DNA of 64,000 nucleotides, from the NCBI GenBank assembly GCA_018266915.1, contig JAFDZM010000068.1:1-64000 (forward strand), given 5' to 3'. Below are positions 1-64,000 of this stretch, one piece after another. The first letter of the stretch is position 1. Every line of letters begins with the position of its first letter. The translations under genes were made by a program, and so were the position numbers. The notes beneath the pieces are model-generated. The model saw only the letters and a list, made by a program, of their open reading frames with translations, was not told the DNA's origin and made no database searches. Source of the stretch: Bacteroidota bacterium. Lineage in GTDB: Bacteria > Bacteroidota > Bacteroidia > Sphingobacteriales > Sphingobacteriaceae.

Positions 1-125
1 TAATAATTTACAACAAACCATTTACTACCTAACTCTTATCCCGAACTCACGTTAAATTTAAATATTTCCGAAATTCACACTCCGCAATTATTTCATAATA
101 GAAAAAATCAATTATTTTATTACAT

Positions 126-156
126 TTAAATAGATTTATTCTATATGTTAAATAGA
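126..156. promoter_or_regulatory. Direct repeat TTAAATAGA upstream of oxyR
   Basis: The 9-mer TTAAATAGA occurs at 126-134 and again at 148-156, a 22-bp start-to-start spacing (about two helical turns), 65-95 bp before the oxyR start. LysR-type regulators often bind two helically phased sites near their own promoter, so this could be an autoregulatory site. The DNA is very AT-rich, so chance occurrence is quite possible. Confidence 0.25.
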
Positions 157-183
157 GCCAGGATTTAAGTATTCAGCACTTAT

Positions 184-215
184 TCCTGGTTCCTGAATCT
201 TGGCTCTTGATTCTC
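184..215. repeat. Half-copy of a dispersed CTTGGCTCTTGA repeat
   Basis: This stretch contains TCTTGGCTCTTGA, identical to the core of the imperfect hairpin between glpK and glpF at 9926-9997. It lies directly before the oxyR ATG and overlaps the alternative TTG start at 200. Confidence 0.5.
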
Positions 216-220
216 AAATT

Positions 221-1156
221 ATGACTATTACACAGCTTGAATATATCGTAGCGGTTGACACTTACAGGAGTTTTGTGGTAGCTGCCGAAAAATGCTTTGT
301 TACCCAGCCGACCCTAAGTATGCAGGTGCAAAAACTGGAGGATACGCTTGGTGTAAAGATATTCGACCGCAGCAAGCAGCCGGTGAGCCCTACAGAGATT
401 GGTGTTGAAATTATAGAGCAAGCCAGGGTATTATTAGCCGAGAGTGAGAAAATCCGCGAGATCATTACCGACAGGCAGAAAGAGTTATCAGGTGAATTGA
501 AAGTAGGCATCATCCCGACTGTGTCCCCCTATATATTGCCGAAGATCATCAGCAGTTTTATACAAAAATATCCACAGGTAAAATTGATCGTTTGGGAGCA
601 AACTACTGAAGAAATTATCCAGCAGCTTAAACTTGGCACGTTGGATTGCGGTATACTTTCCACTCCTTTAAGGGAATCATCTCTGACGGAGATACCCGTA
701 TTTTATGAGAACTTCGTTGCCTATGTTTCTAAGAATAGCAAGTTATCCAAAAAGAAAAGCATCAGTCCTGACGATATAGATATGGAGGAAATATGGGTGC
801 TGAACGAAGGCCATTGTATGCGCGAACAAGTATTGAATATTTGCCAACGCCGGAAATCGACCAAAGGCTTCCTTCATTTTGAATATAATACCGGCAGCGT
901 GGAGACACTGAAACGTATGGTAGATCAAAACAATGGCGCCACAATTTTGCCTGAACTTGCTTTAACCGAATTGAATGATAAACAACTGGATAAGGTCCGC
1001 TACTTCAAATCGCCCGAACCTGCTCGGGAAGTAAGCATTGTCATTCAAAAAAATTTTCTTAAGCGCCGTATGATTGAGGCGCTCAAAAGCGAAATACTGG
1101 AATTCGTGCCCAAACGAATGAAGACCAGGAAGAAGAAAGAAGTAATGGAGATTTGA
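221..1156 (+). CDS. oxyR: Hydrogen-peroxide-sensing LysR-type regulator OxyR
   Basis: This 311-aa LysR-type regulator activates peroxide-defence genes when oxidised. Residues 1-60 form the winged helix-turn-helix (with QPTLSMQVQKLE). A periplasmic-binding-like sensor domain follows from about residue 90. Two cysteines in GHCMREQVLNIC fall at residues 199 and 208, the same numbers as the redox pair of E. coli OxyR, and the GHC-R-Q context is the family signature. The ATG at 221 is preferred over an in-frame TTG at 200: it gives the MTITQLEYIV start usual for OxyR, and the extra residues come from a dispersed repeat. The superoxide dismutase nearby fits an oxidative-stress neighbourhood, but no shared transcript is implied. 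Confidence 0.93.
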   Translation: MTITQLEYIVAVDTYRSFVVAAEKCFVTQPTLSMQVQKLEDTLGVKIFDRSKQPVSPTEIGVEIIEQARVLLAESEKIREIITDRQKELSGELKVGIIPTVSPYILPKIISSFIQKYPQVKLIVWEQTTEEIIQQLKLGTLDCGILSTPLRESSLTEIPVFYENFVAYVSKNSKLSKKKSISPDDIDMEEIWVLNEGHCMREQVLNICQRRKSTKGFLHFEYNTGSVETLKRMVDQNNGATILPELALTELNDKQLDKVRYFKSPEPAREVSIVIQKNFLKRRMIEALKSEILEFVPKRMKTRKKKEVMEI

Positions 1157-1161
1157 TTGAT

Positions 1162-1195
1162 TTCGGAAGTCGGTCCGCCAGTTGGCGGAGCGGAA
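1162..1195. repeat. Short hairpin TCCGCCAGTTGGCGGA after oxyR
   Basis: A 7-bp stem (TCCGCCA/TGGCGGA) with a 2-nt centre lies at 1174-1189, after a GGAAGTC word (1165-1171) that also makes up the direct repeat at 16401-16428. It sits between the convergent oxyR and MDR genes. No T-run follows, so it is not an obvious intrinsic terminator. Confidence 0.4.
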
Positions 1196-1214
1196 TTAGT
1201 TTAATGTTCTAATT

Positions 1215-2210
1215 TCAGATAGTCAATACCAGTTTACCAAACTGTGAAGAATTCTCCATTTTATCAATCGCTTTCTGAGCATTGGTCAATGGGAATATCT
1301 CATCAATTACCGGTAAGATATTATGCTTATTAACCAAATCAATCATCCCTTTAAAATCATCCGGCGAACCCATGGTAGTACCTAAAATTTGCAACTGTTT
1401 CCAGAATATTTTGCGACCATTCAGTGGCGGAATATTCCCGGCGGTCCCGCCGAAAAATACGATGCGCCCCCCGGGTTTACTTAAATCTAATAACTTTTCA
1501 AACCCATTCCCCAAAGCACTGTCTATAATCACATCAAACCCACCTGAAAAATGCTGCAATTCCTGTGCCCAATCCTGTGCTTTGTAGCAAACTCCCGCTG
1601 AGGCTCCCATTTCTTTTGCCCGCTGTATCTTCTCACCTGAACCGGATGTAACAAAGACTTTGCAGCATGCCGCTAAAGCCCATTGCAGGGCAAAAGTGCC
1701 TGTTCCGCCGCCAATGCCTGTTATCAATACCGTATCACCTTTCTTGGCTTGGCCTTTGGTAAATAAAGCGCGGTAAGTAGTCAATCCAGCCAGAGGCAAT
1801 GCAGCAGCCTGTTCCCAGTTGAGATGTGATGGTTTATCATACAAGTATTCAGCCTTTACTTTTACATACTCGGCAAAGGTGCCATTTTCAGGCAGGCCCA
1901 GTATCGCGAAATCCCGGTTTTGATAATCTGGATGATTTCCCCAGTTGTGGCAGGGATTGATTATAACCTCTTTGTTCAGCCAGGATTTGTCGACACTACC
2001 GCCAATCTGCGCTACAATACCTGATCCATCAGAACCTAATATTGACGGATATTTTATACCGGCATATTTGCCTACCGTGATCCAGTAATCGCGTCGGTTA
2101 AGCGCAGCTGCTTTTATCTGCACCAAAACTTCATCGGCTGCAAGTGTTGGTGTGTCGACCTCTTTGTATACGAGCGGTTTATTTGCGGCTTCAAGAACTA
2201 CTGCTTTCAT
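1215..2210 (-). CDS. Zinc-type/quinone-oxidoreductase-like MDR dehydrogenase
   Basis: This 331-aa medium-chain dehydrogenase/reductase probably transfers hydride from NAD(P)H to a quinone or enone. A GroES-like N-terminal domain (about 25-120) is followed by a Rossmann domain with a glycine-rich nucleotide loop (GIGGGTGTFAL, about 165-175). The four-Cys structural-zinc lobe of classical alcohol dehydrogenases is absent, as expected in the quinone oxidoreductase/YhdH-like branch. I chose the ATG at 2210 (MKAVVLEAANKP). An in-frame ATG at 2252 would place 14 extra residues inside the intrinsic terminator of the upstream sod gene. The exact substrate cannot be read from sequence. Confidence 0.85.
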   Translation of the reverse strand: MKAVVLEAANKPLVYKEVDTPTLAADEVLVQIKAAALNRRDYWITVGKYAGIKYPSILGSDGSGIVAQIGGSVDKSWLNKEVIINPCHNWGNHPDYQNRDFAILGLPENGTFAEYVKVKAEYLYDKPSHLNWEQAAALPLAGLTTYRALFTKGQAKKGDTVLITGIGGGTGTFALQWALAACCKVFVTSGSGEKIQRAKEMGASAGVCYKAQDWAQELQHFSGGFDVIIDSALGNGFEKLLDLSKPGGRIVFFGGTAGNIPPLNGRKIFWKQLQILGTTMGSPDDFKGMIDLVNKHNILPVIDEIFPLTNAQKAIDKMENSSQFGKLVLTI

Positions 2211-2230
2211 AGGAGTAAAATTAGGGTGAA

Positions 2231-2261
2231 CAAAAAACGGCAGAATAATCATCCTGCCGTT
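2231..2261 (-). terminator. Intrinsic terminator of the sod gene
   Basis: Read on the minus strand, an 8-bp stem (AACGGCAG/CTGCCGTT) with a 10-nt loop runs into a T-run (TTTTTTG), 24 bp after the sod stop codon. It lies just before the next minus-strand gene and argues for separate transcription of the two. Confidence 0.8.
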
Positions 2262-2284
2262 CTCATTTTATTTAATGCACGGAA

Positions 2285-2896
2285 TTAACCGATAGCTTTA
2301 GTGTACAATTCAGATACATGGTTCCAGTTAACCACGTTCCAGATAGCAGCTAAGTAATCAGGACGGCGGTTCTGATATTTAAGATAATAAGCATGCTCCC
2401 AAACGTCGATACCTAAGATCGGGGTGCCTTTTACCTCTGCAATGTCCATCAATGGGTTGTCCTGGTTAGGAGTTGAGGTGATAGCCAGTTTTTTATCAGC
2501 AGTAATAATTAACCATGCCCAGCCTGAACCGAAACGGGTAGCGCCTGCTTCAGATAGTTTGGTTTTGAAATCGGCAAATGAACCGAAAGTGCTTTTTATA
2601 GCATCGCCTAACGCGCCTGCCGGTTCGCCGCCACCGCTTGGTGATAGCCAGGTCCAGAATAAGCTGTGGTTGTAGTGACCACCGCCATTGTTACGAACAG
2701 CCATCGGGAATTTAGAGATGTTTTTGATGATATCGTCGATACTGCTGTTTGCTTCGGGCTTTCCTTCAAGTGCCTTGTTCAAATTGGTAACGTAAGCCTG
2801 GTGGTGTTTTCCATGGTGGATCTCCATTGTCATTTTATCAATGTGAGGTTCCAAAGCATCAGTTGCATAGGCTAATGCCGGTAGTGTGAATGCCAT
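2285..2896 (-). CDS. sodA: Superoxide dismutase (Mn/Fe family)
   Basis: This 203-aa cytoplasmic enzyme converts superoxide to peroxide and oxygen. The metal ligands are His27 (EIHHGKHH), His77 (NHSLFW), Asp164 and His168 (DVWEHAYY). Gln145 in PNQDNP matches the C-terminal-domain glutamine usual in Mn-type enzymes rather than the N-terminal-domain Gln of Fe types, so Mn or cambialistic use is inferred; metal choice cannot be fixed from sequence. There is no signal peptide. It has its own terminator at 2231-2261 and a candidate -7 element at 2934-2941, so it is probably a single-gene transcript. Confidence 0.95.
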
Positions 2897-2933
2897 AATG
2901 TTTTAGTTTAAAGTTTAACGAATCGTTGAGGTA

Positions 2934-2941
2934 CAAATATA
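2934..2941 (-). promoter_or_regulatory. Candidate Bacteroidota -7 element TATATTTG for sod
   Basis: The minus strand reads TATATTTG here, a perfect match to the TAnnTTTG -7 consensus of the Bacteroidota primary sigma factor, about 38 bp before the sod ATG. The -33 element is not clear. Confidence 0.5.
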
Positions 2942-2991
2942 AAGCTATAAGGATGACTTTTGTTCTAAAATATTGTCAAGTTTTCGATGTA

Positions 2992-3082
2992 GTTCATAGT
3001 TGATAGATCATAGTTCATAGCCCGTTTGAGTAAGTGTTCGATAATCTTTAAAGCTATGAACTATTAACCATGATCTATGAAC
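2992..3082. repeat. Imperfect inverted repeat built from ATAGTTCATAG words
   Basis: Arms at 2992-3021 and 3053-3082 (30 nt each) are reverse complements with a few mismatches. The word ATAGTTCATAG recurs within the left arm. It lies between sod and tadA and could fold as an RNA hairpin. It looks like a REP-type intergenic element. Confidence 0.6.
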
Positions 3083-3090
3083 AAATAACC

Positions 3091-3567
3091 CTATTTAGCC
3101 CGTTTACTTTTAAAGAATGACCGCACCAATTCAGCACACTCATTCTCACGGATACCACCTGTGATCAATGTTTTGGGATGTGTTACTTTTTGATTCAACC
3201 TACCAAAACCCATTCGGGTGTCATAAGCGCCAAACACTATCCGGCTCAACTGAAACCAATAACAGGCTCCGGCGCACATTACGCAAGGTTCGAGAGTTAC
3301 ATAAAGTGTGCAATCGCGCAGGTATTTTCCTCCCAAAAAGTTGGCTGCTGCGGTTAAGGCTTGCATTTCGGCATGGGCCGAAACATCGTTCAGCCGCTCG
3401 GTAAGATTATGCCCCCGGCCAATGATCTGCCCGTTGCAAACTACCACCGCACCGATGGGTATCTCATCCTCCTCCAGTGCCAGTTTGGCTTCCTTCAACG
3501 CCTCGTTCATAAAGAAATCATCGGGCGATATTGCGGGCTCTTCCTTATCGAATGTATAGTATCGCAT
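3091..3567 (-). CDS. tadA: tRNA-specific adenosine deaminase TadA-like nucleoside deaminase
   Basis: This 158-aa protein is predicted to deaminate A34 to inosine in tRNA-Arg(ACG). It is a cytidine-deaminase-fold zinc enzyme with HAE at residues 65-67 (His65 zinc ligand, Glu67 proton shuttle) and PCVMC at 94-98 (Cys95 and Cys98 ligands), in the strongly TadA-like context TLYVTLEPCVMCAGA. Length matches bacterial TadA. A second in-frame Met at residue 20 (MNEALKEAKLA) could be the true start; the first 19 residues are not part of the conserved fold. A guanine-deaminase-type relative is less likely given the motif context. Confidence 0.88.
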   Translation of the reverse strand: MRYYTFDKEEPAISPDDFFMNEALKEAKLALEEDEIPIGAVVVCNGQIIGRGHNLTERLNDVSAHAEMQALTAAANFLGGKYLRDCTLYVTLEPCVMCAGACYWFQLSRIVFGAYDTRMGFGRLNQKVTHPKTLITGGIRENECAELVRSFFKSKRAK

Positions 3568-3588
3568 TAGTAGTTTGTTTTTTAAAAG

Positions 3589-3622
3589 TCCCTCTCCCCC
3601 TGGAGAGGGATTTAGGGTGAGG
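3589..3622. repeat. CCCTCTCC/GGAGAGGG hairpin repeat
   Basis: CCCTCTCCCCCTGGAGAGGG forms a 7-8-bp stem, followed by TTTAGGGTGAGG. A related, larger version occurs at 18759-18904. It fills the space between tadA and csaA. Confidence 0.6.
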
Positions 3623-3627
3623 CTGCA

Positions 3628-3963
3628 TTATATCAATTTACTGCCATTGGGCACCGTATGTTCAACAGCGGTTAAAACTATATCTCCGTTCTCGTCAGCA
3701 AAACCGGTAACAAGAAACTCGGACATAAATGTAGCGATCTGCTTTTTAGGGAAATTTATCACCCCAACAATTTGCCGGCCTATCAATTGCTCCTTTGTAT
3801 AATGTTTGGTGATTTGTGCACTCGACCATTTTATGCCAAAGGGCCCAAAATCTACCCGGACTTTAAATGCCGGTTTCCTTGCTTCGGGAAAATCAATTGC
3901 TTCGAGTATTGTGCCGACGCGCAGTTCTACTTTCTCAAAATCGTGCCAGGTGATGGTGTCCAT
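3628..3963 (-). CDS. csaA: CsaA-like tRNA-binding-domain protein
   Basis: This 111-aa protein consists of one EMAP/tRNA-binding OB-fold. The pattern FEKVELRVGTI near the N-terminus and the middle IGRQIVGVINFPKKQIA, ending in VPNGSKLI, are characteristic of CsaA. Known CsaA proteins are homodimeric, bind tRNA and have chaperone-like activity linked to export in Bacillus. The biological role here is inferred from family only. It is flanked by repeats on both sides and is probably monocistronic. Confidence 0.88.
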   Translation of the reverse strand: MDTITWHDFEKVELRVGTILEAIDFPEARKPAFKVRVDFGPFGIKWSSAQITKHYTKEQLIGRQIVGVINFPKKQIATFMSEFLVTGFADENGDIVLTAVEHTVPNGSKLI

Positions 3964-3991
3964 AGGGCAAAGGTATAAAAGCTTTTGATTG

Positions 3992-4126
3992 CGTCATTGC
4001 GAGGAACGAAGCAATCTCCAGACTATACAGGTCAGGAAGCATTGATTTCTTAAGTAACGTTCAATAAAAAAATTTACGTTTTATGGAATGTCCTATGTAG
4101 AGATTGCTTCGTTCCTCGCAATGACG
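3992..4126. repeat. Perfect 27-bp inverted repeat (CATTGCGAGGAACGAAGCAATC family)
   Basis: Arms at 3992-4018 and 4100-4126 are exact reverse complements over 27 bp, separated by 81 bp without coding potential. The core CATTGCGAGGAACGAAGCAA belongs to a well-known class of short repeats seen in many bacterial genomes. The arrangement resembles a small non-autonomous element. I see no obvious target-site duplication. Confidence 0.85.
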
Positions 4127-4137
4127 AACAAGAGAAA

Positions 4138-4794
4138 TCACACACTAATAATTCCACGTTTGATCGCAAAGATCACCAGCCCTACCAAATTTTTCGATCC
4201 GGTTTTTTCGAATAAACGGGCGCGATAGCCTTCTACGGTACGCACGCTAAGGAATATCTTGTCGGCAATCTCCTGGTTGGAGCATTCCTGGCAAACAAGA
4301 CGCAGCACTTCTATTTCGCGGTCATTCAGATCAACTGCGTATTGTCCGCCGCCCTCATTGTGACTGCCGGGGCCTACCAGTTGTTTGATAAGCGTGACCG
4401 ACAGGTGTTCGTTAAAATAAAACCCCTTGTTGTAAACCGTGAATATAGCATCGATGATTTCCTCAGGTTCAGCATTTTTAAGCAGATAACCTGATGCTCC
4501 GGCCTTCATCATGTCTACAATATATTTATCTTCGTTGTGCATGGATAGTGCCAGCACTTTGATATCCTTAAAATTCTGATGAATATAAGCTGTGGTTTGC
4601 ATGCCGTCCATTTCGGGCATTTTTATATCCATCAGGATCACATCGGGTTTGCTGTCGGCAAGCAAGCCGATCAGTTCCTTTCCGTTTGATGCTTCGATCA
4701 GGAGGTTAAAGTCGGGACAATCTTCGAGGGTAGCTTTTAAGCCGTTCCTGAAAATTTTGTGATCATCCGCAATCGCGAGATTTATCTGCTTCAT
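4138..4794 (-). CDS. NarL/FixJ-type response regulator (receiver + LuxR HTH)
   Basis: This is a 218-aa DNA-binding response regulator. The receiver domain (1-120) has acidic residues D10/D11 and the phosphoacceptor Asp56 in DVILMDIKMPEMDG. The LuxR-type HTH (about 150-215) carries LNDREIEVLRLV and SVRTVEGYRARLFEKTGS. It lies 33 bp after the histidine kinase gene and is the obvious partner of that kinase. It is the last gene of a four-gene minus-strand cluster starting at 6712. The target genes are unknown; the divergent gene at 7038 is a candidate. Confidence 0.93.
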   Translation of the reverse strand: MKQINLAIADDHKIFRNGLKATLEDCPDFNLLIEASNGKELIGLLADSKPDVILMDIKMPEMDGMQTTAYIHQNFKDIKVLALSMHNEDKYIVDMMKAGASGYLLKNAEPEEIIDAIFTVYNKGFYFNEHLSVTLIKQLVGPGSHNEGGGQYAVDLNDREIEVLRLVCQECSNQEIADKIFLSVRTVEGYRARLFEKTGSKNLVGLVIFAIKRGIISV

Positions 4795-4827
4795 AGACAG
4801 GCTAAAATTAATGAATATAATTAGTAA

Positions 4828-5616
4828 TCAGGATAAATGCACTTTTATGGTTGTAAGCGTGCCGCTGTGCGGCTTGGTATAAGTATGAATTTTACCGTTT
4901 ATGAACTGTGTGCGGCTCTCAAGGTTTTTTAGCCCGAAGCCATGTTTTATATTATCAGGGTCAAACCCAACGCCATTATCACTGAACGACATCATTAATG
5001 TGCCGTTCTCCCTCGTCAATTGCAATTGTATAGCTGTTGCGCCTGAGTGCTTTACCGCATTACCGAATAATTCCTGGGCAATCCGATAGAGCGTCACTTC
5101 AATTTCAGAAGAAAAGCGCTCATTGGACAGTTCTTTGGTAAAAGTAATTTTGATGCCGGTATTATGTTCCAGCCGTTCGCATAAAGCCTGTAGTGCATCT
5201 ATCAATCCAAAATCGGTCAAAACCGGAGGCAATACATTGTGAATAATATTACGGATCTCCTGGATGCATTCGTCGGTCAGCTTACGGGTATCAGACAGCA
5301 GATTTTTCGGATCATCATTTTGGATGATCTTATCCAAACGGTGAAGATTAAGTTTAATAGCTGATAATACCTGCCCCACACTGTCGTGCAGGTCTTCGGC
5401 AAGTCGCTTCCGCTCGGTTTCTTGTGTCTCGAAAACGGCATTTAGCAGATCGGTTTGCTTTTCGTCATGCAATTGACGCAAAACAACCTGGTTCTTTATC
5501 ATTCTTCGTTGATAAATAATAACGAAGAGGAATAAGAACACTACGAGGATAACAACCACGATGGTACCTGTTATCAGTATAGGGATCAAGTTGTTTTCTG
5601 GTCCTGAGGCTTGCAA
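4828..5616 (-). CDS. NarX/DesK-type sensor histidine kinase, single TM
   Basis: This 262-aa kinase has one membrane span (about 10-34) and almost no extracellular part, then a coiled segment. The HisKA_3 dimerisation domain carries phosphoacceptor His77 in RLAEDLHDSVGQ. The HATPase domain has an N box (NAVKHSG) and G boxes (DNGVGFDP, GFGLKNLESR). With no sensor domain of its own, it probably takes its signal from the membrane protein encoded immediately upstream, whose 3' end overlaps it by 31 bp. That overlap implies translational coupling. Partner regulator: 4138-4794. Confidence 0.92.
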   Translation of the reverse strand: MQASGPENNLIPILITGTIVVVILVVFLFLFVIIYQRRMIKNQVVLRQLHDEKQTDLLNAVFETQETERKRLAEDLHDSVGQVLSAIKLNLHRLDKIIQNDDPKNLLSDTRKLTDECIQEIRNIIHNVLPPVLTDFGLIDALQALCERLEHNTGIKITFTKELSNERFSSEIEVTLYRIAQELFGNAVKHSGATAIQLQLTRENGTLMMSFSDNGVGFDPDNIKHGFGLKNLESRTQFINGKIHTYTKPHSGTLTTIKVHLS

Positions 5617-6239
5617 AGTAATCCGACTGAAAATAATAAGTTAGAAATTATGTTGGTTATAGACTGCATTAGGTAGTAATATTTATGTTCTCCATTGATT
5701 TTAGTATATAACATAAATAGAAATATAGTGATAGAATAATAAAACAGAACCCCGGAATTGATCCAAAAAAGGCCCTGTTTTTCTATATACATAAATTCTT
5801 GCCTGCTTAGTAGTTGATAGAAATAGGTCAAAGATAATACGATAAGGAATATTGCTAAGACCGTATTCGAAATAGAAGGATATAACGATATACCCTCTAT
5901 AAAAATAGAGCTAAACAACATAACAAGCAATGCCGTTGCGCCCAGTATTAACGCCGTTTTCTTTAAGATCTGTTTATAAAAGGCCTTATTATAGATGATT
6001 GTAAAAAAAATTACAGCCGTCATATCAAAAAGATGCATCAAAAACAAATTGTTGAAAGATGTCAGCTTAAGAATGTAGGCTGTAACCAGGCTGATCATAT
6101 CAGGTATAACAGACAATAGGCAAAAAAGTGCCATTGTTTTTAATACCGTATCGAGCTGCTGATAATTATATAGCGCAGCAAGTACAGGAACGAAGCCCGA
6201 TATAACAGAAGCATAAACTAGTACTAAGGCGAGAGACAT
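5586..6239 (-). CDS. Seven-TM-like membrane protein, putative sensor input
   Basis: This protein of about 217 aa has six or seven hydrophobic segments and short loops and matches no enzyme family I recognise. Its 3' end overlaps the histidine kinase start by 31 bp, so it is probably the membrane input module of that kinase. Starts at 6239 (MSLALVLVY), 6287 and 6305 are all in frame. The first is favoured because it begins at the first membrane segment and does not overlap the upstream gene, which stops at 6266. The longer forms would overlap that gene by 22-40 bp and add a basic N-terminus. The function is inferred from organisation only. Confidence 0.7.
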   Translation of the reverse strand: MSLALVLVYASVISGFVPVLAALYNYQQLDTVLKTMALFCLLSVIPDMISLVTAYILKLTSFNNLFLMHLFDMTAVIFFTIIYNKAFYKQILKKTALILGATALLVMLFSSIFIEGISLYPSISNTVLAIFLIVLSLTYFYQLLSRQEFMYIEKQGLFWINSGVLFYYSITIFLFMLYTKINGEHKYYYLMQSITNIISNLLFSVGLLCKPQDQKTT

Positions 6240-6265
6240 TGCTGGTTGTTTACTATACGCCGCTG

Positions 6266-6712
6266 CTAAAGTCCATTTTGAGGACATCCTATTCCGCCTG
6301 GGCAAGGTACCGACTGCTCGCCAATAGTACCTGAGGTAGAAGCACCGCTGGCTGCTGCCGAGGTTTTTAAAGCAAATGCTTCTACCTGGGTACCAGAAGA
6401 TGGCAGCTGATCCTGACCAAAATGATTTACACCCGTAAAGACCAGGTGTACTTCTCCTTCCGATCTTGGGAAAAGTTTAGCTGAAAAACGTTGCCATGAA
6501 CTTGCTGGTTTGGCATTAGCGTAATAAAAACGCAGGCCTATGCAATCAGGCTGACTAAGGATTTTTTCTAAAATCTCACGGCCAAAAAATTGTGATACCA
6601 CACCACCCGGATTGCGTTGGCGATGGTTTTGGGTCCAGTCTTTTGCTTGTTTAATGTCAATCGCCGCGCCTTCTCTTCCTGTTAGTACTGGTGTTCTTTC
6701 TTGAGTTTCCAT
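6266..6712 (-). CDS. Small conserved-type protein with Cys-rich CPGGIGCP tail
   Basis: This 148-aa protein has no signal peptide or membrane span. Residues about 14-100 form a domain with pattern GREILEKILSQPDCIGLRF. The C-terminus ends in EQSVPCPGGIGCPQNGL, with two cysteines. The same domain pattern and the same (S)PCPG...CP tail motif occur in the divergent 311-aa protein at 7038-7973, so the two are related. It is the first gene of the membrane-protein/kinase/regulator cluster. I recognise no named family; I recall similar short Cys-tailed proteins in other Bacteroidota but cannot verify that. It could be a cytoplasmic modulator of the kinase system or its metal/redox sensor. Confidence 0.75.
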   Translation of the reverse strand: METQERTPVLTGREGAAIDIKQAKDWTQNHRQRNPGGVVSQFFGREILEKILSQPDCIGLRFYYANAKPASSWQRFSAKLFPRSEGEVHLVFTGVNHFGQDQLPSSGTQVEAFALKTSAAASGASTSGTIGEQSVPCPGGIGCPQNGL

Positions 6713-7037
6713 AATAAATAGTAGGGTTTTTAGGGATTTCGGACTAAAAATAGTATTTATTGATTACTTGCAATACTGTTGATACGATGGTTTTTAAGAA
6801 AGGTTGAGTGAGGAGTTTAGGTAAGTCGCTCATTTACAGCAATAATTATAAACAAGTGTGATTAACACGTGCCCAATGTCGAGTAGTTTTACGTAGCAGA
6901 AACAGTATTGGCACGGTCGCCTTCCTGATGAACTTAAAAAACTTACGTATTAGTCTGAATTAAATGGATTTATTTGAAGATTATAATAAGTAACTTAACT
7001 TAGCCTAAACTTATTTATTAATCCTTACTTAAAACTT
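6713..7037. other. Divergent intergenic region between the two Cys-motif proteins
   Basis: This 325-bp AT-rich region separates the divergent starts at 6712 and 7038 and must hold both promoters. I see no ORF, terminator or strong repeat. GTGCCCAAT near 6874 and ATTGGCACG near 6908 form a weak imperfect inverted pair that could be an operator. Confidence 0.4.
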
Positions 7038-7973
7038 ATGATCCAAACAATTTCAACAACCGAATTTAATCCGTGTTATGCAGGAGAGTTTATCACGGAA
7101 AGTTATTATCACGAACTTGTCGAAAATTTTAATGCTAAGTTTCCAACTGAAGTAACCTCAGTTCCCATTTCCAAATCGGTTATAAAAGCTGCGTTAGATG
7201 GAAACAGCGTTTCAGGGATTAAATTCATGAACGGCCTCGAAGATTCACATGATCCGTCTTCCAGAATTCTGGTGTTAATTCCAGGTAACTTTACTACTAA
7301 TAATACTTTGCCAAATTCAATAATTAATAAATCTGGCTTTTTAACAAATAATGGCACTGCTATTTCACTTGAAAGGACATGGGAAGTATTGTTTAACCAC
7401 GTGCTTCATTACAAGACATTAGATCCGGATATGCATTATACAAAAATTAACCGGGGATCTTTTTTGGGGAGAGAGCGTTTGTTGACACTTTTGAATGATT
7501 CAAATTGTGAAGACTTTATTTATCATTTTGGTTACGTTATTGAAGAGAATTTACCATACAAACCTATTATACAACCTGCAAATGGATTAAAAATGTTTGT
7601 CGAACAATCCATTCCATGTCCAGGGAGTGCACTTTGTCCAGACACTACATCTGTTCCGTGTGCTATAACCTATATCGCAACCTCATTTGCTGGAAAAGAA
7701 AGCGAAAATCAATTATCAGTTCTAAGATCCTTCAGAGATAAATTATTGCAAAACAACACTAGTGGTATTGCAATTGAAAAATACTATACTATTTCTGCTT
7801 CTTTAATCGAAGCTATAAACACCCGCGAAAATAAGGAAGCCATTTTCAGGGATATTTATAATAAATACTTAAAACCTTCTGTTGAACAGCTAAATCGTAA
7901 TGATGAGGCAAGCGCATATCTATTGTTTACAGAAGTAATAGATCATTTAACCAACGAGTATCTGTTCCAATAA
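7038..7973 (+). CDS. Two-domain protein with PCPG motif and CFI-box-like C-terminus
   Basis: This 311-aa protein has no signal peptide. It appears to hold two diverged copies of the domain found in the 148-aa neighbour: residues about 18-88 (pattern VIKAALDGNSVSGIKF) and about 106-170 (GRERLLTLLNDSNCEDF). A Cys-rich linker follows (EQSIPCPGSALCP and SVPC, about 190-212). Residues about 213-275 read TYIATSFAG...LRSFRDKLLQNNTSG...YYTISASLIEAI, resembling the CFI-box C-terminal domain (CFIATAAYG...LRxFRDxxL...YYxxSP). It is followed by a strong terminator and is probably monocistronic. The function is unknown; the pairing with the sensor cluster at 4138-6712 is inferred from the shared motif and divergent orientation. 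Confidence 0.7.
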   Translation: MIQTISTTEFNPCYAGEFITESYYHELVENFNAKFPTEVTSVPISKSVIKAALDGNSVSGIKFMNGLEDSHDPSSRILVLIPGNFTTNNTLPNSIINKSGFLTNNGTAISLERTWEVLFNHVLHYKTLDPDMHYTKINRGSFLGRERLLTLLNDSNCEDFIYHFGYVIEENLPYKPIIQPANGLKMFVEQSIPCPGSALCPDTTSVPCAITYIATSFAGKESENQLSVLRSFRDKLLQNNTSGIAIEKYYTISASLIEAINTRENKEAIFRDIYNKYLKPSVEQLNRNDEASAYLLFTEVIDHLTNEYLFQ

Positions 7974-7984
7974 ACGACTAACAA

Positions 7985-8019
7985 TAAAAAAGCACCCTGT
8001 ATAAAAACGGGTGCTTTTT
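7985..8019. terminator. Bidirectional intrinsic terminator
   Basis: AAAAAGCACCC and GGGTGCTTTTT form an 11-bp stem with flanking A and T runs. It lies between the convergent 311-aa gene (ends 7973) and the chitinase gene (ends 8040) and can serve both. Confidence 0.88.
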
Positions 8020-8039
8020 GCCGTTAAATGCTGAAGAAA

Positions 8040-9140
8040 TCATCGCCATAGCATGGCGTCTGCTTCGTTCAGTAAATATTCTTTCGGGTCCGAACTGTAT
8101 TCCCAAAACATTACCCCACCCATTTTGTGAGATAATACATATTTGCACTTTTTTCTAACCGACCACTCGTCGTCATAGGTTATAAATTGACGCTTGGCGG
8201 CATTGTACAAGTAAGGTGCCTTGGCTTTTTTATCGCGATAAGCGATATAGCCATTTTGGTTGATCAGGCTGTCCCGTATCATGGTATACCCCCAGCCTTT
8301 GTCGCGGGTTATAATACTATCGCCGATACCTTTTTTGGTATCGGAGGCAAGGTTGTATACACGGCCATAAAATGCCAGGCCCATTACCAGCTTTTTAGAA
8401 GGTACACCGGCTGCTATAAAAGCTTTCACAGCTTTTTTGGCGCTGTTTTTATCCTTGTATTTTTTCGACTTGTAAAGATTGGCATGATGACTGGCTACTT
8501 TTTCATTGAAATCGTAAGTCATCAGGTTGATATAATCGAGATATCGCTGTGCTTTGCCCATTTCAGTATTTTCTACAAAATCTTTAAAACCGCCGACAGC
8601 ACAGGTTAGCAGGTAGGTTTTATTGGTTTGTATTTTGATGCTGTCCAATGCATGGCGCAGGTCGCGGAATAGGAGTGTATAGTTTGCTTTGTCTTCGGGA
8701 CGATAAATATTACCCTTCATTCCTTTCCTGGCAGGATATTCCCAATCGATATCGATACCATCAAGGTCATATTTTCGCACTATATCCGCAGCGCTTGCAG
8801 CAAAGGCCGCACGCGCGGTATCGGTTAATACGGCATCCGAGAAATTGCCACTCCAGGTCCAGCCGCCAATGGAGATGACCACTTTAAGCGCCGGGTTTTG
8901 TTTTTTCAGATCGTTTAATCTGCGGAAATTAACAGTATCGGTGGCCTCAAAATGCAGCCAGGCACGGTTATCTTTTACATCGACAAAGGCATAATTAATG
9001 ATCGATAATTTTTGCGGCGATACATGGACATGGATCAAACCTTTAAAACCACCTACATAGCCAATAATAACAGGTTTTTCCTGTGCCTTGCAGACAATAA
9101 TAGACAAACATCCCAACAATACCACCCAAAAATTTTTCAT
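8040..9140 (-). CDS. Secreted glycoside hydrolase family 18 (chitinase-like)
   Basis: This 366-aa enzyme begins with a signal peptide (MKNFWVVLLGCLSIIVCKAQ, predicted cleavage after CKA). It continues as one GH18 TIM barrel with the substrate strand SIGGWTWSG (about 90-98) and the catalytic DGIDIDWE at 127-134, where Glu134 is the acid and Asp132 assists. It should hydrolyse beta-1,4-GlcNAc polymers or oligomers outside the cytoplasm or in the periplasm. No carbohydrate-binding module is present. The ATG at 9140 is chosen: the longer in-frame start at 9239 would run into the glpF coding region and hide the signal peptide. The gene starts 17 bp after glpF and is probably co-transcribed with it. 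Confidence 0.9.
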   Translation of the reverse strand: MKNFWVVLLGCLSIIVCKAQEKPVIIGYVGGFKGLIHVHVSPQKLSIINYAFVDVKDNRAWLHFEATDTVNFRRLNDLKKQNPALKVVISIGGWTWSGNFSDAVLTDTARAAFAASAADIVRKYDLDGIDIDWEYPARKGMKGNIYRPEDKANYTLLFRDLRHALDSIKIQTNKTYLLTCAVGGFKDFVENTEMGKAQRYLDYINLMTYDFNEKVASHHANLYKSKKYKDKNSAKKAVKAFIAAGVPSKKLVMGLAFYGRVYNLASDTKKGIGDSIITRDKGWGYTMIRDSLINQNGYIAYRDKKAKAPYLYNAAKRQFITYDDEWSVRKKCKYVLSHKMGGVMFWEYSSDPKEYLLNEADAMLWR

Positions 9141-9157
9141 AGCAGACAAAAAAACTA

Positions 9158-9886
9158 TTAATGTAGATTTATATACAATAAGGCGGCTATTGCAGCTCCT
9201 ATAATTGGCCCTGCGATGGGTATCCATGAATAAGCCCAATCACTACTGCCTTTGCTTTTAATAGGTAGCAGCATATGCATGATACGCGGCCCAAGGTCAC
9301 GTGCAGGATTAATAGCATAGCCGGTTGTGCCACCCAATGAAAGACCAATTACCCAAACCAAAAATGCCACCGGGATAGCGCCAACAGAACCTAAACCAAC
9401 AGGCGTTTTAGAAGGCGTTATCTCGCCTCCGGTGATGTAAAATACTACGAATATCAGCACAAAAGCGCCAATAATTTCACTTATGATATTCGACAGATAA
9501 TTGCGTACGGCTGGTCCGGTACAAAATACCGCCAGTACAGAAGCCGGGTCGTTTGTTTTCTGAAAATGATCGTAATACATTAGCCAAACCAGGGAAGCGC
9601 CTAGCATGGCGCCAATCATTTGAGCAAGGATATACGAACCCACATTGGCCCACGCAAATTTGCCGGCAACGGCCAGCCCGATGGTAACTGCCGGGTTCAA
9701 ATGAGCCCCGCTGATTGGCCCGGCTACGGTTACGCCTACAAAAACAGCCAGGCCCCAGGCGGTAGTGATTACTATCCAGCCGCTATTGTTGCCTTTGGTA
9801 TCATTTAACAAAACATTGGCTACCACACCGTCGCCTAACAGTATAAGCAGCATTGTGCCGATCAGCTCGGCCATGAATGGTGACAT
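9158..9886 (-). CDS. glpF: Glycerol uptake facilitator (aquaglyceroporin)
   Basis: This 242-aa MIP-family channel lets glycerol diffuse through the inner membrane. Both half-helix motifs are present: NPA at 64-66 (SGAHLNPAVT) and NPARD at 193-197 (GYAINPARDLGPR). The Asp after the second NPAR is the hallmark of glycerol facilitators rather than water-only aquaporins. Six hydrophobic spans are visible. The ATG at 9886 (MSPFMAELIG) is preferred over an upstream in-frame start at 9934. It follows glpK after a 114-bp spacer that carries an imperfect inverted repeat, and it precedes a chitinase gene. Confidence 0.92.
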   Translation of the reverse strand: MSPFMAELIGTMLLILLGDGVVANVLLNDTKGNNSGWIVITTAWGLAVFVGVTVAGPISGAHLNPAVTIGLAVAGKFAWANVGSYILAQMIGAMLGASLVWLMYYDHFQKTNDPASVLAVFCTGPAVRNYLSNIISEIIGAFVLIFVVFYITGGEITPSKTPVGLGSVGAIPVAFLVWVIGLSLGGTTGYAINPARDLGPRIMHMLLPIKSKGSSDWAYSWIPIAGPIIGAAIAALLYINLH

Positions 9887-9925
9887 TGTATATAGGTTTA
9901 TATTTTTGAGAATCAAGATAGAAAG

Positions 9926-9997
9926 AAGAACCAAGATTCAAGAGCCAAGAATCAGGATGTTTTTTTAATTATCCTGGCTCTTGGTTCTTGACTCTTG
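9926..9997. repeat. Imperfect inverted repeat between glpK and glpF
   Basis: Arms at about 9928-9957 and 9971-9997 pair over about 26 bp with four mismatches, around an A/T-rich loop. The core TCTTGGCTCTTGA is repeated at 184-215. No U-run follows the stem on the minus strand, so it looks more like a REP-type or mRNA-stability element inside the glp transcript than a terminator. Confidence 0.7.
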
Positions 9998-10000
9998 CCT

Positions 10001-11491
10001 CTATTCCCCGCTCCATGCCTGCGCCGCTTTGACCGCTCTTTTCCAGCCATTAATTCCTTTTTCAATTTCAGGGGTGACGGATGGAATAAACTCCTTTTCA
10101 GCTTGCCATAATTGCTGTATCTCCTCCCTGTTTTTCCAATAGCCTACAGCTAATCCAGCTAAATAGGCCGCTCCGAGTGCTGTTGTTTCCACCACATTCG
10201 GACGGATCACTTTACAGTTCAGCAAATTCGCCTGGAATTGCATCAGCAGGTTATTAGCTGTCGCTCCGCCATCTACCCGCAATTCTCTTATCGGCATACC
10301 GGCATCGGCTTCCATGGCTTTTAATACATCCATAGTTTGATAGGCAATGGATTGCAATGCAGCCCGTGCAATATGCCCTGATGTGGAGCCTCGTGTTAAT
10401 CCTACGATTGTCCCCCTTGCTTCGGCATCCCAATAAGGCGCCCCCAGACCTGCAAAGGCAGGAACAAAATAGACTCCTCCGGTATCAGGCACACTAAGCG
10501 CCAGTTTTTCTACCTCGGATGAAGTTTTTATTACGCTTAAACCGTCCCTCAACCACTGCACAACAGCACCACCTATAAATATACTGCCCTCAAAAGCGTA
10601 TTGGGTTTGACCATCGATCTTCCAGGCGATGGTGGTAAGCAGGTTGTTTTTTGACTCGATAAACTCGTTGCCGATGTTCATCAGCATAAAGCAGCCTGTG
10701 CCATAGGTGTTTTTCACCATAGCATTATCGATACACATCTGCCCGAATAATGCCGCATGCTGATCACCCGCTATGCCGGCAATAGGGATTTTTGATGCGA
10801 AAATGGTAGTCGCCGTTTCACCATAGATCTCGCTGCTTTGTTTTACCTCGGGCAACATGCTCAGTGGAATGTTGAACAGATCGAGCAACTCCTTATCCCA
10901 TTCCAGTGTACGGATATTGAATAACATAGTGCGACTCGCGTTAGTTACATCAGTAGCATGAACTCGTCCACGCGTAAACTTCCAAACCAGCCAGCTATCC
11001 ACGGTTCCGAATGCCAGTTCACCGGCCTCAGCTTTAGCTCGTGCGCCCTCTACATTATCCAGTATCCAGCGAATCTTTGATCCGGAAAAATAAGCGTCAA
11101 TAACCAGCCCGGTTTTTGAGCGGATCAGATCAGCATGACCGTCATTCTTCAATTGGTCGCAGAAACCCGCAGTGCGCCGGTCTTGCCAAACGATAGCATT
11201 ATAGACAGGCTCTCCGGTGGTACGATCCCAAACAATGGTGGTTTCCCGTTGGTTAGTGATACCGATGGCTTTAATATTGGTTCCGTTAATGCCCATTTTC
11301 ACTGTTGCCTCAGCCGCTACGCCGGCCTGGGTTGACCAAATCTCGTTTGGATCATGTTCTACCCATCCTGGTTGCGGAAATATCTGCGTAAATTCTTTTT
11401 GGGCGACCGACCTGATCTGTCCCCGGTGGTCAAATACGATAGCGCGCGAACTGGTTGTACCCTGATCAAGGGCCAGAATATATTGTTCCAT
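10001..11491 (-). CDS. glpK: Glycerol kinase
   Basis: This 496-aa FGGY-family kinase phosphorylates glycerol to glycerol-3-phosphate with ATP in the cytoplasm. The N-terminus [17 protein letters not shown] is the phosphate-binding loop. [18 protein letters not shown] and [12 protein letters not shown] follow, and the C-terminal FGGY-type signature region is [12 protein letters not shown]. Length equals that of E. coli GlpK. It is the middle gene of glpD-glpK-glpF, 43 bp after glpD. Confidence 0.97.
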
Positions 11492-11534
11492 TTAGGCTGT
11501 AGAATAATTGGTTTATAAATCTACGTTGTACTAT

Positions 11535-13109
11535 TCAATGTAACAAATAGGCTTGCGCTAATTTGGTAAAAGATGCAATCTGCTCATCTTGCCATGTCGC
11601 ATCTTTTTTTAGCTCTTCAGCTATCAATCTGCTAACGACTGGTGCAGCTTCGATAGCAGCTTTAGCATCAAGAAATAATAAGCGTATCCGTCGGGCCAAC
11701 ACATCCTCAACAGTTCGTGCCATTTCATGCCGAACAGCCCATATTACTTCGGCCTGCAGGTAGTCATATTTGGGATGAAGCTTTTTGCCCCAACCAGGAT
11801 TTTCATTGACCAAAGCCAATACAGCATCCCTGTCACTTCCATAAAAGTAGAGATGCTCGTTCCAATCAAGGCCTTTTATACTTCCATGAATAGCAAGATC
11901 TTTAGTCCTGCTGATCTCCGGCTTCAGACCTCCGACCTCAATAGCCTTATCCACCGCATCTTCACCCATTTTACGGTAGGTGGTCCATTTACCGCCAATC
12001 ATAGTAATCATTCCGGACGGCGATATTATCAGTTTATGGCTGCGAGATATTTCCTTAGTTTTTGATGAATCATTTTGCGGAGCGGCTAATGGGCGTAAGC
12101 CTGCGAATACACTTAATATATCTTTGCGGGTAGGAGCTTTAGCTAAGTAATCTGCTGCTGTATTTAATATAAAATTGATTTCCGCTTCTAATGCGACAGG
12201 CTCCAAACTATGGGAATCGATAGGCGTATCGGTTGTGCCAACCACCAGTTTACCATGCCAGGGGACCACAAATAATACTCGTCCATCAGAAGTTTTGGGA
12301 ATCATCAATGCTTCATCCGATGGCATAAAGGAGCGCTCGATCACCACATGCACGCCCTGGCTCGGACGTACCAATGGCTTATCTTCGGGCTTATCCATTT
12401 GCAACAGGTCATCTACAAAAACGCCGGTAGCATTGATCACCACTTTTGTTTTGAGCTGATATATTGTTCCCGTCTCATTGTCAATAGCTTTAACGCCGAT
12501 TATCTTCTGCTTTTCATTCTTTACCAGTCCCGTAGCACGAAAATAATTGAGTACAGTTGCACCTTGCTCCAGGCAGGTTTGTGCAAGATTAACAGCCAGT
12601 CGCGAATCATCAAACTGACCATCATAATAAACCACACCGCCATGCAACCCTTTTGGATTGATACCAGGCAGATCAGTAAGAATCTGTTTTTTCGAAATAT
12701 GTTTTGTACGCCCGAAACTGAGCTTACCGGCTAACAAATCATAAATCCCCAGGCCGATGGTATAAAACATACTTTCCCACCAGCGGTAATTCGGGATAAC
12801 AAATGAGAGATTTTTTACGAGGTGGGGAGCATTCTTTAATAGTAAGCCACGCTCATACAATGCTTCGCGAACTAAGCCAATGTTTCCCTGCGCTAGGTAA
12901 CGCACACCACCATGTACCAGCTTGGTACTGCGGCTTGAGGTACCTTTAGCAAAATCAGCCTGTTCCAGTAAAAGTGTTTTATAGCCCCGAGATGCGGCGT
13001 CCAAGGCAGTGCCTAAACCAGTTGCACCGCCGCCGACCACAATAATATCCCATACCTTTTCAGGGTTGGATATCGTTTGTACAAGACGTGTCCGGTCAGT
13101 TAGGGTCAT
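11535..13109 (-). CDS. glpD: Glycerol-3-phosphate dehydrogenase (FAD, aerobic type)
   Basis: This 524-aa membrane-associated flavoenzyme oxidises glycerol-3-phosphate to dihydroxyacetone phosphate and passes electrons to quinone. Residues 20-36 hold the FAD dinucleotide-binding loop (IIVVGGGATGLGTALDA), followed by TSSRSTKLVHGGVRYL, the GlpD signature. The C-terminal DAO_C-type helical domain (about 400-510) includes RHEMARTVEDVLARRIR. It is the first gene of the glycerol operon. There is no glpR-type regulator in the window. Confidence 0.97.
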   Translation of the reverse strand: MTLTDRTRLVQTISNPEKVWDIIVVGGGATGLGTALDAASRGYKTLLLEQADFAKGTSSRSTKLVHGGVRYLAQGNIGLVREALYERGLLLKNAPHLVKNLSFVIPNYRWWESMFYTIGLGIYDLLAGKLSFGRTKHISKKQILTDLPGINPKGLHGGVVYYDGQFDDSRLAVNLAQTCLEQGATVLNYFRATGLVKNEKQKIIGVKAIDNETGTIYQLKTKVVINATGVFVDDLLQMDKPEDKPLVRPSQGVHVVIERSFMPSDEALMIPKTSDGRVLFVVPWHGKLVVGTTDTPIDSHSLEPVALEAEINFILNTAADYLAKAPTRKDILSVFAGLRPLAAPQNDSSKTKEISRSHKLIISPSGMITMIGGKWTTYRKMGEDAVDKAIEVGGLKPEISRTKDLAIHGSIKGLDWNEHLYFYGSDRDAVLALVNENPGWGKKLHPKYDYLQAEVIWAVRHEMARTVEDVLARRIRLLFLDAKAAIEAAPVVSRLIAEELKKDATWQDEQIASFTKLAQAYLLH

Positions 13110-13176
13110 TGCAGCAATTTAGTCATCGGTACATTAATTCTGAAATACCAAATCAAAAACTGTGCGTAAAATTCCC

Positions 13177-16100
13177 TTACTTCCCGTCATCCGCTTCCTC
13201 TTTCAACTCATCCTCTTTTTTGCCATGGCCAAGCTTGATCTTTGGATTCTCCTGCGTACCGGTGATGGTCATCGGGATACCGAATATGCCGAATGGCGGC
13301 AGCCCGAGGCGGAATTGAAGATTCATATTGCCGTTAAAATCTACCTGACCTTCAAATCTAGGCCTGAAACCTGCTATGCGCATTTTGGTACGCTCGATAG
13401 TGATAATATTATTGGCGATGGTGGTTTTAATATCTACTTTCGATACGTCGGATGGCTTGGAAAGGCTATCGTGTCCGGTCTGTTTTCCTACAGCGCCAAA
13501 TAGTTTAAAACCCTTTAACTTGATCTGTTTTAGTGTTAATACGCCACCACCTTTTAGTGATGGATATATCGGTTTCATGTTGCTGTTTAATTTGCCGCTC
13601 AGTTTATAATCCAACCCTACTATACCTTCAGCGCTTTTGGCTGATGAGGCCATATCATGGAATAGCTTTATCTGGTTGTATGCCTTTTTGATATCAAATT
13701 CCTGTGCGCTGATGTGGTAGTCAAAATATGCTTTCTGCGGATTAACGCTGCCATAAGTAGCATCCATTACCACGGGCGCACCGATAAGGATGAAGCCAGC
13801 CTGTTTTAGCTGTATCTGACCGTTATTAATAATCATTTGTCCCTTTACATCGTTGATATCCATGCCGCTGTATTTCACTTTCTTCACGTCAGCTGTAAAG
13901 TTCAGGTTCAGGTTGGTTGGGACGAGTATGACGCCTGTAGAAGAGTTTTTAGTAGCAGTGGCAGGAGCAGTAGTACTGGCTGATGGAGCAGGCCCGTCTG
14001 CAAAGGCCATAAAGTCATCCGCTACAATTAGGCCGCTTTTTAGATTAAAATTGCCTTGTAAAATTGAATTAGGTTTTACCGCATAATCGATCACATTTGA
14101 TAATGCCCCGTCCATCACAATAACCGATTTGCCATAGTTAGCTGTGAAAGCATCAAAATTCATCTTATCCTGTTTAAAGCTGAACAAGCCACTTTTGATG
14201 ATGAAAGGTTTCGGGAACAAATCTGAGGTCAGCGCCAGGTCTTTCACCTTCATTGTGCCGGAATTAAACAGCTGATCATATCTGCCTGCTGTTGCGTCGC
14301 TTTGTTTGCCTTTTAGGGTGAAGTTAGTGGTGATGAGTCCGTTTACGTTGTAGCCTTTTATTGCAAACACTTTGTAAATTTTGCCAATATCAAGTGTGCC
14401 ATGTGAGCTTATATTATATTGCAAATTGGCAAAGTTCTTCAGATCAGCTTTTAAAACAAATGGCTGCCCTTCAAAATTTAACGATACTGGCTTAATAAAT
14501 ACCTTCATGCCATTGAGCGTCCCTGTGGTATTGATAATGTTGGCGCTGATTTGCAAATCCTTGATAGGATCCGGATAATACTTGGTTTGCACGTAGCCAT
14601 TGTTAAGATTGATAGTCGCTTGGGTAACCGGATATATTTTTTTGGCCGGGATGTAGCGCCCTTTGGTGTTCACGTCGATGCTCAAATCACCGCGTACGTC
14701 AGTACCTTCAATTGGGTAGAGCTGCTTCAAGTCATCTAAATGGAATTTGGATTGCAACGAGCCATCCATCGCCAAACCGTCTGCATTGCTCAGTTTAAAA
14801 TAGCCTTTGATAAAATTATTCAGAGCCGAAGCATTCAGGTTGGTGAAAGACATGGTAGCATGCTTTATGTTATTATCCGGGCAGCTGGCATCCAGGTCGA
14901 AGCCGATATTACTTATCGCGCCGGTCATCTTTGCATATTTTACATAGCCGTTTTTGAATGAAGATTTCAGGCTGAATTTCGGGATGCTGGTTACTACCGT
15001 ATCCACATGACGCAAACCATTTTTTTGCAGACCGGTTGAATAAATCCCATCTGCCAATAAATGCAGTGAATAACGTCCTTTAAGGTCGACCGTCTTTACA
15101 CCAAAGGCCTTGTTCCATTTCTCCAGGTCAACTTCTGTATTTACCCTCGCAAATATCTTAGGCGCCTGCAGGCCATTGATAGTTAATTTTGAATCAAAAT
15201 GGTCCTGGTCTATTCTGAAATGCAACGAATCGATACTAAACAATAGTTTATTCGGGTCGAGGTTGGGTATTTTAGCATTCATATCCAAATACAAGTCGCG
15301 TACCGGCGAAGGTGTTTTTCCGCTGGAGATATAGCCATTTCTTGCCTTCATGCTCAAGGTAAAATCGGGATGGATGTTCTTTGCGGCAATGTACTGTCCT
15401 GTTAATTCCACCTGTATTTCACCTGTGCCGTTCACGTCCAGGTTGTCCACCCATTTGTTATAGCCCGGGGGAAGCGCGGTGAAAATATCACTCAGGTCGC
15501 CTTGGTGAGAAGTGAACTTGAAATCCATATCATAGCCATCTTTCAAGAAGGCGAAACGGCCCTTAAACTGCACCGGAAGTTTATTGATCTTCAGGTCATT
15601 CTTCTGAAATTCAAAGGCCAGCGATTTGGTATTGATGCTCGTCACCAAATCGGCATTAATTACCTTATTACTAACATAGGTCTGGTTGTTGTAAACAAAG
15701 TCAGTCGCTCCAATCTCTAAATGCGAAGACAGATCGAATACATTTTTGGTAAAATCGCCGCTGCCCCTGTAATTAAAGTCGCGGGCATCTATCAGAGTGG
15801 GTATGGAAAGATCATCATACACCAGGTGACTCTTTTCAATAATGATCTGCTCAATACCAAGCGATGCGCTGGCTGTATCTGCTTTTGATTTATCATTCTG
15901 TGCAGGCGCTTTATATACCAAGTAGTTCGCTTTGCCTGAACTATCTACTTCAATATTTATAAAGGCATTACTCAGGTATATTTTGCTGACCTGAATTTTG
16001 GTTTTAAGCAATGAGGTCAGATCAAGCGCAAAGGAAATATCTTTTGCTGAAACCAGTGTATCTTGTTGAAACGGCGCACTGCCTTTCAGTGAAAAATCCT

Positions 16101-16323
16101 CTAACGTAAGCGTCAACTCAGGGAAACGTTTAAAGAACGAAAGGCTCGTTCCGGAGAATTCTACTTTACCATTCAGGCTTTGATTTGCCAGTTGTTTTAT
16201 CTTATTGGTGATGGTTGTCGGGAAAAGTAGTGGCAATAAAAACATCAGAAGTAAAATACTCCCGATAATAATCCCGCTTATTTTCAGTGTTTTAAACAGT
16301 ATCTTCTTAAGTGGCATCGTCAT
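13177..16323 (-). CDS. AsmA-family envelope protein
   Basis: This 1048-aa protein has one N-terminal membrane anchor (about 10-32, ISGIIIGSILLLMFLLPLLF) and a long repetitive beta-rich periplasmic region. It starts with NKIKQLANQSLNGKVEFSG, the usual AsmA opening, and the last 150 residues resemble the AsmA C-terminal domain. AsmA-like proteins (AsmA, TamB, YhdP relatives) are thought to form grooved bridges that move phospholipids between membranes. The role here is inferred from family. Met1 and Met3 are both plausible starts. A Thr/Ala/Pro-rich linker lies around residues 780-800. The acidic/lysine C-terminus (KKEDELKEEADDGK) is not conserved sequence. Confidence 0.85.
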   Translation of the reverse strand: MTMPLKKILFKTLKISGIIIGSILLLMFLLPLLFPTTITNKIKQLANQSLNGKVEFSGTSLSFFKRFPELTLTLEDFSLKGSAPFQQDTLVSAKDISFALDLTSLLKTKIQVSKIYLSNAFINIEVDSSGKANYLVYKAPAQNDKSKADTASASLGIEQIIIEKSHLVYDDLSIPTLIDARDFNYRGSGDFTKNVFDLSSHLEIGATDFVYNNQTYVSNKVINADLVTSINTKSLAFEFQKNDLKINKLPVQFKGRFAFLKDGYDMDFKFTSHQGDLSDIFTALPPGYNKWVDNLDVNGTGEIQVELTGQYIAAKNIHPDFTLSMKARNGYISSGKTPSPVRDLYLDMNAKIPNLDPNKLLFSIDSLHFRIDQDHFDSKLTINGLQAPKIFARVNTEVDLEKWNKAFGVKTVDLKGRYSLHLLADGIYSTGLQKNGLRHVDTVVTSIPKFSLKSSFKNGYVKYAKMTGAISNIGFDLDASCPDNNIKHATMSFTNLNASALNNFIKGYFKLSNADGLAMDGSLQSKFHLDDLKQLYPIEGTDVRGDLSIDVNTKGRYIPAKKIYPVTQATINLNNGYVQTKYYPDPIKDLQISANIINTTGTLNGMKVFIKPVSLNFEGQPFVLKADLKNFANLQYNISSHGTLDIGKIYKVFAIKGYNVNGLITTNFTLKGKQSDATAGRYDQLFNSGTMKVKDLALTSDLFPKPFIIKSGLFSFKQDKMNFDAFTANYGKSVIVMDGALSNVIDYAVKPNSILQGNFNLKSGLIVADDFMAFADGPAPSASTTAPATATKNSSTGVILVPTNLNLNFTADVKKVKYSGMDINDVKGQMIINNGQIQLKQAGFILIGAPVVMDATYGSVNPQKAYFDYHISAQEFDIKKAYNQIKLFHDMASSAKSAEGIVGLDYKLSGKLNSNMKPIYPSLKGGGVLTLKQIKLKGFKLFGAVGKQTGHDSLSKPSDVSKVDIKTTIANNIITIERTKMRIAGFRPRFEGQVDFNGNMNLQFRLGLPPFGIFGIPMTITGTQENPKIKLGHGKKEDELKEEADDGK

Positions 16324-16400
16324 AAATCAATTGCAGGATAATGGATGCATGAATATAAAAATAAATAGAACGTGTTGTATGTTAAATTATTGGTGGGAAT

Positions 16401-16428
16401 GGAAGTCGGAAGTCGGAGGTCGGAAGTC
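16401..16428. repeat. Four tandem 7-bp GGAAGTC/GGAGGTC units
   Basis: GGAAGTC-GGAAGTC-GGAGGTC-GGAAGTC runs without gaps. A single GGAAGTC followed by GGTCCGCC occurs at 1165 after oxyR. It lies between the TPR gene and the AsmA gene, without coding potential. Confidence 0.6.
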
Positions 16429-16512
16429 AGACGCCTCCAACACAAACACTGGTTTATTCCCTGACTTAAATTTTAGAGGGCATCAATTTCAGAACAATAA
16501 AGATTAGGGGCA

Positions 16513-17247
16513 TTATATCTTTTGCAATGTGCAGTATTTTTTGCGTAACTCTTCAGTTAATGCTACTCCGCCGAGTTCTTTGGCTTTGTTCAAATCATCG
16601 CAAACTGTTTCCATCTGCTTCAAACGGATATGTGCCAGTGCTCTGAAGCAATATGCAAATGAATTATTAGGATCAAACTTTATGGCCAGGTTAATATTAT
16701 TTAAAGCCTCAGAATATCGTTTTAAACCAATGTACCCATAGCCTTTATTATTCAGCAGGGCGCTCTTGACTGCTGAATCGGCTGGATATTTAAGACCTTT
16801 TTCAGCATAGCGAACAGCATCTGAATATTTGAAGAACTGCCCGGAATAATACGATAGATTGGATAGTGTAACCGTATTTGTTGTGTCTATTTCTAAAGCA
16901 TTATTCAGTGTGGTTAAGCAATCATCAAATCGCTTTATTTCACCGTACATATAGGCCAGGTTAATACGGTAAGGAATTTCTTTGGGCTTTAAGCCAATCA
17001 AAATCAGGTAGTCTTTTATGCTCGAATCAAAATCATGCATCTCAAAATACGCGCTTCCTCTTAGTAATATATACTTTTCATATAGCGTATCTTTAACATT
17101 AAGCCTGGGTAATACCGTATTGCACAAACTTATCGATTGTGCATATTGTTTATTGGTATATAAGTTGGCGGCGTCTATAAAAGTGTCTTTTTGTACAATA
17201 AGATGCGACAATGTCCAAATGGCGGTTTTGATAAGGGCTAGTTTCAT
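16513..17247 (-). CDS. Tetratricopeptide-repeat protein
   Basis: This 244-aa protein is made almost entirely of TPR units (about six, residues 22-230, for example ALNNINLAIKFDPNNSFAYC). There is no clear signal peptide; the N-terminus MKLALIKTAIWTLSHLI is moderately hydrophobic and could be a weak anchor. TPR scaffolds mediate protein-protein contacts, and no partner can be named. It lies 23 bp after the MBL-fold hydrolase gene on the same strand, so co-transcription is likely. Confidence 0.8.
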   Translation of the reverse strand: MKLALIKTAIWTLSHLIVQKDTFIDAANLYTNKQYAQSISLCNTVLPRLNVKDTLYEKYILLRGSAYFEMHDFDSSIKDYLILIGLKPKEIPYRINLAYMYGEIKRFDDCLTTLNNALEIDTTNTVTLSNLSYYSGQFFKYSDAVRYAEKGLKYPADSAVKSALLNNKGYGYIGLKRYSEALNNINLAIKFDPNNSFAYCFRALAHIRLKQMETVCDDLNKAKELGGVALTEELRKKYCTLQKI

Positions 17248-17270
17248 TACGGAAATATACTGATTTTTCC

Positions 17271-18101
17271 TTAAAACAAACTATACTGCAGCTGCTCACC
17301 TTGAGTAGCAATGTGTTGCTGCTCCGCCAAAGGCGCTCCGTTTATGTGATACACAGCCGACTCCTGGTAACGCGATGCCACAATAATCTCGGTACCATTG
17401 GCATGCTGATTAAATATTTCCCGAACCAGTTCGGGATTATTATTGTCCTTTGAAAGGTGCGACAACAGTAAATGGCTCAGGTTGGGAGAACGGTAGTTAA
17501 TAAATATCTCAAGCGCCTGGCTGTTGGATAAATGGCCCAGCCCACCACGGATACGGCGCTTAAGGTGATAGGGATAACGGCCTTTCTCCAGCATTTCCTC
17601 ATCATAATTGGCTTCCAGGAATGCTGCATGGCACTGACTGAAATTCTTCTTTACGTTTTCGCAGGCTGCACCAATATCCGTAAGCACACTTATTTTTACT
17701 CCTTTATATTCCAGTATAAAACTATGGGCATGTGCTGCATCGTGAAATTTGGGGAAGGCTGAAACAGCTATCTCACCGATCATTACAGGCTGATAGGCAG
17801 TAAAAGATACGGGCAGGTGGTGTGCCAAATGTAATCCACTGCTTTGTAAGGTAGCGGGAGTAATATAAACCGGCAGATCATATTTTTTAGATAAAACGGT
17901 GATGCCGTTGATATGGTCGCTATGTTCGTGGGATACAAAAATGGCACGGACTTTCTTCATTGACAGTCCGATCCGCAACATCCGTCGCTCGGTTTCACGG
18001 CAGGATATACCAGCATCAACCAGCACAGCATCGTGCTCATTACCGATGTAATAGCAGTTTCCGTTGCTGCCCGAGTTAAGTGATGCAATAAAAAGCGCCA
18101 T
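17271..18101 (-). CDS. MBL-fold metallohydrolase, WalJ/YycJ-like
   Basis: This 276-aa cytoplasmic hydrolase has the metallo-beta-lactamase motif SHEHSDHING (about 57-66), which binds two metal ions. Other ligands are in FHDAAHAH and LTDIGAAC, and LSHLSKDNNNPELV near the C-terminus is the YycJ/WalJ-family ending. The N-terminal SLNSGSNGNCYYIG is also typical. Family members have been described as DNA exonucleases linked to the cell-division and WalRK context in Firmicutes. The function here is inferred. The distance to the upstream plus-strand gene suggests its own promoter near 18100-18200. Confidence 0.85.
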   Translation of the reverse strand: MALFIASLNSGSNGNCYYIGNEHDAVLVDAGISCRETERRMLRIGLSMKKVRAIFVSHEHSDHINGITVLSKKYDLPVYITPATLQSSGLHLAHHLPVSFTAYQPVMIGEIAVSAFPKFHDAAHAHSFILEYKGVKISVLTDIGAACENVKKNFSQCHAAFLEANYDEEMLEKGRYPYHLKRRIRGGLGHLSNSQALEIFINYRSPNLSHLLLSHLSKDNNNPELVREIFNQHANGTEIIVASRYQESAVYHINGAPLAEQQHIATQGEQLQYSLF

Positions 18102-18297
18102 GTATTTACAAATTAACCGGATTTACCTGTTATTTTATAAAATTATTTTTGAAGCTGAGTGTAGAATATACACGCATCTGTTTGTATATGAGACGTTTAA
18201 GTGGAAAATTATAAAACTTTTTTTATGCTTACCTGTTAAGACTTTATTAACAACGAATTACTCTTTAACATTCATTGCTTTACTAAAACTTAATGTT

Positions 18298-18684
18298 ATG
18301 AAAACGTCGATTAAATTGGTCGCCTTGTTTCTGTTCATGTTTTTAGGAACGGGCGCTTTCGCATCAATTCATGTTAAATCCTATCACAAAGCCAATAATA
18401 CCACCAGCCAGGTAAGTCTTGTCCCATTAAAACACAGTCGCGGTTTTGCCTTAATGGTAGACAAGAGTATGCCCGGAAATTCGATGGTGATCATTTATAA
18501 CAGTGCTGGTGACGGCATTTTCAAACACCAATTGAAAAGCGGCCTCAACAATGAAACCAAGTATCTAACCACTGAATTACAAGACGGTCAATATACCGTT
18601 GAGGTTTATTCCAAGGGCCACGATGTGAAAACAAATTTTTACATCTACAATAGTGGTTCAAGGCGAATTGAAGATATTAATTAG
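18298..18684 (+). CDS. Small secreted beta-rich protein, copy 1
   Basis: This 128-aa protein starts with a signal peptide (MKTSIKLVALFLFMFLGTGAFAS). The mature part of about 105 aa is predicted to be a single beta-sandwich, with VSLVPLKHSRGFALMVDKS and DGQYTVEVYSKG. It is a paralogue of the protein at 19190-19567. The in-frame open frame back to 18064 is rejected because it overlaps the MBL gene and the signal peptide begins at 18298. The fold resembles the short C-terminal beta-domains of secreted Bacteroidota proteins (DUF3244-like), but I cannot name a family with certainty. Extracytoplasmic location is supported; the function is unknown. Confidence 0.75.
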   Translation: MKTSIKLVALFLFMFLGTGAFASIHVKSYHKANNTTSQVSLVPLKHSRGFALMVDKSMPGNSMVIIYNSAGDGIFKHQLKSGLNNETKYLTTELQDGQYTVEVYSKGHDVKTNFYIYNSGSRRIEDIN

Positions 18685-18706
18685 TGTTCTGATGCCAACC
18701 GCCGCG

Positions 18707-18738
18707 AAAAAGCATCATCGAAGGATGGTGCTTTTTTT
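18707..18738 (+). terminator. Intrinsic terminator of small secreted protein copy 1
   Basis: AAAAAGCATCATC and GATGGTGCTTTTTTT pair around a GAAG-type loop and end in seven T residues. The stem word GCATCATC recurs in the terminator of the paralogue at 19597-19627. Confidence 0.88.
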
Positions 18739-18758
18739 ATGCTTACATATCGCTGTGA

Positions 18759-18904
18759 CAACTCACCCCGAAAGCGCTGCGCTGTTCGCCCCTCTCTGCT
18801 ACGCAAAGAGGGTAAAAAAGGAATAATAATAAAATTCCCTTTTTATCGCCTGCGATAGAGAGGGTGGTCGATCCGCTGGCCAGCGGAACATGACCGGGTG
18901 AGTC
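18759..18904. repeat. Large composite inverted repeat (ACTCACCC...GGGTGAGT)
   Basis: The outer arms ACTCACCCCG (from 18761) and CGGGTGAGTC (to 18904) are complementary. Inside are CCCTCTCTGC/GATAGAGAGGG, the pair AAGGAAT/ATTCCCTTT, and a CCGCTGGCCAGCGG hairpin at 18873-18886. It shares the CCCTCTC...GGGTGAGG words with 3589-3622. No ORF lies inside. Confidence 0.65.
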
Positions 18905-19189
18905 AATAGGCAATTTGCTGAGCCAACAAGCCTTCCAAACCCGCCATTTATCCCCTTATTCATCGACGAACCATCCAATCGGCTCTACGAGTGCTTAAAA
19001 TTTCGCTACGAGCCGTGTATTTGGCTAATAATTAGTCATTTATATGTCATTCTCTGCTCAAAATGCCTGTTGGTCTATACCTTTTAACCAGTGGTCTAAT
19101 ATATTTTTTTAGCGATGAAAGATGTTGTTGTTTTGGTCATTCAATTAACAGAACATATTAGGTTTTACAATAAAAAAATTAAAAAGATC
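18905..19189 (+). promoter_or_regulatory. Upstream region of secreted protein copy 2 with TGGTCTA repeat
   Basis: This 285-bp non-coding stretch has no gene. TGGTCTA occurs at about 19071 and 19091 (about 20 bp apart), roughly 100-120 bp before the ATG at 19190, and could be a paired operator or upstream promoter element. The open frame beginning at 19115 is only a 5' extension of the secreted protein and lacks a signal-peptide-like start. Confidence 0.3.
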
Positions 19190-19567
19190 ATGAAAAAGTC
19201 AATCGCATTAGCAGCATTATTAGCAGTATTAGGTACAAGCGTTTTCGCAGCAACTTCAGTAAAAAGCGGAGATAACAACACAGACGAAATTTCATTCGTT
19301 CAATTGAAAAAAGATAACGGTTTCGGTGTAATGATCGATAAAGAAACTGCCGGTAAAGCAGTAGTAATCGTTTATGACGACGCGAATAACGTAATATTTA
19401 AAGACGTGTTGTCAAAAGGCCAGAGCGGCGAAAAAAGCTACCTTATCTCAAGCCTCGAAACCGGTGATTATACCGTAGAAGTGGTTTCAAAAGGTCAGAC
19501 CGTAAAAAAACAAATGCACGTATATGAAGATGGTGATGCAAAATCATACTTCTTCTATCAAAATTAA
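19190..19567 (+). CDS. Small secreted beta-rich protein, copy 2
   Basis: This 125-aa protein has a signal peptide (MKKSIALAALLAVLGTSVFAA) and a mature part homologous to 18298-18684: ISFVQLKKDNGFGVMIDKE aligns with VSLVPLKHSRGFALMVDKS, and TGDYTVEVVSKGQ with DGQYTVEVYSKGH. The start at 19190 is set by the signal peptide. The tail (DGDAKSYFFYQN) ends in aromatic residues. Its codon use is noticeably regular and A/C-rich at third positions compared with copy 1, which may mean higher expression. The function is unknown. Confidence 0.78.
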   Translation: MKKSIALAALLAVLGTSVFAATSVKSGDNNTDEISFVQLKKDNGFGVMIDKETAGKAVVIVYDDANNVIFKDVLSKGQSGEKSYLISSLETGDYTVEVVSKGQTVKKQMHVYEDGDAKSYFFYQN

Positions 19568-19596
19568 GATTAGGGTTTAGTTTAGGTTTACAGCGA

Positions 19597-19627
19597 AGCA
19601 TCATCCGGTTGGGGTGGTGCTTTTTTT
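19597..19627 (+). terminator. Intrinsic terminator of small secreted protein copy 2
   Basis: AGCATCATCC and GGGTGGTGCT pair around a short loop, followed by TTTTTTT. It resembles the terminator after copy 1, consistent with duplication of gene plus terminator. Confidence 0.85.
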
Positions 19628-19663
19628 ATTTGAAAAAAGTTAGGGCTGTTTTTATCTTTAGCA

Positions 19664-20317
19664 ATGGATTCACAACAAGCCTTACCTGCACTGGATGATA
19701 CGGAATTGCGCGTACTCGGTTCATTAATGGAAAAAAGCCGCACCACGCCCGATTATTACCCCATGACCGTTAACAGCCTTATCGCGGCATGTAATCAGAA
19801 AACATCCCGCAACCCGGTCGTTCAATATACTGAGGAGACGGTAGTATTGGCATTAAACACATTGAAACGACGTGGCTTGGTATCTACTGCAACCGGCGGC
19901 ACCGATCGTGTGGTGAAATACAAACACAACTTTGCCATTGTTTACCCGGTGATCCCGTCGCAGGTAGCCATTATCTGTCTGCTCGTCCTTCGCGGGCCGC
20001 AAACTCCCGGTGAATTAAACACCAATTCGGGCAGGTTGTATGAGTTTGAATCGATAGAAGAAGTGCAGGATCTGTTAACGGAGCTTTCATCCGGTGATCA
20101 TCCTTTTATTAAGCAATTGCCTCGTCGTCCCGGGCAAAAGGAGCAACGTTATGTTCATCTGCTTGGCGGTTCAACCGACTGGAGCGATGAAAGCATGTTT
20201 GAAGAGCCTGCAAGAGCATTATCAGGAGGTGGATTAGAAGCACGCGTTGCCAAACTGGAGCAGGAACTTGCTGAGTTGAAGGAAGCTTTTGATAAACTGA
20301 TGAAGGAATTAAGTTGA
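19664..20317 (+). CDS. yceH: YceH/DUF480 family protein (UPF0502)
   Basis: This 217-aa cytoplasmic protein has two winged-helix domains in tandem. LDDTELRVLGSLMEKSRTTPDYYPMTVNSLI is the conserved family opening, followed by ACNQKTSRNPVV (about 45-56) and VLRGPQTPGELNTNS in the second domain (about 108-122). It ends in a coiled coil (about 185-216, ARVAKLEQELAELKEAFDKL), as in E. coli YceH. No biochemical function is firmly established. It stands alone with repeats downstream. Confidence 0.9.
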   Translation: MDSQQALPALDDTELRVLGSLMEKSRTTPDYYPMTVNSLIAACNQKTSRNPVVQYTEETVVLALNTLKRRGLVSTATGGTDRVVKYKHNFAIVYPVIPSQVAIICLLVLRGPQTPGELNTNSGRLYEFESIEEVQDLLTELSSGDHPFIKQLPRRPGQKEQRYVHLLGGSTDWSDESMFEEPARALSGGGLEARVAKLEQELAELKEAFDKLMKELS

Positions 20318-20340
20318 TGAATGATGACTTGGTATAAATA

Positions 20341-20510
20341 CCCCATCGGGGTAACATGTTGATAGGAAAGAGATACAACAAGCTATTTTGCGCCGTAGGT
20401 GCAAAACATTTTCGCCATTGTTGTCCGAAATGCATAACGAAGTATTGCACCTACGGCGCAAAAGCTATATCGATTATTATTTCTACCAACATTTAGCTCC
20501 TAATGGAGCA
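20341..20510. repeat. Nested inverted repeat element
   Basis: The inner arms at 20384-20405 and 20442-20466 match perfectly over 19 bp (TTTTGCGCCGTAGGTGCAA). The outer arms at 20341-20366 (CCATCGGGGTAACATGTTGATAG) and 20481-20510 (CTACCAACATTTAGCTCCTAATGG) are imperfect reverse complements. A copy of one outer arm occurs at 40023-40051. It is non-coding and sits between yceH and the acyl carrier protein gene. Confidence 0.8.
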
Positions 20511-20584
20511 CCTTTTCCTAACAGAGGGACTTGGGTGGGTACAGTAGCTAGAGGATGAGCACAATAACAGAGATATATTAGAGC

Positions 20585-20878
20585 TTACGCGCTTAAACGC
20601 TCTTCTTTAACCGTTTCTATTCTTGCTACTTTAGGCAATTCAGAATGCGTTGCCTTTGCTACATAGTTTACCAGCGAACCGACGGTCTTTAGTTTGTCGA
20701 ATACATCGTCAGGTATTTGTACATTAAATTCTTTCTCCACATCTACAATCAACTCGCAAAAATCCAGGGAGTCTACATTAAGATCATTATAAAATGAAGC
20801 GGAATCTTTTATGGCCGATTTGTCAACCCCAAGTTTATCCTCGATAAATTGGTATATTTTTAAAGTAATAGCATTCAT
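20585..20878 (-). CDS. Acyl carrier protein (orphan)
   Basis: This 97-aa carrier has the phosphopantetheine site Ser in NVDSLDFCELIVDVEKEF (about residue 43), where the 4'-phosphopantetheine arm attaches. The core of about 80 aa is ACP-like; a tail of about 15 aa (ARIETVKEERLSA) extends beyond the fold. The ATG at 20878 gives a normal ACP start; an in-frame ATG at 20902 adds only MPTYKDFR. No ketosynthase, FabD or AasS gene is adjacent, so it is probably not the housekeeping fatty-acid ACP (usually next to fabF). It may serve a specialised lipid or signalling role. Confidence 0.88.
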   Translation of the reverse strand: MNAITLKIYQFIEDKLGVDKSAIKDSASFYNDLNVDSLDFCELIVDVEKEFNVQIPDDVFDKLKTVGSLVNYVAKATHSELPKVARIETVKEERLSA

Positions 20879-21040
20879 CCTGAAGTCCTTATACGTTGGC
20901 AAGACAAATTGTGTTCTGGCAGGGTGAAAACATCTTTATTTCCGACGCAATTGTAATACATCGTTATAAATCAATTGTTCATTAAAAATTAAAATATTGA
21001 AGATTTAATGACGAAGCCTGCAGGTGCTTTGGCAGGGATT

Positions 21041-21074
21041 AAAAACAAAAGAGCCGATAATGATCTATCGGCTC
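21041..21074 (-). terminator. Terminator of beta-helix lipoprotein copy 1
   Basis: Read on the minus strand, GAGCCGATA and TATCGGCTC form a 9-bp perfect stem with a 6-nt loop, followed by TTTTGTTTTT. Confidence 0.88.
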
Positions 21075-21096
21075 CTCTTAGGATATTTATAAATAT

Positions 21097-22137
21097 TTAT
21101 TGCATTGTAATAATTGTAGCAGGGAAAATGCTGGCAGAAATATTTGCTTTCTGAATATTGGTGCTCCAGCCGGTTGGGGTTGGTACATTATCCAGCCATA
21201 GGTCCCATTCTGCACCGGATTTTTGATACCATCTCACCTGGTTATAGGATATATTTATATTGTAGCTGGAAGCGCCGGAATAATTTCCGCAGTTAATACC
21301 TGTGTTAGAAACCGGTGTGCTTGAGCTATAAATATAGTTATGGTCCATTTTAAGATTCGATCCGCCTACTACCTGCATACCTACAAAACCCGGATTAAGT
21401 ACATAGTTTTGCCTTGCGACCTGGTATGATCCGCCTCCATCGCCTAAAACTATTCCTGCTGCGCCACCCGAATCGAACTGAACCTGTCCGCCTCTGAGCC
21501 AGTTGCCATATATCAAAATCGAGTCGCCCTGTATTCCGCTTGATTTGTATAAGCTGAGCCCATCCTGCGGGTGTTGTGCTACGCCGACAACGTTTTCGCA
21601 CCTGTTATACATAATCCTGTTTCCTGCGCCGGTAACTGAAGCAAATTGTACAAAGCAGCCATCGGGGAATGGGCCGTTCATATTTAAGAATTGATTACTG
21701 TTTACTACAATTCCCGACCCCTGGTAAACATGCACCCCGGACTTTACATTCGTAATGAAGCAGTTTTCGACATAAACATTTTTACAATTGTTGAGCATAA
21801 CGCCAAACCCTGACGAATTTGCCAGCCTGCAACCAATAATAATAACGTTTGTACAATTATACAGGGCAATGCAATTGGTGCCTCCACTAATTGACACGGC
21901 GCTTATTGTAAAGTTGCTTTTATTATAAATAGAAATTGGTGCAGAGCTTGTATAGGCGGTCGCTAACGATTTACTGGTAAGCGAACCACTTGCAGAGCCA
22001 GATGACGTAGTTGACACATTTGACGTAGACGGTAAAACTTGCGCGTCGCGCTGACATGAGGTGATGAATGCCAGTGGAGCCAGTATCATAAGAAGTTTTA
22101 CAATACCGGCTGCACGGCTCGAATTGCGGTTTTTCAT
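21097..22137 (-). CDS. Right-handed beta-helix lipoprotein, copy 1
   Basis: This 346-aa lipoprotein has its lipobox Cys in LAFITSCQRD (about residue 28), then a Ser/Thr-rich linker (about 30-60), then parallel beta-helix coils. The coils are seen as repeated NC/GG turns (for example IALYNCTNVIIIGCRL, GVMLNNCKNVYVENCFI). The fold matches the pectate-lyase-like/Beta_helix superfamily, whose members bind or cleave polysaccharides; no catalytic set is obvious, so activity is not assigned. The shared C-terminal core includes FDSGGAAGIVLGDGGGSYQVAR and LKMDHNYIYSSSTPVSNTGI. The ATG at 22137 is chosen because the lipoprotein signal starts there and the 16-nt leader before it is identical in all three paralogues. 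Confidence 0.85.
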   Translation of the reverse strand: MKNRNSSRAAGIVKLLMILAPLAFITSCQRDAQVLPSTSNVSTTSSGSASGSLTSKSLATAYTSSAPISIYNKSNFTISAVSISGGTNCIALYNCTNVIIIGCRLANSSGFGVMLNNCKNVYVENCFITNVKSGVHVYQGSGIVVNSNQFLNMNGPFPDGCFVQFASVTGAGNRIMYNRCENVVGVAQHPQDGLSLYKSSGIQGDSILIYGNWLRGGQVQFDSGGAAGIVLGDGGGSYQVARQNYVLNPGFVGMQVVGGSNLKMDHNYIYSSSTPVSNTGINCGNYSGASSYNINISYNQVRWYQKSGAEWDLWLDNVPTPTGWSTNIQKANISASIFPATIITMQ

Positions 22138-22153
22138 AATAGTTAAATTAATT
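22138..22153 (-). promoter_or_regulatory. Conserved 16-nt leader before beta-helix copy 1
   Basis: On the minus strand the 16 nt before the ATG read AATTAATTTAACTATT. The same 16 nt precede the starts of copies 2 (23695-23710) and 3 (25209-25224). It may be a translation-initiation element shared by the family. Confidence 0.75.
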
Positions 22154-22592
22154 AGAGCTGTTGTTGTGAATTTGCATAAATAATTGGATTTCAACGAAAA
22201 AAATTTATTACCTAAACTCGCTTATATCCAAATAATTGAATTATTATTTTAATTGTGAACTCTTATACGTCATTGTTTGTCAATTAGTTACAAGAATAAA
22301 ATTGACTGTTTAAACGGTTTGTCCTCGTTAAAAATAAAATTTCCACAATTTGTGAAGAAGTTTTGTTGGAAATGCGTTAAAGAATAATTTTTTACCGCTT
22401 AATTAAGATATTTTAATCGACTTCGTGTAAATTAAGGTGGAAAATTTGTCGAAAAGTAATATTAACAAATTGCTAATTAACAGAATATTAGAAAAATTAT
22501 TTAAAGTTAATTTAGTGTTTGGTTTCTTTAAGAAGGTGGCAATCTGAAAATTAAACCGACTGAAAATTAATGTAACCGGATTGTTATTAAAG
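22154..22592. other. Long AT-rich intergenic region upstream of copy 1
   Basis: About 440 bp very rich in A/T hold the copy-1 promoter and the palindrome at 22341-22356. A 69-codon minus-strand open frame (22403-22612) is not credible as a gene because of its composition and overlap with the neighbour's terminator. Nothing else is seen. Confidence 0.5.
22341..22356. promoter_or_regulatory. Palindrome TTCCACAATTTGTGAA upstream of copy 1
   Basis: This imperfect 16-bp palindrome (TTCCACA/TGTGAA halves) lies 204 bp before the copy-1 ATG. Equivalent palindromes lie 193 bp before copy 2 and 186 bp before copy 3, giving a consensus TTYYACANWWTGTGAA. It is a candidate binding site for a dimeric regulator. 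Confidence 0.5.
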
Positions 22593-22626
22593 ATCAGCGG
22601 CCAATAGATCACTATTGGCCGCTGAT
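22593..22626 (-). terminator. Hairpin after beta-helix copy 2
   Basis: A 15-bp perfect stem (ATCAGCGGCCAATAG and its complement) with a 4-nt loop lies 40 bp beyond the copy-2 stop. The T-tract on the minus strand is weak (CTTTAATAAC), but stem strength and position favour a terminator. Confidence 0.7.
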
Positions 22627-22665
22627 TTTGTAAAAAATTATAAGATATTTTACTAATATTTAAAT

Positions 22666-23694
22666 TTAATTCATCGTAATCAAAGGTGAAGCGACCATGC
22701 TTGAGCTGATATTTGCCTTTTGAACATTGGTGTTCCAGCCGGTAGGAGTAGCTACACGGTCAAGCCACAGATCCCACTCTTTCCCCGATTTCTGTATCCA
22801 TTTGACCCAATTATTCGAAACATTAATATTCCACATGGACTGCCCCGAATAATTACCAACATTAATTCCGGTATTAGAAACAGGTGTGCTTGAGCTGTAA
22901 ATGGAATTGTGGTCCATTTTAATGTTATTGCCACCAACTATCTGCATGCCCACAAAACCTGAGTTAACTACTTTGTTCCAACGGGCTACCTGGTATGAGC
23001 CACCTACGTCGCCCAATACGATACCAGCAGCCCCTCCGGAGTCAAATTGAACCTGTCCGCCCTGTATTTGGTTGCCGATTACCTGGATAGAATCCCCCAG
23101 TTTGCCATTAGACTGGTATAAGCTTATACCATCCTGCGGATGACCGTGCCAGGCATCGTCCTTACATTTGTTGTTATTAATCTGGTTGCCGCCGCCACTT
23201 ACACCGCAATATTGAACAAAACAACCATCGGGAAACGGGCCATTCATGTTATAGAACTGGTTATTGTTCACTTTTATAGCCGATCCTTTATAAACATGGA
23301 CACCCGATTTGGCATTTGTTACGTAGCAATAGTCAACCGTAATGTTGGTACAGTTATTGAGCATGATACCGAAACTGGAGGTATTATAAATTTTGCAATT
23401 GGTAATATGAACGTTGTTGCAATTGTAAAGCGCAATACCGTTTGTTCCTCCATTAATTGCCAGGCCACTGATGGTAATGTTGTTTTTACTATAATAGGAA
23501 ACTGGTTTAACCCAGGAGTAAGTAGTTGCCAACGCGTGACTGGTAAAAGAACCACTCATTGAATTAGTTGGAACTTCGGTTGAGGATGTTGCAGTAGGTT
23601 GAACTTGAGAATCCTTACTGCATGAGGTGATTAGTGATGTTGTAAATAATCCTATTATTATTACAACCAGACCCATTTTGTACTGTCTTTTCAT
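22666..23694 (-). CDS. Right-handed beta-helix lipoprotein, copy 2
   Basis: This 342-aa paralogue is close to copy 1 along its whole length. The lipobox is in TTSLITSCSKDSQ, a Thr/Ser-rich linker follows, and the helix coils (IALYNCNNVHITNCKI, GIMLNNCTNITVDYCYV) lead to the shared core FDSGGAAGIVLGDVGGSYQVAR. The middle copy of the tandem trio has its own leader, upstream palindrome and terminator, so each copy is an independent unit and the three do not form one operon. Extracytoplasmic, probably outer-membrane, lipoprotein; substrate unknown. Confidence 0.85.
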   Translation of the reverse strand: MKRQYKMGLVVIIIGLFTTSLITSCSKDSQVQPTATSSTEVPTNSMSGSFTSHALATTYSWVKPVSYYSKNNITISGLAINGGTNGIALYNCNNVHITNCKIYNTSSFGIMLNNCTNITVDYCYVTNAKSGVHVYKGSAIKVNNNQFYNMNGPFPDGCFVQYCGVSGGGNQINNNKCKDDAWHGHPQDGISLYQSNGKLGDSIQVIGNQIQGGQVQFDSGGAAGIVLGDVGGSYQVARWNKVVNSGFVGMQIVGGNNIKMDHNSIYSSSTPVSNTGINVGNYSGQSMWNINVSNNWVKWIQKSGKEWDLWLDRVATPTGWNTNVQKANISSSMVASPLITMN

Positions 23695-23710
23695 AATAGT
23701 TAAATTAATT
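23695..23710 (-). promoter_or_regulatory. Conserved 16-nt leader before beta-helix copy 2
   Basis: The minus strand reads AATTAATTTAACTATT immediately before the ATG, identical to copies 1 and 3. Farther upstream, copies 2 and 3 also share TGTACAATA and CGTCTAAG, so similarity extends about 50 bp. Confidence 0.75.
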
Positions 23711-24124
23711 TGAAGCTTAGACGCCAAATTAGATAAAATATTGTACAACAGATGAAAATAAATTTCATCTAAACAGTAAAATGTGCCCTTCGTATCTTTC
23801 CTTTTATTATATTTTTTAATTGTAAGTATTTATTTATCAATATTTTAAGTGTAATAATTAACTACTTAAAAAATCTCAAAATTAATTTCCACATAATGTG
23901 AAAAAGATCGTTAAAATATTCTTTAAAGGATATTTTATTTTTCAAAACTCAATTAACTTTCATTTGTTAAGATTGAACCTCTCGTAAATTGGTCGGTTTT
24001 GGTAAGTTTTGTAAAATATTTTAACAACAAGTTATAATTTCTTTGGGCTCCTTTAGATGCCAAAATACAATTTGGGCTTATTAATGAAATCCGGACAATA
24101 ATTCTTTTCGAATAATGAGCCATT
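23711..24124. other. Long AT-rich intergenic region upstream of copy 2
   Basis: About 410 bp without a credible gene contain the palindrome at 23887-23902 and presumably the copy-2 promoter. A 106-codon minus-strand open frame (23953-24273) overlaps the terminator and 3' end of copy 3 and is rejected. Confidence 0.5.
23887..23902. promoter_or_regulatory. Palindrome TTCCACATAATGTGAA upstream of copy 2
   Basis: This 16-bp palindrome lies 193 bp before the copy-2 ATG and matches the copy-1 site at 13 of 16 positions in the same orientation. Confidence 0.5.
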
Positions 24125-24165
24125 AAAAAATCAAGGGAGCGAATATTGTCCCGCTCCCCGATTTT
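24125..24165 (-). terminator. Terminator of beta-helix copy 3
   Basis: On the minus strand GGGAGCG and CGCTCCC pair, followed by TTGATTTTTT, 9 bp beyond the copy-3 stop. Confidence 0.75.
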
Positions 24166-24173
24166 ATTTATGT

Positions 24174-25208
24174 TTAGTTTAATGTAATAATGGTAGTAGG
24201 AAGGATGCTGGCAGAAATGGCTGCTTTCTGAGTATTTGTACTCCAGCCGGTTGGAGTCAGGCCTGATGTCCAAAGATCCTGTTCCTGTCCGTTAGTTTTA
24301 TAGTACTTTACCTGGTTGTAGCTCATGTTAATATCCGAACTTGATTGGCCTGAGTAATTGCCGTAACAAAGACCGCAATTTGAATAAGGAGTAACACCGC
24401 CGTATATGGTATTGTGATCCATTTTAATGTGCGTGCCGCCTTGTATCTGCATTCCGACAAAGCCACCGTTTACAACAATGTTGTTTCTTGCAACCTGGTA
24501 AGAACCGCCAAGGTCGCCCAGAACGATAGCTGCAGCGCCGCCACTTGTGTTATAATACTGACCACCTCTTATCCAGTTGCCAATTACCTGTATAGAGTCA
24601 CCTTGTATACCATTTGATTTATATACGCTCAACCCATCTTCCGGTTTGCCTACACCGGCGATATCTTCACAACGGTTGTAATTGATCTGGTTGCCACCAC
24701 CACTCACATTTACAAACTGAACGAAGTTGCCGCCGGGGAACGGTCCGTTAATATTTTTGAACTGATTAGTATTAATTCTGATACCTGATGAGTTTTCAAC
24801 ATGTACACCAGATACGCCACCGGTAACATAGCAATTGTTCATGTAAACATTTTTGCAATTTCCGGTCATGTAAACTTCATACTTGGTAGCATTCAATAAA
24901 CGGCAGTTGGTAATAGTTACGTTACTGCAATTGTTCAGGTAGATACAATAGGTGCCCCCTGTAATAGATAAACCACTAATAGTAAAATTACTTTTACCGC
25001 TATAGCTTACCGCTGAAGTAGTAGTGTAGGCAGTTGCCAGCGATTTACTGGTAAAATTTGCAGCGGCAGTGTTTGCGACAGTAGTAGTTTGTGTTGTTTG
25101 CGGAGTAACTCCGGCGTCTTTCGAGCACGAAGTAATCATAAAAATTGCGCCGAGCGCGGCCATGGACATGGCAATCCCCCTGCGGAGTTGTCTGTTCTGT
25201 AGTTTCAT
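24174..25208 (-). CDS. Right-handed beta-helix lipoprotein, copy 3
   Basis: This 344-aa paralogue has its lipobox in AIFMITSCSKDAG and a linker rich in Thr/Ala (TPQTTQTTTVANTAAANF). The helix coils match copies 1 and 2 but are more diverged (IYLNNCSNVTITNCRL; KNVYMNNCYVTGGVSGVHV). The shared core is present as TSGGAAAIVLGDLGGSYQVAR and IKMDHNTIYGG. The divergence suggests it is the oldest or fastest-changing copy. The function is unknown, as for copies 1 and 2. Confidence 0.85.
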   Translation of the reverse strand: MKLQNRQLRRGIAMSMAALGAIFMITSCSKDAGVTPQTTQTTTVANTAAANFTSKSLATAYTTTSAVSYSGKSNFTISGLSITGGTYCIYLNNCSNVTITNCRLLNATKYEVYMTGNCKNVYMNNCYVTGGVSGVHVENSSGIRINTNQFKNINGPFPGGNFVQFVNVSGGGNQINYNRCEDIAGVGKPEDGLSVYKSNGIQGDSIQVIGNWIRGGQYYNTSGGAAAIVLGDLGGSYQVARNNIVVNGGFVGMQIQGGTHIKMDHNTIYGGVTPYSNCGLCYGNYSGQSSSDINMSYNQVKYYKTNGQEQDLWTSGLTPTGWSTNTQKAAISASILPTTIITLN

Positions 25209-25224
25209 AATAGTTAAATTAATT
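25209..25224 (-). promoter_or_regulatory. Conserved 16-nt leader before beta-helix copy 3
   Basis: AATTAATTTAACTATT precedes the ATG on the minus strand, as in copies 1 and 2. Confidence 0.75.
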
Positions 25225-25602
25225 AGACTCCTTAGACGTAGCATTGTAGATATTATTGTACAGAGGTGTACTTTTTTTCTTAATGGCTGTATTTTTGAGT
25301 ATCAAAAAGACAAGAAACGCCACAAAAATTAACAATGTAACAACCTGAAAATTAATATATTGAATAGAATAATCATAGAAGTTGATTTTTTTATTCACAT
25401 TTTGTAAAATTTTGATCAATACAGGCAAAAAATGCCAAATAATAGGCTCTATTTGATATTGACTTTCAAAATAGTTAATATTTAGTCGATAGATTTTGAG
25501 TTACGCTGAGTATGCGAACATATATTTGATAATTACAGGTTTCTTTGGAATATCATTTTGAATTCTTATTATCGCACTAAATAATCAACCTTAATTTATC
25601 AC
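25225..25602. other. Divergent intergenic region, copy 3 / lipoprotein 25603
   Basis: This AT-rich region of about 380 bp should hold divergent promoters. It contains the palindrome at 25394-25409. A 69-codon minus-strand frame (25219-25428) encodes a hydrophobic stretch but overlaps the copy-3 leader; I do not call it a gene. Confidence 0.5.
25394..25409. promoter_or_regulatory. Palindrome-like TTTTACAAAATGTGAA upstream of copy 3
   Basis: Read on the minus strand, TTTTACAAAATGTGAA lies 186 bp before the copy-3 ATG. It keeps the TGTGAA half-site and the 16-bp length of the sites before copies 1 and 2. Confidence 0.4.
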
Positions 25603-26595
25603 ATGAATACCTACCCCGGATTAATTAAGCTTCTTAGCTTTTTACTTATTACATCAATTTTTGTAAGCTGTAAACCCCACGAACCAGGCACATGGAAAAA
25701 TGACAAAATCGAGTCTGGAACCAGGGACGATTTTCATAAACTGAATGACCAGGTAATGGCCGGATTGAAAGCGAATGATCATCTTAAAATGGATGCCTTA
25801 TTTTCAAGGGATTTGCTGCAAAGCACAGGCAGGTTACGATTAATAGAATTATGTAGTAATCATTTAAAGGACGGTACTTATGAACTAATGGACGAATACT
25901 ATGTAGTTCATAAAGACACCTCTGCAGCTAAAATACAATCGCAGGATGAGGGTATCAAAAACTACTCAGTTAGCTACCAGCCTGATACCCGCGAGATGTA
26001 TTTTGCCTTTTTCGTTCCAAAGGACATACCTAACAAATACCTTATATCGGTTATTTACAACAAGTATGATTATGGATGGAAAATAAACCACCTCGAAGTA
26101 AGCCAATATACATTTAATGGAAAAACGGCGCCCGAACTACTTGATCTGGCAAAGGAGATGTATACTAAAAAATACTACCTGGATGCGCTAAGCAATTCTC
26201 AGCTGGCTCAATTATGTACAGTGCCCTGCGAGGGATGGAGCTATCCGGCTAAGGACGAGATTCATAGCTTTGAAGTGAATACGATTAATGAGATTAATAA
26301 AAAATATGTCTTCCCGTTCACAGTGAGCCAGATACCTACACGCCCATTAATATTTAGCGTGACTACTCAGCAAACCTCTGAAGGGTCTTATCCGGTAGTA
26401 TATTATAGATCGGCTATTAAATTGAAAGACGTGAAAGGGCTACAGAAGGAAAATGATAATCTTAAAAAGGTAATTGGCAAGATCATTCCTGGTATCGATC
26501 AAAACAAGAAATATGTTTACTACGATGCCTTTAATGAGTTCCCAAAGTACGATCGTTCGGTAGACCGTTATGAAATGGTAGATAAACTGAAATAA
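25603..26595 (+). CDS. Hypothetical lipoprotein
   Basis: This 330-aa predicted lipoprotein has its signal and lipobox in LITSIFVSCKPHEP (Cys at about residue 23). The mature part is mixed alpha/beta; residues 45-170 (LNDQVMAGLKANDHLKMDALFS...YGWKINHLEVSQYTF) could be an NTF2-like domain. I recognise no named family. It is divergent from the beta-helix trio and ends at a strong terminator, so it is monocistronic. Confidence 0.75.
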   Translation: MNTYPGLIKLLSFLLITSIFVSCKPHEPGTWKNDKIESGTRDDFHKLNDQVMAGLKANDHLKMDALFSRDLLQSTGRLRLIELCSNHLKDGTYELMDEYYVVHKDTSAAKIQSQDEGIKNYSVSYQPDTREMYFAFFVPKDIPNKYLISVIYNKYDYGWKINHLEVSQYTFNGKTAPELLDLAKEMYTKKYYLDALSNSQLAQLCTVPCEGWSYPAKDEIHSFEVNTINEINKKYVFPFTVSQIPTRPLIFSVTTQQTSEGSYPVVYYRSAIKLKDVKGLQKENDNLKKVIGKIIPGIDQNKKYVYYDAFNEFPKYDRSVDRYEMVDKLK

Positions 26596-26618
26596 CAGCG
26601 CAATTCTTATAAAAATTA

Positions 26619-26657
26619 AATATCCCTTAGGTCAAACAGGCCTAAGGGATATTTTTT
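26619..26657 (+). terminator. Strong intrinsic terminator
   Basis: A 13-bp perfect stem (AATATCCCTTAGG and its complement) with a loop of about 9 nt ends in TTTTTTG. It separates the lipoprotein gene from the sugar-utilisation locus. Confidence 0.92.
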
Positions 26658-26768
26658 GTAACAAAGTTGAGATACCACCGGAAACTTTTTAAAATTTTTA
26701 AAAAAGTTAGGTAATCCTAAAATTTTGCTTGATATTAGTTTCGCTTTCCTTAGCCTAAATTAAACTTC

Positions 26769-28010
26769 ATGAAACGCAGCTATTACATCGTGGCACTTAT
26801 CATGCTCACGTTTTTTGTTATATCATTCCTGACCAATATCATTGGCCCTTTATCTCCAGAATTCATCAAAGATTTTAAGCTAAGCGACCTGCTTGCCGGG
26901 GCTTTGCCTTTTGCATTTTTTATAGCCTACGGTGTGATGTCGATCCCATCAAGTATGCTGGTTCAGAAATATAATGAGAAGACCATCATGGTGGCAGCTT
27001 TCGTTGTCGCTTTTTTAGGCTCGTTGTTATTGGCAGCAGTGCCAAATTACCTCACAGCGATGTTCTCCCTCTTCCTTATCGGCTGCGGTATGGCCATGCT
27101 GCAGGTGGTGATCAATCCGTTATTAAGAACAGCAGGTGGTGCAGAGAACTATGCATTCACTTCGGTTTTGGCACAGTTGATATTTGGCGGTGCATCCTTC
27201 GTTAGTCCGCTGGTATACTCTTATATGGTGGCACATTTAAAAGCCGGAGATTATTCTGGTGTTTTTTCTATATTACAACCTTTGGTTCCGCATGGGCTTA
27301 ACTGGATATCGCTGTACTGGCTCTTTACAGTTATCTGCCTTTTCATGTTTGTAATCCTGCTTGTTTCAAAGTTTCCAAAAGTGGAATTGCAGAGTGATGA
27401 AAAATCCGGGCCGTGGGAAAGCCATGTAAAGCTTTTTAAAAAGCCGGTTGTAGTTGCTTACTTTATTGCTTTATTCTGCTATGTTGGCAGCGAACAGGGG
27501 GTATCTTACTGGATGTCCCAATTTTTGTTTGAATATCATCACTTCGATCCACAAGTGGCCGGTGCTAATGCTGTGGCCTATTTTTGGGGATTGATGCTGA
27601 TCGGCGGGATAATTGGATTGCTGCTGCTTAAGGTAATGGACAGCCGTAAACTATTAATATTATTTACTATACCCGCTATGATCTGCCTGTCGATGGGATT
27701 GTTTGGCAGCGCACAGGTCTCGTTGTACTCATTCTCTATTGTCGGTTTCTTCATGTCGGTAATGTATCCCATCATCTTCTCACTTGCGTTGAGTTCGGTT
27801 AGCGAAGATCACGGCTCTTTTGCAGGCATATTGGTTACCGGAATTATAGGCGGCGCTGTTGTACAGATACTGATCGGCGCGCTGGGCAATGTTATCGGTC
27901 TGCGCGGCGGTATGATGTTCTTGTACATCACTTTCGGCTATATGCTCAGCATTGGCTTCTGGGCGAAACCGCTCATTACCAATCAAACTGTTTTTGATAA
28001 AAAGGATTAA
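26769..28010 (+). CDS. MFS sugar permease (FucP/NagP-like)
   Basis: This 413-aa inner-membrane transporter has about 12 membrane spans. The opening (VALIMLTFFVISFLTNIIGPLSPEF) resembles the fucose-permease branch of the major facilitator superfamily, used in Bacteroidota for glucose, fucose or GlcNAc uptake. It starts the locus permease - ROK kinase - GH2 - SusC - SusD, 7 bp before the kinase. The likely substrate is therefore the monosaccharide released by the GH2 enzyme (glucosamine-type); this is an inference from context. Confidence 0.85.
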   Translation: MKRSYYIVALIMLTFFVISFLTNIIGPLSPEFIKDFKLSDLLAGALPFAFFIAYGVMSIPSSMLVQKYNEKTIMVAAFVVAFLGSLLLAAVPNYLTAMFSLFLIGCGMAMLQVVINPLLRTAGGAENYAFTSVLAQLIFGGASFVSPLVYSYMVAHLKAGDYSGVFSILQPLVPHGLNWISLYWLFTVICLFMFVILLVSKFPKVELQSDEKSGPWESHVKLFKKPVVVAYFIALFCYVGSEQGVSYWMSQFLFEYHHFDPQVAGANAVAYFWGLMLIGGIIGLLLLKVMDSRKLLILFTIPAMICLSMGLFGSAQVSLYSFSIVGFFMSVMYPIIFSLALSSVSEDHGSFAGILVTGIIGGAVVQILIGALGNVIGLRGGMMFLYITFGYMLSIGFWAKPLITNQTVFDKKD

Positions 28011-28017
28011 AATATAA

Positions 28018-28863
28018 ATGGATATAAAAGTTATAGGCATCGATTTGGGGGCAACCAATATTCGCGGTGCTGTTGTTATCGGAGATACTTTATTAAATAT
28101 TGTTTCCGCGCGTATTCATAGCGACGGTACAGTAGACGAAGTTCTGGAGGATATTTACCAGGTGGTGGATGCTTTGATAGATGATAGTATTACAGCGATC
28201 GGTATTGGTGTACCCAGCGTGGTGGATGTGTTGAATGGGATTGTTTATGATGTACAATACATTCCCTCGTGGGTTGAGGTGCCTTTGAAAAGGCTGATGG
28301 AGGAAAAGTACCACATCCCTGTCTTTGTAAATAATGACGCCAATTGCTTTGCGGTGGGTGAATATCATTTTGGAAAAGGTAAGGGTGTCGGCTCGGTGAT
28401 CGGTCTTACATTGGGTACTGGGTTGGGTGCTGGCGTAATTATCAATAGTAAATTATACGCAGGATATAATTGTGGTGCCGGTGAGTTCGGGATGTTTAAT
28501 TACCTGGATAATATACTGGAGTTTTATAGTAGTGGTTCATTCTTTCAAAACGTATATCAACTGGATGGGGTACAGGTTTTTGAAGACGCCAAAAAAGGGG
28601 ATGCCCGTGCATTGGAATTATATAAGGAGCTGGGAAATCACATTGGACACGCGATAAAAATGGTAATGTATGCTTATGATCCGCAACTGATTATTTTGGG
28701 CGGATCGGTGCGCCATGCCTATGATTTCTTCCAGGAAACCATGTGGCAGCAGATCAAAACATTTGCATTTACCAAATCTGCCGAGCGGATAAAGGTTGAA
28801 GTATCGGCATTGCAAAACAGCGGCATATTGGGCGCGGCTGCTTTGTATTATGATGCGCAGTAA
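28018..28863 (+). CDS. ROK-family sugar kinase lacking the zinc motif
   Basis: This 281-aa kinase probably phosphorylates the imported hexose or aminosugar. It has the ASKHA phosphate-1 loop VIGIDLGATNIRGAVV, the VNNDAN catalytic segment (Asp about 105) and GLTLGTGLGAGVI. The usual ROK motif ExGH is changed to GEFGMF, and the CxCGxxGCxE zinc cluster after it is absent. It has no DNA-binding N-terminus, so it is a kinase and not a NagC/XylR-type repressor. It is 7 bp after the permease and 69 bp before the GH2 gene, with a long hairpin in between. Substrate not determinable; glucosamine, GlcNAc or glucose fit the context. Confidence 0.85.
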   Translation: MDIKVIGIDLGATNIRGAVVIGDTLLNIVSARIHSDGTVDEVLEDIYQVVDALIDDSITAIGIGVPSVVDVLNGIVYDVQYIPSWVEVPLKRLMEEKYHIPVFVNNDANCFAVGEYHFGKGKGVGSVIGLTLGTGLGAGVIINSKLYAGYNCGAGEFGMFNYLDNILEFYSSGSFFQNVYQLDGVQVFEDAKKGDARALELYKELGNHIGHAIKMVMYAYDPQLIILGGSVRHAYDFFQETMWQQIKTFAFTKSAERIKVEVSALQNSGILGAAALYYDAQ

Positions 28864-28865
28864 TC

Positions 28866-28908
28866 ATTTCAAATAGCAATGGGTTTCAAACTCATCGCTA
28901 TTTGAAAT
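28866..28908 (+). promoter_or_regulatory. Long RNA hairpin between ROK kinase and GH2 gene
   Basis: ATTTCAAATAGC and GCTATTTGAAAT form a 12-bp perfect outer stem. The interior ATGGG/CTCAT continues it with one mismatch and one wobble pair to a small loop. No U-tract follows on either strand, so it looks like an mRNA-processing or stability stem, or a weak attenuator, not a classic terminator. Confidence 0.6.
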
Positions 28909-28932
28909 AAAAATATTCTAAAACTATCTGTT

Positions 28933-31590
28933 ATGAAAAAACTTCTCCTTCTCTGCCTATTGGCATTGCTTGTCAATTACTCTTTTGCGCAAGACAATGA
29001 AACCCACCGGATGATACTAAAAGACGGCTGGCAAATGCAGTCGGTTACGAAAGATGCCACGCCAGGTGCAACGGTATCACAAACACAATTTGAGCCGAAA
29101 GGGTGGTATCAGATCAGCGTACCATCTACAATCATTGCAGGTTTGTTAGCCAATCACGTATATGATTTCGACCCGTTCTTTGGGATGAATTTCGAAAAAC
29201 TGAATGATCCGGCACTGGATAAGCCCTGGTGGTTCAGAAAGGAGTTTGAGTTACCTGCACCTGAAAAGGACAAAAATGTTGTGCTTAAACTGCATGGCAT
29301 CAACTATAAGGCTAACGTTTGGCTGAACGGAACCTTAATTGCCGACTCTACCAAAATAAAAGGGCCATTCCGCATCATCGAACTGGATGTTACCAAACAG
29401 ATCAAAAGTGGCAACAACGTACTGGCATTGGAAATCCTTCGTCCGTTCAATCCCAATAAACAAAAGGGCGACCTGGCTATAGACTATGCTGACTGGATAC
29501 ACTATCCACCAGATTATAATGGTGGTATTGTAAACGATGTCGAGATAAAAACTTATGACAAAGTAGGCATACAATACCCATTGGTAACCACCCATTTTGA
29601 TATGCCATCACTGGCTGTTGCGCATTTAACGGTAGATGCATTGGTAACCAACTACTCCAAAAACGAGCAGGAGGTAACGGTAAAAGGTAAGATCAATAAT
29701 GATGTTACTTTTGAGAAGAAAGTGCATTTAGGCCCAAATGAGATCAAAAACGTCACCTTTACACCTGCTGAATACAAGCAATTAAACATCAAAGATCCGC
29801 GCATCTGGTGGCCATGGCAATATGGTAAACCTGAGCTGAATCGTATTGAACTATCGGTGGAACATGGCGGTGCGGTAAGCAATAGCATCGCTGAGAATTT
29901 CGGCATCAGGGAGATGACTTCTAAACTAATAGATGACCATTCGCGTGTATTTATTGTTAATGGCAAACGCATTATGATACGTGGCGCGGCCTGGTCGCCG
30001 GATATATTCCAGCGTAGATCAAAAGAGCGCCAGGAGCAGGAAATCCGCTTATATCGTGATATGAATATGAACATTGTTCGCTCTGAAGGAAAATTAGAGG
30101 ACGATCATTTCTACGCCATGTGCGATAAATACGGTATGCTGGTAATGACCGGCTGGATGTGCTGCGGCGCCTGGCAATATCCTGAAAACTGGGACGCAGC
30201 TAAAAGAGAAGTCGCTATGGCATCCGATAGCAGCGTAATGTACTGGTTGCGTAACAAAGCAAGCCTGATGGTTTGGCTAAACGGCAGCGATATGCCGCCC
30301 CGTGATACCAGCGTTGAGCGTGACTACCTTAAGATAGAAAAAGCACTAAAATGGCCTAACCCAACTATATCAACCGCTAATGAAAGCAAATCAAAAGTAT
30401 CCGGCTTTAGCGGCGTAAAAATGGCCGGGCCATATGAGTGGGTGCCACCAATTTATTGGGAAACCGACTCGACCGGCAAATATGGCGGCGGTACCTGGAG
30501 CTTTGCTACAGAAATTTCTCCTGGCCCGTCAATCCCGCCTTACGAGAGCCTGATCAAATTCATTCCGAAAGATTCGCTGTGGTATACCTCAGCCGACTGG
30601 AACTATCACTGTGGTACCATGACTTTCGGTACTACTAAAGTATTTAATGCTGCATTAATAGGTAGATATGGAAACCCGGCTAACATCAAGCAATACATTG
30701 CCGAAGCCCAGGCACAGAATTACGAAGCGCACCGCGCGATGATGGAAGGCTACGGTCTGCATAAATATCACACGGCAACCGGCGTGGTACAATGGATGGG
30801 CAGCAACCCATGGCCGGGACTGATCTGGCATACTTACGACTATTACTTGTATCCGGCAGGTACTTATTTTGGGATGAAAAAATCAATGGAGCCGCTGCAT
30901 ATTATGTATTCTTATGCATCAAATTCTGTGAATTTGATTAACTCCTTACAGGAAAAGTTCAGCGGATTAAAAGCAGAAGCAACAATTTACAACCTGGATG
31001 GAACCAAAAAATATTCCAATACAGTTGCCACCGGTGTGGATGCTGACGGAATACAAAAATGCTTTGCTTTGCCTGCTATTACCGGCTTATCTACCACTTA
31101 CTTCTTAAAGTTAGAATTAAAGGACGCCGCCGGAAAAGTAAAAGATATCAACTGGTACTGGCTATCCACCAAACCGGATGTGCTGAACTGGAAGAAATCA
31201 AAATGGTATATGACGCCTGAAACATCATACACTGATTTTTCAGTTCTGCAAAATATTGGTAAAACCCCATTAAAAGTTTCTTATCAAACCGAAAAAGGCG
31301 CTGATACTACCAGGCACGCGGTTACTATCACTAATACCGGTAAAACGGTAGCTTTCCAGGTGCATTTGCGTGCCCTGAAAGGTAAGGGTGGGGACGATAT
31401 CCTGCCGGTGATCTTCAGCGATAATTACCTGGAATTGGCTCCCGGTGAAACCAGGGTGATCCACTGCAAATATGCAGACAAGGACATAGCACATGCTGAA
31501 CCTTATTTTGTTACTTCAGCCTGGAATATCGATATGGGAGCAAGCAAAACGGAAAAGGAATCAGGCTTTGAAGAAGGTTGGGCGAAATAA
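28933..31590 (+). CDS. Secreted GH2 exo-beta-D-glucosaminidase-like enzyme
   Basis: This 885-aa enzyme starts with a signal peptide (MKKLLLLCLLALLVNYSFAQ) and has GH2 architecture: sugar-binding jelly roll (about 25-205), Ig-like domain (about 215-325), TIM barrel (about 330-620) and C-terminal beta domains. The catalytic residues match the exo-chitosanase (CsxA-like) branch: Asp453 in LNGSDMPP as acid/base and Glu527 in ATEISPG as nucleophile, with GPYEWVPPIYW between them. Typical beta-galactosidases and mannosidases have NE at the acid/base position instead. It should remove GlcN from non-reducing ends of chitosan-like oligomers. It belongs to the permease/kinase/SusCD locus and has a terminator at 31614. 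Confidence 0.88.
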   Translation: MKKLLLLCLLALLVNYSFAQDNETHRMILKDGWQMQSVTKDATPGATVSQTQFEPKGWYQISVPSTIIAGLLANHVYDFDPFFGMNFEKLNDPALDKPWWFRKEFELPAPEKDKNVVLKLHGINYKANVWLNGTLIADSTKIKGPFRIIELDVTKQIKSGNNVLALEILRPFNPNKQKGDLAIDYADWIHYPPDYNGGIVNDVEIKTYDKVGIQYPLVTTHFDMPSLAVAHLTVDALVTNYSKNEQEVTVKGKINNDVTFEKKVHLGPNEIKNVTFTPAEYKQLNIKDPRIWWPWQYGKPELNRIELSVEHGGAVSNSIAENFGIREMTSKLIDDHSRVFIVNGKRIMIRGAAWSPDIFQRRSKERQEQEIRLYRDMNMNIVRSEGKLEDDHFYAMCDKYGMLVMTGWMCCGAWQYPENWDAAKREVAMASDSSVMYWLRNKASLMVWLNGSDMPPRDTSVERDYLKIEKALKWPNPTISTANESKSKVSGFSGVKMAGPYEWVPPIYWETDSTGKYGGGTWSFATEISPGPSIPPYESLIKFIPKDSLWYTSADWNYHCGTMTFGTTKVFNAALIGRYGNPANIKQYIAEAQAQNYEAHRAMMEGYGLHKYHTATGVVQWMGSNPWPGLIWHTYDYYLYPAGTYFGMKKSMEPLHIMYSYASNSVNLINSLQEKFSGLKAEATIYNLDGTKKYSNTVATGVDADGIQKCFALPAITGLSTTYFLKLELKDAAGKVKDINWYWLSTKPDVLNWKKSKWYMTPETSYTDFSVLQNIGKTPLKVSYQTEKGADTTRHAVTITNTGKTVAFQVHLRALKGKGGDDILPVIFSDNYLELAPGETRVIHCKYADKDIAHAEPYFVTSAWNIDMGASKTEKESGFEEGWAK

Positions 31591-31613
31591 AATTTGAACG
31601 AATATTATTGATT

Positions 31614-31652
31614 GAAAATGCATATGAGCGAAAGTTTATATGCATTTTTTTT
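31614..31652 (+). terminator. Intrinsic terminator after GH2 gene
   Basis: AAATGCATAT and ATATGCATTT pair around a 12-nt loop and run into eight T residues. SusC/SusD therefore probably have their own promoter between 31653 and 31741. Confidence 0.88.
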
Positions 31653-31741
31653 GTGTTGAATATCAAGGCTTTTGTGGTTTTCGGGATAAATGGTTAACAT
31701 TAGGTTTATATTTTATAACAGACTTCCGTAAAAGTTCCTAA

Positions 31742-34700
31742 ATGAAGATAACTCTACATTTACTGCTTCTGCTTTTAATCATTGGACTATGCTCCATATT
31801 ACCTCAACTGGTTTTTGCGCAGGATCATTTATTAAAAGGTATTGTTAAAGACAACCAGGGGCTTCCAATACCCGGCGTCTCCATCGTTATTAAAGGCACA
31901 AATCAGGGAGTAGCTACTGCAAATGATGGCACTTTTTCTCTTAGACTAAGCGGTTCTGCAAATGTGCTTCAGGTATCATCAGCCGGGTATGAAAAGAAGG
32001 AGGTTGCAATTAAAGGGGAAATCAACATCGTAATTGTACTGGAAGAATCAAAAGCAGAACTAAAGGAAGTGGTCGTTGTAGGCTATGGCACACAAAAGAA
32101 AAGCGAAGTTACAGGTGCCATATCTTCCATCAAAAATAAGGATTTTAAAGATCAGCCGGTATCCAATCTCGCAGCAAGTATAGAGGGTAAATTATCCGGA
32201 ATCAACGTAACACAGCCATCAGGAACACCGGGTGCTGGTTTACTGGTAAGTATCCGCGGAGCGCAAAATCCTTTGTATGTAGTGGATGGTGTGCCCATGG
32301 AAAGCGAAAGTAATTCGTCATTGGGAACCTCCTATGATCTCTCCGGCCAATCTGTAGGAAGCGGACAAAATATCAGTTCCATTTCAGATATAAATCCCGA
32401 TGATATCGAATCCATTGAAGTATTGAAGGATGCATCAAAAGCTATTTATGGTTCGCGTGCTGCTAATGGTGTTGTACTGATTACCACGAAAAGAGGTAAA
32501 GCGGGAAAAACGGTTTTCGATTTTAATGTAAACTACGGCTCACAATCCATTGAGAAAGAAATTCCCTTTCTCAACTCTCAGCAGTTTTATAATTTGACAA
32601 ATACAGCTATCAAAAACGATATTTGGGTTTATCACAATGATATTGCTACCAATAACCCCAACCCGCATTTTTCATTGTCTGATCTGCAAAGTGTAGGTAT
32701 TCTGGATGCTGATGGCAATCTGATACCAAACCCTGCTGCCCCATATTATGATCTGGCAAGTGGTATCAACACCAACTGGGAGAACCAGATATTCAGGACA
32801 GCACCTGTTGCTACTTATGAGTTATCGGCTCGTGGAGGAGATGAAAAGACAAAATTCTTTGTTGGAGGCGGTTACTTCGACCAGGAGGGTATCATTATTA
32901 ACAATTATTACAAACGCTATAATTTCCGCACCAATATCGATAATCAGGCAACTGACCGGATCAGTTTCGGTACCAATATCAGCGCTTCGCATTCTGACAA
33001 TAAACGCAGCTTTAACGATAATACTTATACCGGTGTTGTAACCAACGCTTTAGGTGCGTCCCCGTTGATGCCGGTATACTCATCACCAGGTGTATATGCC
33101 GATTTTAATAATTACCAGGCTTACTGGTTATCCGATAATCCTGTCAAATCAGCCAAGGAAATTAATGCACATACTTATACCGACCGCTTTATTGGATCAG
33201 TTTATGGTGAGTATAAGATCGCCAAAGATTTTAAATTCAGAAGCACCTGGTCCATCGATTACGATGATGTAAACGATAATCAATACTTTTCACCATTAAC
33301 TGTTGATGCCCAAACTGATGGCGGCAAATTGCTTCTCGGTGAAAACAAGCATTCCACCTGGCTGAATGAGAATCTGTTTACTTATCAGCATTCGTTTGGT
33401 AAAAATCATCTGAATTTGCTAGGCGGATTTTCGCAGCAACAAACTGAGATACAGCAGCAGGCTACAAAAGGAATAGGCTTCCCACAAACTGGCGGAGTGC
33501 AGAATATTAATAACGCGGCATTATCGACCAATATCCCGGTACTTTATCCAAAGATATATACTGATCTGAACTCCTTCATCTCGCGGGCCAATTATGATTA
33601 CGATAACAAATATTTGCTGGCTATTATTATGCGTGCCGACGGTTCATCTAAATTTGAGAGAGGGCACCAGTGGGGATATTTCCCATCAGTATCTGCCGGC
33701 TGGAATATGTCAAGCGAAAGCTTTTTAGCCGATAATAAATTCATAGATGCATTGAAGCTTCGTGCAAGCTATGGCACATCCGGACAGCAGGATAATGTGC
33801 CTGATTATTTGAACTACGCTTACTGGGGGACTGCCAAATACAATGGAAGTTCAGGTTTTGTACCGATCAACCTGTTATCCTCAAGCCCGTTAACCTGGCA
33901 GGTAAATACCACATTAAATGTGGGTGCCGATTTTGAATTGTTTCATCACTTCCTGAACGGATCGATAGAATACTTTATCTCCAATCAAACCAGGCTATTA
34001 AACCCGGCACAGGTTGAGGGTACAACGGGTTTCCAAACTGTTTATACCAACTCCGGAAAGATCCAGGACAGTGGCCTGGAAATACAGCTGACCACCAACA
34101 ATATCAAAACAGATAAATTCAGTTGGACAAGCTCTTTTAATATTTCCTTCTTAAAGAATATTGTCAAATCTTTATCAGTTGATAACCAGTTAGTGAGTTC
34201 CTATACCGATCAGTCGCCCACCAATATTTTAAAAGTAGGGATGCCGGTAGGCGAGTTCATCGGCGTGCGTTTTGCAGGGGTTGACCCTGCCAATGGGGAC
34301 GCTTTATACTATGCAGCCGACGGAACAAAAGAACGTGCCGACCAGGTAAACTTTACCCGCGATGAAACAACAATAGGTAGCCCAAGACCGAAATTCTTCG
34401 GCGGTTTTACCAATAATTTTAAATACAAGCAGTTCGACCTGATGATTGCTACGCAGTTCTCTTATGGGAATAAAGTGTTCAACCTGATCCGTACCACGTA
34501 TGAAAGTTTAGGCTGGAGCAGTGCCTCAACCCCGAGCGGGGCTTACTTGGGTGGAGTTTATGCCAATAATGATACACGAGTGCTGAATGCCTGGTCGCAT
34601 CCCGGTCAGGTGACTGATATCCCGCGGCCTTCATTCTTATTGCAAAACTATTTCCCCAACTCCGACGAGTTTTTAGAGAATGGCTCTTTCCTGAAAATAC

Positions 34701-34918
34701 GTACCGTTAACATCGGCTATACTATTGATAAGCCGAAATATTTCAGTAGCGTGCGGATATATGTTCAGGCGGAAAACCTCCTGACCGTAACCAAATACAT
34801 CGGGTTTGACCCGGAAGTGAGCTCGACTGGTGGTGGCAACGATTCCACAGCGGGGATAGATTTTGCGGCGTACCCACCCGCGCGAACCTTAAGCATAGGT
34901 GTTGATCTGAAATTTTAA
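31742..34918 (+). CDS. SusC-type TonB-dependent outer-membrane receptor
   Basis: This 1058-aa protein has a signal peptide (to about FAQ, residue 28), an N-terminal carboxypeptidase-regulatory-like domain (about 30-100), and the TonB-box/plug entry VVVVGYGTQKKSEVTGAIS (about 112-130). The plug contains SIRGAQNPLYVVDGVPM, and a 22-strand-type barrel runs to the C-terminal Phe (LSIGVDLKF). SusC proteins import oligosaccharides energised by TonB, capped by a SusD lipoprotein. The cargo is probably the oligosaccharide handled by the neighbouring GH2 enzyme; this is an inference. The susD-like gene starts 11 bp downstream. Confidence 0.96.
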   Translation: MKITLHLLLLLLIIGLCSILPQLVFAQDHLLKGIVKDNQGLPIPGVSIVIKGTNQGVATANDGTFSLRLSGSANVLQVSSAGYEKKEVAIKGEINIVIVLEESKAELKEVVVVGYGTQKKSEVTGAISSIKNKDFKDQPVSNLAASIEGKLSGINVTQPSGTPGAGLLVSIRGAQNPLYVVDGVPMESESNSSLGTSYDLSGQSVGSGQNISSISDINPDDIESIEVLKDASKAIYGSRAANGVVLITTKRGKAGKTVFDFNVNYGSQSIEKEIPFLNSQQFYNLTNTAIKNDIWVYHNDIATNNPNPHFSLSDLQSVGILDADGNLIPNPAAPYYDLASGINTNWENQIFRTAPVATYELSARGGDEKTKFFVGGGYFDQEGIIINNYYKRYNFRTNIDNQATDRISFGTNISASHSDNKRSFNDNTYTGVVTNALGASPLMPVYSSPGVYADFNNYQAYWLSDNPVKSAKEINAHTYTDRFIGSVYGEYKIAKDFKFRSTWSIDYDDVNDNQYFSPLTVDAQTDGGKLLLGENKHSTWLNENLFTYQHSFGKNHLNLLGGFSQQQTEIQQQATKGIGFPQTGGVQNINNAALSTNIPVLYPKIYTDLNSFISRANYDYDNKYLLAIIMRADGSSKFERGHQWGYFPSVSAGWNMSSESFLADNKFIDALKLRASYGTSGQQDNVPDYLNYAYWGTAKYNGSSGFVPINLLSSSPLTWQVNTTLNVGADFELFHHFLNGSIEYFISNQTRLLNPAQVEGTTGFQTVYTNSGKIQDSGLEIQLTTNNIKTDKFSWTSSFNISFLKNIVKSLSVDNQLVSSYTDQSPTNILKVGMPVGEFIGVRFAGVDPANGDALYYAADGTKERADQVNFTRDETTIGSPRPKFFGGFTNNFKYKQFDLMIATQFSYGNKVFNLIRTTYESLGWSSASTPSGAYLGGVYANNDTRVLNAWSHPGQVTDIPRPSFLLQNYFPNSDEFLENGSFLKIRTVNIGYTIDKPKYFSSVRIYVQAENLLTVTKYIGFDPEVSSTGGGNDSTAGIDFAAYPPARTLSIGVDLKF

Positions 34919-34929
34919 GAAGCAGGAAA

Positions 34930-36330
34930 ATGAAAGGAATTAAAAATATAGCAGCTTTTGGTTTCATGCTCACATCGGTGGCGCTGATCAGCAGTTGTGC
35001 CAAGCTGAACCAGGTTTCGCCTACCGCTGTGCAGAATACCCAGCTTTTTAAGGATTCTATAGGTTTATCGGAAGCTGTTACTGGCATGTACAGCACACTG
35101 GAAGCCCCCGAATATTATGGCGGTTATTACCCTATGTTTGCTGATTTGAATAGCGATAATGGCGTAGCCGGCGGATATAACAATACCTCGCTAAATGAAT
35201 TTGGGTTGTACAGCGTTACGTCATCCAATATCTTCATCCAGAACACTTACGTTGCCATTTACAAAACTATCGCGACGGCGAATGCAGTTATCGCGGGAGT
35301 AAGCACAGTAAAGGGGGCCTCGACTGCCTATCTGAATAGCGTGAAAGGCCAGGCGCTCACGCTCAGAGCAATGGGACACTTTGATGTGTTACGTGCTTTT
35401 GGTTACCATTGGGACATCAATTCGCCATATGGCATACCGGTTGTTACTACGGTGCAATCAGCCAACAGTGTTGTTCCACGAAGTACCGTTGCGGCTACCT
35501 ATTCTTCTATTATTGCTGATCTGACCGAGGCCGCAACATTACTCAATGGCTCTTCCGACCGCGATCCCAATTATGTAAACCCGGCTGTAATTAATGCTTT
35601 GCTTGCACGGGTTTACCTGTATGAAAAAGACTATGCCAATGCTGCTAAATATGCGTCATTGGTTATTAATGATGGCGCATATCAATTGGTGGATGCCAGT
35701 CAATATGTGTCGATGTATAGTAACGGCGCTAAAAATTCTGCTGACTTTATATTCCAATTGCCTTTTGATTTTCAAAACCAGAGCCAGTATTATGCTACTA
35801 CTTATGCACGGCCGGATGCTGCATCAACAGAAGTTTTGTTTATTGCTAATTCTGATCTGCAATCATTCTTTGAGAGCAGGAGCGGGGATGTACGCTATAA
35901 TCTGATGGACACTGCCAATGCCAATGGCTACCTGCGCACGCTTAAATACAGTAGCGATGGAAAATATAAAGATAACTCAGCCCTGTTGATCCGCATTGCC
36001 GAAATGTACCTGATTCGGGCAGAAGCGCTGGGTAGGGTACAGGGACTAGCCGATCTAAATACCATAAGAACCAACCGGGGCATGAATGCTTTGACACTAG
36101 CCGATGTACCCGATAATACTACTTATGCACAGGCTGTCGCCGATGAAAACCGTGCTGAATTTAATTTTGAAGGTCACCGCTATTTTGACCTGGCGCGAAC
36201 TGGTCAAATCGTAAACGTATTGCAGCCGCTAACCAATGTTAGCATATCAATATCCAATTCCTGCTACCCCATACCTTTAAGGGAGATCAATGCTTCTAAC
36301 GGAACTGTGATTCAAAACCCAGGATATTGA
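34930..36330 (+). CDS. SusD/RagB-type glycan-binding lipoprotein
   Basis: This 466-aa lipoprotein has its lipobox in SVALISSCAKLNQ (Cys about residue 22). The N-terminal SusD-like region (about 23-200) includes the TPR-like helices LKGQALTLRAMGHFDVLRAFGYHW, and the C-terminal RagB/SusD domain includes LLIRIAEMYLIRAEALGR and ENRAEFNFEGHRYFDLARTG. It ends in the typical PIPLREINASNGTVIQNPGY. It caps the SusC barrel from outside and binds the glycan. It is the last gene of the locus. Confidence 0.96.
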   Translation: MKGIKNIAAFGFMLTSVALISSCAKLNQVSPTAVQNTQLFKDSIGLSEAVTGMYSTLEAPEYYGGYYPMFADLNSDNGVAGGYNNTSLNEFGLYSVTSSNIFIQNTYVAIYKTIATANAVIAGVSTVKGASTAYLNSVKGQALTLRAMGHFDVLRAFGYHWDINSPYGIPVVTTVQSANSVVPRSTVAATYSSIIADLTEAATLLNGSSDRDPNYVNPAVINALLARVYLYEKDYANAAKYASLVINDGAYQLVDASQYVSMYSNGAKNSADFIFQLPFDFQNQSQYYATTYARPDAASTEVLFIANSDLQSFFESRSGDVRYNLMDTANANGYLRTLKYSSDGKYKDNSALLIRIAEMYLIRAEALGRVQGLADLNTIRTNRGMNALTLADVPDNTTYAQAVADENRAEFNFEGHRYFDLARTGQIVNVLQPLTNVSISISNSCYPIPLREINASNGTVIQNPGY

Positions 36331-36335
36331 ATTAA

Positions 36336-36367
36336 TTAGTGAATTAGTGAATTAGTGAATTAGTGAA
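36336..36367. repeat. Four tandem 8-bp TTAGTGAA units
   Basis: Four perfect head-to-tail TTAGTGAA copies directly follow the susD-like stop codon and are followed by a degenerate TGAGTGA. Its length suggests slippage-prone DNA. No function is seen. Confidence 0.85.
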
Positions 36368-36551
36368 TGAGTGATTGGAACAAGTCGCCAAAACGTTGCT
36401 TGCTTATCAGTTCATGCCGTCTTCACAAAGTATTTTCGTAGCTTTATGTATTGACCTATGCTTAAAAGATCATAGCCTGTTTATGATCGCTTAACCTCCT
36501 GCTCAATTGCCATGTGTATCATCGGCATATAAATGAACTTAAATTAGTTGT

Positions 36552-37337
36552 ATGACGTTGCAAAAGGTTTTATCATACCAGATAGCGGATAGTATCGATA
36601 TAAAAGCATTCAAAGCCGCTTTTAAGGCTGACCTGCATTATAGCGATGCTGATGAATTATTTTATAAAACAGGATTCAACGAGTTTATCTACGTTTTTAA
36701 ATATGGCGTGGTATGTTTCCTGAATTATGATCCAATCCGGATCAGCGAATTTTTGCGGCTCATCTCTTCTTATTGTAAAAACGCCTTCGACCAAAACCTT
36801 ACAGAAGAATTTGAGATACACACCAATGCCGGGAAAAATAAGATCGGTTTTAATTCGATTGAGATCATCGGGGCGGATATTGAGGTGATACGGCTAATCA
36901 TGCTGACTGTGTCCCAATCCGTTGCGCTTGATTATTACGAGGAGCAAACCAACAAGATGCTCGAAGAAACCAATCGTCATACTCAAATGCTGGAGGCAAA
37001 AGGACGCCTGAATATATCGGCTACCAATCTTAAAAAATACATCGGCAAAAGCCTGGTCCTGAAAAACCGCATTGCCGAGAACCTGTACATTTTCGACTCG
37101 CCGCCAGAAACATGGGACGATGAAAACTTAAACAAGATACACAACGACCTGAAACGCACCTTCGACCTGCAGGAGCGCTTCCGGGATATACAGGAAGGTT
37201 TGAATATCGTAAAAGACAACCTCGAGCTTTTCAGAGACCTGCTGCAATACAAAAATAGCTACCGCCTGGAGTTGATAGTCATCATCCTGATACTGGTAGA
37301 AGTGCTGAACCTTTTGGCGCAGAAGATATTTAGCTGA
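36552..37337 (+). CDS. RMD1/DUF155-family membrane protein
   Basis: This 261-aa protein has an N-terminal DUF155-like alpha/beta region (about 1-130, with ELFYKTGFNEFIYVFKYGVVCFLNYD), a helical coiled region (about 130-235) and one C-terminal membrane span (about 240-258, LIVIILILVEVLNLLAQKIF). The fungal family members Rmd1/Sif2/Rmd8 and mitochondrial RMND1 share this plan; the bacterial function is unknown. The C-terminal tail anchor is family-typical. It stands between the SusD gene and the putative exopolysaccharide genes, with no operon partner. Confidence 0.8.
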   Translation: MTLQKVLSYQIADSIDIKAFKAAFKADLHYSDADELFYKTGFNEFIYVFKYGVVCFLNYDPIRISEFLRLISSYCKNAFDQNLTEEFEIHTNAGKNKIGFNSIEIIGADIEVIRLIMLTVSQSVALDYYEEQTNKMLEETNRHTQMLEAKGRLNISATNLKKYIGKSLVLKNRIAENLYIFDSPPETWDDENLNKIHNDLKRTFDLQERFRDIQEGLNIVKDNLELFRDLLQYKNSYRLELIVIILILVEVLNLLAQKIFS

Positions 37338-37489
37338 GGCTGGTCGTTCTTCGCAATTCAACAAATTTATATTCGCCACAGCGAGCCCATACCTATTTCA
37401 AATACTGGTTATTAATCGTTGATTTATAATAACCTATCTCCCGCTTTTATCGTACAAGTAAGTCTTTACCAGTACGCGTTTTCGCATTT

Positions 37490-38734
37490 ATGAATATAAG
37501 AATACCCTTCTTCCTTTTTTTGATAGTTTTATGTAAAGCATCTTTTGCCCAGACAGGGCTTTCATCGGATGAGCTGTTCCAGCAGGCACGAAAAGCTGCT
37601 TTTGATGAGAAAAATTATTCCAAAGCAATAGGTTTAAGTAAGCAAGCTTTAACCAAAAGCCCCGATTACTCCGATATCCGTGTTTTCTTGGGCCGGGTAT
37701 ATACCTGGTCGGATAAAACGGATAGTGCAAGAGCCGAATTTAATAAGGTTTTGTCCAAACACCCGGATAATGAAGATGCAGCTTTTGCTTACGGCAGTTT
37801 GGAATACTGGAATAACAATTCAAATGGCGCATTAGGTATTGTGAGCAGTGGATTGAAGTATCATCCCGCTTCTAAAGACTTGCTATTGTTGAAAGCAAAA
37901 GTGTTGAATGATCTCAAAAGATATCCGGAAGCCGGTAATACACTGGATACTTTGATAAAAGCCGATCCGGGAAATTCTGATGCTCGCGCACTGGCTGACA
38001 GGATAAAGGACAATACTTCAAAAAATAAAGTAGGTGTTACCTATGATTACATCCATTTTGATAAGGAATTCAATGCACCGTGGCACCTGGCAAGTTTAGA
38101 ATATGCAAGGCAAACCGATATCGGCTCCATCATTGGTTATTTGAATTATGCCAATCGATTTAACACAAATGGCTTGCAATACGAGATTGATGCTTACCCG
38201 CACATATCCAAAATCTTTTATGCTTATATGAGCGGCGGCTATTCCAACGATGTGGGCGTATTTCCTAAAACCAGGGCAGGATTTTCACTTTATGCTAATT
38301 TACCTGCAAGCTTTGAAGCTGAAGGTGGTTTCAGGTATTTGCATTTTACTGGCGACACCTGGATATACACTGCCTCAATCGGTAAATATTACAAAAGCTT
38401 TTGGTTTAATTTTCGAACTTATTTAACGCCATCCAACAGCTCAGTTTCGCAGTCTTATTCAATAAAGGCCAGATATTATACCGGGAGTGCTGATGATTAT
38501 ATCTCATTAGGCATTGGTACAGGTATTTCACCAGACGATCCGCGCAATATCATCCTGCTGAATAATGGTCAGAATTATAAACTTCGTTCAAATAATATCA
38601 CGGCTGCGTTCTGGCATTCGTTCAAACGGCGCAACATCATATTTTTTACAGCGAGTTTAGATCACCAGGAATATCAATTCCAAACCTGGGGTAATCAGCT
38701 GGATTTGGGTATAGGCTATCAAAGAAGATTTTAA
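37490..38734 (+). CDS. TPR + YaiO-like outer-membrane beta-barrel protein
   Basis: This 414-aa protein has a signal peptide (MNIRIPFFLFLIVLCKASFAQ), periplasmic TPR repeats (about 25-175, for example KAIGLSKQALTKSPDYSDIRVFLGRVY), and an outer-membrane beta-barrel (about 180-414) rich in alternating aromatics and ending in LDLGIGYQRRF. The plan TPR followed by barrel is the YaiO family and is analogous to PgaA and BcsC/AlgKE exporters. It is followed after 5 bp by the unknown protein at 38740. The nearby membrane GT2 at 42306 makes a role in exopolysaccharide export plausible. Confidence 0.85.
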   Translation: MNIRIPFFLFLIVLCKASFAQTGLSSDELFQQARKAAFDEKNYSKAIGLSKQALTKSPDYSDIRVFLGRVYTWSDKTDSARAEFNKVLSKHPDNEDAAFAYGSLEYWNNNSNGALGIVSSGLKYHPASKDLLLLKAKVLNDLKRYPEAGNTLDTLIKADPGNSDARALADRIKDNTSKNKVGVTYDYIHFDKEFNAPWHLASLEYARQTDIGSIIGYLNYANRFNTNGLQYEIDAYPHISKIFYAYMSGGYSNDVGVFPKTRAGFSLYANLPASFEAEGGFRYLHFTGDTWIYTASIGKYYKSFWFNFRTYLTPSNSSVSQSYSIKARYYTGSADDYISLGIGTGISPDDPRNIILLNNGQNYKLRSNNITAAFWHSFKRRNIIFFTASLDHQEYQFQTWGNQLDLGIGYQRRF

Positions 38735-38739
38735 GTTAG

Positions 38740-39900
38740 ATGAGGAAGAGAAGAATTCTGCAATGGATCATACCTGCGCTCATTATTTTCCCGATAGTGA
38801 TGTGGCTGGGCTGGTTTTTTACGCCCAAAAAGAAACTGGTTGTTGCCATAGTTGATAAAACTGTACTGAATACCGACGTGCAGGAACATACCTCGCTTTG
38901 GTGGATATTGAATCATAACCGTTTTACCAAAACGTCAACCCAGCCCTACAAAAACAGCCAGGATTATTTTGGATTCTTCCCTAAAGATAATGAGAAATTC
39001 AAACTGAAAGGTTTAGAAAGATTTTCATCAGAACAGCTAAAACAGCTTAGCAATGATGCCGACCTGGCTTATTATACCGACACCTACGGGATCTACAGAA
39101 ATGAGTGGTATAGCCAAAAGCAAAATACAGAACGTTCTAACCTGATCTATGGCGGGATGAGCTCACAGGATATTGAGTTTTTGCAGGATATGAAGGATAA
39201 GCATAAGCTGATCATCACTGAATTTAATACTATCGGCTCACCAACCAACGCGGATAATCGTAATAAATTCGAGAAAATGTTCGGTATGCACTGGACAGGG
39301 TGGACAGCACGTTACTTTGACAACTTTGATACTTTAAAAAATAAAGAATTACCACGTTGGTTGATCAACAATTATAAAAAGCAACATGAGCAAAAATGGC
39401 CTTTTCACAAAGCAGGACTTGCTTTTGTGAGCAATGACGACCAGATAGTTATCCTGGAAGATAGTACACATCTAACCGATCCCGTACCGCATATCATCTC
39501 ATTTGGTTATGGGCAAAAAACATTGGGACTGCCTGAAAGGATGAAATATCCGTTCTGGTTTGATGTCATTACACCTTCGCTATCCATCAACCACGCAGTG
39601 TCAAGATTCGACATCAGTTTGAACGCTGCCGGTACTGCCGAACTGAAGAAATACAATATTCCTACTACGTTCCCTGCTATCATAATGCATAAGGACAAAG
39701 ATTACCAGTTCTACTATTTTTCAGGTGATTTTTGCGATAACCCTATCGGGATGGGAACTTCCTATTTTAAGGGCATCAACATGTTCAGATGGATGTTCTA
39801 TAACTCCGACGACCCGGATGAGCGTAAAAGTTTTTTCTGGACGTTCTATCGCCCGATGATCACCACTATACTTAAAGAACAGGTGATTGCAAAGAAATAA
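38740..39900 (+). CDS. Membrane-anchored periplasmic protein of unknown function
   Basis: This 386-aa protein has one N-terminal membrane anchor (about 8-28, IIPALIIFPIVMWLGWFF) and a large, probably periplasmic, domain. I recognise no family. Visible features are a beta strand with Asp (LVVAIVDKTV), HTSLWWILNHNRF, the acid-rich ADLAYYTDTYGIYRNEW, and GG...D...F...KLIITEFNTIGSP, which resembles Rossmann or amidotransferase-like alpha/beta turns. It follows the YaiO-like barrel gene after 5 bp, so the two are co-transcribed. By analogy with Pga/Alg systems it could be a polysaccharide-modifying or hydrolysing enzyme, but the usual deacetylase motifs are not seen. Confidence 0.75.
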   Translation: MRKRRILQWIIPALIIFPIVMWLGWFFTPKKKLVVAIVDKTVLNTDVQEHTSLWWILNHNRFTKTSTQPYKNSQDYFGFFPKDNEKFKLKGLERFSSEQLKQLSNDADLAYYTDTYGIYRNEWYSQKQNTERSNLIYGGMSSQDIEFLQDMKDKHKLIITEFNTIGSPTNADNRNKFEKMFGMHWTGWTARYFDNFDTLKNKELPRWLINNYKKQHEQKWPFHKAGLAFVSNDDQIVILEDSTHLTDPVPHIISFGYGQKTLGLPERMKYPFWFDVITPSLSINHAVSRFDISLNAAGTAELKKYNIPTTFPAIIMHKDKDYQFYYFSGDFCDNPIGMGTSYFKGINMFRWMFYNSDDPDERKSFFWTFYRPMITTILKEQVIAKK

Positions 39901-40187
39901 TCTCCCATACTCTCTGTGTACTTTGTGATTTCTCTTAGTGCTCTTTGTGGTTTAATTTGCGGCAGAGAATGCTTCGCTTTTACAAGGTGAGGCACAAAGC
40001 CCATGGTATGAATGTTTCTATATCTACCAACATTTTGCTCCTGATGGAGCAATAGTACCCAGAAATGAACCCGAAGCAGGTCATCAATAGAGGAACAAGT
40101 TGCCGTGGTTATGAATTCTGAATATGGTTAAAGTTCAGGTATCGACGCGTTTAATTACAGATATGATCGCTTTGGGCATTGTCACAA
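39901..40187. other. Intergenic region with repeat fragments
   Basis: No gene is seen. It contains a CTTTGTG-type repeat (39913-39952, TACTTTGTGATTTCTC and GCTCTTTGTGG), and one arm of the 20341-20510 element at 40023-40051. It is the 3' space between two convergent operons. Confidence 0.5.
40023..40051. repeat. Single arm of the CTACCAACATTT-GCTCC repeat
   Basis: TCTACCAACATTTTGCTCC then TGATGGAGCA matches the outer right arm at 20482-20510 with two differences. GCTCC/GGAGC can form a small stem. Confidence 0.6.
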
Positions 40188-40227
40188 CGAAAAAAGGTGA
40201 CCTGGCTAAGGTCACCTTTTCGTTTTT
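40188..40227. terminator. Bidirectional terminator between convergent operons
   Basis: AAAAGGTGACCT and AGGTCACCTTTT form a 12-bp stem around a 5-nt loop, flanked by A and T runs. It can end both the + operon (37490-39900) and the - operon (45223-40244). Confidence 0.9.
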
Positions 40228-40243
40228 ATTGAGTTTTTAATTA

Positions 40244-42295
40244 TTAATGCTTAACAGGATTGTAATGCTGATGGATCGAATCCGGTATGATCCAGTTTCC
40301 GGTAACGATCTGCTCATTCTTTTTCTTGAACTGGTCGAAGGCATTTTTAAGCTGGCTCGCTTTACCTTCATCCTGTATTGGATCTTCACCAAGCTCGGCA
40401 TTCAGTTTAAATAGGTTATCGCCATTCAGGTGATATTCGCCCATGATGAAATCGATCATATCTGTCTTGGTCTGCAGAAGCGGGTAATTATGAATATTTT
40501 CAAAATTGCGGTTGGTATCCAAACCTTGTCCCATCCAGCTTACCAGCGAAGGACCTTTGATCTTGTAATTATGCTGCAGGTACGACATCAAGCTTGGGCT
40601 GATATCAAAATGGGTTGATACAGACGACATCTGCGCAGTACGTTTCAGCATCGGCGAGTAAATGATCAGGGGCACATGATAACGATCTATCTTATCGCTC
40701 ATTGGTATCTCAGGCATACGGTGGTCGCCGGTGATCAGGAATATGGTGTTGTTGTAATCGGCGCGTTTGCTGTAGGCGTTGAAAAACCCGCGCAGAGCAT
40801 CATCTAAGTATAAAATACTCGCGTATTGCAATTTGTAATTGCGGCATTCGTTCTTTTTCGCTTCATCATAACCCAGTTCAGTCAGGCGTTTTTCAAATCT
40901 TGCGAGGTATTTATCTTCTTCGTTAATAGCAAACGGGCTGTGCGTTGATACAGTCAATACAACGCTCAGTTGCGGTGCGGTTGCTTTTTCATCGCGTGTA
41001 ACTAAATAATGCCTGAACAATTCTTTGTCGTTATATCCCCATGAAAAACCGTTAGGTGCAGGTAATTTGGTATAACCTGCCGGGAAAGATTTTCCGTCGT
41101 TCAACTCATCAATGGAATTTTTATTCAGGAAGGTCGACATATTGTCGAAACCGGCATCACCCCCATAGTAAAATGACGTATGGTAACCGTTATATTTTAA
41201 CAGGCTTAGCAGGGACACGTGCGAAGGCATATTATCGCCCAATGCCAGGAAACCATTTTTAGCAAATGGCAACGAACCTAATACCGAAGGCAAAACCGCA
41301 AATGTACGGCCCCCTTCGCTAAGGAAGTTTTTCCAGTAAAGGCTTTTACCTGATAAGGAATCGATAAATGGTGTAAAATTACCCAGGTAAGCGCCTTCAT
41401 TGGTAAACGCGCGGCCCAACCCTTCAACCAGGACGATAACAATATTCGGAGGGGTTGAATTGCCTTTAATAAACGGACTCAAAACATCCGGCGAAGTGTC
41501 GCTGTGTAAAAAAGGGTAATGCGTTGGATCAGTATATTTAAATGCAGCTATTTTGCTTGTTGCGCCGTTATCGTAATCATTAATGTAGCTATCGGCATAA
41601 ATGTCAAGCTCATCTTTTGAAGGGAAGAAGTGCTTATACGACTCGCTCCAGAAATGATCGGATTTATTGATAACCAAATTATTGGCGTAGTCTGATTTAA
41701 AATTTCCCGGATGGATCATGGCCTGAGCATCCGTAACAAACAAAATGAATGATAATACCGGTAAGGCAATCACCACAAACCGGTTTATTTTAAGCCTGGC
41801 TGGCAGCATCCATAATGCAGTAATGGTCCCACCGGTCACTACAATAAAACCGATGATCTGGAAAAAGTTGACACCGCCTGCTGCGCCTACAGTTTGTTTA
41901 ATATCAGCCATTGAATAGCTATACAAATCGGCGCCGAGCGGCACCATTGCTGTAGTAAAGTAGGAGGTAAGGCTAAGCTGCACCATCGCTATAAAGACTA
42001 TGAACACGCAATAAGTTATGCGTGCAAATTTTGCCGAGATGAGGTGAAGCACCACATACACTAGGAAAAAGTAGATCAAGCCCTTAAACCAGAATACCAG
42101 GTCGTTCAGAAAGGACCAGCCTAATACTGAAGCCACATTTCTTGGCAGCTCGTGAGCGATGCCGTTATAAATGACCTCAAAAATACTGAGGATAAAAATG
42201 ATCATCAGCCATATGACAGATAGCTGTGCAAAGGACAAAGCCGCAGGCACGATCATCTTCGACAGTTTTTCCTTTTTAATTTTCTTAGTTTCCAT
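40244..42295 (-). CDS. LtaS-like sulfatase-fold membrane phosphotransferase
   Basis: This 683-aa protein has about five N-terminal membrane spans (20-185) and an extracytoplasmic alkaline-phosphatase/sulfatase-fold domain (about 284-620). Glu291 (VLVEGLGR) and Thr331 (GGRTFAVLPS) match the metal ligand and threonine nucleophile of LtaS. Later ligands are in STHSPF and TGDHRMPEIP. LtaS-type enzymes transfer phosphoglycerol from phosphatidylglycerol; MdoB/OpgB and EptA relatives decorate glycans or lipid A. The Thr nucleophile favours phosphoglycerol or phosphoethanolamine transfer over sulfate hydrolysis. It starts 10 bp after the GT2 gene, so it may decorate that polysaccharide. Confidence 0.85.
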   Translation of the reverse strand: METKKIKKEKLSKMIVPAALSFAQLSVIWLMIIFILSIFEVIYNGIAHELPRNVASVLGWSFLNDLVFWFKGLIYFFLVYVVLHLISAKFARITYCVFIVFIAMVQLSLTSYFTTAMVPLGADLYSYSMADIKQTVGAAGGVNFFQIIGFIVVTGGTITALWMLPARLKINRFVVIALPVLSFILFVTDAQAMIHPGNFKSDYANNLVINKSDHFWSESYKHFFPSKDELDIYADSYINDYDNGATSKIAAFKYTDPTHYPFLHSDTSPDVLSPFIKGNSTPPNIVIVLVEGLGRAFTNEGAYLGNFTPFIDSLSGKSLYWKNFLSEGGRTFAVLPSVLGSLPFAKNGFLALGDNMPSHVSLLSLLKYNGYHTSFYYGGDAGFDNMSTFLNKNSIDELNDGKSFPAGYTKLPAPNGFSWGYNDKELFRHYLVTRDEKATAPQLSVVLTVSTHSPFAINEEDKYLARFEKRLTELGYDEAKKNECRNYKLQYASILYLDDALRGFFNAYSKRADYNNTIFLITGDHRMPEIPMSDKIDRYHVPLIIYSPMLKRTAQMSSVSTHFDISPSLMSYLQHNYKIKGPSLVSWMGQGLDTNRNFENIHNYPLLQTKTDMIDFIMGEYHLNGDNLFKLNAELGEDPIQDEGKASQLKNAFDQFKKKNEQIVTGNWIIPDSIHQHYNPVKH

Positions 42296-42305
42296 TACTT
42301 AAATT

Positions 42306-43733
42306 CTATGACGCTTTTTTCGCTGTAGCCAAACCCGTTCTTGTCATTTCGCCCCAGGAATTTTGTTTTCTTATTAAAGCTATGTTACCCCGTATTGCCG
42401 ACCACACCACAAACGGATGGAACACAAAAGGTTCCAGCATGGCAACACCTACAAGGCCTAGTATATCTTTCCGGCCCCGGTATTGATTATAAGTAAGTAC
42501 CTCCATCAGGATGGCAAAAATCGAGTAAAGTATCCCCAGGCATAATACACCTACCAGGATCAATACAGCCGACCAGTTGACTGCATAGGTAAAGCAGTAT
42601 ACAATCATCCCGATGGTACCAAAGAATTCAATGATCGGTGCCAGGAATTCGAAAAATAACCAGTAAGGGTAGCTCAACATACCCAGGATGCCATAACGTG
42701 GATTAAAAAACATCACTTTATGCGTGCGCAGGGTTTCTATGGTTCCGCGGGTCCAGCGGTTGCGCTGGCGGCCTAATATTTTGAATGTAGTTGGCGCTTC
42801 GGTCCAGCATAAAGGGTCAGGAATAAATGCCACTTTATATGGTTCATCCAGCTCTTCCATATAACGGCGCATACGCACCACCAGTTCCATATCTTCACCA
42901 ACGGTCTTGGTGCTGTAACCGCCGCAATTGATCACAATTTCGCGGTCGAATGCACCAAAAGCCCCTGAGATAAGTAAAAGCCCGTTCAACTTGGTCCAGG
43001 CCATACGGCTTAGTAAGAATGCACGGATATATTCAAGTGTTTGTATCCTTGGCAGGAACTGTTTTGGCAAGTGTACCTTGACCAGCCGGCCGCCTTCAAT
43101 TTCGCAGCCGTTAGCAATACGTACTACGCCACCTGCAGCAATTACGCGCTGGTTAGTGCTTTCAAGGAAAGGCTTAGCCAGTTTTAAAAGAGAATCCTGC
43201 TCAAGTACGCAGTCTACATCAATACAAACGAAATAGTCATTTTTGGCAATGTTTACACCAACGTTTAATGCATCAGCTTTACCGCCGTTTTCCTTGTCTA
43301 CTACGATCAATTTACGATATACCGGATTATAACTTTTGTAAACACCCCTGACCGGCTTGGTTTTTATTTGCTGGTTAACAAAGAAATCAACTTTATACAG
43401 ATCATAAGCCCCGATCAGCTTTTCCAGTGAATCATCTTTACTGCCGTCGTTAATGATAATAACCTCGAGATTATTATAGTGTATCGAGAGTAAGGAACGT
43501 ACATTTTCAATAATATTAGCCCCCTCGTTATAAGCAGGTGCCAATATGCTCATGCTTGGCGTTTCGGTTGACGAGGCCAGCATGCGGTAATCTGTAAAGC
43601 TGTTTTTACGTAGGTAAGAACGTGTTTCGCTGATAGAGAACGCGCCTATTAAAACATAGCATATCAAAAGTATAATGGAATACAGCAGAATGCCATAAGT
43701 GAAAAAGTGCAGTATAAATGTTTGCCAACTCAT
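42306..43733 (-). CDS. Processive family-2 glycosyltransferase (PgaC/BcsA-like)
   Basis: This 475-aa inner-membrane synthase has membrane spans at about 8-30 and several at about 350-445, with a cytosolic GT-A domain between. Catalytic features are Asp96 (INDGS), DVD at 172-174, GED at 279-281 and QRNRW at 323-327; the last is the Q-x-x-R-W motif of processive synthases. PgaC, hyaluronan synthase and BcsA share these. The sugar (GlcNAc, glucose or other) cannot be read. It lacks a PilZ domain, so control may come through the adjacent HEAT protein and CheY-like regulator. It overlaps the HEAT gene by 4 bp. Confidence 0.92.
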   Translation of the reverse strand: MSWQTFILHFFTYGILLYSIILLICYVLIGAFSISETRSYLRKNSFTDYRMLASSTETPSMSILAPAYNEGANIIENVRSLLSIHYNNLEVIIINDGSKDDSLEKLIGAYDLYKVDFFVNQQIKTKPVRGVYKSYNPVYRKLIVVDKENGGKADALNVGVNIAKNDYFVCIDVDCVLEQDSLLKLAKPFLESTNQRVIAAGGVVRIANGCEIEGGRLVKVHLPKQFLPRIQTLEYIRAFLLSRMAWTKLNGLLLISGAFGAFDREIVINCGGYSTKTVGEDMELVVRMRRYMEELDEPYKVAFIPDPLCWTEAPTTFKILGRQRNRWTRGTIETLRTHKVMFFNPRYGILGMLSYPYWLFFEFLAPIIEFFGTIGMIVYCFTYAVNWSAVLILVGVLCLGILYSIFAILMEVLTYNQYRGRKDILGLVGVAMLEPFVFHPFVVWSAIRGNIALIRKQNSWGEMTRTGLATAKKAS

Positions 43734-44830
43734 GCCGCTACCTCTCCTTTAATATGCATCACTATTTCGTTAATAGATTGATTTTGTTCTCTTGAATATT
43801 TTTCGAGGGATATCATCCCGTCCTTATTGCTTTGTACCAGGGCCCTAGCAGCACGGACCTTTATTTCATCATTTTCGTGAGTTAGCAGGTCGAGCAGAAA
43901 CTCCACGTCTTTTTCTGTCCCTACGGTTGCCATTACTTTGATCATGGCCAACTGGTTTTTTAGGGTTTCATTCAGAAACCTCGATATAAAATTGTCAGAA
44001 GTTTCATCGGTATAGATCTCATTAAGGCAATGAATAGCCTCATATCTTACCGCCGGGTCTTCGTGATCGAGGCAGGATACAATCTCATAATATAAGTCAA
44101 ATCGCTGATAAATGCGCGCCAGCTTTAAGGTGAATATGATAACACTGCTGTTGGTTGTAGTAAACCACGAGGTCATATCAACATTTGCTGGCGGAAGCTG
44201 AGATAATTGTTGCAGTAATTTTATTTGATGCCAGTTTGAAATAGGAGAATAAAGCGTTTCCAAAAAATTAAGGCCCTCAAAACCATTAAATTGTATCAAT
44301 GCGGATTGGGCTTCCATGCGTACCAGGCTGTTCTTGTCATCTGCGTAAGCGGATATCTGCTCCACATATTCGTGCATGTCCATTACGGTAAGCTCTTGTA
44401 TGGCTTTCGCTTTGATATGCCATTTACTGCTTAATAAATTATCGAAAGCATATTTGTCGAGGCCAAGTTGCACATAAAGGTGTTTTAGGTTGTCGGCTGA
44501 TGTGCCCGTAATACTTCTCTTAGCCGACATGATCTCGTTTACCAGCAGTTTTCTGAAATGCTTGTTTTTCATTAGCTTTTCAGCACGTGCTGTAACGGGG
44601 ATCATTTTATCTCCTTCAAATTCCTCGTCGTCGTAGAAAACGGCTTTACGTATCAACAAATCGGATATCAGGCTCCACTTATCAAAATTTTTATCATAAA
44701 GATTTTTAAAGTACAGGTACGATAACATGAAAACTAAAAATCCCAGGATCAATAAAATAATACTGGCAAGGATAACGTTTTGAATATGCCAGAGGTGGGA
44801 TACTGAAAGTAAATGAGCTGCGCTAACCAA
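43730..44830 (-). CDS. Membrane-anchored HEAT-repeat protein
   Basis: This 366-aa protein has one N-terminal span (about 18-42, VILASIILLILGFLVFMLSYLYF) and a cytoplasmic alpha-solenoid of HEAT-like repeats (about 140-360). Examples are YADDKNSLVRMEAQSALIQF, LDHEDPAVRYEAIHCLNEI and LTHENDEIKVRAARALVQS. HEAT solenoids bind other proteins; the gene overlaps the GT2 start by 4 bp (ATGA), which indicates tight coupling. It probably scaffolds or regulates the synthase. It lies 24 bp after the CheY-like regulator gene. No enzymatic motif is seen. Confidence 0.85.
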   Translation of the reverse strand: MVSAAHLLSVSHLWHIQNVILASIILLILGFLVFMLSYLYFKNLYDKNFDKWSLISDLLIRKAVFYDDEEFEGDKMIPVTARAEKLMKNKHFRKLLVNEIMSAKRSITGTSADNLKHLYVQLGLDKYAFDNLLSSKWHIKAKAIQELTVMDMHEYVEQISAYADDKNSLVRMEAQSALIQFNGFEGLNFLETLYSPISNWHQIKLLQQLSQLPPANVDMTSWFTTTNSSVIIFTLKLARIYQRFDLYYEIVSCLDHEDPAVRYEAIHCLNEIYTDETSDNFISRFLNETLKNQLAMIKVMATVGTEKDVEFLLDLLTHENDEIKVRAARALVQSNKDGMISLEKYSREQNQSINEIVMHIKGEVAA

Positions 44831-44854
44831 GTTATTGATATAAACGGGGTGAAT

Positions 44855-45223
44855 TTATTTTACTACAGGAGTTTCAAACCTGCGTACGCGTACGGATAGT
44901 TCGTTTGGACTAAATGGCTTTGTCATATAGTCATCGGCGCCAAGCTGAAATGCCTCAAGAACCACGTTTTCCTGGCCCATTCCCGAAAGGATGATCACCG
45001 GTGTGCCGGTTGGGTAACGTTTTTTTACAGCACTCACTACTTCAAGGCCTGATAAATAGGGCATCATGATATCAGTAATGACCAAATCGGGTTGAAAATC
45101 GTCCAGTTTTTGCACCGCTGCACGACCATCATTTGTTATCACCACATCATGCCCGTCTTTTTTCAAACGGAACTCAAGCATTTTAATCATCAATTGATCA
45201 TCTTCAGCTACCAGGATTTTCAT
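44855..45223 (-). CDS. Single-domain CheY-like response regulator
   Basis: This 122-aa receiver has no output domain. Acidic residues D8/D9 (VAEDDQ), phosphoacceptor Asp51 (DLVITDIMMP), Ser80 (IILSGMG) and Lys102 (MTKPF) are all present. It is the first gene of the HEAT-GT2-LtaS-like operon and probably controls the machinery by protein contact, perhaps through the HEAT protein. A candidate phosphodonor is the PAS protein gene just upstream (45418-46047), but that protein lacks an ATPase domain. Confidence 0.92.
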   Translation of the reverse strand: MKILVAEDDQLMIKMLEFRLKKDGHDVVITNDGRAAVQKLDDFQPDLVITDIMMPYLSGLEVVSAVKKRYPTGTPVIILSGMGQENVVLEAFQLGADDYMTKPFSPNELSVRVRRFETPVVK

Positions 45224-45417
45224 GTTTTAAAAATTTTAAACGGTTAATAAACTGTTAAAGAATTGTAATTACCTCTGATAAAGGCGTTATCGTACTTATA
45301 CGCAGGGGGATAAATATTGGTTATGGGATAGCGATCTTTTTATGATAAAAAGAAAAGTTTAGCTAAGAGAAGAAGGGAAATGATAATGAAGATGTTAGAT
45401 AACGATAGTTGGGGACA

Positions 45418-46047
45418 TTAATCCACCCGCGCGGCATCATTTATCTGATGGATCACCTCGTCCAGCTTCATGATCGCATCCTTGAGGTAAGATAAGATTT
45501 GCCGGTTATGCTCACTTGTAATTCCATGTTCTTCTACCATGTCCACGAGTCCGATGATACTGGCGACCGGGCTCCTGAGCAGGTGAGAGTTTTTATAGGA
45601 AACGACCTTTAACTGATCAACTTTTGCTTTAAGCTCATCCTGGAGTTCAATGAGTTGGGTAACGTCTTCAACTTCCCTGATGATGCTACAGATATGATTG
45701 ACTGGGTCTTTTTCATAGATCATCTGGCGCGAATACACCCATATATAGTCACCGTTGTGCTTAAGCAGGCGCACAGTCATCTCCACTACTTGTCCGTCTT
45801 TAGCATGCAAAAGTTTATCAATAGTATCCTGTACTGTTTTGAGATCGCCGGGATAAAGGATATTTTTATAGAAATCGTCGCTTAGGCTCTGATATTCTTC
45901 CGGAGTATAACCCAGCAGCTGTTGAACCACGCCACTCGAAAAAAGCAATTTGTGGTTAAATATATCATAAGTTTGAAACTCAACATGTGTTACCTCGAAA
46001 AGTGAATGTAAAAATTTGGCCCCGGGTCTCATTGTATAAATATACAA
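45418..46047 (-). CDS. PAS protein with histidine-phosphoacceptor helix but no ATPase domain
   Basis: This 209-aa protein has a PAS fold (about 20-125, with GYTPEEYQSLSDDFYKNILYP and IWVYSRQMIYEK) and a coiled segment. A HisKA-like helix pair then follows (about 145-205) with His155 in YKNSHLLRSPVASIIGL, and the protein ends in a normal stop. No HATPase_c domain follows; the next gene is 195 bp away and is a receiver. It may act as a phosphotransfer or sensory partner, or it may be a degraded kinase. The codons look intact and no frameshift is visible. Confidence 0.82.
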   Translation of the reverse strand: MYIYTMRPGAKFLHSLFEVTHVEFQTYDIFNHKLLFSSGVVQQLLGYTPEEYQSLSDDFYKNILYPGDLKTVQDTIDKLLHAKDGQVVEMTVRLLKHNGDYIWVYSRQMIYEKDPVNHICSIIREVEDVTQLIELQDELKAKVDQLKVVSYKNSHLLRSPVASIIGLVDMVEEHGITSEHNRQILSYLKDAIMKLDEVIHQINDAARVD

Positions 46048-46103
46048 GGAAATTAATGGGAGTTATAATGAGATTCATCCCGATATAATTTAAATATAAA
46101 TGC

Positions 46104-47120
46104 TCATTTAATAACAGTTGTCAACACCCTCTCGTAAAGTTTGACGTACTCACTCACCATCTTTTCCTGCGAAAATTGCTCCACGCTCCAATCCCGGCAT
46201 TCCTGGCGATTGATCCTGCCGACATCTGAAACCGCCTCAACCGCCTGGTCAATAGTACCCACCAAAAAACCCGTCTTGTCATGAATAATCAACTCACTCA
46301 TCGATCCCCTATTAAAGGCTATGACCGGCGTACCGCAAAGCATAGCTTCGGCAACACTCAGGCCGAATGGCTCGTCAAAATTAATAGGATGCAACAACGC
46401 GAGGGCATTTGTCATCAGCTCATTCCTTTTTTCAGGACCGGCTTCGCCAACGTAAATTATCTGATCGTTTAAAAAGGGTTTTACTTTTTGATCAAAATAG
46501 TCGCTATCCTGTATTATTCCGGCAATGAGCAGTTTCTTTTTTGATTTGACAGCAATTTCAATAGCCTCGGCAGTGCCTTTGTCATGATGGATACGACCAA
46601 AATAAAGCACGTAATCTTCTGAAGTACTTTGAAATTCAAAATCACTTACCCGGATGCCATTATAAATAGTGGCTGAGTAAGTAAGAAGGGGACTCCTGTC
46701 CGAATTACTGATAGAAACGTAATGCGAGGTGTTGTTATATTTTTGATAAACAGGAATAATCTTAGGCGATGAAAAACCATGAATAGTGGTTACCATCGGT
46801 GTTTTTATCAAGCCGGAATAAGTGAGCGGCAAGAAGTCGAAGTGATTGTGTATGATATCAAAATCAGCTGTTTTTTCCATCAGGTTGCTGATATGGAGGC
46901 ATTCAACTACTTTGGCATCTTGTGAGCGGTCTTCTTCATACCCTTGCTTGATTACCGAATCGAGTTTACCGGAGGTTATAGAATCACCTGTGGCAAACAG
47001 GGTTACGTCTAATCCTTTAGCTACCAGTCCTTCGGTAATATTACTGGCCACCTGCTCCCATGGGCCATAGCGCCTGGGGGGTGTACGCCAGGCTACAGGA
47101 GCCAGTACGGCAATTCTCAT
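46104..47120 (-). CDS. Family-4 glycosyltransferase
   Basis: This 338-aa cytoplasmic GT-B enzyme has the N-terminal domain MRIAVLAPVAWRTPPRRYGP with IIHNHFDFLPL, and a C-terminal nucleotide-sugar domain (about 165-330). The latter has YFGRIHHDKGTAEAIEIA and the E-x7-E motif region EPFGLSVAEAMLCGTPVIAF. It probably transfers a sugar from an NDP-sugar to a glycan or small acceptor; the acceptor is unknown. The gene has no clear operon partner (64 bp to the LytTR gene, 56 bp to the PAS gene, all on the minus strand). Confidence 0.9.
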   Translation of the reverse strand: MRIAVLAPVAWRTPPRRYGPWEQVASNITEGLVAKGLDVTLFATGDSITSGKLDSVIKQGYEEDRSQDAKVVECLHISNLMEKTADFDIIHNHFDFLPLTYSGLIKTPMVTTIHGFSSPKIIPVYQKYNNTSHYVSISNSDRSPLLTYSATIYNGIRVSDFEFQSTSEDYVLYFGRIHHDKGTAEAIEIAVKSKKKLLIAGIIQDSDYFDQKVKPFLNDQIIYVGEAGPEKRNELMTNALALLHPINFDEPFGLSVAEAMLCGTPVIAFNRGSMSELIIHDKTGFLVGTIDQAVEAVSDVGRINRQECRDWSVEQFSQEKMVSEYVKLYERVLTTVIK

Positions 47121-47184
47121 TTGAAAATCCTTTCTGCTTTAAACATCATTTGATAGAGCAAACGCGGGAAAGGGGAATTAGGTT

Positions 47185-47883
47185 TTATGCAATCCCAAGT
47201 CTGCTTTTCAATCCTTCGCGGTAGGTGCTGCCGATAGGTATTTTTGCCTGCCCGATAATCAGTTGATGGGCTTCGATCATCGTGATATGCCGGATGGCCA
47301 CCACATAGGATTTATGCACCCTTATAAAATCTGCTGCGGGCACCAGGTCGAAGATATCGCCCATATTTTCGCGTACGAGAATGTTTTTATCCTTTAGGCA
47401 TATGGTGATATAATTGCCGTCTTTCTCAAGATAAAGGATGTCACTCAATTTTACCTGGTACGTTTGCGGGCCGCTTTTCACAAATATCGATGCATCGTCA
47501 TCACCTTTTGCGGTTGATCCATTTTTCAGAGTTTTCAAACTCAGAACTTTGTTTATTGCAGCCAGGAAACGTTCGAAAGTGATGGGCTTCAGCAGGTAGT
47601 CAATAGCATTCAGGTCATAGCTCTCTACTGCGTAATTGCTATAAGCGGTGGTAAATATCACCATGGGTTTGGTGGCTAAAGTGCGCAGCAATTGTATTCC
47701 GTTGACGTCGGGCATGTTGATATCCAGGAACACCAGGTCGATGTGTTCCCGGTTCAGGTATTCAATGGCTTTTATTGGTTCGCGAAAGCTAGCTTTAAGA
47801 TCAATCAGCCCACTCTTTTGGCAATAGCGTTCAATCACCTCAAGCGCCATCGGCTCATCATCTATTGCGATACAACTGATCAT
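47185..47883 (-). CDS. LytTR-type response regulator
   Basis: This 232-aa regulator has a receiver domain with Asp54 (LVFLDINMPDVNG) and a C-terminal LytTR DNA-binding domain (about 135-230, LSDILYLEKDGNYITICL and FIRVHKSYVVAIRHI). It overlaps the sensor kinase gene by 4 bp (ATGA), so the pair is translated together. LytTR proteins bind paired short direct repeats; candidate repeats lie at 49149-49201 in the divergent promoter region, next to the GLPGLI genes. Confidence 0.95.
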   Translation of the reverse strand: MISCIAIDDEPMALEVIERYCQKSGLIDLKASFREPIKAIEYLNREHIDLVFLDINMPDVNGIQLLRTLATKPMVIFTTAYSNYAVESYDLNAIDYLLKPITFERFLAAINKVLSLKTLKNGSTAKGDDDASIFVKSGPQTYQVKLSDILYLEKDGNYITICLKDKNILVRENMGDIFDLVPAADFIRVHKSYVVAIRHITMIEAHQLIIGQAKIPIGSTYREGLKSRLGIA

Positions 47884-49133
47884 TGAAGGTTTATATTGAG
47901 CTCTACTTTATACTGATTATCGGCCTTTACTATTTGAAGCTGATGTTTGCCCGGATACAACAACTCTAACCGGCGTTTTACATTATCTAATCCCACGCCG
48001 CTGCTATCACCATTCATTTTCTGCACGTGGCTGTGATCAGCATTGGTACAAGTAAAAATCAGTTCATTATTATTTACCGACAGCAAGATAACGATATTAG
48101 AACTCCGACCAATGGTTATACCGTGCTTGAATGCATTTTCTACAAAGGGGATGAACAACATCGGCGCTATAAAAATACCATCTGTTTCGGATGGGTAATC
48201 GAATTTAACAATCGCTTCCTTATCTGCATAGCGCAGCTTATTGAGCAAAATGCAATCTTGCAGGTATTCTATTTCCTTTTTCAGCGGCACTTTTTCCTCG
48301 TTGCTTTCATAGATCATGTAGCGCATCATTCCCGAAAGCTTAGAGATGCCGTCCGCCAGATCGTCGTTGCCCTTTTTCTGCGCCATCGAGAACAGGTTGT
48401 TCAGTGTATTGAACAGGAAGTGCGGGTTTACCTGTGCCTTTAGGAATTTTACCTCGGTATCCAATTGCACCGCCGCGAGTTCTGAACGCATTTTTTCTAC
48501 CCTTGACCATTCCTTTAAAAAGAAATAGGCGATAGAAAGGCCGAATACGATAATGAAAATAAACAATAACGTATTTGAAAACCCATCTTCCTGAAATATA
48601 AAAGCTTTCGATTGCTGACGCGCGATTTCGCTTTTAACAAAAATGTCGGGAACAGGCCGCCCTTTCAACACCCGCACCCGGTCAACGTTAGTATCTCTTA
48701 CAAACGGCCTCTTCTGCGGTGATGGCAATATTCTGATATTAATACTGTCCCGCCCCGTACTTGGTGGTGGCATCATCAAGGCATCTTGCCTTTTCTGAGG
48801 CGGTAATAAGGTATCTACATAGCTATCCGCTATAAAGATAAAGCTAAACCAGGCGATAGGCAGCACCACTCTGACCAATATATTCTTATACTTAAGCGCC
48901 TTTTTAAAAAGCCAAAAGATATTGCCATAAAATAATACGATCATGAAACCAAGCGTAAGAAACAGATGCGGAGACATAGGGTGCCGTATATCCTCTTCCA
49001 GGATGGTGCCGTTATTGTTGATACGCATTTTGATATGCGGTTGCGTAAATGACAAAATGGTATAAAAAACACCCACCCAAAACGCTATGTGAAGCACAAT
49101 CTCTATCCAGTCTTTCTTCTTGATCTTAAGCAT
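47880..49133 (-). CDS. LytS-type membrane sensor histidine kinase
   Basis: This 417-aa kinase has about four membrane spans: two near 10-28 and 55-78, one near 88-105, and one near 186-206. An extracytoplasmic loop of about 75 aa lies before the last span. The His_kinase domain has the phosphoacceptor His238 in AQVNPHFLFNTLNNLF, and the ATPase part has VPFVENAFKHG and GVGLDNVKRRLELLY. The signal is unknown. Partner regulator: 47185-47883. It is divergent from the GLPGLI/TonB-receptor genes, which may be its targets. Confidence 0.94.
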   Translation of the reverse strand: MLKIKKKDWIEIVLHIAFWVGVFYTILSFTQPHIKMRINNNGTILEEDIRHPMSPHLFLTLGFMIVLFYGNIFWLFKKALKYKNILVRVVLPIAWFSFIFIADSYVDTLLPPQKRQDALMMPPPSTGRDSINIRILPSPQKRPFVRDTNVDRVRVLKGRPVPDIFVKSEIARQQSKAFIFQEDGFSNTLLFIFIIVFGLSIAYFFLKEWSRVEKMRSELAAVQLDTEVKFLKAQVNPHFLFNTLNNLFSMAQKKGNDDLADGISKLSGMMRYMIYESNEEKVPLKKEIEYLQDCILLNKLRYADKEAIVKFDYPSETDGIFIAPMLFIPFVENAFKHGITIGRSSNIVILLSVNNNELIFTCTNADHSHVQKMNGDSSGVGLDNVKRRLELLYPGKHQLQIVKADNQYKVELNINLQ

Positions 49134-49148
49134 ATAAACAAAGGTAAA

Positions 49149-49201
49149 ATACTGGTAAGGTCATCAAAAATTAATGTGACTAACCTGGTCAATACTGGTA
49201 T
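49149..49201. promoter_or_regulatory. Candidate LytTR-type direct repeats in divergent promoter
   Basis: ATACTGGTA occurs at 49149 and 49192, and ACCTGGTCA at about 49183, so CTGGT words appear three times within 53 bp, between the divergent lytS-like and GLPGLI genes. LytTR regulators bind direct repeats in this kind of position. The exact consensus was not tested. Confidence 0.35.
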
Positions 49202-49327
49202 AAACTGTCAATTTTTGAAATCCCAAATAACAAATATCACTGTTTCGCAGATGTTAAAATGGTGTTCATACCAAAGTTTTTAGGGATTGAAGCACAAAAA
49301 ATAGTATTGCTTAAAATTATTACGGTT

Positions 49328-50242
49328 ATGAAGAAGCAATTACTGTTAGCCATCATTTTACTGTTGGCATTTATTACCGCCAAAGCTCAAAAACCGGATA
49401 CGGCGCGGATGCAGGTACACTATAAGTTTACCTGGGTAAGGGACACTGCAAACCGCGATCACCCTTATACGGAAAACATGGTGCTATATATAGGCCAGAG
49501 GTCAAGTGCTTACAGGAGTTACGACGGGGTAGTATATAAAGCCCAGTTTAAGAAGGCTTGGGCCGAAGCTGTCGCCGCCAGCCCGGACGGGCATCCCATG
49601 ATAAACAGGCATGGTGTCGGTTCAAACATTGAATACTACCAGTTTCCAAACGAGAAAAAATTGTTTACGGAAAACCCGATATACATGAATAATTACTTTA
49701 TCAACGGCGAGATGCCCGCTATCGACTGGAAGACGAGTGGCGATACGGCAACTTTTGGTGGTTTGCATTGCCAGAAAGCCACCTGTCACTTCAAGGGGAG
49801 AGATTACACGGCCTGGTTTTGCCCCGATCTGCCGGTGCGGGTCGGCCCGTGGAAATTAAACGGACTGCCGGGTGTTATCGTAGATGCCCGCGACGCGAAA
49901 AACGAAGTAGTATTTCAATTTGACGGGGTGGAGAAAGCCGTCCCTACGCCGCCCAAAACCGGCCCGGCGGTTGCAGAAAAAGATATGCCGCCTATAATAC
50001 GCGACCTGGATGACGACATGAATCTGATCGGGACACCGCCAAGAACCATCAAAACCACGCAAAAGGAGTTTGATAAATTGCAGGAGAGCATGAGAAAAAA
50101 CCCCCAGGCATTTGCGCAAGCTGTAGAAGCCGGTAATCGTGCAAGCGGAGACGCGCCTATGGATCACATCATGATTAAAAAAGGCCCAGCCCCTATGGGG
50201 CCTGTGATCAATAACCCTATTGAACTGCCGGAGAAAAAATAA
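49328..50242 (+). CDS. GLPGLI-family secreted protein, copy 1
   Basis: This 304-aa secreted protein has a signal peptide (MKKQLLLAIILLLAFITAKAQ) and the family opening ARMQVHYKFTWVRDTANRD, then CHFKGRDYTAWFCPDLPV and the signature GPWKLNGLPGVIVDA (about 180-194). GLPGLI proteins of Bacteroidota are often encoded beside a TonB-receptor-like protein; their function is not established. The ATG at 49328 is chosen because the signal peptide begins there. Three tandem copies follow each other, each ending in a variant of NNPIELPEKK. Confidence 0.92.
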   Translation: MKKQLLLAIILLLAFITAKAQKPDTARMQVHYKFTWVRDTANRDHPYTENMVLYIGQRSSAYRSYDGVVYKAQFKKAWAEAVAASPDGHPMINRHGVGSNIEYYQFPNEKKLFTENPIYMNNYFINGEMPAIDWKTSGDTATFGGLHCQKATCHFKGRDYTAWFCPDLPVRVGPWKLNGLPGVIVDARDAKNEVVFQFDGVEKAVPTPPKTGPAVAEKDMPPIIRDLDDDMNLIGTPPRTIKTTQKEFDKLQESMRKNPQAFAQAVEAGNRASGDAPMDHIMIKKGPAPMGPVINNPIELPEKK

Positions 50243-50273
50243 ACCGAATCATAACAATAAAAAGATAATAATC

Positions 50274-51200
50274 ATGAAAACACCATTAATAACGAGCACA
50301 TTGCTCATAGCTATTGCTGCAAGTGCTTCCGCGCAAACCGACACAGCTCAGGTGCTGGTGCATTACAAATTTACTCAGGTACGTGATACCACTAACCGGG
50401 ATCACCCTTATACCGAAAATATGGCACTGTATATCGGTAAGAGCTCAAGCGCTTATAGAAGCTACGATAATATACTTGAACAAGCCGAAGCTAAGAAGCA
50501 GTTACAGGCGGCCCTCGCCAGTTCGCCGGATGGGCATGTTAATATTCAAAGGCACAGGAGAGGATCGGGTGCTGAGTACTATGAGTTCCCAAATAAAAAA
50601 GAGCTAGCCAGGAAAGAGCCGCTGGTTATGGAAACTTATCTTATTGATGATGCAATGCCTGCTATGGATTGGAAAATAAGCAGCGATACTGCGACGTATG
50701 GCGGCTTGCATTGCCAGAAGGCGACGACGCATTTTAAGGGGAGAGATTATACGGCCTGGTTTTGTCCCGATATGCCGTTGCATGTGGGTCCATGGAAGCT
50801 TAACGGTCTGCCCGGTGTAATCGTGGAGGCTTATGATGCCAAAAAGGATGTGCAGTTTATGTTCGACGGCGTAGAAAAAGTTGTGTTTACTCCCAAGGCA
50901 GACGAGAAGCTTTCCGGCCCAAAATCTGATGGTCCAGGACCAAGGTTGATCATGGTGGGCGGTGATGATGGCGGCGATCCTAATATTATTCAGCTACCCA
51001 AAAACGCTATTAAAACCACAGATAAAGAGTTTACCAAATTGGAGGCCGCTATGCGTAAGGATCCCGATGCCTTTGTGCAATCGCAGGTGGCTATGCACAA
51101 TGCTAACCGGCCCGCTGGTACAGATCCGGTACGCATAAACATCAAAATGGGGCCGCCGCCGGTGGTTAACAATCCTATCGAATTGGCGGATAAAAAATGA
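50274..51200 (+). CDS. GLPGLI-family secreted protein, copy 2
   Basis: This 308-aa paralogue has a signal peptide (MKTPLITSTLLIAIAASASAQ), TAQVLVHYKFTQVRDTTNRD, HFKGRDYTAWFCPDMPL and KLNGLPGVIVEAYDAKKDV. Its C-terminal part (about 215-300) is Pro/Gly/Asp-rich and differs most from copies 1 and 3. The gene starts 31 bp after copy 1, so the array is one transcript. An in-frame extension to 50220 is rejected because it overlaps copy 1. Confidence 0.92.
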   Translation: MKTPLITSTLLIAIAASASAQTDTAQVLVHYKFTQVRDTTNRDHPYTENMALYIGKSSSAYRSYDNILEQAEAKKQLQAALASSPDGHVNIQRHRRGSGAEYYEFPNKKELARKEPLVMETYLIDDAMPAMDWKISSDTATYGGLHCQKATTHFKGRDYTAWFCPDMPLHVGPWKLNGLPGVIVEAYDAKKDVQFMFDGVEKVVFTPKADEKLSGPKSDGPGPRLIMVGGDDGGDPNIIQLPKNAIKTTDKEFTKLEAAMRKDPDAFVQSQVAMHNANRPAGTDPVRINIKMGPPPVVNNPIELADKK

Positions 51201-51231
51201 ACAGGATTGTAAGATTTTAATGATTACTGTC

Positions 51232-52131
51232 ATGAAAAGGCAATTGATGATAATTATAGTATTGGTTTTGCAGGCGCTTGTAGCTTTTGCACAAAAGCCT
51301 GATACGGCGCAAATATTGGTGCATTACAAATTCAGCTATGTGCAGGACACCAATAATCGCGCCCATACCTACACCGAGAATATGGTGCTGTTTGTTGGAA
51401 AAGCTTCCAGCAGTTACAGAAGCTACGACCGCCAGTTGCAAAATGAACTATACAGAAGACAGATGCAGGAGGCGATCAACAATTCTGCCGACGGCAACAT
51501 CCGGTTAGATCACAAGATTACCGCTTCGGGCACGGAATATTACCAGTTTATCAACTATAAAAAGTTGGTGCGTAAGGAAGTGATGATGAGTCCATACATT
51601 ATCAATGACGTGCTGCCCGTAATCAACTGGCATATCAGCAGCGACAAAGCGAATTTTGCCGAACTGCATTGCCAGAAAGCGACTTGCCATTTTAAAGGGC
51701 GCGACTATACCGCCTGGTTTTGTCCTGATCTGCCGGTGCGAGTCGGTCCGTGGAAACTGAATGGCTTGCCTGGTGTCATTGTCGAAGCTTATGATGCGAA
51801 GAAAGAAGTCGTTTTCAAATTCGACCGGGTGGAAAAAGCTGTGTTGGGCGCATCAAAACCGATCAAAGACCGGCATGGCCGAATAGTGATCCCGTTGGAT
51901 GACGATGCTGATGGTTCAGACCCAAACATCATCCGGGTGCCAATCAACGGCATTAAGACTACGGATAAAGAACTGGCCAAGCTACAGAATGCCATGCATA
52001 AAGATCCGAATGTCCTTGTGCAAACGATGAAAGCGACTGCACAAAATAATGGCGGTCCCAAACCTGATATCGATTTGAAAGTTGGGGCGCCGCCGATATT
52101 GAATAACCCTATCGAGTTACCGGAAAAATAA
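51232..52131 (+). CDS. GLPGLI-family secreted protein, copy 3
   Basis: This 299-aa paralogue has a signal peptide (MKRQLMIIIVLVLQALVAFAQ), TAQILVHYKFSYVQDTNNRA, CHFKGRDYTAWFCPDLPV and GPWKLNGLPGVIVEA. It lies 31 bp after copy 2 and ends 2 bp before the TonB-receptor-like gene, so all four are one operon. The three copies keep the same cysteine pattern (LHCQKAT(C/T)HF and WFCPD). Copies 1 and 3 share an extra Cys that copy 2 has as Thr. Confidence 0.92.
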   Translation: MKRQLMIIIVLVLQALVAFAQKPDTAQILVHYKFSYVQDTNNRAHTYTENMVLFVGKASSSYRSYDRQLQNELYRRQMQEAINNSADGNIRLDHKITASGTEYYQFINYKKLVRKEVMMSPYIINDVLPVINWHISSDKANFAELHCQKATCHFKGRDYTAWFCPDLPVRVGPWKLNGLPGVIVEAYDAKKEVVFKFDRVEKAVLGASKPIKDRHGRIVIPLDDDADGSDPNIIRVPINGIKTTDKELAKLQNAMHKDPNVLVQTMKATAQNNGGPKPDIDLKVGAPPILNNPIELPEK

Positions 52132-52133
52132 TC

Positions 52134-54806
52134 ATGCACCGTATCAGATTTTTCATACTGCTGCAATGCGGCATGGCACTTTCTGTGTTCTGTTTTGCCC
52201 AGGGAAACATTCATGGGACGGTTAAAGATAGTACAGGTAAAGCTGTACCATTTGCCACCGTCACCCTGAAAAACAAAGCAAGCAATGCTATTGTGACTTA
52301 CACTACAACGGCTGATAATGGGGCATACACTCTTGCACTTCCACAAGGACAAAAAATAGATAGCCTTATAGTCGAAGTGCGGAGCATGGGTTATAAAAAC
52401 CAGCTGAAAAGCGTCGCTGGCACAGCGCCTGTTGATTTTGTGCTGCAGACTTCGGTCAATCAACTGCAGGCGGTGGTGATCAAAAGCAGCCGGCCGATAT
52501 TGCGCGTAAATGGAGATACGCTGAGTTATAGAGTATCTGACTTCGCCAATCCACAGGACAGGACCATAGGCGAGGTGATCAAAAAGCTTCCCGGCATAAC
52601 GGTAGCCGCTGACGGGACGATCAGCTACAACAACAAGCCCATCAGTACAGTCTATATCGGAGGTGATAACTTGCTGGATGATAAATACAACATTGCCACC
52701 AATACCATCCCGCAAGGCGTTGTTTCCAATGTGCAGGTGATCCAGAATGATCAGCCTATTAAGGCGCTGCAAAATAAAGTGATGAGCGACGATGTAGCCC
52801 TGAACCTGCAAATTAAGAAGGGCGCCAAGTTGCAAATGGTAGGACAGGAGAGCATCGGAGCGGGCTTGCCCGGCAATTATGATGAGGAGCTGAACGCCAT
52901 GATGTTTAAAGACAAATATAAGGCTATCAACTACCTGAACGGTAACAATATCGGCTATGACCTGACACAGGACCTGCTATCTCACAACTATAACGACTAT
53001 ATGCAGCGTATCGATAACAATGTACCCGCAACGATGCTTTCGCTTGGCACGGTGAATACACCTGCTTTGGCTGAGAGCCGGTACCTGTTTAACCAGTCAG
53101 GCATTTTAAACCTGAATAACCTGCTGAACCTGAAGAATGGAGTACACCTAAGGGTGAATGCCTATTACCTGCACGATACCCAGAAGCAGGATTATAGTCA
53201 GCAAACCACTGTTTTTCTTCCGGGCGATACGGTGCATTATACCGAAATGCAGCACAGCCAATATAGACCAGATATCTTTCATGCCGAATTTACCCTGAAT
53301 GTGAACCAGGACAAGTATTACCTGAATGATGCGCTTTTGATGGATGGTAACCGATCGGCCTGGAATTCGGCGCTTAATACTAATGGAAGTATGGTGGGGC
53401 AGAATTTCAAGGATAATGCACTGAGTTTTTCTAATGAGTTTAACCTGATCAAATCGTTCAAGTCCAATAATGTTATCCAGGCATATTCTTATTTCAGCCA
53501 TACAACCGAACCTGAAACCCGTGCTATACAACCCAATTATAACGACTCGCTGTTTAATCACGGGGTTCCTTATTCGCGGTTGGTACAGAATGTGAATGTC
53601 CCTACTTGGTATACCAACAACTATTTTTCGTTCAAGATACCGGGAAATGTTGTTACGCAAAGTTTCAGGGCGGGTTTTAGTGTGCAGTCGCAAAGGCTGG
53701 CATCAGATTTGGGTGTTGTTCAGAATAACAATAGCGTCAACCTGGAATCAGACAGTACAGTTAATCATCTTAACTGGATGAAGAAAAAGGTTTATACCGA
53801 ACTGGCTTATGACATACCCGGCGATAAGCTCAAAGCCAATCTTACGCTTCCGCTCATTTTGCAGCAGATCAATTATTCAGACACCACTTATGCGCTGAAC
53901 AAGAGTTTAACGCGCCTGTATTTTAACCCGCAATTCAGGATGAAATATCAGGTTGGGCTGGAAAATTACCTGAACCTGATGTACAGCTACCGGAACCAGG
54001 TCGGCACCATCGAAGATATTTACCAGGGAGATATCCTGAAAGACTACCGCTCGTTGTATGCCAATAGCCCCGTGCTGACCCTGCAACAAAGCCAGCAGGC
54101 TGGGATGGGTTTCAATTATCGCAAGGCGCTTACTTTATTTTTTTTCAGCGTCAATGCGCTTTATAGCCATACCAGCGCCAATAATATCGCATCGAGTGTC
54201 ATCACCAACAATATACAGGAGCGTGTGATGCTGGCTTATCCTAATGTTACCAATTCGTGGACGTTGAATGCTGCAACCAGTAAATATTCATTTGCGTTGC
54301 GCACTACCTTCAGCGCAGGTATACAGTGGCAAAGCAACCGCTCGGTGCAGATACAAAACAATGCATTGCTGCCCTTTAATACGGTAATGGAAACGCTGAC
54401 GTTTGGCGCTGATACCAAGGTGAGTGACCAGGTAAATTTCAGTTATAAGGCTTCTGGCATCCAGACCGACAGCCATTCGACGGTGGAGGCTTCGGCTTTT
54501 CACATCGATCAATTACAACAGCAGGCCTCATTGTTCTATAACCCAACAGACGAATTGCAATTCAAATTAGCCGGCGAACATTACTTCACACGCCAGCGGG
54601 GAAACCCCGACCTGAAATATTTTTTTACCGATGCTTCAGCAAAATTCAAGATCAAAAAATGGAAAACAGATTTTGAGCTTAGCGCTGTGAACTTTCTCAA
54701 TGTGAAAACCTATAATGCATTGTACCTGTCGGCAAATACCTTGACAGCCAATTCTTACCAGTTGCCGGGGAGGATTGTATTGTTGAAGGCGTTGTTTAAT
54801 TTATGA
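52134..54806 (+). CDS. TonB-dependent-receptor-like outer-membrane protein, GLPGLI partner
   Basis: This 890-aa protein has a signal peptide (to CFAQ, about residue 23), a carboxypeptidase-regulatory-like domain (24-105, GTVKDSTGKAVPFATVTLK), and a plug-like region (about 115-240, including RTIGEVIKKLPGITV and ISTVYIGGDNLLDDKYN). A long beta-barrel runs to the C-terminal Leu (RIVLLKALFNL). It is shorter than SusC proteins and is the kind of receptor usually found with GLPGLI genes; no SusD partner is present. The substrate is unknown. It begins 2 bp after the third GLPGLI gene. Confidence 0.9.
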   Translation: MHRIRFFILLQCGMALSVFCFAQGNIHGTVKDSTGKAVPFATVTLKNKASNAIVTYTTTADNGAYTLALPQGQKIDSLIVEVRSMGYKNQLKSVAGTAPVDFVLQTSVNQLQAVVIKSSRPILRVNGDTLSYRVSDFANPQDRTIGEVIKKLPGITVAADGTISYNNKPISTVYIGGDNLLDDKYNIATNTIPQGVVSNVQVIQNDQPIKALQNKVMSDDVALNLQIKKGAKLQMVGQESIGAGLPGNYDEELNAMMFKDKYKAINYLNGNNIGYDLTQDLLSHNYNDYMQRIDNNVPATMLSLGTVNTPALAESRYLFNQSGILNLNNLLNLKNGVHLRVNAYYLHDTQKQDYSQQTTVFLPGDTVHYTEMQHSQYRPDIFHAEFTLNVNQDKYYLNDALLMDGNRSAWNSALNTNGSMVGQNFKDNALSFSNEFNLIKSFKSNNVIQAYSYFSHTTEPETRAIQPNYNDSLFNHGVPYSRLVQNVNVPTWYTNNYFSFKIPGNVVTQSFRAGFSVQSQRLASDLGVVQNNNSVNLESDSTVNHLNWMKKKVYTELAYDIPGDKLKANLTLPLILQQINYSDTTYALNKSLTRLYFNPQFRMKYQVGLENYLNLMYSYRNQVGTIEDIYQGDILKDYRSLYANSPVLTLQQSQQAGMGFNYRKALTLFFFSVNALYSHTSANNIASSVITNNIQERVMLAYPNVTNSWTLNAATSKYSFALRTTFSAGIQWQSNRSVQIQNNALLPFNTVMETLTFGADTKVSDQVNFSYKASGIQTDSHSTVEASAFHIDQLQQQASLFYNPTDELQFKLAGEHYFTRQRGNPDLKYFFTDASAKFKIKKWKTDFELSAVNFLNVKTYNALYLSANTLTANSYQLPGRIVLLKALFNL

Positions 54807-54947
54807 TGCTTTAAATACTACATCATTCCTCGCGTAGAGAAATAGTGTCCAGGTAGATAAATAATACATCCCATTTTATTCCCCGTTAATATTTGTATTT
54901 TCAAGCGTTCCGCATACCTAATGATGCGGGGTAAAACAATTATATAA

Positions 54948-56363
54948 ATGGACAGACGTGACTTTATAAAAACCACAGCTATATCGGGTGCGGGCTTATT
55001 GGCTGCTCCGCGCGTTATTAATCCATTAAGCGCTTTTATGCCGGGCAATCAAAGTCCGCTTGTACTGAATGGGAACCGGTTTGTTACCTTTTGCATCATG
55101 ATCCGCACCACACCGTGGGAGGTTTCGCGCAATGTTAAACTGCATCCGAGAGATGAGTCGACCTGGCACACGCTGGATGGTGTACGGTCAATGCGCGAAG
55201 CATTTGCAAAGAACAACCCGGATGGCCGCCTCACCTGGGGTTTTACCCTCAATGCATTGGAGGATAAACGTAAAAACTACGCCGAGATACGCGATTACGT
55301 GGTGCAATGCCAGCAAAAATATGGCGACGAGGTTTCTTACTTCCCCGGCTATTTCCCTGCCATGTACCTGCCGCGCGAACGCGTGAACCGCGAGATGACA
55401 GAGGCCATCCAAATCATCACCAATTTTGTAGGCAATGGCTATCGCCCAAAAGCAATAATGGGCGGCTTTTTATCAGCTAATAGCTTACAATACCTCGCAG
55501 AAAAAGAGAACATCCATACCGCGCACGCTGTAATATGGAGCCAATATGCTATTGATGGTGGCGGGGCCGATGGATCGCCGTCCTATCCTTTCTATCCGTC
55601 CAAACAACATTTTTGTAAGCCTGCACAAAACGCCCGTGATTTTATCGATTGCGTTAACCTGGACGGCTGGACAATGGATTTCATTTGCGCCAGGCGGGCC
55701 GGCGCATCAGATCACGAGATTACCGGCTATAATAGTCGACGGGGTGTTGGCCCGATAGAAACTTATATAGGTTGGGGGCTGGATCTTGGTCATAGGGAGG
55801 TGATGCATACGCAATCTATCCATTTCGACAAGGGTTTCGAGCTGAATGGTTTTGGTTGGGTAACTAATATCTGGGAAGCTCAATTAGTACACGAATTTGG
55901 TAAGGACCTCATCTGCGGAGCCCTGGAAATGTGGGTGACCGGTACAAAAAAACGCTGGCCGGACACACACTTTATCACCTACGGCGAATACGGCGACCTC
56001 TGGCGTGCACAGTATAAAAATAACGATCACTGGAACTATCGTTTTGAAGAACGCGGTTCAGGCTTAGGAGATTCATACAATAACCTCGAAATAAAATGGT
56101 TCATGAACAAGGAGTTTCGCCTGGCCTTATTGCGCGACTGGCACATGGAGACACCTTATTCGGTTATCGATTTTACGCGTTACGATTTACCAGCAAAAGA
56201 ACCACTCGACCCTGACCCGCAGCACCCGGTAAAAAACTGGAGTTTGATAAACGAGATCAACCAGAAAGGATTACGCCCGCAGGATAAACCGGTGCCGATA
56301 AAACAACTAACTAAAGACGATCAGGATATGATAGCGAGGTATTATCCGGAATTGATGCAGTAG
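54948..56363 (+). CDS. Tat-exported protein, DUF3863-like
   Basis: This 471-aa protein has a twin-arginine signal (MDRRDFIKTTAISGAGLLAAPR). The mature part has an alpha/beta organisation that recalls the DUF3863/DUF3864 proteins of Bacteroidota, which have a deacetylase-like barrel, for example TFCIMIRTTPWEVSRNVKL and AIMGGFLSANSLQYLAEKEN. I recall this family but cannot verify the assignment here. Tat export suggests folding in the cytoplasm, perhaps around a cofactor or metal. Trp-rich segments (GWVTNIWEAQLV, WVTGTKKRWPDTHFI) suggest carbohydrate contact. It is not co-directional with GH127, and its relation to the neighbours is unclear. Confidence 0.72.
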   Translation: MDRRDFIKTTAISGAGLLAAPRVINPLSAFMPGNQSPLVLNGNRFVTFCIMIRTTPWEVSRNVKLHPRDESTWHTLDGVRSMREAFAKNNPDGRLTWGFTLNALEDKRKNYAEIRDYVVQCQQKYGDEVSYFPGYFPAMYLPRERVNREMTEAIQIITNFVGNGYRPKAIMGGFLSANSLQYLAEKENIHTAHAVIWSQYAIDGGGADGSPSYPFYPSKQHFCKPAQNARDFIDCVNLDGWTMDFICARRAGASDHEITGYNSRRGVGPIETYIGWGLDLGHREVMHTQSIHFDKGFELNGFGWVTNIWEAQLVHEFGKDLICGALEMWVTGTKKRWPDTHFITYGEYGDLWRAQYKNNDHWNYRFEERGSGLGDSYNNLEIKWFMNKEFRLALLRDWHMETPYSVIDFTRYDLPAKEPLDPDPQHPVKNWSLINEINQKGLRPQDKPVPIKQLTKDDQDMIARYYPELMQ

Positions 56364-56402
56364 GTTTAGTTTTGTGAAGCTTCCAGAGTGCTTTTGCCCT
56401 TA

Positions 56403-56699
56403 TCAGCCTCGATTGAGAAAGTGTAATACTAACTGTTCCCATTCCTCTTCTAAAGACAGGTTCGGGCGGCTTTGCCGTGCTTTATTATACCAGTAATCAG
56501 CATTCCAGATATCTCCTTCTTTTCGGTGCAGATAGGCATGTACCCAAGCCGATGCCTGATCGTTTAGATGGTCAACCTGGGCATGTGCCTGATGCCAATC
56601 GCCTTTACCATCGTACCAGAGGCTTTTTAATGGTGCAGAAAGCTCCCTGGCGGGCTGCTCAAAATTCAATGATTCTTTAAATTCGGCTAAAGTTTTCAT
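56403..56699 (-). CDS. Small conserved protein, unknown function
   Basis: This 98-aa cytoplasmic protein is rich in Trp, His and Ala (KGDWHQAHAQVDHLNDQASAW, GDIWNADYWYNKARQSRPN). I recall similar short proteins from many bacteria but cannot name a family. The ATG at 56699 (MKTLAEFKESL) is preferred to an in-frame ATG at 56753. It lies after the terminator of the GH127 gene and probably has its own promoter near 56700-56760. Confidence 0.72.
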   Translation of the reverse strand: MKTLAEFKESLNFEQPARELSAPLKSLWYDGKGDWHQAHAQVDHLNDQASAWVHAYLHRKEGDIWNADYWYNKARQSRPNLSLEEEWEQLVLHFLNRG

Positions 56700-56753
56700 T
56701 GGTATTAATTTTTTGAAAATGAAGCGCTGATGGGTGTTCAAATTTCGGCCCAA

Positions 56754-56790
56754 AATACAAAAAGCCGCTCAACTTTCGTGAACGGCTTTG
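56754..56790 (-). terminator. Intrinsic terminator of the GH127 gene
   Basis: On the minus strand AAAGCCGTTCAC pairs with GTTGAGCGGCTTT with few mismatches and is followed by TTTTGTATTTT, about 80 bp after the GH127 stop. Confidence 0.75.
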
Positions 56791-56869
56791 TAGCCCGTAG
56801 GGGAGGTTTTTTAGGACCGCATTTTTGCAGATTTAAAGCTATTAGTTGGATAGACACATATTAGTATAA

Positions 56870-59236
56870 TTATTCCCGCACCATCCGGCTGCCGTATACT
56901 GGTCCTGCACTGTTACCTGGTTTGGGTAGTAACTTTATAACCACTTTTGATTTGTTCCTGGTCAATTCTATGGGAATTGCGTACGATATGTTATAAAATT
57001 TGCTCTCCTTATATTTATTCAGATCTTCGCTTGCAATTTTTGTACCGTCTACCAGGATGTCGAAAACCCTACCTCTGTTATCCATTCCCCAATAGGTATT
57101 GATTAAAGTATTCTGTAAACCGGCATCCGTTTTCATTTCAAAGCTTAAAAATCCACCATCATCTGTCGAACGCCATTTTTTCTGATGGTCTTCTCCGGTC
57201 GTTTCGTGTTCACCGGTAAAGTTATGGTCCCGCTCGGGTTGCATCTCGCCCAGGCGTATAATATCGGTGGTGTGGGCCTCCAGTTCCTGTTGCTTTTTCA
57301 GATCTTCCTGGTAAGCTTTTTGTTGTACGGCCCATGTTTCCGGCGTAAAAACATCCCAATAGACGGAGTAATATTGGTTGGCAGTTTGATTAAAAGGGAT
57401 AAGCTTAACCTCAACGGGCTGTGCAATACCCCTGGTTTCAAATTCAAGGTTTTTGGGGTTAATCACCCTTAACCATTTATTAGGGTCTGTTTCATTCGTC
57501 ACAAAAACCGGTATACCTTTCAGTGGATCAGGTTCGGTATCACCCAGCACCCCGGCAAGTAAAACAGGGCCATAGAATAAGGCCCTTCGGTTGGTATTAT
57601 CAGGTATAGCTTCGGTATAAATATTTTCTCCGAAAATGCACTCAATTTTGTCGTTGTTTTTCCATTTGCGGTTTAAAATAAGATAACCCTGTCCGTCAAC
57701 CGTTATGCTTTGGGTAGCTCCATTTATTTTTATCACAGGATTAACAGCCCAACCGGGTTTGCGTATCCGTACGGCGAAAGCCAATGTTTTCGGTGTATTT
57801 AAAGTAAAATAGACTTTATCATCGGCAGGCAGGCTGGTATTTTGAGTAACGGTAACACCTTTGTCTTTCCAGTTCAGTATGGATGGTATAAATAAATTGA
57901 TGTACAAGCTACCATCATTTCCTCTGAAATAAATGCTTTCATTATATTTTACATGATTTTCCATGCCTGAGCCTACACAACAGGTGAATGTGGTAAAAGG
58001 TGTACTGTATTCTTTTTTGCCCCCCATTCTCAGTGGTACAAAATAGCACATCATTCCGTCATCATGGTTTTGCGAAGCCAGGATATGGTTGTACAATGCT
58101 TTTTCATAATAATCCATTAATGTTGCTGAAGGGTTCACGGTAAACAAATGCCGGGTGAGCTTTAGCATATTATAGGTATTACAGGTTTCGGTAGTATTTT
58201 CTGTAAGCTTGTCGTTTAGTTTGCCGGGTTCACCCAGGTATTCATAATTGCTGTTACCGCCGGTTGCATAAGAATGATCCCGGGTTACCGCTTCCCAGAA
58301 AAACGTTGCAATACGCTCATCTTTCTGATCGCCGGTAAGTTCGTATCGCCGGGCACTGGCAATAACTTTCGGAATCTGCGTGTTAGAGTGTTTTCCTGCT
58401 AAAATATCCTTCTGTTCACTTAATGGATCGAGAATACGCTTATCATAAAATTTGTAAGAAAGCGCCAGGTAATGAGCGTTCCCTGTTATAGCATATAAAT
58501 TAGTAAGTGTTTCGGCCATGCCACCATACTCACAAAGCAGCATTTTTTGCAGCTGATCGTCATTAAGATTTTTGATGGTTTCGCCTGTCCAGTCGGCAAT
58601 TCCTTTGCATATAGTAAGTGCCTCCTGGTTGTGACAGTACAAGTAGGCATCAAGTAATCCGGCCATTACTTTGTGGACAGTATACCAGGGCGACCAGCCT
58701 CCGTTCAGATCAAATCCTCTTGATCTTATTTCACCTTTCGAAACTTCAGCCCATATGGTATCTTCTTTAGGTATGGCACCTACATATCCTGTTTTACGAG
58801 CCAATTGGCATTCCCTAAGCTCTTTTACAATATAATCAGTTCTTTCTAAAAACCTGGGGTCGTGTGTTGAAGCATAGTGCATGGATATTGCCGAAAGATA
58901 ATGTCCGAGCGTATGACCTGCAAGACCTGAAGATTCCCATCCTTCATATAACGAACCTTTGGGCTTCAGACCGGAGTGAGACCTAAATCCTGATAGCAGA
59001 CGATCGGGTTCAATAGATAATAAATAGGCTGCATCCTTTTCCATCGCCTGCTTAAAAGGGCTTTCTAACAGGTGTACATCCTGCAAGTCAAACGAATATG
59101 CTTTTATTTCAACCTTCGGCTTAACAACCACCCGTTTATCATTCAGTTCAGGAACATATGATTGCGCTTTTGCCGAATAGCTGATCACAATGACAGAGAG
59201 CAAGCAATACGCCCCTGTTAAAAAGTATTTATTCAT
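56870..59236 (-). CDS. Secreted GH127-like beta-L-arabinofuranosidase
   Basis: This 788-aa enzyme has a signal peptide (MNKYFLTGAYCLLSVIVISYSAKAQ), an (alpha/alpha)6 barrel (about 45-430) and beta-sandwich C-terminal domains. The zinc/cysteine catalytic site of GH127 is present: ETC at 350-352 and CCVGSGMENH at 419-428, where Cys419 or the adjacent Cys is nucleophile and zinc ligand. It should release beta-L-arabinofuranose from arabinan- or extensin-like glycans; related enzymes act on other sugars, so the substrate is inferred. It is divergent from the AraC regulator at 59543, its probable controller. Confidence 0.9.
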   Translation of the reverse strand: MNKYFLTGAYCLLSVIVISYSAKAQSYVPELNDKRVVVKPKVEIKAYSFDLQDVHLLESPFKQAMEKDAAYLLSIEPDRLLSGFRSHSGLKPKGSLYEGWESSGLAGHTLGHYLSAISMHYASTHDPRFLERTDYIVKELRECQLARKTGYVGAIPKEDTIWAEVSKGEIRSRGFDLNGGWSPWYTVHKVMAGLLDAYLYCHNQEALTICKGIADWTGETIKNLNDDQLQKMLLCEYGGMAETLTNLYAITGNAHYLALSYKFYDKRILDPLSEQKDILAGKHSNTQIPKVIASARRYELTGDQKDERIATFFWEAVTRDHSYATGGNSNYEYLGEPGKLNDKLTENTTETCNTYNMLKLTRHLFTVNPSATLMDYYEKALYNHILASQNHDDGMMCYFVPLRMGGKKEYSTPFTTFTCCVGSGMENHVKYNESIYFRGNDGSLYINLFIPSILNWKDKGVTVTQNTSLPADDKVYFTLNTPKTLAFAVRIRKPGWAVNPVIKINGATQSITVDGQGYLILNRKWKNNDKIECIFGENIYTEAIPDNTNRRALFYGPVLLAGVLGDTEPDPLKGIPVFVTNETDPNKWLRVINPKNLEFETRGIAQPVEVKLIPFNQTANQYYSVYWDVFTPETWAVQQKAYQEDLKKQQELEAHTTDIIRLGEMQPERDHNFTGEHETTGEDHQKKWRSTDDGGFLSFEMKTDAGLQNTLINTYWGMDNRGRVFDILVDGTKIASEDLNKYKESKFYNISYAIPIELTRNKSKVVIKLLPKPGNSAGPVYGSRMVRE

Positions 59237-59542
59237 CTGATTTCTATTATTTAGTCAGGGAAATTCTTATGGTTTTTCAAAGAAATAAAATTACGAAGGC
59301 TTAATAAACAATAGTGACTTATAATTGACTGGTGCTATGCAAATTTTACCTGATTGGCATTGACAGCAGGATTGATATTTCCCTGGCTGAGCTTAGTTTG
59401 CAGTCTTCTTTTTTCGCCCGGAATAAGTGTTATATTAACACATATTTTAACAGGGTCTTCTCATATATTAACCTTTACAGCTAAATAGTTGAAAATCCGG
59501 GTTAAATAATTGTAAATTTCTGAAAGGATTAAAAGCAGAGCC
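59237..59542. promoter_or_regulatory. Divergent promoter region GH127 / AraC
   Basis: This 306-bp non-coding region separates the divergent genes. A perfect palindrome, GTGTTA-TAT-TAACAC, lies at 59427-59441, and TATATTAAC recurs at 59431 and 59464 (33 bp apart, about three helical turns). These are candidate sites for the AraC-type regulator. No other feature is seen. Confidence 0.45.
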
Positions 59543-60445
59543 ATGAAAGTATTACAATTTACTATTCCGGTAGTTCATGACAAAAGCGTCATCACGGAGC
59601 AGGTAGAGTTACCTTATCACTATCCATATCTGCATCGCCATAAAGAGGTACAGGTGACCTGGATACAACGAGGTGAAGGGACTTTGATTGCAGGTAATAA
59701 TATGCATTCTTATTCGTCAGGCGAGATTTATTTCCTGGGGGGCAGTTTGCCTCATTTGTTTAAAAGCAATCCTGAATATTTTAAGGCCGGCAGTGGTAAA
59801 ACGATAAAAGCATTGACGCTTTTCTTCAGCACTGACGGCTTGTTATCGCCGCTTTTTGACCTTCCTGAAATGAAAGCCTTAAAGCTTTTTTTGCAGCAGC
59901 ATCAGCAAGGCTTCAAAGTTCCCGATAATCACTTTCAGCGGGTTTCACAGGCGATGATCGCTGTTAAAAACGCTGCCGGGTCTAATAAACTTGTGCAGTT
60001 TTTTGATCTGTTGGAGAGTATGGTGGAAATTGATAATAAATTAGAACCACTTTCATCCTACGGTGACCTGCCTGCTATTACCGAAAATGAAGGGATCAGG
60101 ATCGGAAACATCTATAATTATATCATGAAAAATTACATGGAAGCCATTACATTAGAAGATATAGCACAGGCGGCTTACATGACCCCGGAATCATTTTGCC
60201 GGTACTTTAAAAAACATACAGGTCATACATTCATATCATTCTTAAATGAGATAAGAATAAATGAAGCCTGTAAAAAACTAACTGCTCATCGTTATGAGAG
60301 TATATCCATTGTGGCTTACAAATGCGGTTTTAAGAGTATAACCAATTTTAACAGGGTCTTCAAATGTGTTATCGGTACTTCCCCGCGCGGGTATCTCGAC
60401 AATTATCTGAACAATGTGAACAATGCAGCCAAAATAGCCAGTTGA
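59543..60445 (+). CDS. AraC-family transcriptional regulator
   Basis: This 300-aa regulator has an N-terminal cupin sensor (about 20-100, HYPYLHRHKEVQVTWIQRGEG and GEIYFLGGSLPHLF) and a C-terminal double HTH (about 190-295, ITLEDIAQAAYMTPESFCRYFKKHTG and ISIVAYKCGFKSITNFNRVFK). The cupin part should bind a sugar or related effector. It is divergent from GH127 and upstream of the DUF885 and DUF5695-like genes, so it may control this local glycan set. No partner protein is needed. Confidence 0.93.
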   Translation: MKVLQFTIPVVHDKSVITEQVELPYHYPYLHRHKEVQVTWIQRGEGTLIAGNNMHSYSSGEIYFLGGSLPHLFKSNPEYFKAGSGKTIKALTLFFSTDGLLSPLFDLPEMKALKLFLQQHQQGFKVPDNHFQRVSQAMIAVKNAAGSNKLVQFFDLLESMVEIDNKLEPLSSYGDLPAITENEGIRIGNIYNYIMKNYMEAITLEDIAQAAYMTPESFCRYFKKHTGHTFISFLNEIRINEACKKLTAHRYESISIVAYKCGFKSITNFNRVFKCVIGTSPRGYLDNYLNNVNNAAKIAS

Positions 60446-60603
60446 TAACAAGTTTTTAAAGGGTAAAGGACTGCTAATAAATAATGGGTTAATTAATATA
60501 AGAGTAGCTTGATCCTCTATTTTTGCAATGACTGCCATGCAAGTTTTATACGGCAAATACTTCTTCCATAAACATATTTCCAAATGCGTCTTAAACTTTA
60601 ATC

Positions 60604-62430
60604 ATGACTGATTATAAAATTCCCAAATCCTTCATTGGCAATAAAATTACTGTTGTTTTTAGTCTGATTTTATTGCTGCTTCTGTCAGCTCAAACTAACC
60701 TGAAAGCACAGAAAATAGTCGTACCGTCAAGTATGTATGAGCAGGCAAGTGAGGTTAGCGGCCTGGTTATTCAATATGGGCAGGACATTAATGCGATCAG
60801 AGATTTTTATTGGCCCTACCACCTTAACCCTAATGCAGAGGAGCAGTATAAGCATCCTGTATTAAACTCGCCCGAACAAAGGAAACGCCTAACTGAAGTT
60901 AATAATGACTATTTGAGGAAGCTCGATCAGGTTGATTTTGAGGCAATGAGTGTTTATGGCAAGGTTGACTATATTCTGCTAAAGAAGAAAATAAAATTCG
61001 AAATAGAAGGCCTCCAAAAAGAAGAACAGCAGTATAACAGCATTAAAAAGTATATCTCATTTGCTGATGATATTTATCTGCTGGAGCAAAAGCGCAGGCG
61101 TGGCATAACAATGGATGGGCAAGAAGTTGCTGACGAATTAAATGTAATTCTCAAAAAACTTAAAGCAGATTCTGCCGCATTCAACAAAATACAATTTTTA
61201 GATATGCCTTTGGCAGTAAAAGCTCAGGAAGCAGTGATCGGGTTAAAATTCAGGCTGAAAAACTTTTATGATTTTTATAATGGTTACGACCCTCTTTTTA
61301 CATGGTGGGTACCCAAACCCTACAAAGCATTAGATAGTGCATTATCACTTTATAGCAAACTGGTGATAAAAAAAGGCAAGTTTCAGACGGTTCAAAAACC
61401 GGATAGCAGTGGTATAAAAGGGGTTCCGATCGGCAGGGATGAAATTATACGTCAGTTGAATGCAGAAATGATACCGTACACGCCTGAGGAACTGATTAAA
61501 CTAGCCACAAAAGAGTTTGCTTGGTGCGACAAGGAAATGTTAAAGGCATCGCAGGAAATGGGCTATGGGAATGATTGGAAAAAGGCCCTGGAAAAGGTGA
61601 AAAACACCTACGTAGCAGCAGGTAAACAACCTGAATTAATAGTGAAGCTATACAATGATGCCATTACCTTTATAAAAAATAAGGACCTGATAACCATACC
61701 ACCGCTTGCTGAAGAAACATGGGGAATGATTATGATGACACCCCAGAGGCAATTGGTGAATCCATTTTTTACGGGCGGGCGAGAGATCAGCATCTCTTAT
61801 CCGACCAATATGATGGAAGAAGGCGATAAGTTGATGAGCATGCGCGGCAATAATCCATTTTTTTCGCGCGGAACAGTGCAGCATGAGTTGATACCCGGGC
61901 ATAATTTGCAGTATTTTATGGACAACAGGTATAAACCATATCGCCAGGATTTCGCTACGCCATTTGCTATCGAAGGATGGTCGTTATACTGGGAGCTGTT
62001 GCTTTATGATCAGGGCTTTGCTAAAACACCTGAGGAACGGGTAGGTATGTTGTTTTGGAGGATGCACCGGTGTGCCCGTATTATTTTCTCGCTCAACTAT
62101 CATTTAGGTAACTGGACGCCGCAACAGTGTATCGACTTCCTGGTTGATAGGGTGGGGCACGAAAGGGCTAATGCTGAAGGAGAAGCAAGGCGGTCATTTG
62201 AAGGCGGATACGGCCCTTTATACCAGGTGGCTTACCTTGTAGGCGGTTTACAGCTAATGAGCCTGAAAAAAGAGTTGGTTGATAGTGGTAAGATGACTTA
62301 CAAACAATTTAACGACGCAGTTATAAAGGAGAACCTGATCCCGGTTGAAATGACAAGGGCAACATTAACTGGTGCCCCTTTAAGCAAAGATTTTACCACC
62401 AGCTGGAAGTTCTACGATTTCAACAAATAA
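60604..62430 (+). CDS. DUF885-family secreted metallopeptidase-like protein
   Basis: This 608-aa protein has an N-terminal signal or anchor (about 15-35, VVFSLILLLLLSAQTNLKAQ) and a helical DUF885 body. The zinc motif is HELIPGH (about 427-433), with a downstream Glu in AIEGWSLYWELLLYDQGF; this matches the HExxPGH...EGW pattern of the family, which resembles M3/M1-type peptidases. It should be periplasmic or secreted. The peptide substrate is unknown. It is followed by the DUF5695-like gene after 83 bp on the same strand, possibly one transcript. Confidence 0.88.
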   Translation: MTDYKIPKSFIGNKITVVFSLILLLLLSAQTNLKAQKIVVPSSMYEQASEVSGLVIQYGQDINAIRDFYWPYHLNPNAEEQYKHPVLNSPEQRKRLTEVNNDYLRKLDQVDFEAMSVYGKVDYILLKKKIKFEIEGLQKEEQQYNSIKKYISFADDIYLLEQKRRRGITMDGQEVADELNVILKKLKADSAAFNKIQFLDMPLAVKAQEAVIGLKFRLKNFYDFYNGYDPLFTWWVPKPYKALDSALSLYSKLVIKKGKFQTVQKPDSSGIKGVPIGRDEIIRQLNAEMIPYTPEELIKLATKEFAWCDKEMLKASQEMGYGNDWKKALEKVKNTYVAAGKQPELIVKLYNDAITFIKNKDLITIPPLAEETWGMIMMTPQRQLVNPFFTGGREISISYPTNMMEEGDKLMSMRGNNPFFSRGTVQHELIPGHNLQYFMDNRYKPYRQDFATPFAIEGWSLYWELLLYDQGFAKTPEERVGMLFWRMHRCARIIFSLNYHLGNWTPQQCIDFLVDRVGHERANAEGEARRSFEGGYGPLYQVAYLVGGLQLMSLKKELVDSGKMTYKQFNDAVIKENLIPVEMTRATLTGAPLSKDFTTSWKFYDFNK

Positions 62431-62513
62431 TAGTAAATACATCCGGGGGTACACTGTAATAAGAATAATTGAACAAGTAGTTAGAATATTGATCAGAGCA
62501 GAATTTTAATAAG

Positions 62514-64000
62514 ATGGTTAAACGTTTTGTGGGTTTTAATATCAGGGTGAATGTCTTTTATAGTTTGGTGTTGACATTCGTTTTATTTATTGCCGGACAG
62601 GCTGTATTCGGACAGGAGGAATGGAAAAAAGTTGAAGCGAAGCCATCAACTCTTGGAATCGAAAAAGGATTGTTGATCTTTAATACCCCTGCCTTTAAAC
62701 TGCAACTCGTAAAATCGTCGCAGACTATAGCCGCCCTGGAACCCAATGGCGAAAATGGCTTTGATTTTACTCCTGGTGATCGTCTTAAACTACGTAGCAG
62801 AGACGGCATGTATCATTTGGGCGATTTGAATCTTAGGGTAAGAACTGCCGGTGATACAGCTTGGAGAAAGTATTCAACCGCCGAAAAAAGAGGTGATGTA
62901 ACGGCAGTGGATAATAAACAAAACGGCGTGTTGGCTGCTGCCGACTTATCAGGCACCTTACCCGCTGATATTCCATTGAATATTCAGCGTTATTGGAAAG
63001 TTTCTGATGGTCAGTTAGTTTTGCTTTTTAAAGTTAAAAATATAAGTAGTCAGGCGGTTGAAATAGGTTCATTGGGTATCCCGATGATATTTAATAACCT
63101 GATGCATGAGAAAACATTGGAAGAGGCACACGCATCGAACGTATTTTATGACCCATACATAGGTAAAGATGCAGGCTATTTGCAAGTGACACGCCTAAGT
63201 GGTCATGGGCCGGTTTTATTGGTTGTCCCTTATAATAAAAACACGCCCTTCGAAGCATATAATCCATTACTTGATGACCCGACACCGCGCGGAATTACCT
63301 TTGAAGGCTTTTACGAATGGATGGCTTGTAGTAAGGCCTATGCTGAGAATGAATGGAAAAAAGCCGAACCCTGGAATATACCAACCTCATTCAATCTGCA
63401 ACCCGGCGAAACAAAAGAGTACGGTTTAAAATTTCTGTTAGCCGATTCGATAAAAGGGATCGAACCCAAGCTGATCGAAAATAAAAGACCGGTAGCTGTA
63501 GGAATCCCCGGATACGTATTGCCTCAGGATGTAAATGGTAAATTGTTCTTAAATTATACAGCTCAGGTTAAATCTATAAAAGTAGAGCCGGCAGGTGCAT
63601 TGGTATTAGAGGCAATACCACAAAAAGATAATTCGTTAAAAGCATATCAAATAAAAGGGGAAAAATGGGGCAGGGCAAGGTTAACAATTACGTATGCTGA
63701 CAGTCTTTGCCAAACTATCAATTACAAAGTTATTAAGCCTGAGGCCGAGGTTCTAAAAGATTACGGGAGCTTTCTTACGCAAAAGCAGTGGTATGAAAAC
63801 AAATCAGATCCATTTGGGCGGGACCAGTCTGTAATTACTTATGATTATGAAAAAAAACAACAGGTCACTCAGGATAGCCGCGCATGGATTGCCGGATTGA
63901 GCGATGAGGGAGGGGCTGGCAGCTGGCTTGGTGCTATGATGAAAGAGCTTGTTCAGCCGGATAAAGCGGAGATTGAAAAATTGCAGCGCTTTGTTAATCA
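62514..64000 (+). CDS. DUF5695-like secreted protein, 3' end beyond window
   Basis: The frame opens at ATG 62514 and stays open to the window edge (at least 495 residues). It starts with a signal peptide (NVFYSLVLTFVLFIAGQAVFGQ). Recognisable segments are MYHLGDLNLRVRTAG, VLAAADLSGTLPADIPL, VEIGSLGIPMIFNNLM, DPYIGKDAGYLQVTRLSGHG and NTPFEAYNPLLDDPTPRG. These resemble the DUF5695 proteins of Bacteroidota (about 900 aa, probably polysaccharide-related); this is from memory and was not searched. It begins 83 bp after the DUF885 gene on the same strand. The C-terminal half is missing only because the window ends, not because the gene is broken. Confidence 0.8.
   Translation, partial: MVKRFVGFNIRVNVFYSLVLTFVLFIAGQAVFGQEEWKKVEAKPSTLGIEKGLLIFNTPAFKLQLVKSSQTIAALEPNGENGFDFTPGDRLKLRSRDGMYHLGDLNLRVRTAGDTAWRKYSTAEKRGDVTAVDNKQNGVLAAADLSGTLPADIPLNIQRYWKVSDGQLVLLFKVKNISSQAVEIGSLGIPMIFNNLMHEKTLEEAHASNVFYDPYIGKDAGYLQVTRLSGHGPVLLVVPYNKNTPFEAYNPLLDDPTPRGITFEGFYEWMACSKAYAENEWKKAEPWNIPTSFNLQPGETKEYGLKFLLADSIKGIEPKLIENKRPVAVGIPGYVLPQDVNGKLFLNYTAQVKSIKVEPAGALVLEAIPQKDNSLKAYQIKGEKWGRARLTITYADSLCQTINYKVIKPEAEVLKDYGSFLTQKQWYENKSDPFGRDQSVITYDYEKKQQVTQDSRAWIAGLSDEGGAGSWLGAMMKELVQPDKAEIEKLQRFVN

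Follow-up and report, generated by a model that had tools for sequence, protein, structure and literature searches.

A four-gene module, in which a small protein (A) and a seven-helix membrane protein (TM) precede a histidine kinase (HK) and a NarL-type response regulator (RR), was found in Bacteroidota and in related phyla. That this is an undescribed signal-transduction module, as a first-pass annotation had proposed, is strongly supported, as A homologues precede 7TM, kinase and regulator genes while database searches gave no convincing match for A or TM. We put the probability at about 0.6 that A and the 7TM protein together form the input unit for the kinase, with the NarL-type regulator as the output. 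The window analysed is a stretch of 64,000 nucleotides from Mucilaginibacter, a soil bacterium, and the nearest A homologue, at 72% identity, is that of Mucilaginibacter sp. BT774.

Gene order and distribution of the module

All five open reading frames (ORFs) first listed are present at their positions in the window, and the ORFs and Pfam domains agree with the four-gene minus-strand cluster (in the order A, TM, HK, RR), facing a divergent 311-amino-acid gene (B), that had been annotated. The features are:

4138..4794, minus strand: RR, NarL/LuxR-type response regulator
4828..5616, minus strand: HK, histidine kinase of HisKA_3 and HATPase_c domains, with a single transmembrane helix at the N-terminus (by hydropathy) and no separate sensor domain
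5586..6239, minus strand: TM, seven-helix membrane protein (from AlphaFold, charge pattern and a profile match at 5598-6239)
5586-6305, minus strand: TM ORF as first listed, with a TTG start at 6305
6266..6712, minus strand: A, 148-amino-acid partner protein with the A domain (pattern FFGREIL..ILxQxDCxGxRxYYA...GxNxxGxD) and a C-terminal EQSVPCPGGIGCPQN tail, without signal peptide
6744..6773, minus strand: putative promoter-like sequence ahead of A, TTG...TATTTTTAG (TTG..TTAGTTTTA in orthologues), picked out by eye
6820..6838, minus strand: inverted repeat TGTAAATGAGCGACTTACC, a putative RR site that precedes A by 108-126 bp and B by about 200 bp
7038..7973, plus strand: B, divergent 311-amino-acid protein in which a CPG..CP tail and a CFI-box-CTERM domain follow two A-like domains
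7080..7319, plus strand: A-like domain 1 of B (residues 15-94; hhalign Prob 78)
7347..7643, plus strand: A-like domain 2 of B with the EQSIPCPGSALCP tail (residues 104-202; hhalign Prob 97, tail match)
7671..7868, plus strand: CFI-box-CTERM domain of B (NF041770; 43.3 bits, cut-off 40)

The kinase gene (HisKA_3, 1.1e-15; HATPase_c, 6.8e-12) adjoins a gene for a regulator with receiver and output domains (Response_reg, 7.6e-28; GerE, 1.7e-12), placing the pair among two-component systems, and the kinase was rightly described as having no input domain, since HK consists of these two domains and a single N-terminal helix. Its reported overlap with the 7TM gene was also found, and is frequent among homologues. 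The TM start in homologues and in the profile match is the ATG at 6239, 26 bp beyond the end of A, and an A/TM overlap would need the TTG start, so that this overlap is probably absent.

Genome searches detected A homologues in 15 of the 151 genomes from the family and in 27 of the 395 from the phylum, and an alignment query gave 70 loci in named genomes (these being partly the same loci as those from the genome searches). The 70 include loci from Pedobacter, Hufsiella, Pontibacter, Chitinophaga, Flavobacteriales, Cyclobacteriaceae, Ignavibacteria, Zixiibacteriota and Edwardsbacteria. The neighbours of these homologues had been set as a check on the annotation, and the homologues are not scattered: in a frame-independent recount, which left out two hits too near the end of a stretch, TM directly followed A in 143 of 152 hits, the remaining nine being seven copies of B and, at two tandem A pairs, the first A of the pair, giving 143/143 without these. 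HK came next in 136 of 142 modules and RR in 127 of 134, with a few A-TM pairs lacking HK or RR nearby. The genes around the module mostly differ from lineage to lineage, and a conserved output gene beside it was rejected on these grounds.

TM homologues were found in 73 of the 395 Bacteroidota genomes, as many as seven in a single genome, the host itself having four (contigs C70, C24, C14 and C21). A reverse test took 40 neighbourhoods with 42 TM copies, picked because no A had been detected there; HK lay downstream of 40 of the 42, and for 24 of them the upstream gene was matched by an iterated A profile. Ahead of several other copies lay a small gene whose product has a similar tail (CPPNCPD, CPPGT) or a Cys-free tail at its very end (GQIYP, DIGNLWP, DLGNLRP). 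Most modules reached through TM thus have a diverged A upstream, and A is a fast-diverging but near-obligatory partner. Several paralogous modules per genome, each with a diverged A, fit different input specificities.

The A protein and its relationship to B

No convincing family match was obtained for A in Pfam or NCBIfam, nor was there a convincing match to PDB by sequence or a relative of its fold among PDB structures (E > 1); its AlphaFold model is a small alpha/beta domain of moderate confidence (pLDDT 77). Two of 57 A homologues (loci L135 and L162) matched the HisK_sensor family PF18698 weakly over the same stretch of A (19.5 bits, E 0.0013, and 14.7 bits), both below the 27.3-bit gathering cut-off; the A of the window gave no such match, nor did A at its loci in 10 genomes that carry the module, and with scores below threshold HisK_sensor is a lead only for the family of A.

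The tail is a feature of most A proteins. A CP lies within the last 45 residues of 128 of 134 A partners, compared to 22 of 1160 other ORFs, and 103 of the 114 distinct A sequences retain a Cys pair, among them each of the nine with an N-terminal hydrophobic segment, with spacings varying from CX3C to CX5C. The label of a Cys-tailed protein thus holds for most A homologues and fails for the 11 (about 9%, one of them at a truncated contig end) that lack the pair within the same gene order, showing that the cysteines are not needed universally. A signal peptide, anchor or lipobox was found in 19 of 150 A partners (about 13%), suggesting that A faces the periplasm in those lineages; most, like the A of the window, have none.

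The motif S(V/I)PCPG..CP was correctly reported for both outward-facing proteins, A containing GREILEKILSQPDC and EQSVPCPGGIGCP and B containing GRERLLTLLNDSNC and EQSIPCPGSALCP. In a single BLASTP comparison the tail alone aligned (E 5e-5), but in the profile-profile comparison that had been proposed as a check the two proteins did align, over both the GRE...C domain and the tail (Prob 95.9, E 5.5e-9), bearing out the shared GRE domain pattern. With a deeper A profile built from 57 homologues, hhalign gave Prob 97.3 for residues 100-207 of B and Prob 78.1 for residues 1-110, colinear across 80 columns, compared to 0.2 for the CFI-box part of B as a control, suggesting that B holds two A-like units. 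Judged from these alignments, A and B are distantly related, and B is best read as two A-like domains followed by a Cys-Pro tail and a CFI-box.

The CFI-box-CTERM domain (NF041770) occupies residues 212-277 of B and scored 46.5 bits in the genome search; no other Pfam or NCBIfam family was matched by B, and our literature search found no paper on the CFI-box. This domain, which B has in common with the CFI-box-CTERM proteins, is rare elsewhere in Bacteroidota (above cut-off in 6 of 148 genomes). Homologues of B were found only in some Mucilaginibacter, each adjoining A, and B was consequently rejected as a core part of the module; its earlier inclusion in the sensing module is not upheld, as it lies outside the conserved set. 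B is instead best seen as a derivative of A that is confined to this lineage and joins two A-like domains to a CFI-box; it probably serves, under shared regulation, as a competitor, a decoy or an output protein.

The membrane protein, the promoter region and the proposed mechanism

AlphaFold predicts TM as a seven-helix bundle (pLDDT 92), and by the positive-inside rule its loop charges give a predicted N-out/C-in topology; the conserved polar positions are N69, H75, S142, N202 and N206. Comparison of TM with NCBIfam and PDB sequences gave no convincing match, 30 TM homologues matched no known 7TM or sensor family in Pfam (including 7TMR-DISM), and Foldseek returned generic seven-helix similarity only (best E 0.077, TM-score at most about 0.57), so that the known 7TM and sensor families were rejected for TM.

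A mirror-tree comparison of 68 non-redundant modules, whose pairs are not independent, gave a partial rho of 0.26 (bootstrap 0.15-0.38) for the divergence of A against that of TM, compared to 0.06 for A against HK and -0.07 for A against RR, with A-TM above A-HK in 99% of bootstraps. The divergence of A thus tracks TM rather than HK or RR, and this modest signal supports A and TM as a direct pair.

The intergenic region common to A and B carries the inverted repeat, which was first picked by eye. It is 19 bp long and imperfect, and its distance from A, which it precedes in 16 loci, is nearly constant; in leave-one-out scans of these loci, which are the ones that defined it, it ranked top in its own locus in 16 of 16. 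It is missing in the M. gossypii group, Pedobacter and others. Its 17-bp core has one exact match in the 5.17 Mb host genome, and allowing up to two mismatches gave 22 matches compared to 17 for a reversed control, the sole one-mismatch site being inside a gene, so that no wider regulon can be called and this candidate was rejected. The simplest reading of the repeat is a putative RR binding site, through which the operon would be autoregulated in Mucilaginibacter.

The gene content, the order of the genes and its constancy, the homology of A and B, the predicted seven-helix fold, the conserved upstream repeat and the A-TM covariation are results of the analysis. The following mechanism is proposed on top of them, in which we infer a physical interaction of A, the 7TM protein and HK, the phosphotransfer and the binding of RR to the repeat, along with anything said of the signal. 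A would dock on the 7TM protein, most likely by its tail, and the 7TM protein would be the membrane input subunit that HK lacks, which fits a kinase that has a single helix and lacks a sensor, and a 7TM bundle whose C-terminus is predicted to lie inside. HK would be switched when the A-7TM unit changes state (through ligand binding, or the presence or absence of A), and it is HK that would phosphorylate the NarL-type RR, and RR would bind the inverted repeat upstream of A and control its own operon, and possibly the divergent B in the host strain. A would be the fast-diverging recognition subunit, with the A domain and the Cys-Pro tail as its conserved parts. Against docking, the periplasm-facing minority of A partners and the majority without a signal must be served by one mechanism, or else location varies by lineage; the moderate-confidence predicted structure of A, for which no structural relative was found, also counts against it, as do the few A-TM pairs with no HK or RR close by, the modest mirror-tree signal and the loci without the repeat.

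Alternative explanations, related systems and significance

A could instead be an ordinary target gene, with the 7TM protein alone sensing a small molecule within its helices and A merely the first co-transcribed, autoregulated gene. There is precedent in BtsS, a 7TM kinase which binds its ligand, pyruvate, inside the bundle (PMC10653868), the conserved polar residues of TM could make such a pocket, and the inverted repeat makes the A promoter a likely target. However, A is always next to TM across phyla while its other neighbours vary, its divergence follows TM and not RR, and nothing requires a target gene to stay tied to the gene of the receptor, so we consider this explanation unlikely, if still worth some weight. 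The annotation had also suggested that the module may sense metal, redox or a peptide, a part of its reading that is not supported. As a redox or metal switch, A would have the metal or disulfide state of its tail read by the 7TM-kinase complex, which would suit a Cys pair so widely retained, with typical CPxxC-type spacing. The spacing is variable, however, and the A homologues without the pair keep the gene order, some modules having Cys-free tails (GQIYP, DIGNLWP), so that Cys chemistry cannot be the general mechanism; general metal or redox sensing by the pair is weakened, and we regard this switch as distinctly improbable.

The short, Cys/Pro-rich C-terminal tail might alternatively be the mature peptide of a secreted signal, with A as its precursor and the 7TM protein as a quorum-sensing receptor, and a 7TM protein, kinase and regulator in an autoregulated operon, with A coevolving with TM, would be consistent with this. 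Yet no conserved peptidase, exporter or maturation enzyme lies beside the module, and no recurrent unlabelled neighbour resembling a processing or export gene was seen across unrelated loci, which sets the module apart from Agr-like systems. The best conserved part of A is its folded domain rather than a leader-like region, the tail is in mid-protein in B, and several A partners are lipoproteins, leaving very little probability for a peptide precursor.

Among known systems, those of the LiaFSR type combine a membrane accessory protein with a HisKA_3 kinase having little sensor domain and a NarL-type regulator. The module resembles them in its separate membrane accessory protein, its kinase almost without an input domain and its NarL-type regulator, but here a 7TM protein with no library family match takes the accessory role, and A is a fourth conserved component. 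No LiaF-family accessory protein and no LiaS at cut-off are present, the match of HK to the LiaS model being weak (101 bits, cut-off 450), and the module was found here only in Bacteroidota and related phyla, other phyla having been searched non-exhaustively. In 7TMR-DISM proteins a 7TM bundle likewise feeds intracellular signalling modules as the signalling input, but TM has no fused extracellular or output domain and none of 30 TM homologues matched the 7TMR-DISM Pfam model. The LytS-type kinase BtsS has seven membrane helices and a periplasmic N-terminus as the input of a histidine kinase (PMC10653868), and TM has the same predicted N-out topology. In contrast to BtsS/BtsR, the 7TM protein here is a separate polypeptide without a Pfam sensor match, the kinase and regulator are HisKA_3 and NarL-type rather than LytTR, and the additional A is always there; a 5TM-5TMR_LYT domain fused to the kinase and a LytTR regulator, which mark the LytS/BtsS systems, are absent from the module.

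HK and RR are of a known kind, and a 7TM input and separate accessory proteins are known principles. Neither the 7TM family nor the A family appears to have been described in Pfam, NCBIfam or the literature we searched, and the constant arrangement of the four genes seems to be new, our literature search having found no paper on the module. A and TM, without a Pfam or NCBIfam entry, constantly accompany a kinase and a regulator in about one fifth of the sampled Bacteroidota genomes, often in several copies. This partnership gives a testable answer to how input reaches the many Bacteroidota HisKA_3 kinases that lack a sensor, and it brings up a new subject, a bacterial 7TM receptor that stands alone and has a protein as its partner. 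It also provides a simple rule by which many hypothetical proteins can be annotated. A bolder and rather doubtful reading is that stand-alone 7TM receptors form a large new family in bacteria whose ligands are proteins encoded in the genome, those of the A family, the Cys-Pro tail acting as a tethered agonist; if this were true, a Bacteroidota genome would hold several diverged sets of ligand, receptor, kinase and regulator, sensing its own or its neighbours' proteins.

The A domain and its two-domain forms

Over the same stretch, the A proteins (small partner proteins with a C-terminal Cys-Pro tail) of two module loci weakly matched the Pfam HisK_sensor domain (PF18698; cut-off 27.3), at L135 5995-6306 (19.5 bits) and L162 5995-6309 (14.7 bits), and from these sub-cut-off matches it is possible that A is remotely linked to a kinase sensor fold. 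At four loci the A domain occurs twice within a single A chain, paralleling the two-domain layout of B, the divergent Mucilaginibacter protein; some of these A proteins are lipoproteins, and the seven-helix membrane protein (TM) is still next in each.

Two-domain A proteins
L076 4381-5133
L146 5845-6645
L161 5911-6645
L032 5969-6655

Variant and additional modules

A 677-704-aa protein replaces or separates the kinase (HK) at L163 and L167, L165 is A-TM-regulator (RR) without HK, and L070 encodes a single long protein with both HK and RR matches. Tandem TM genes (at least two copies) behind a single A, and alternating A-TM-A-TM arrays, occur among L227, L080, L082 and L065. The host genome holds three additional modules, at C24:72258-73142 (L084) and on contigs C14 (L233) and C21 (L234), whose A proteins are very different, at least one bearing an N-terminal signal/anchor.

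Divergent neighbours

In a Mucilaginibacter group, a 608-647-aa protein with transthyretin/carboxypeptidase-regulatory-like stretches, without a signal peptide, is encoded divergently upstream of A, with B present or absent.

608-647-aa proteins, divergent to A
L020 8462-10288
L022 9220-11049
also L104, L107, L108, L109, L112, L115, L116, L120, L130

At L023 (3513-6654) two putative contractile-tail sheath genes, judged by their N-terminal sequences, divergently adjoin the A-TM-HK-RR module, which suggests a neighbouring extracellular contractile injection system. Phage-tail-collar-domain (PF07484) genes adjoin the module at four loci from different families.

Phage-tail-collar-domain proteins, divergent to module
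L095 3823-4380
L235 2983-3525
L242 5481-6020
L250 2372-3515 (PF07484, 1.9e-24)

None of these four proteins has an obvious signal peptide; they could be outputs.
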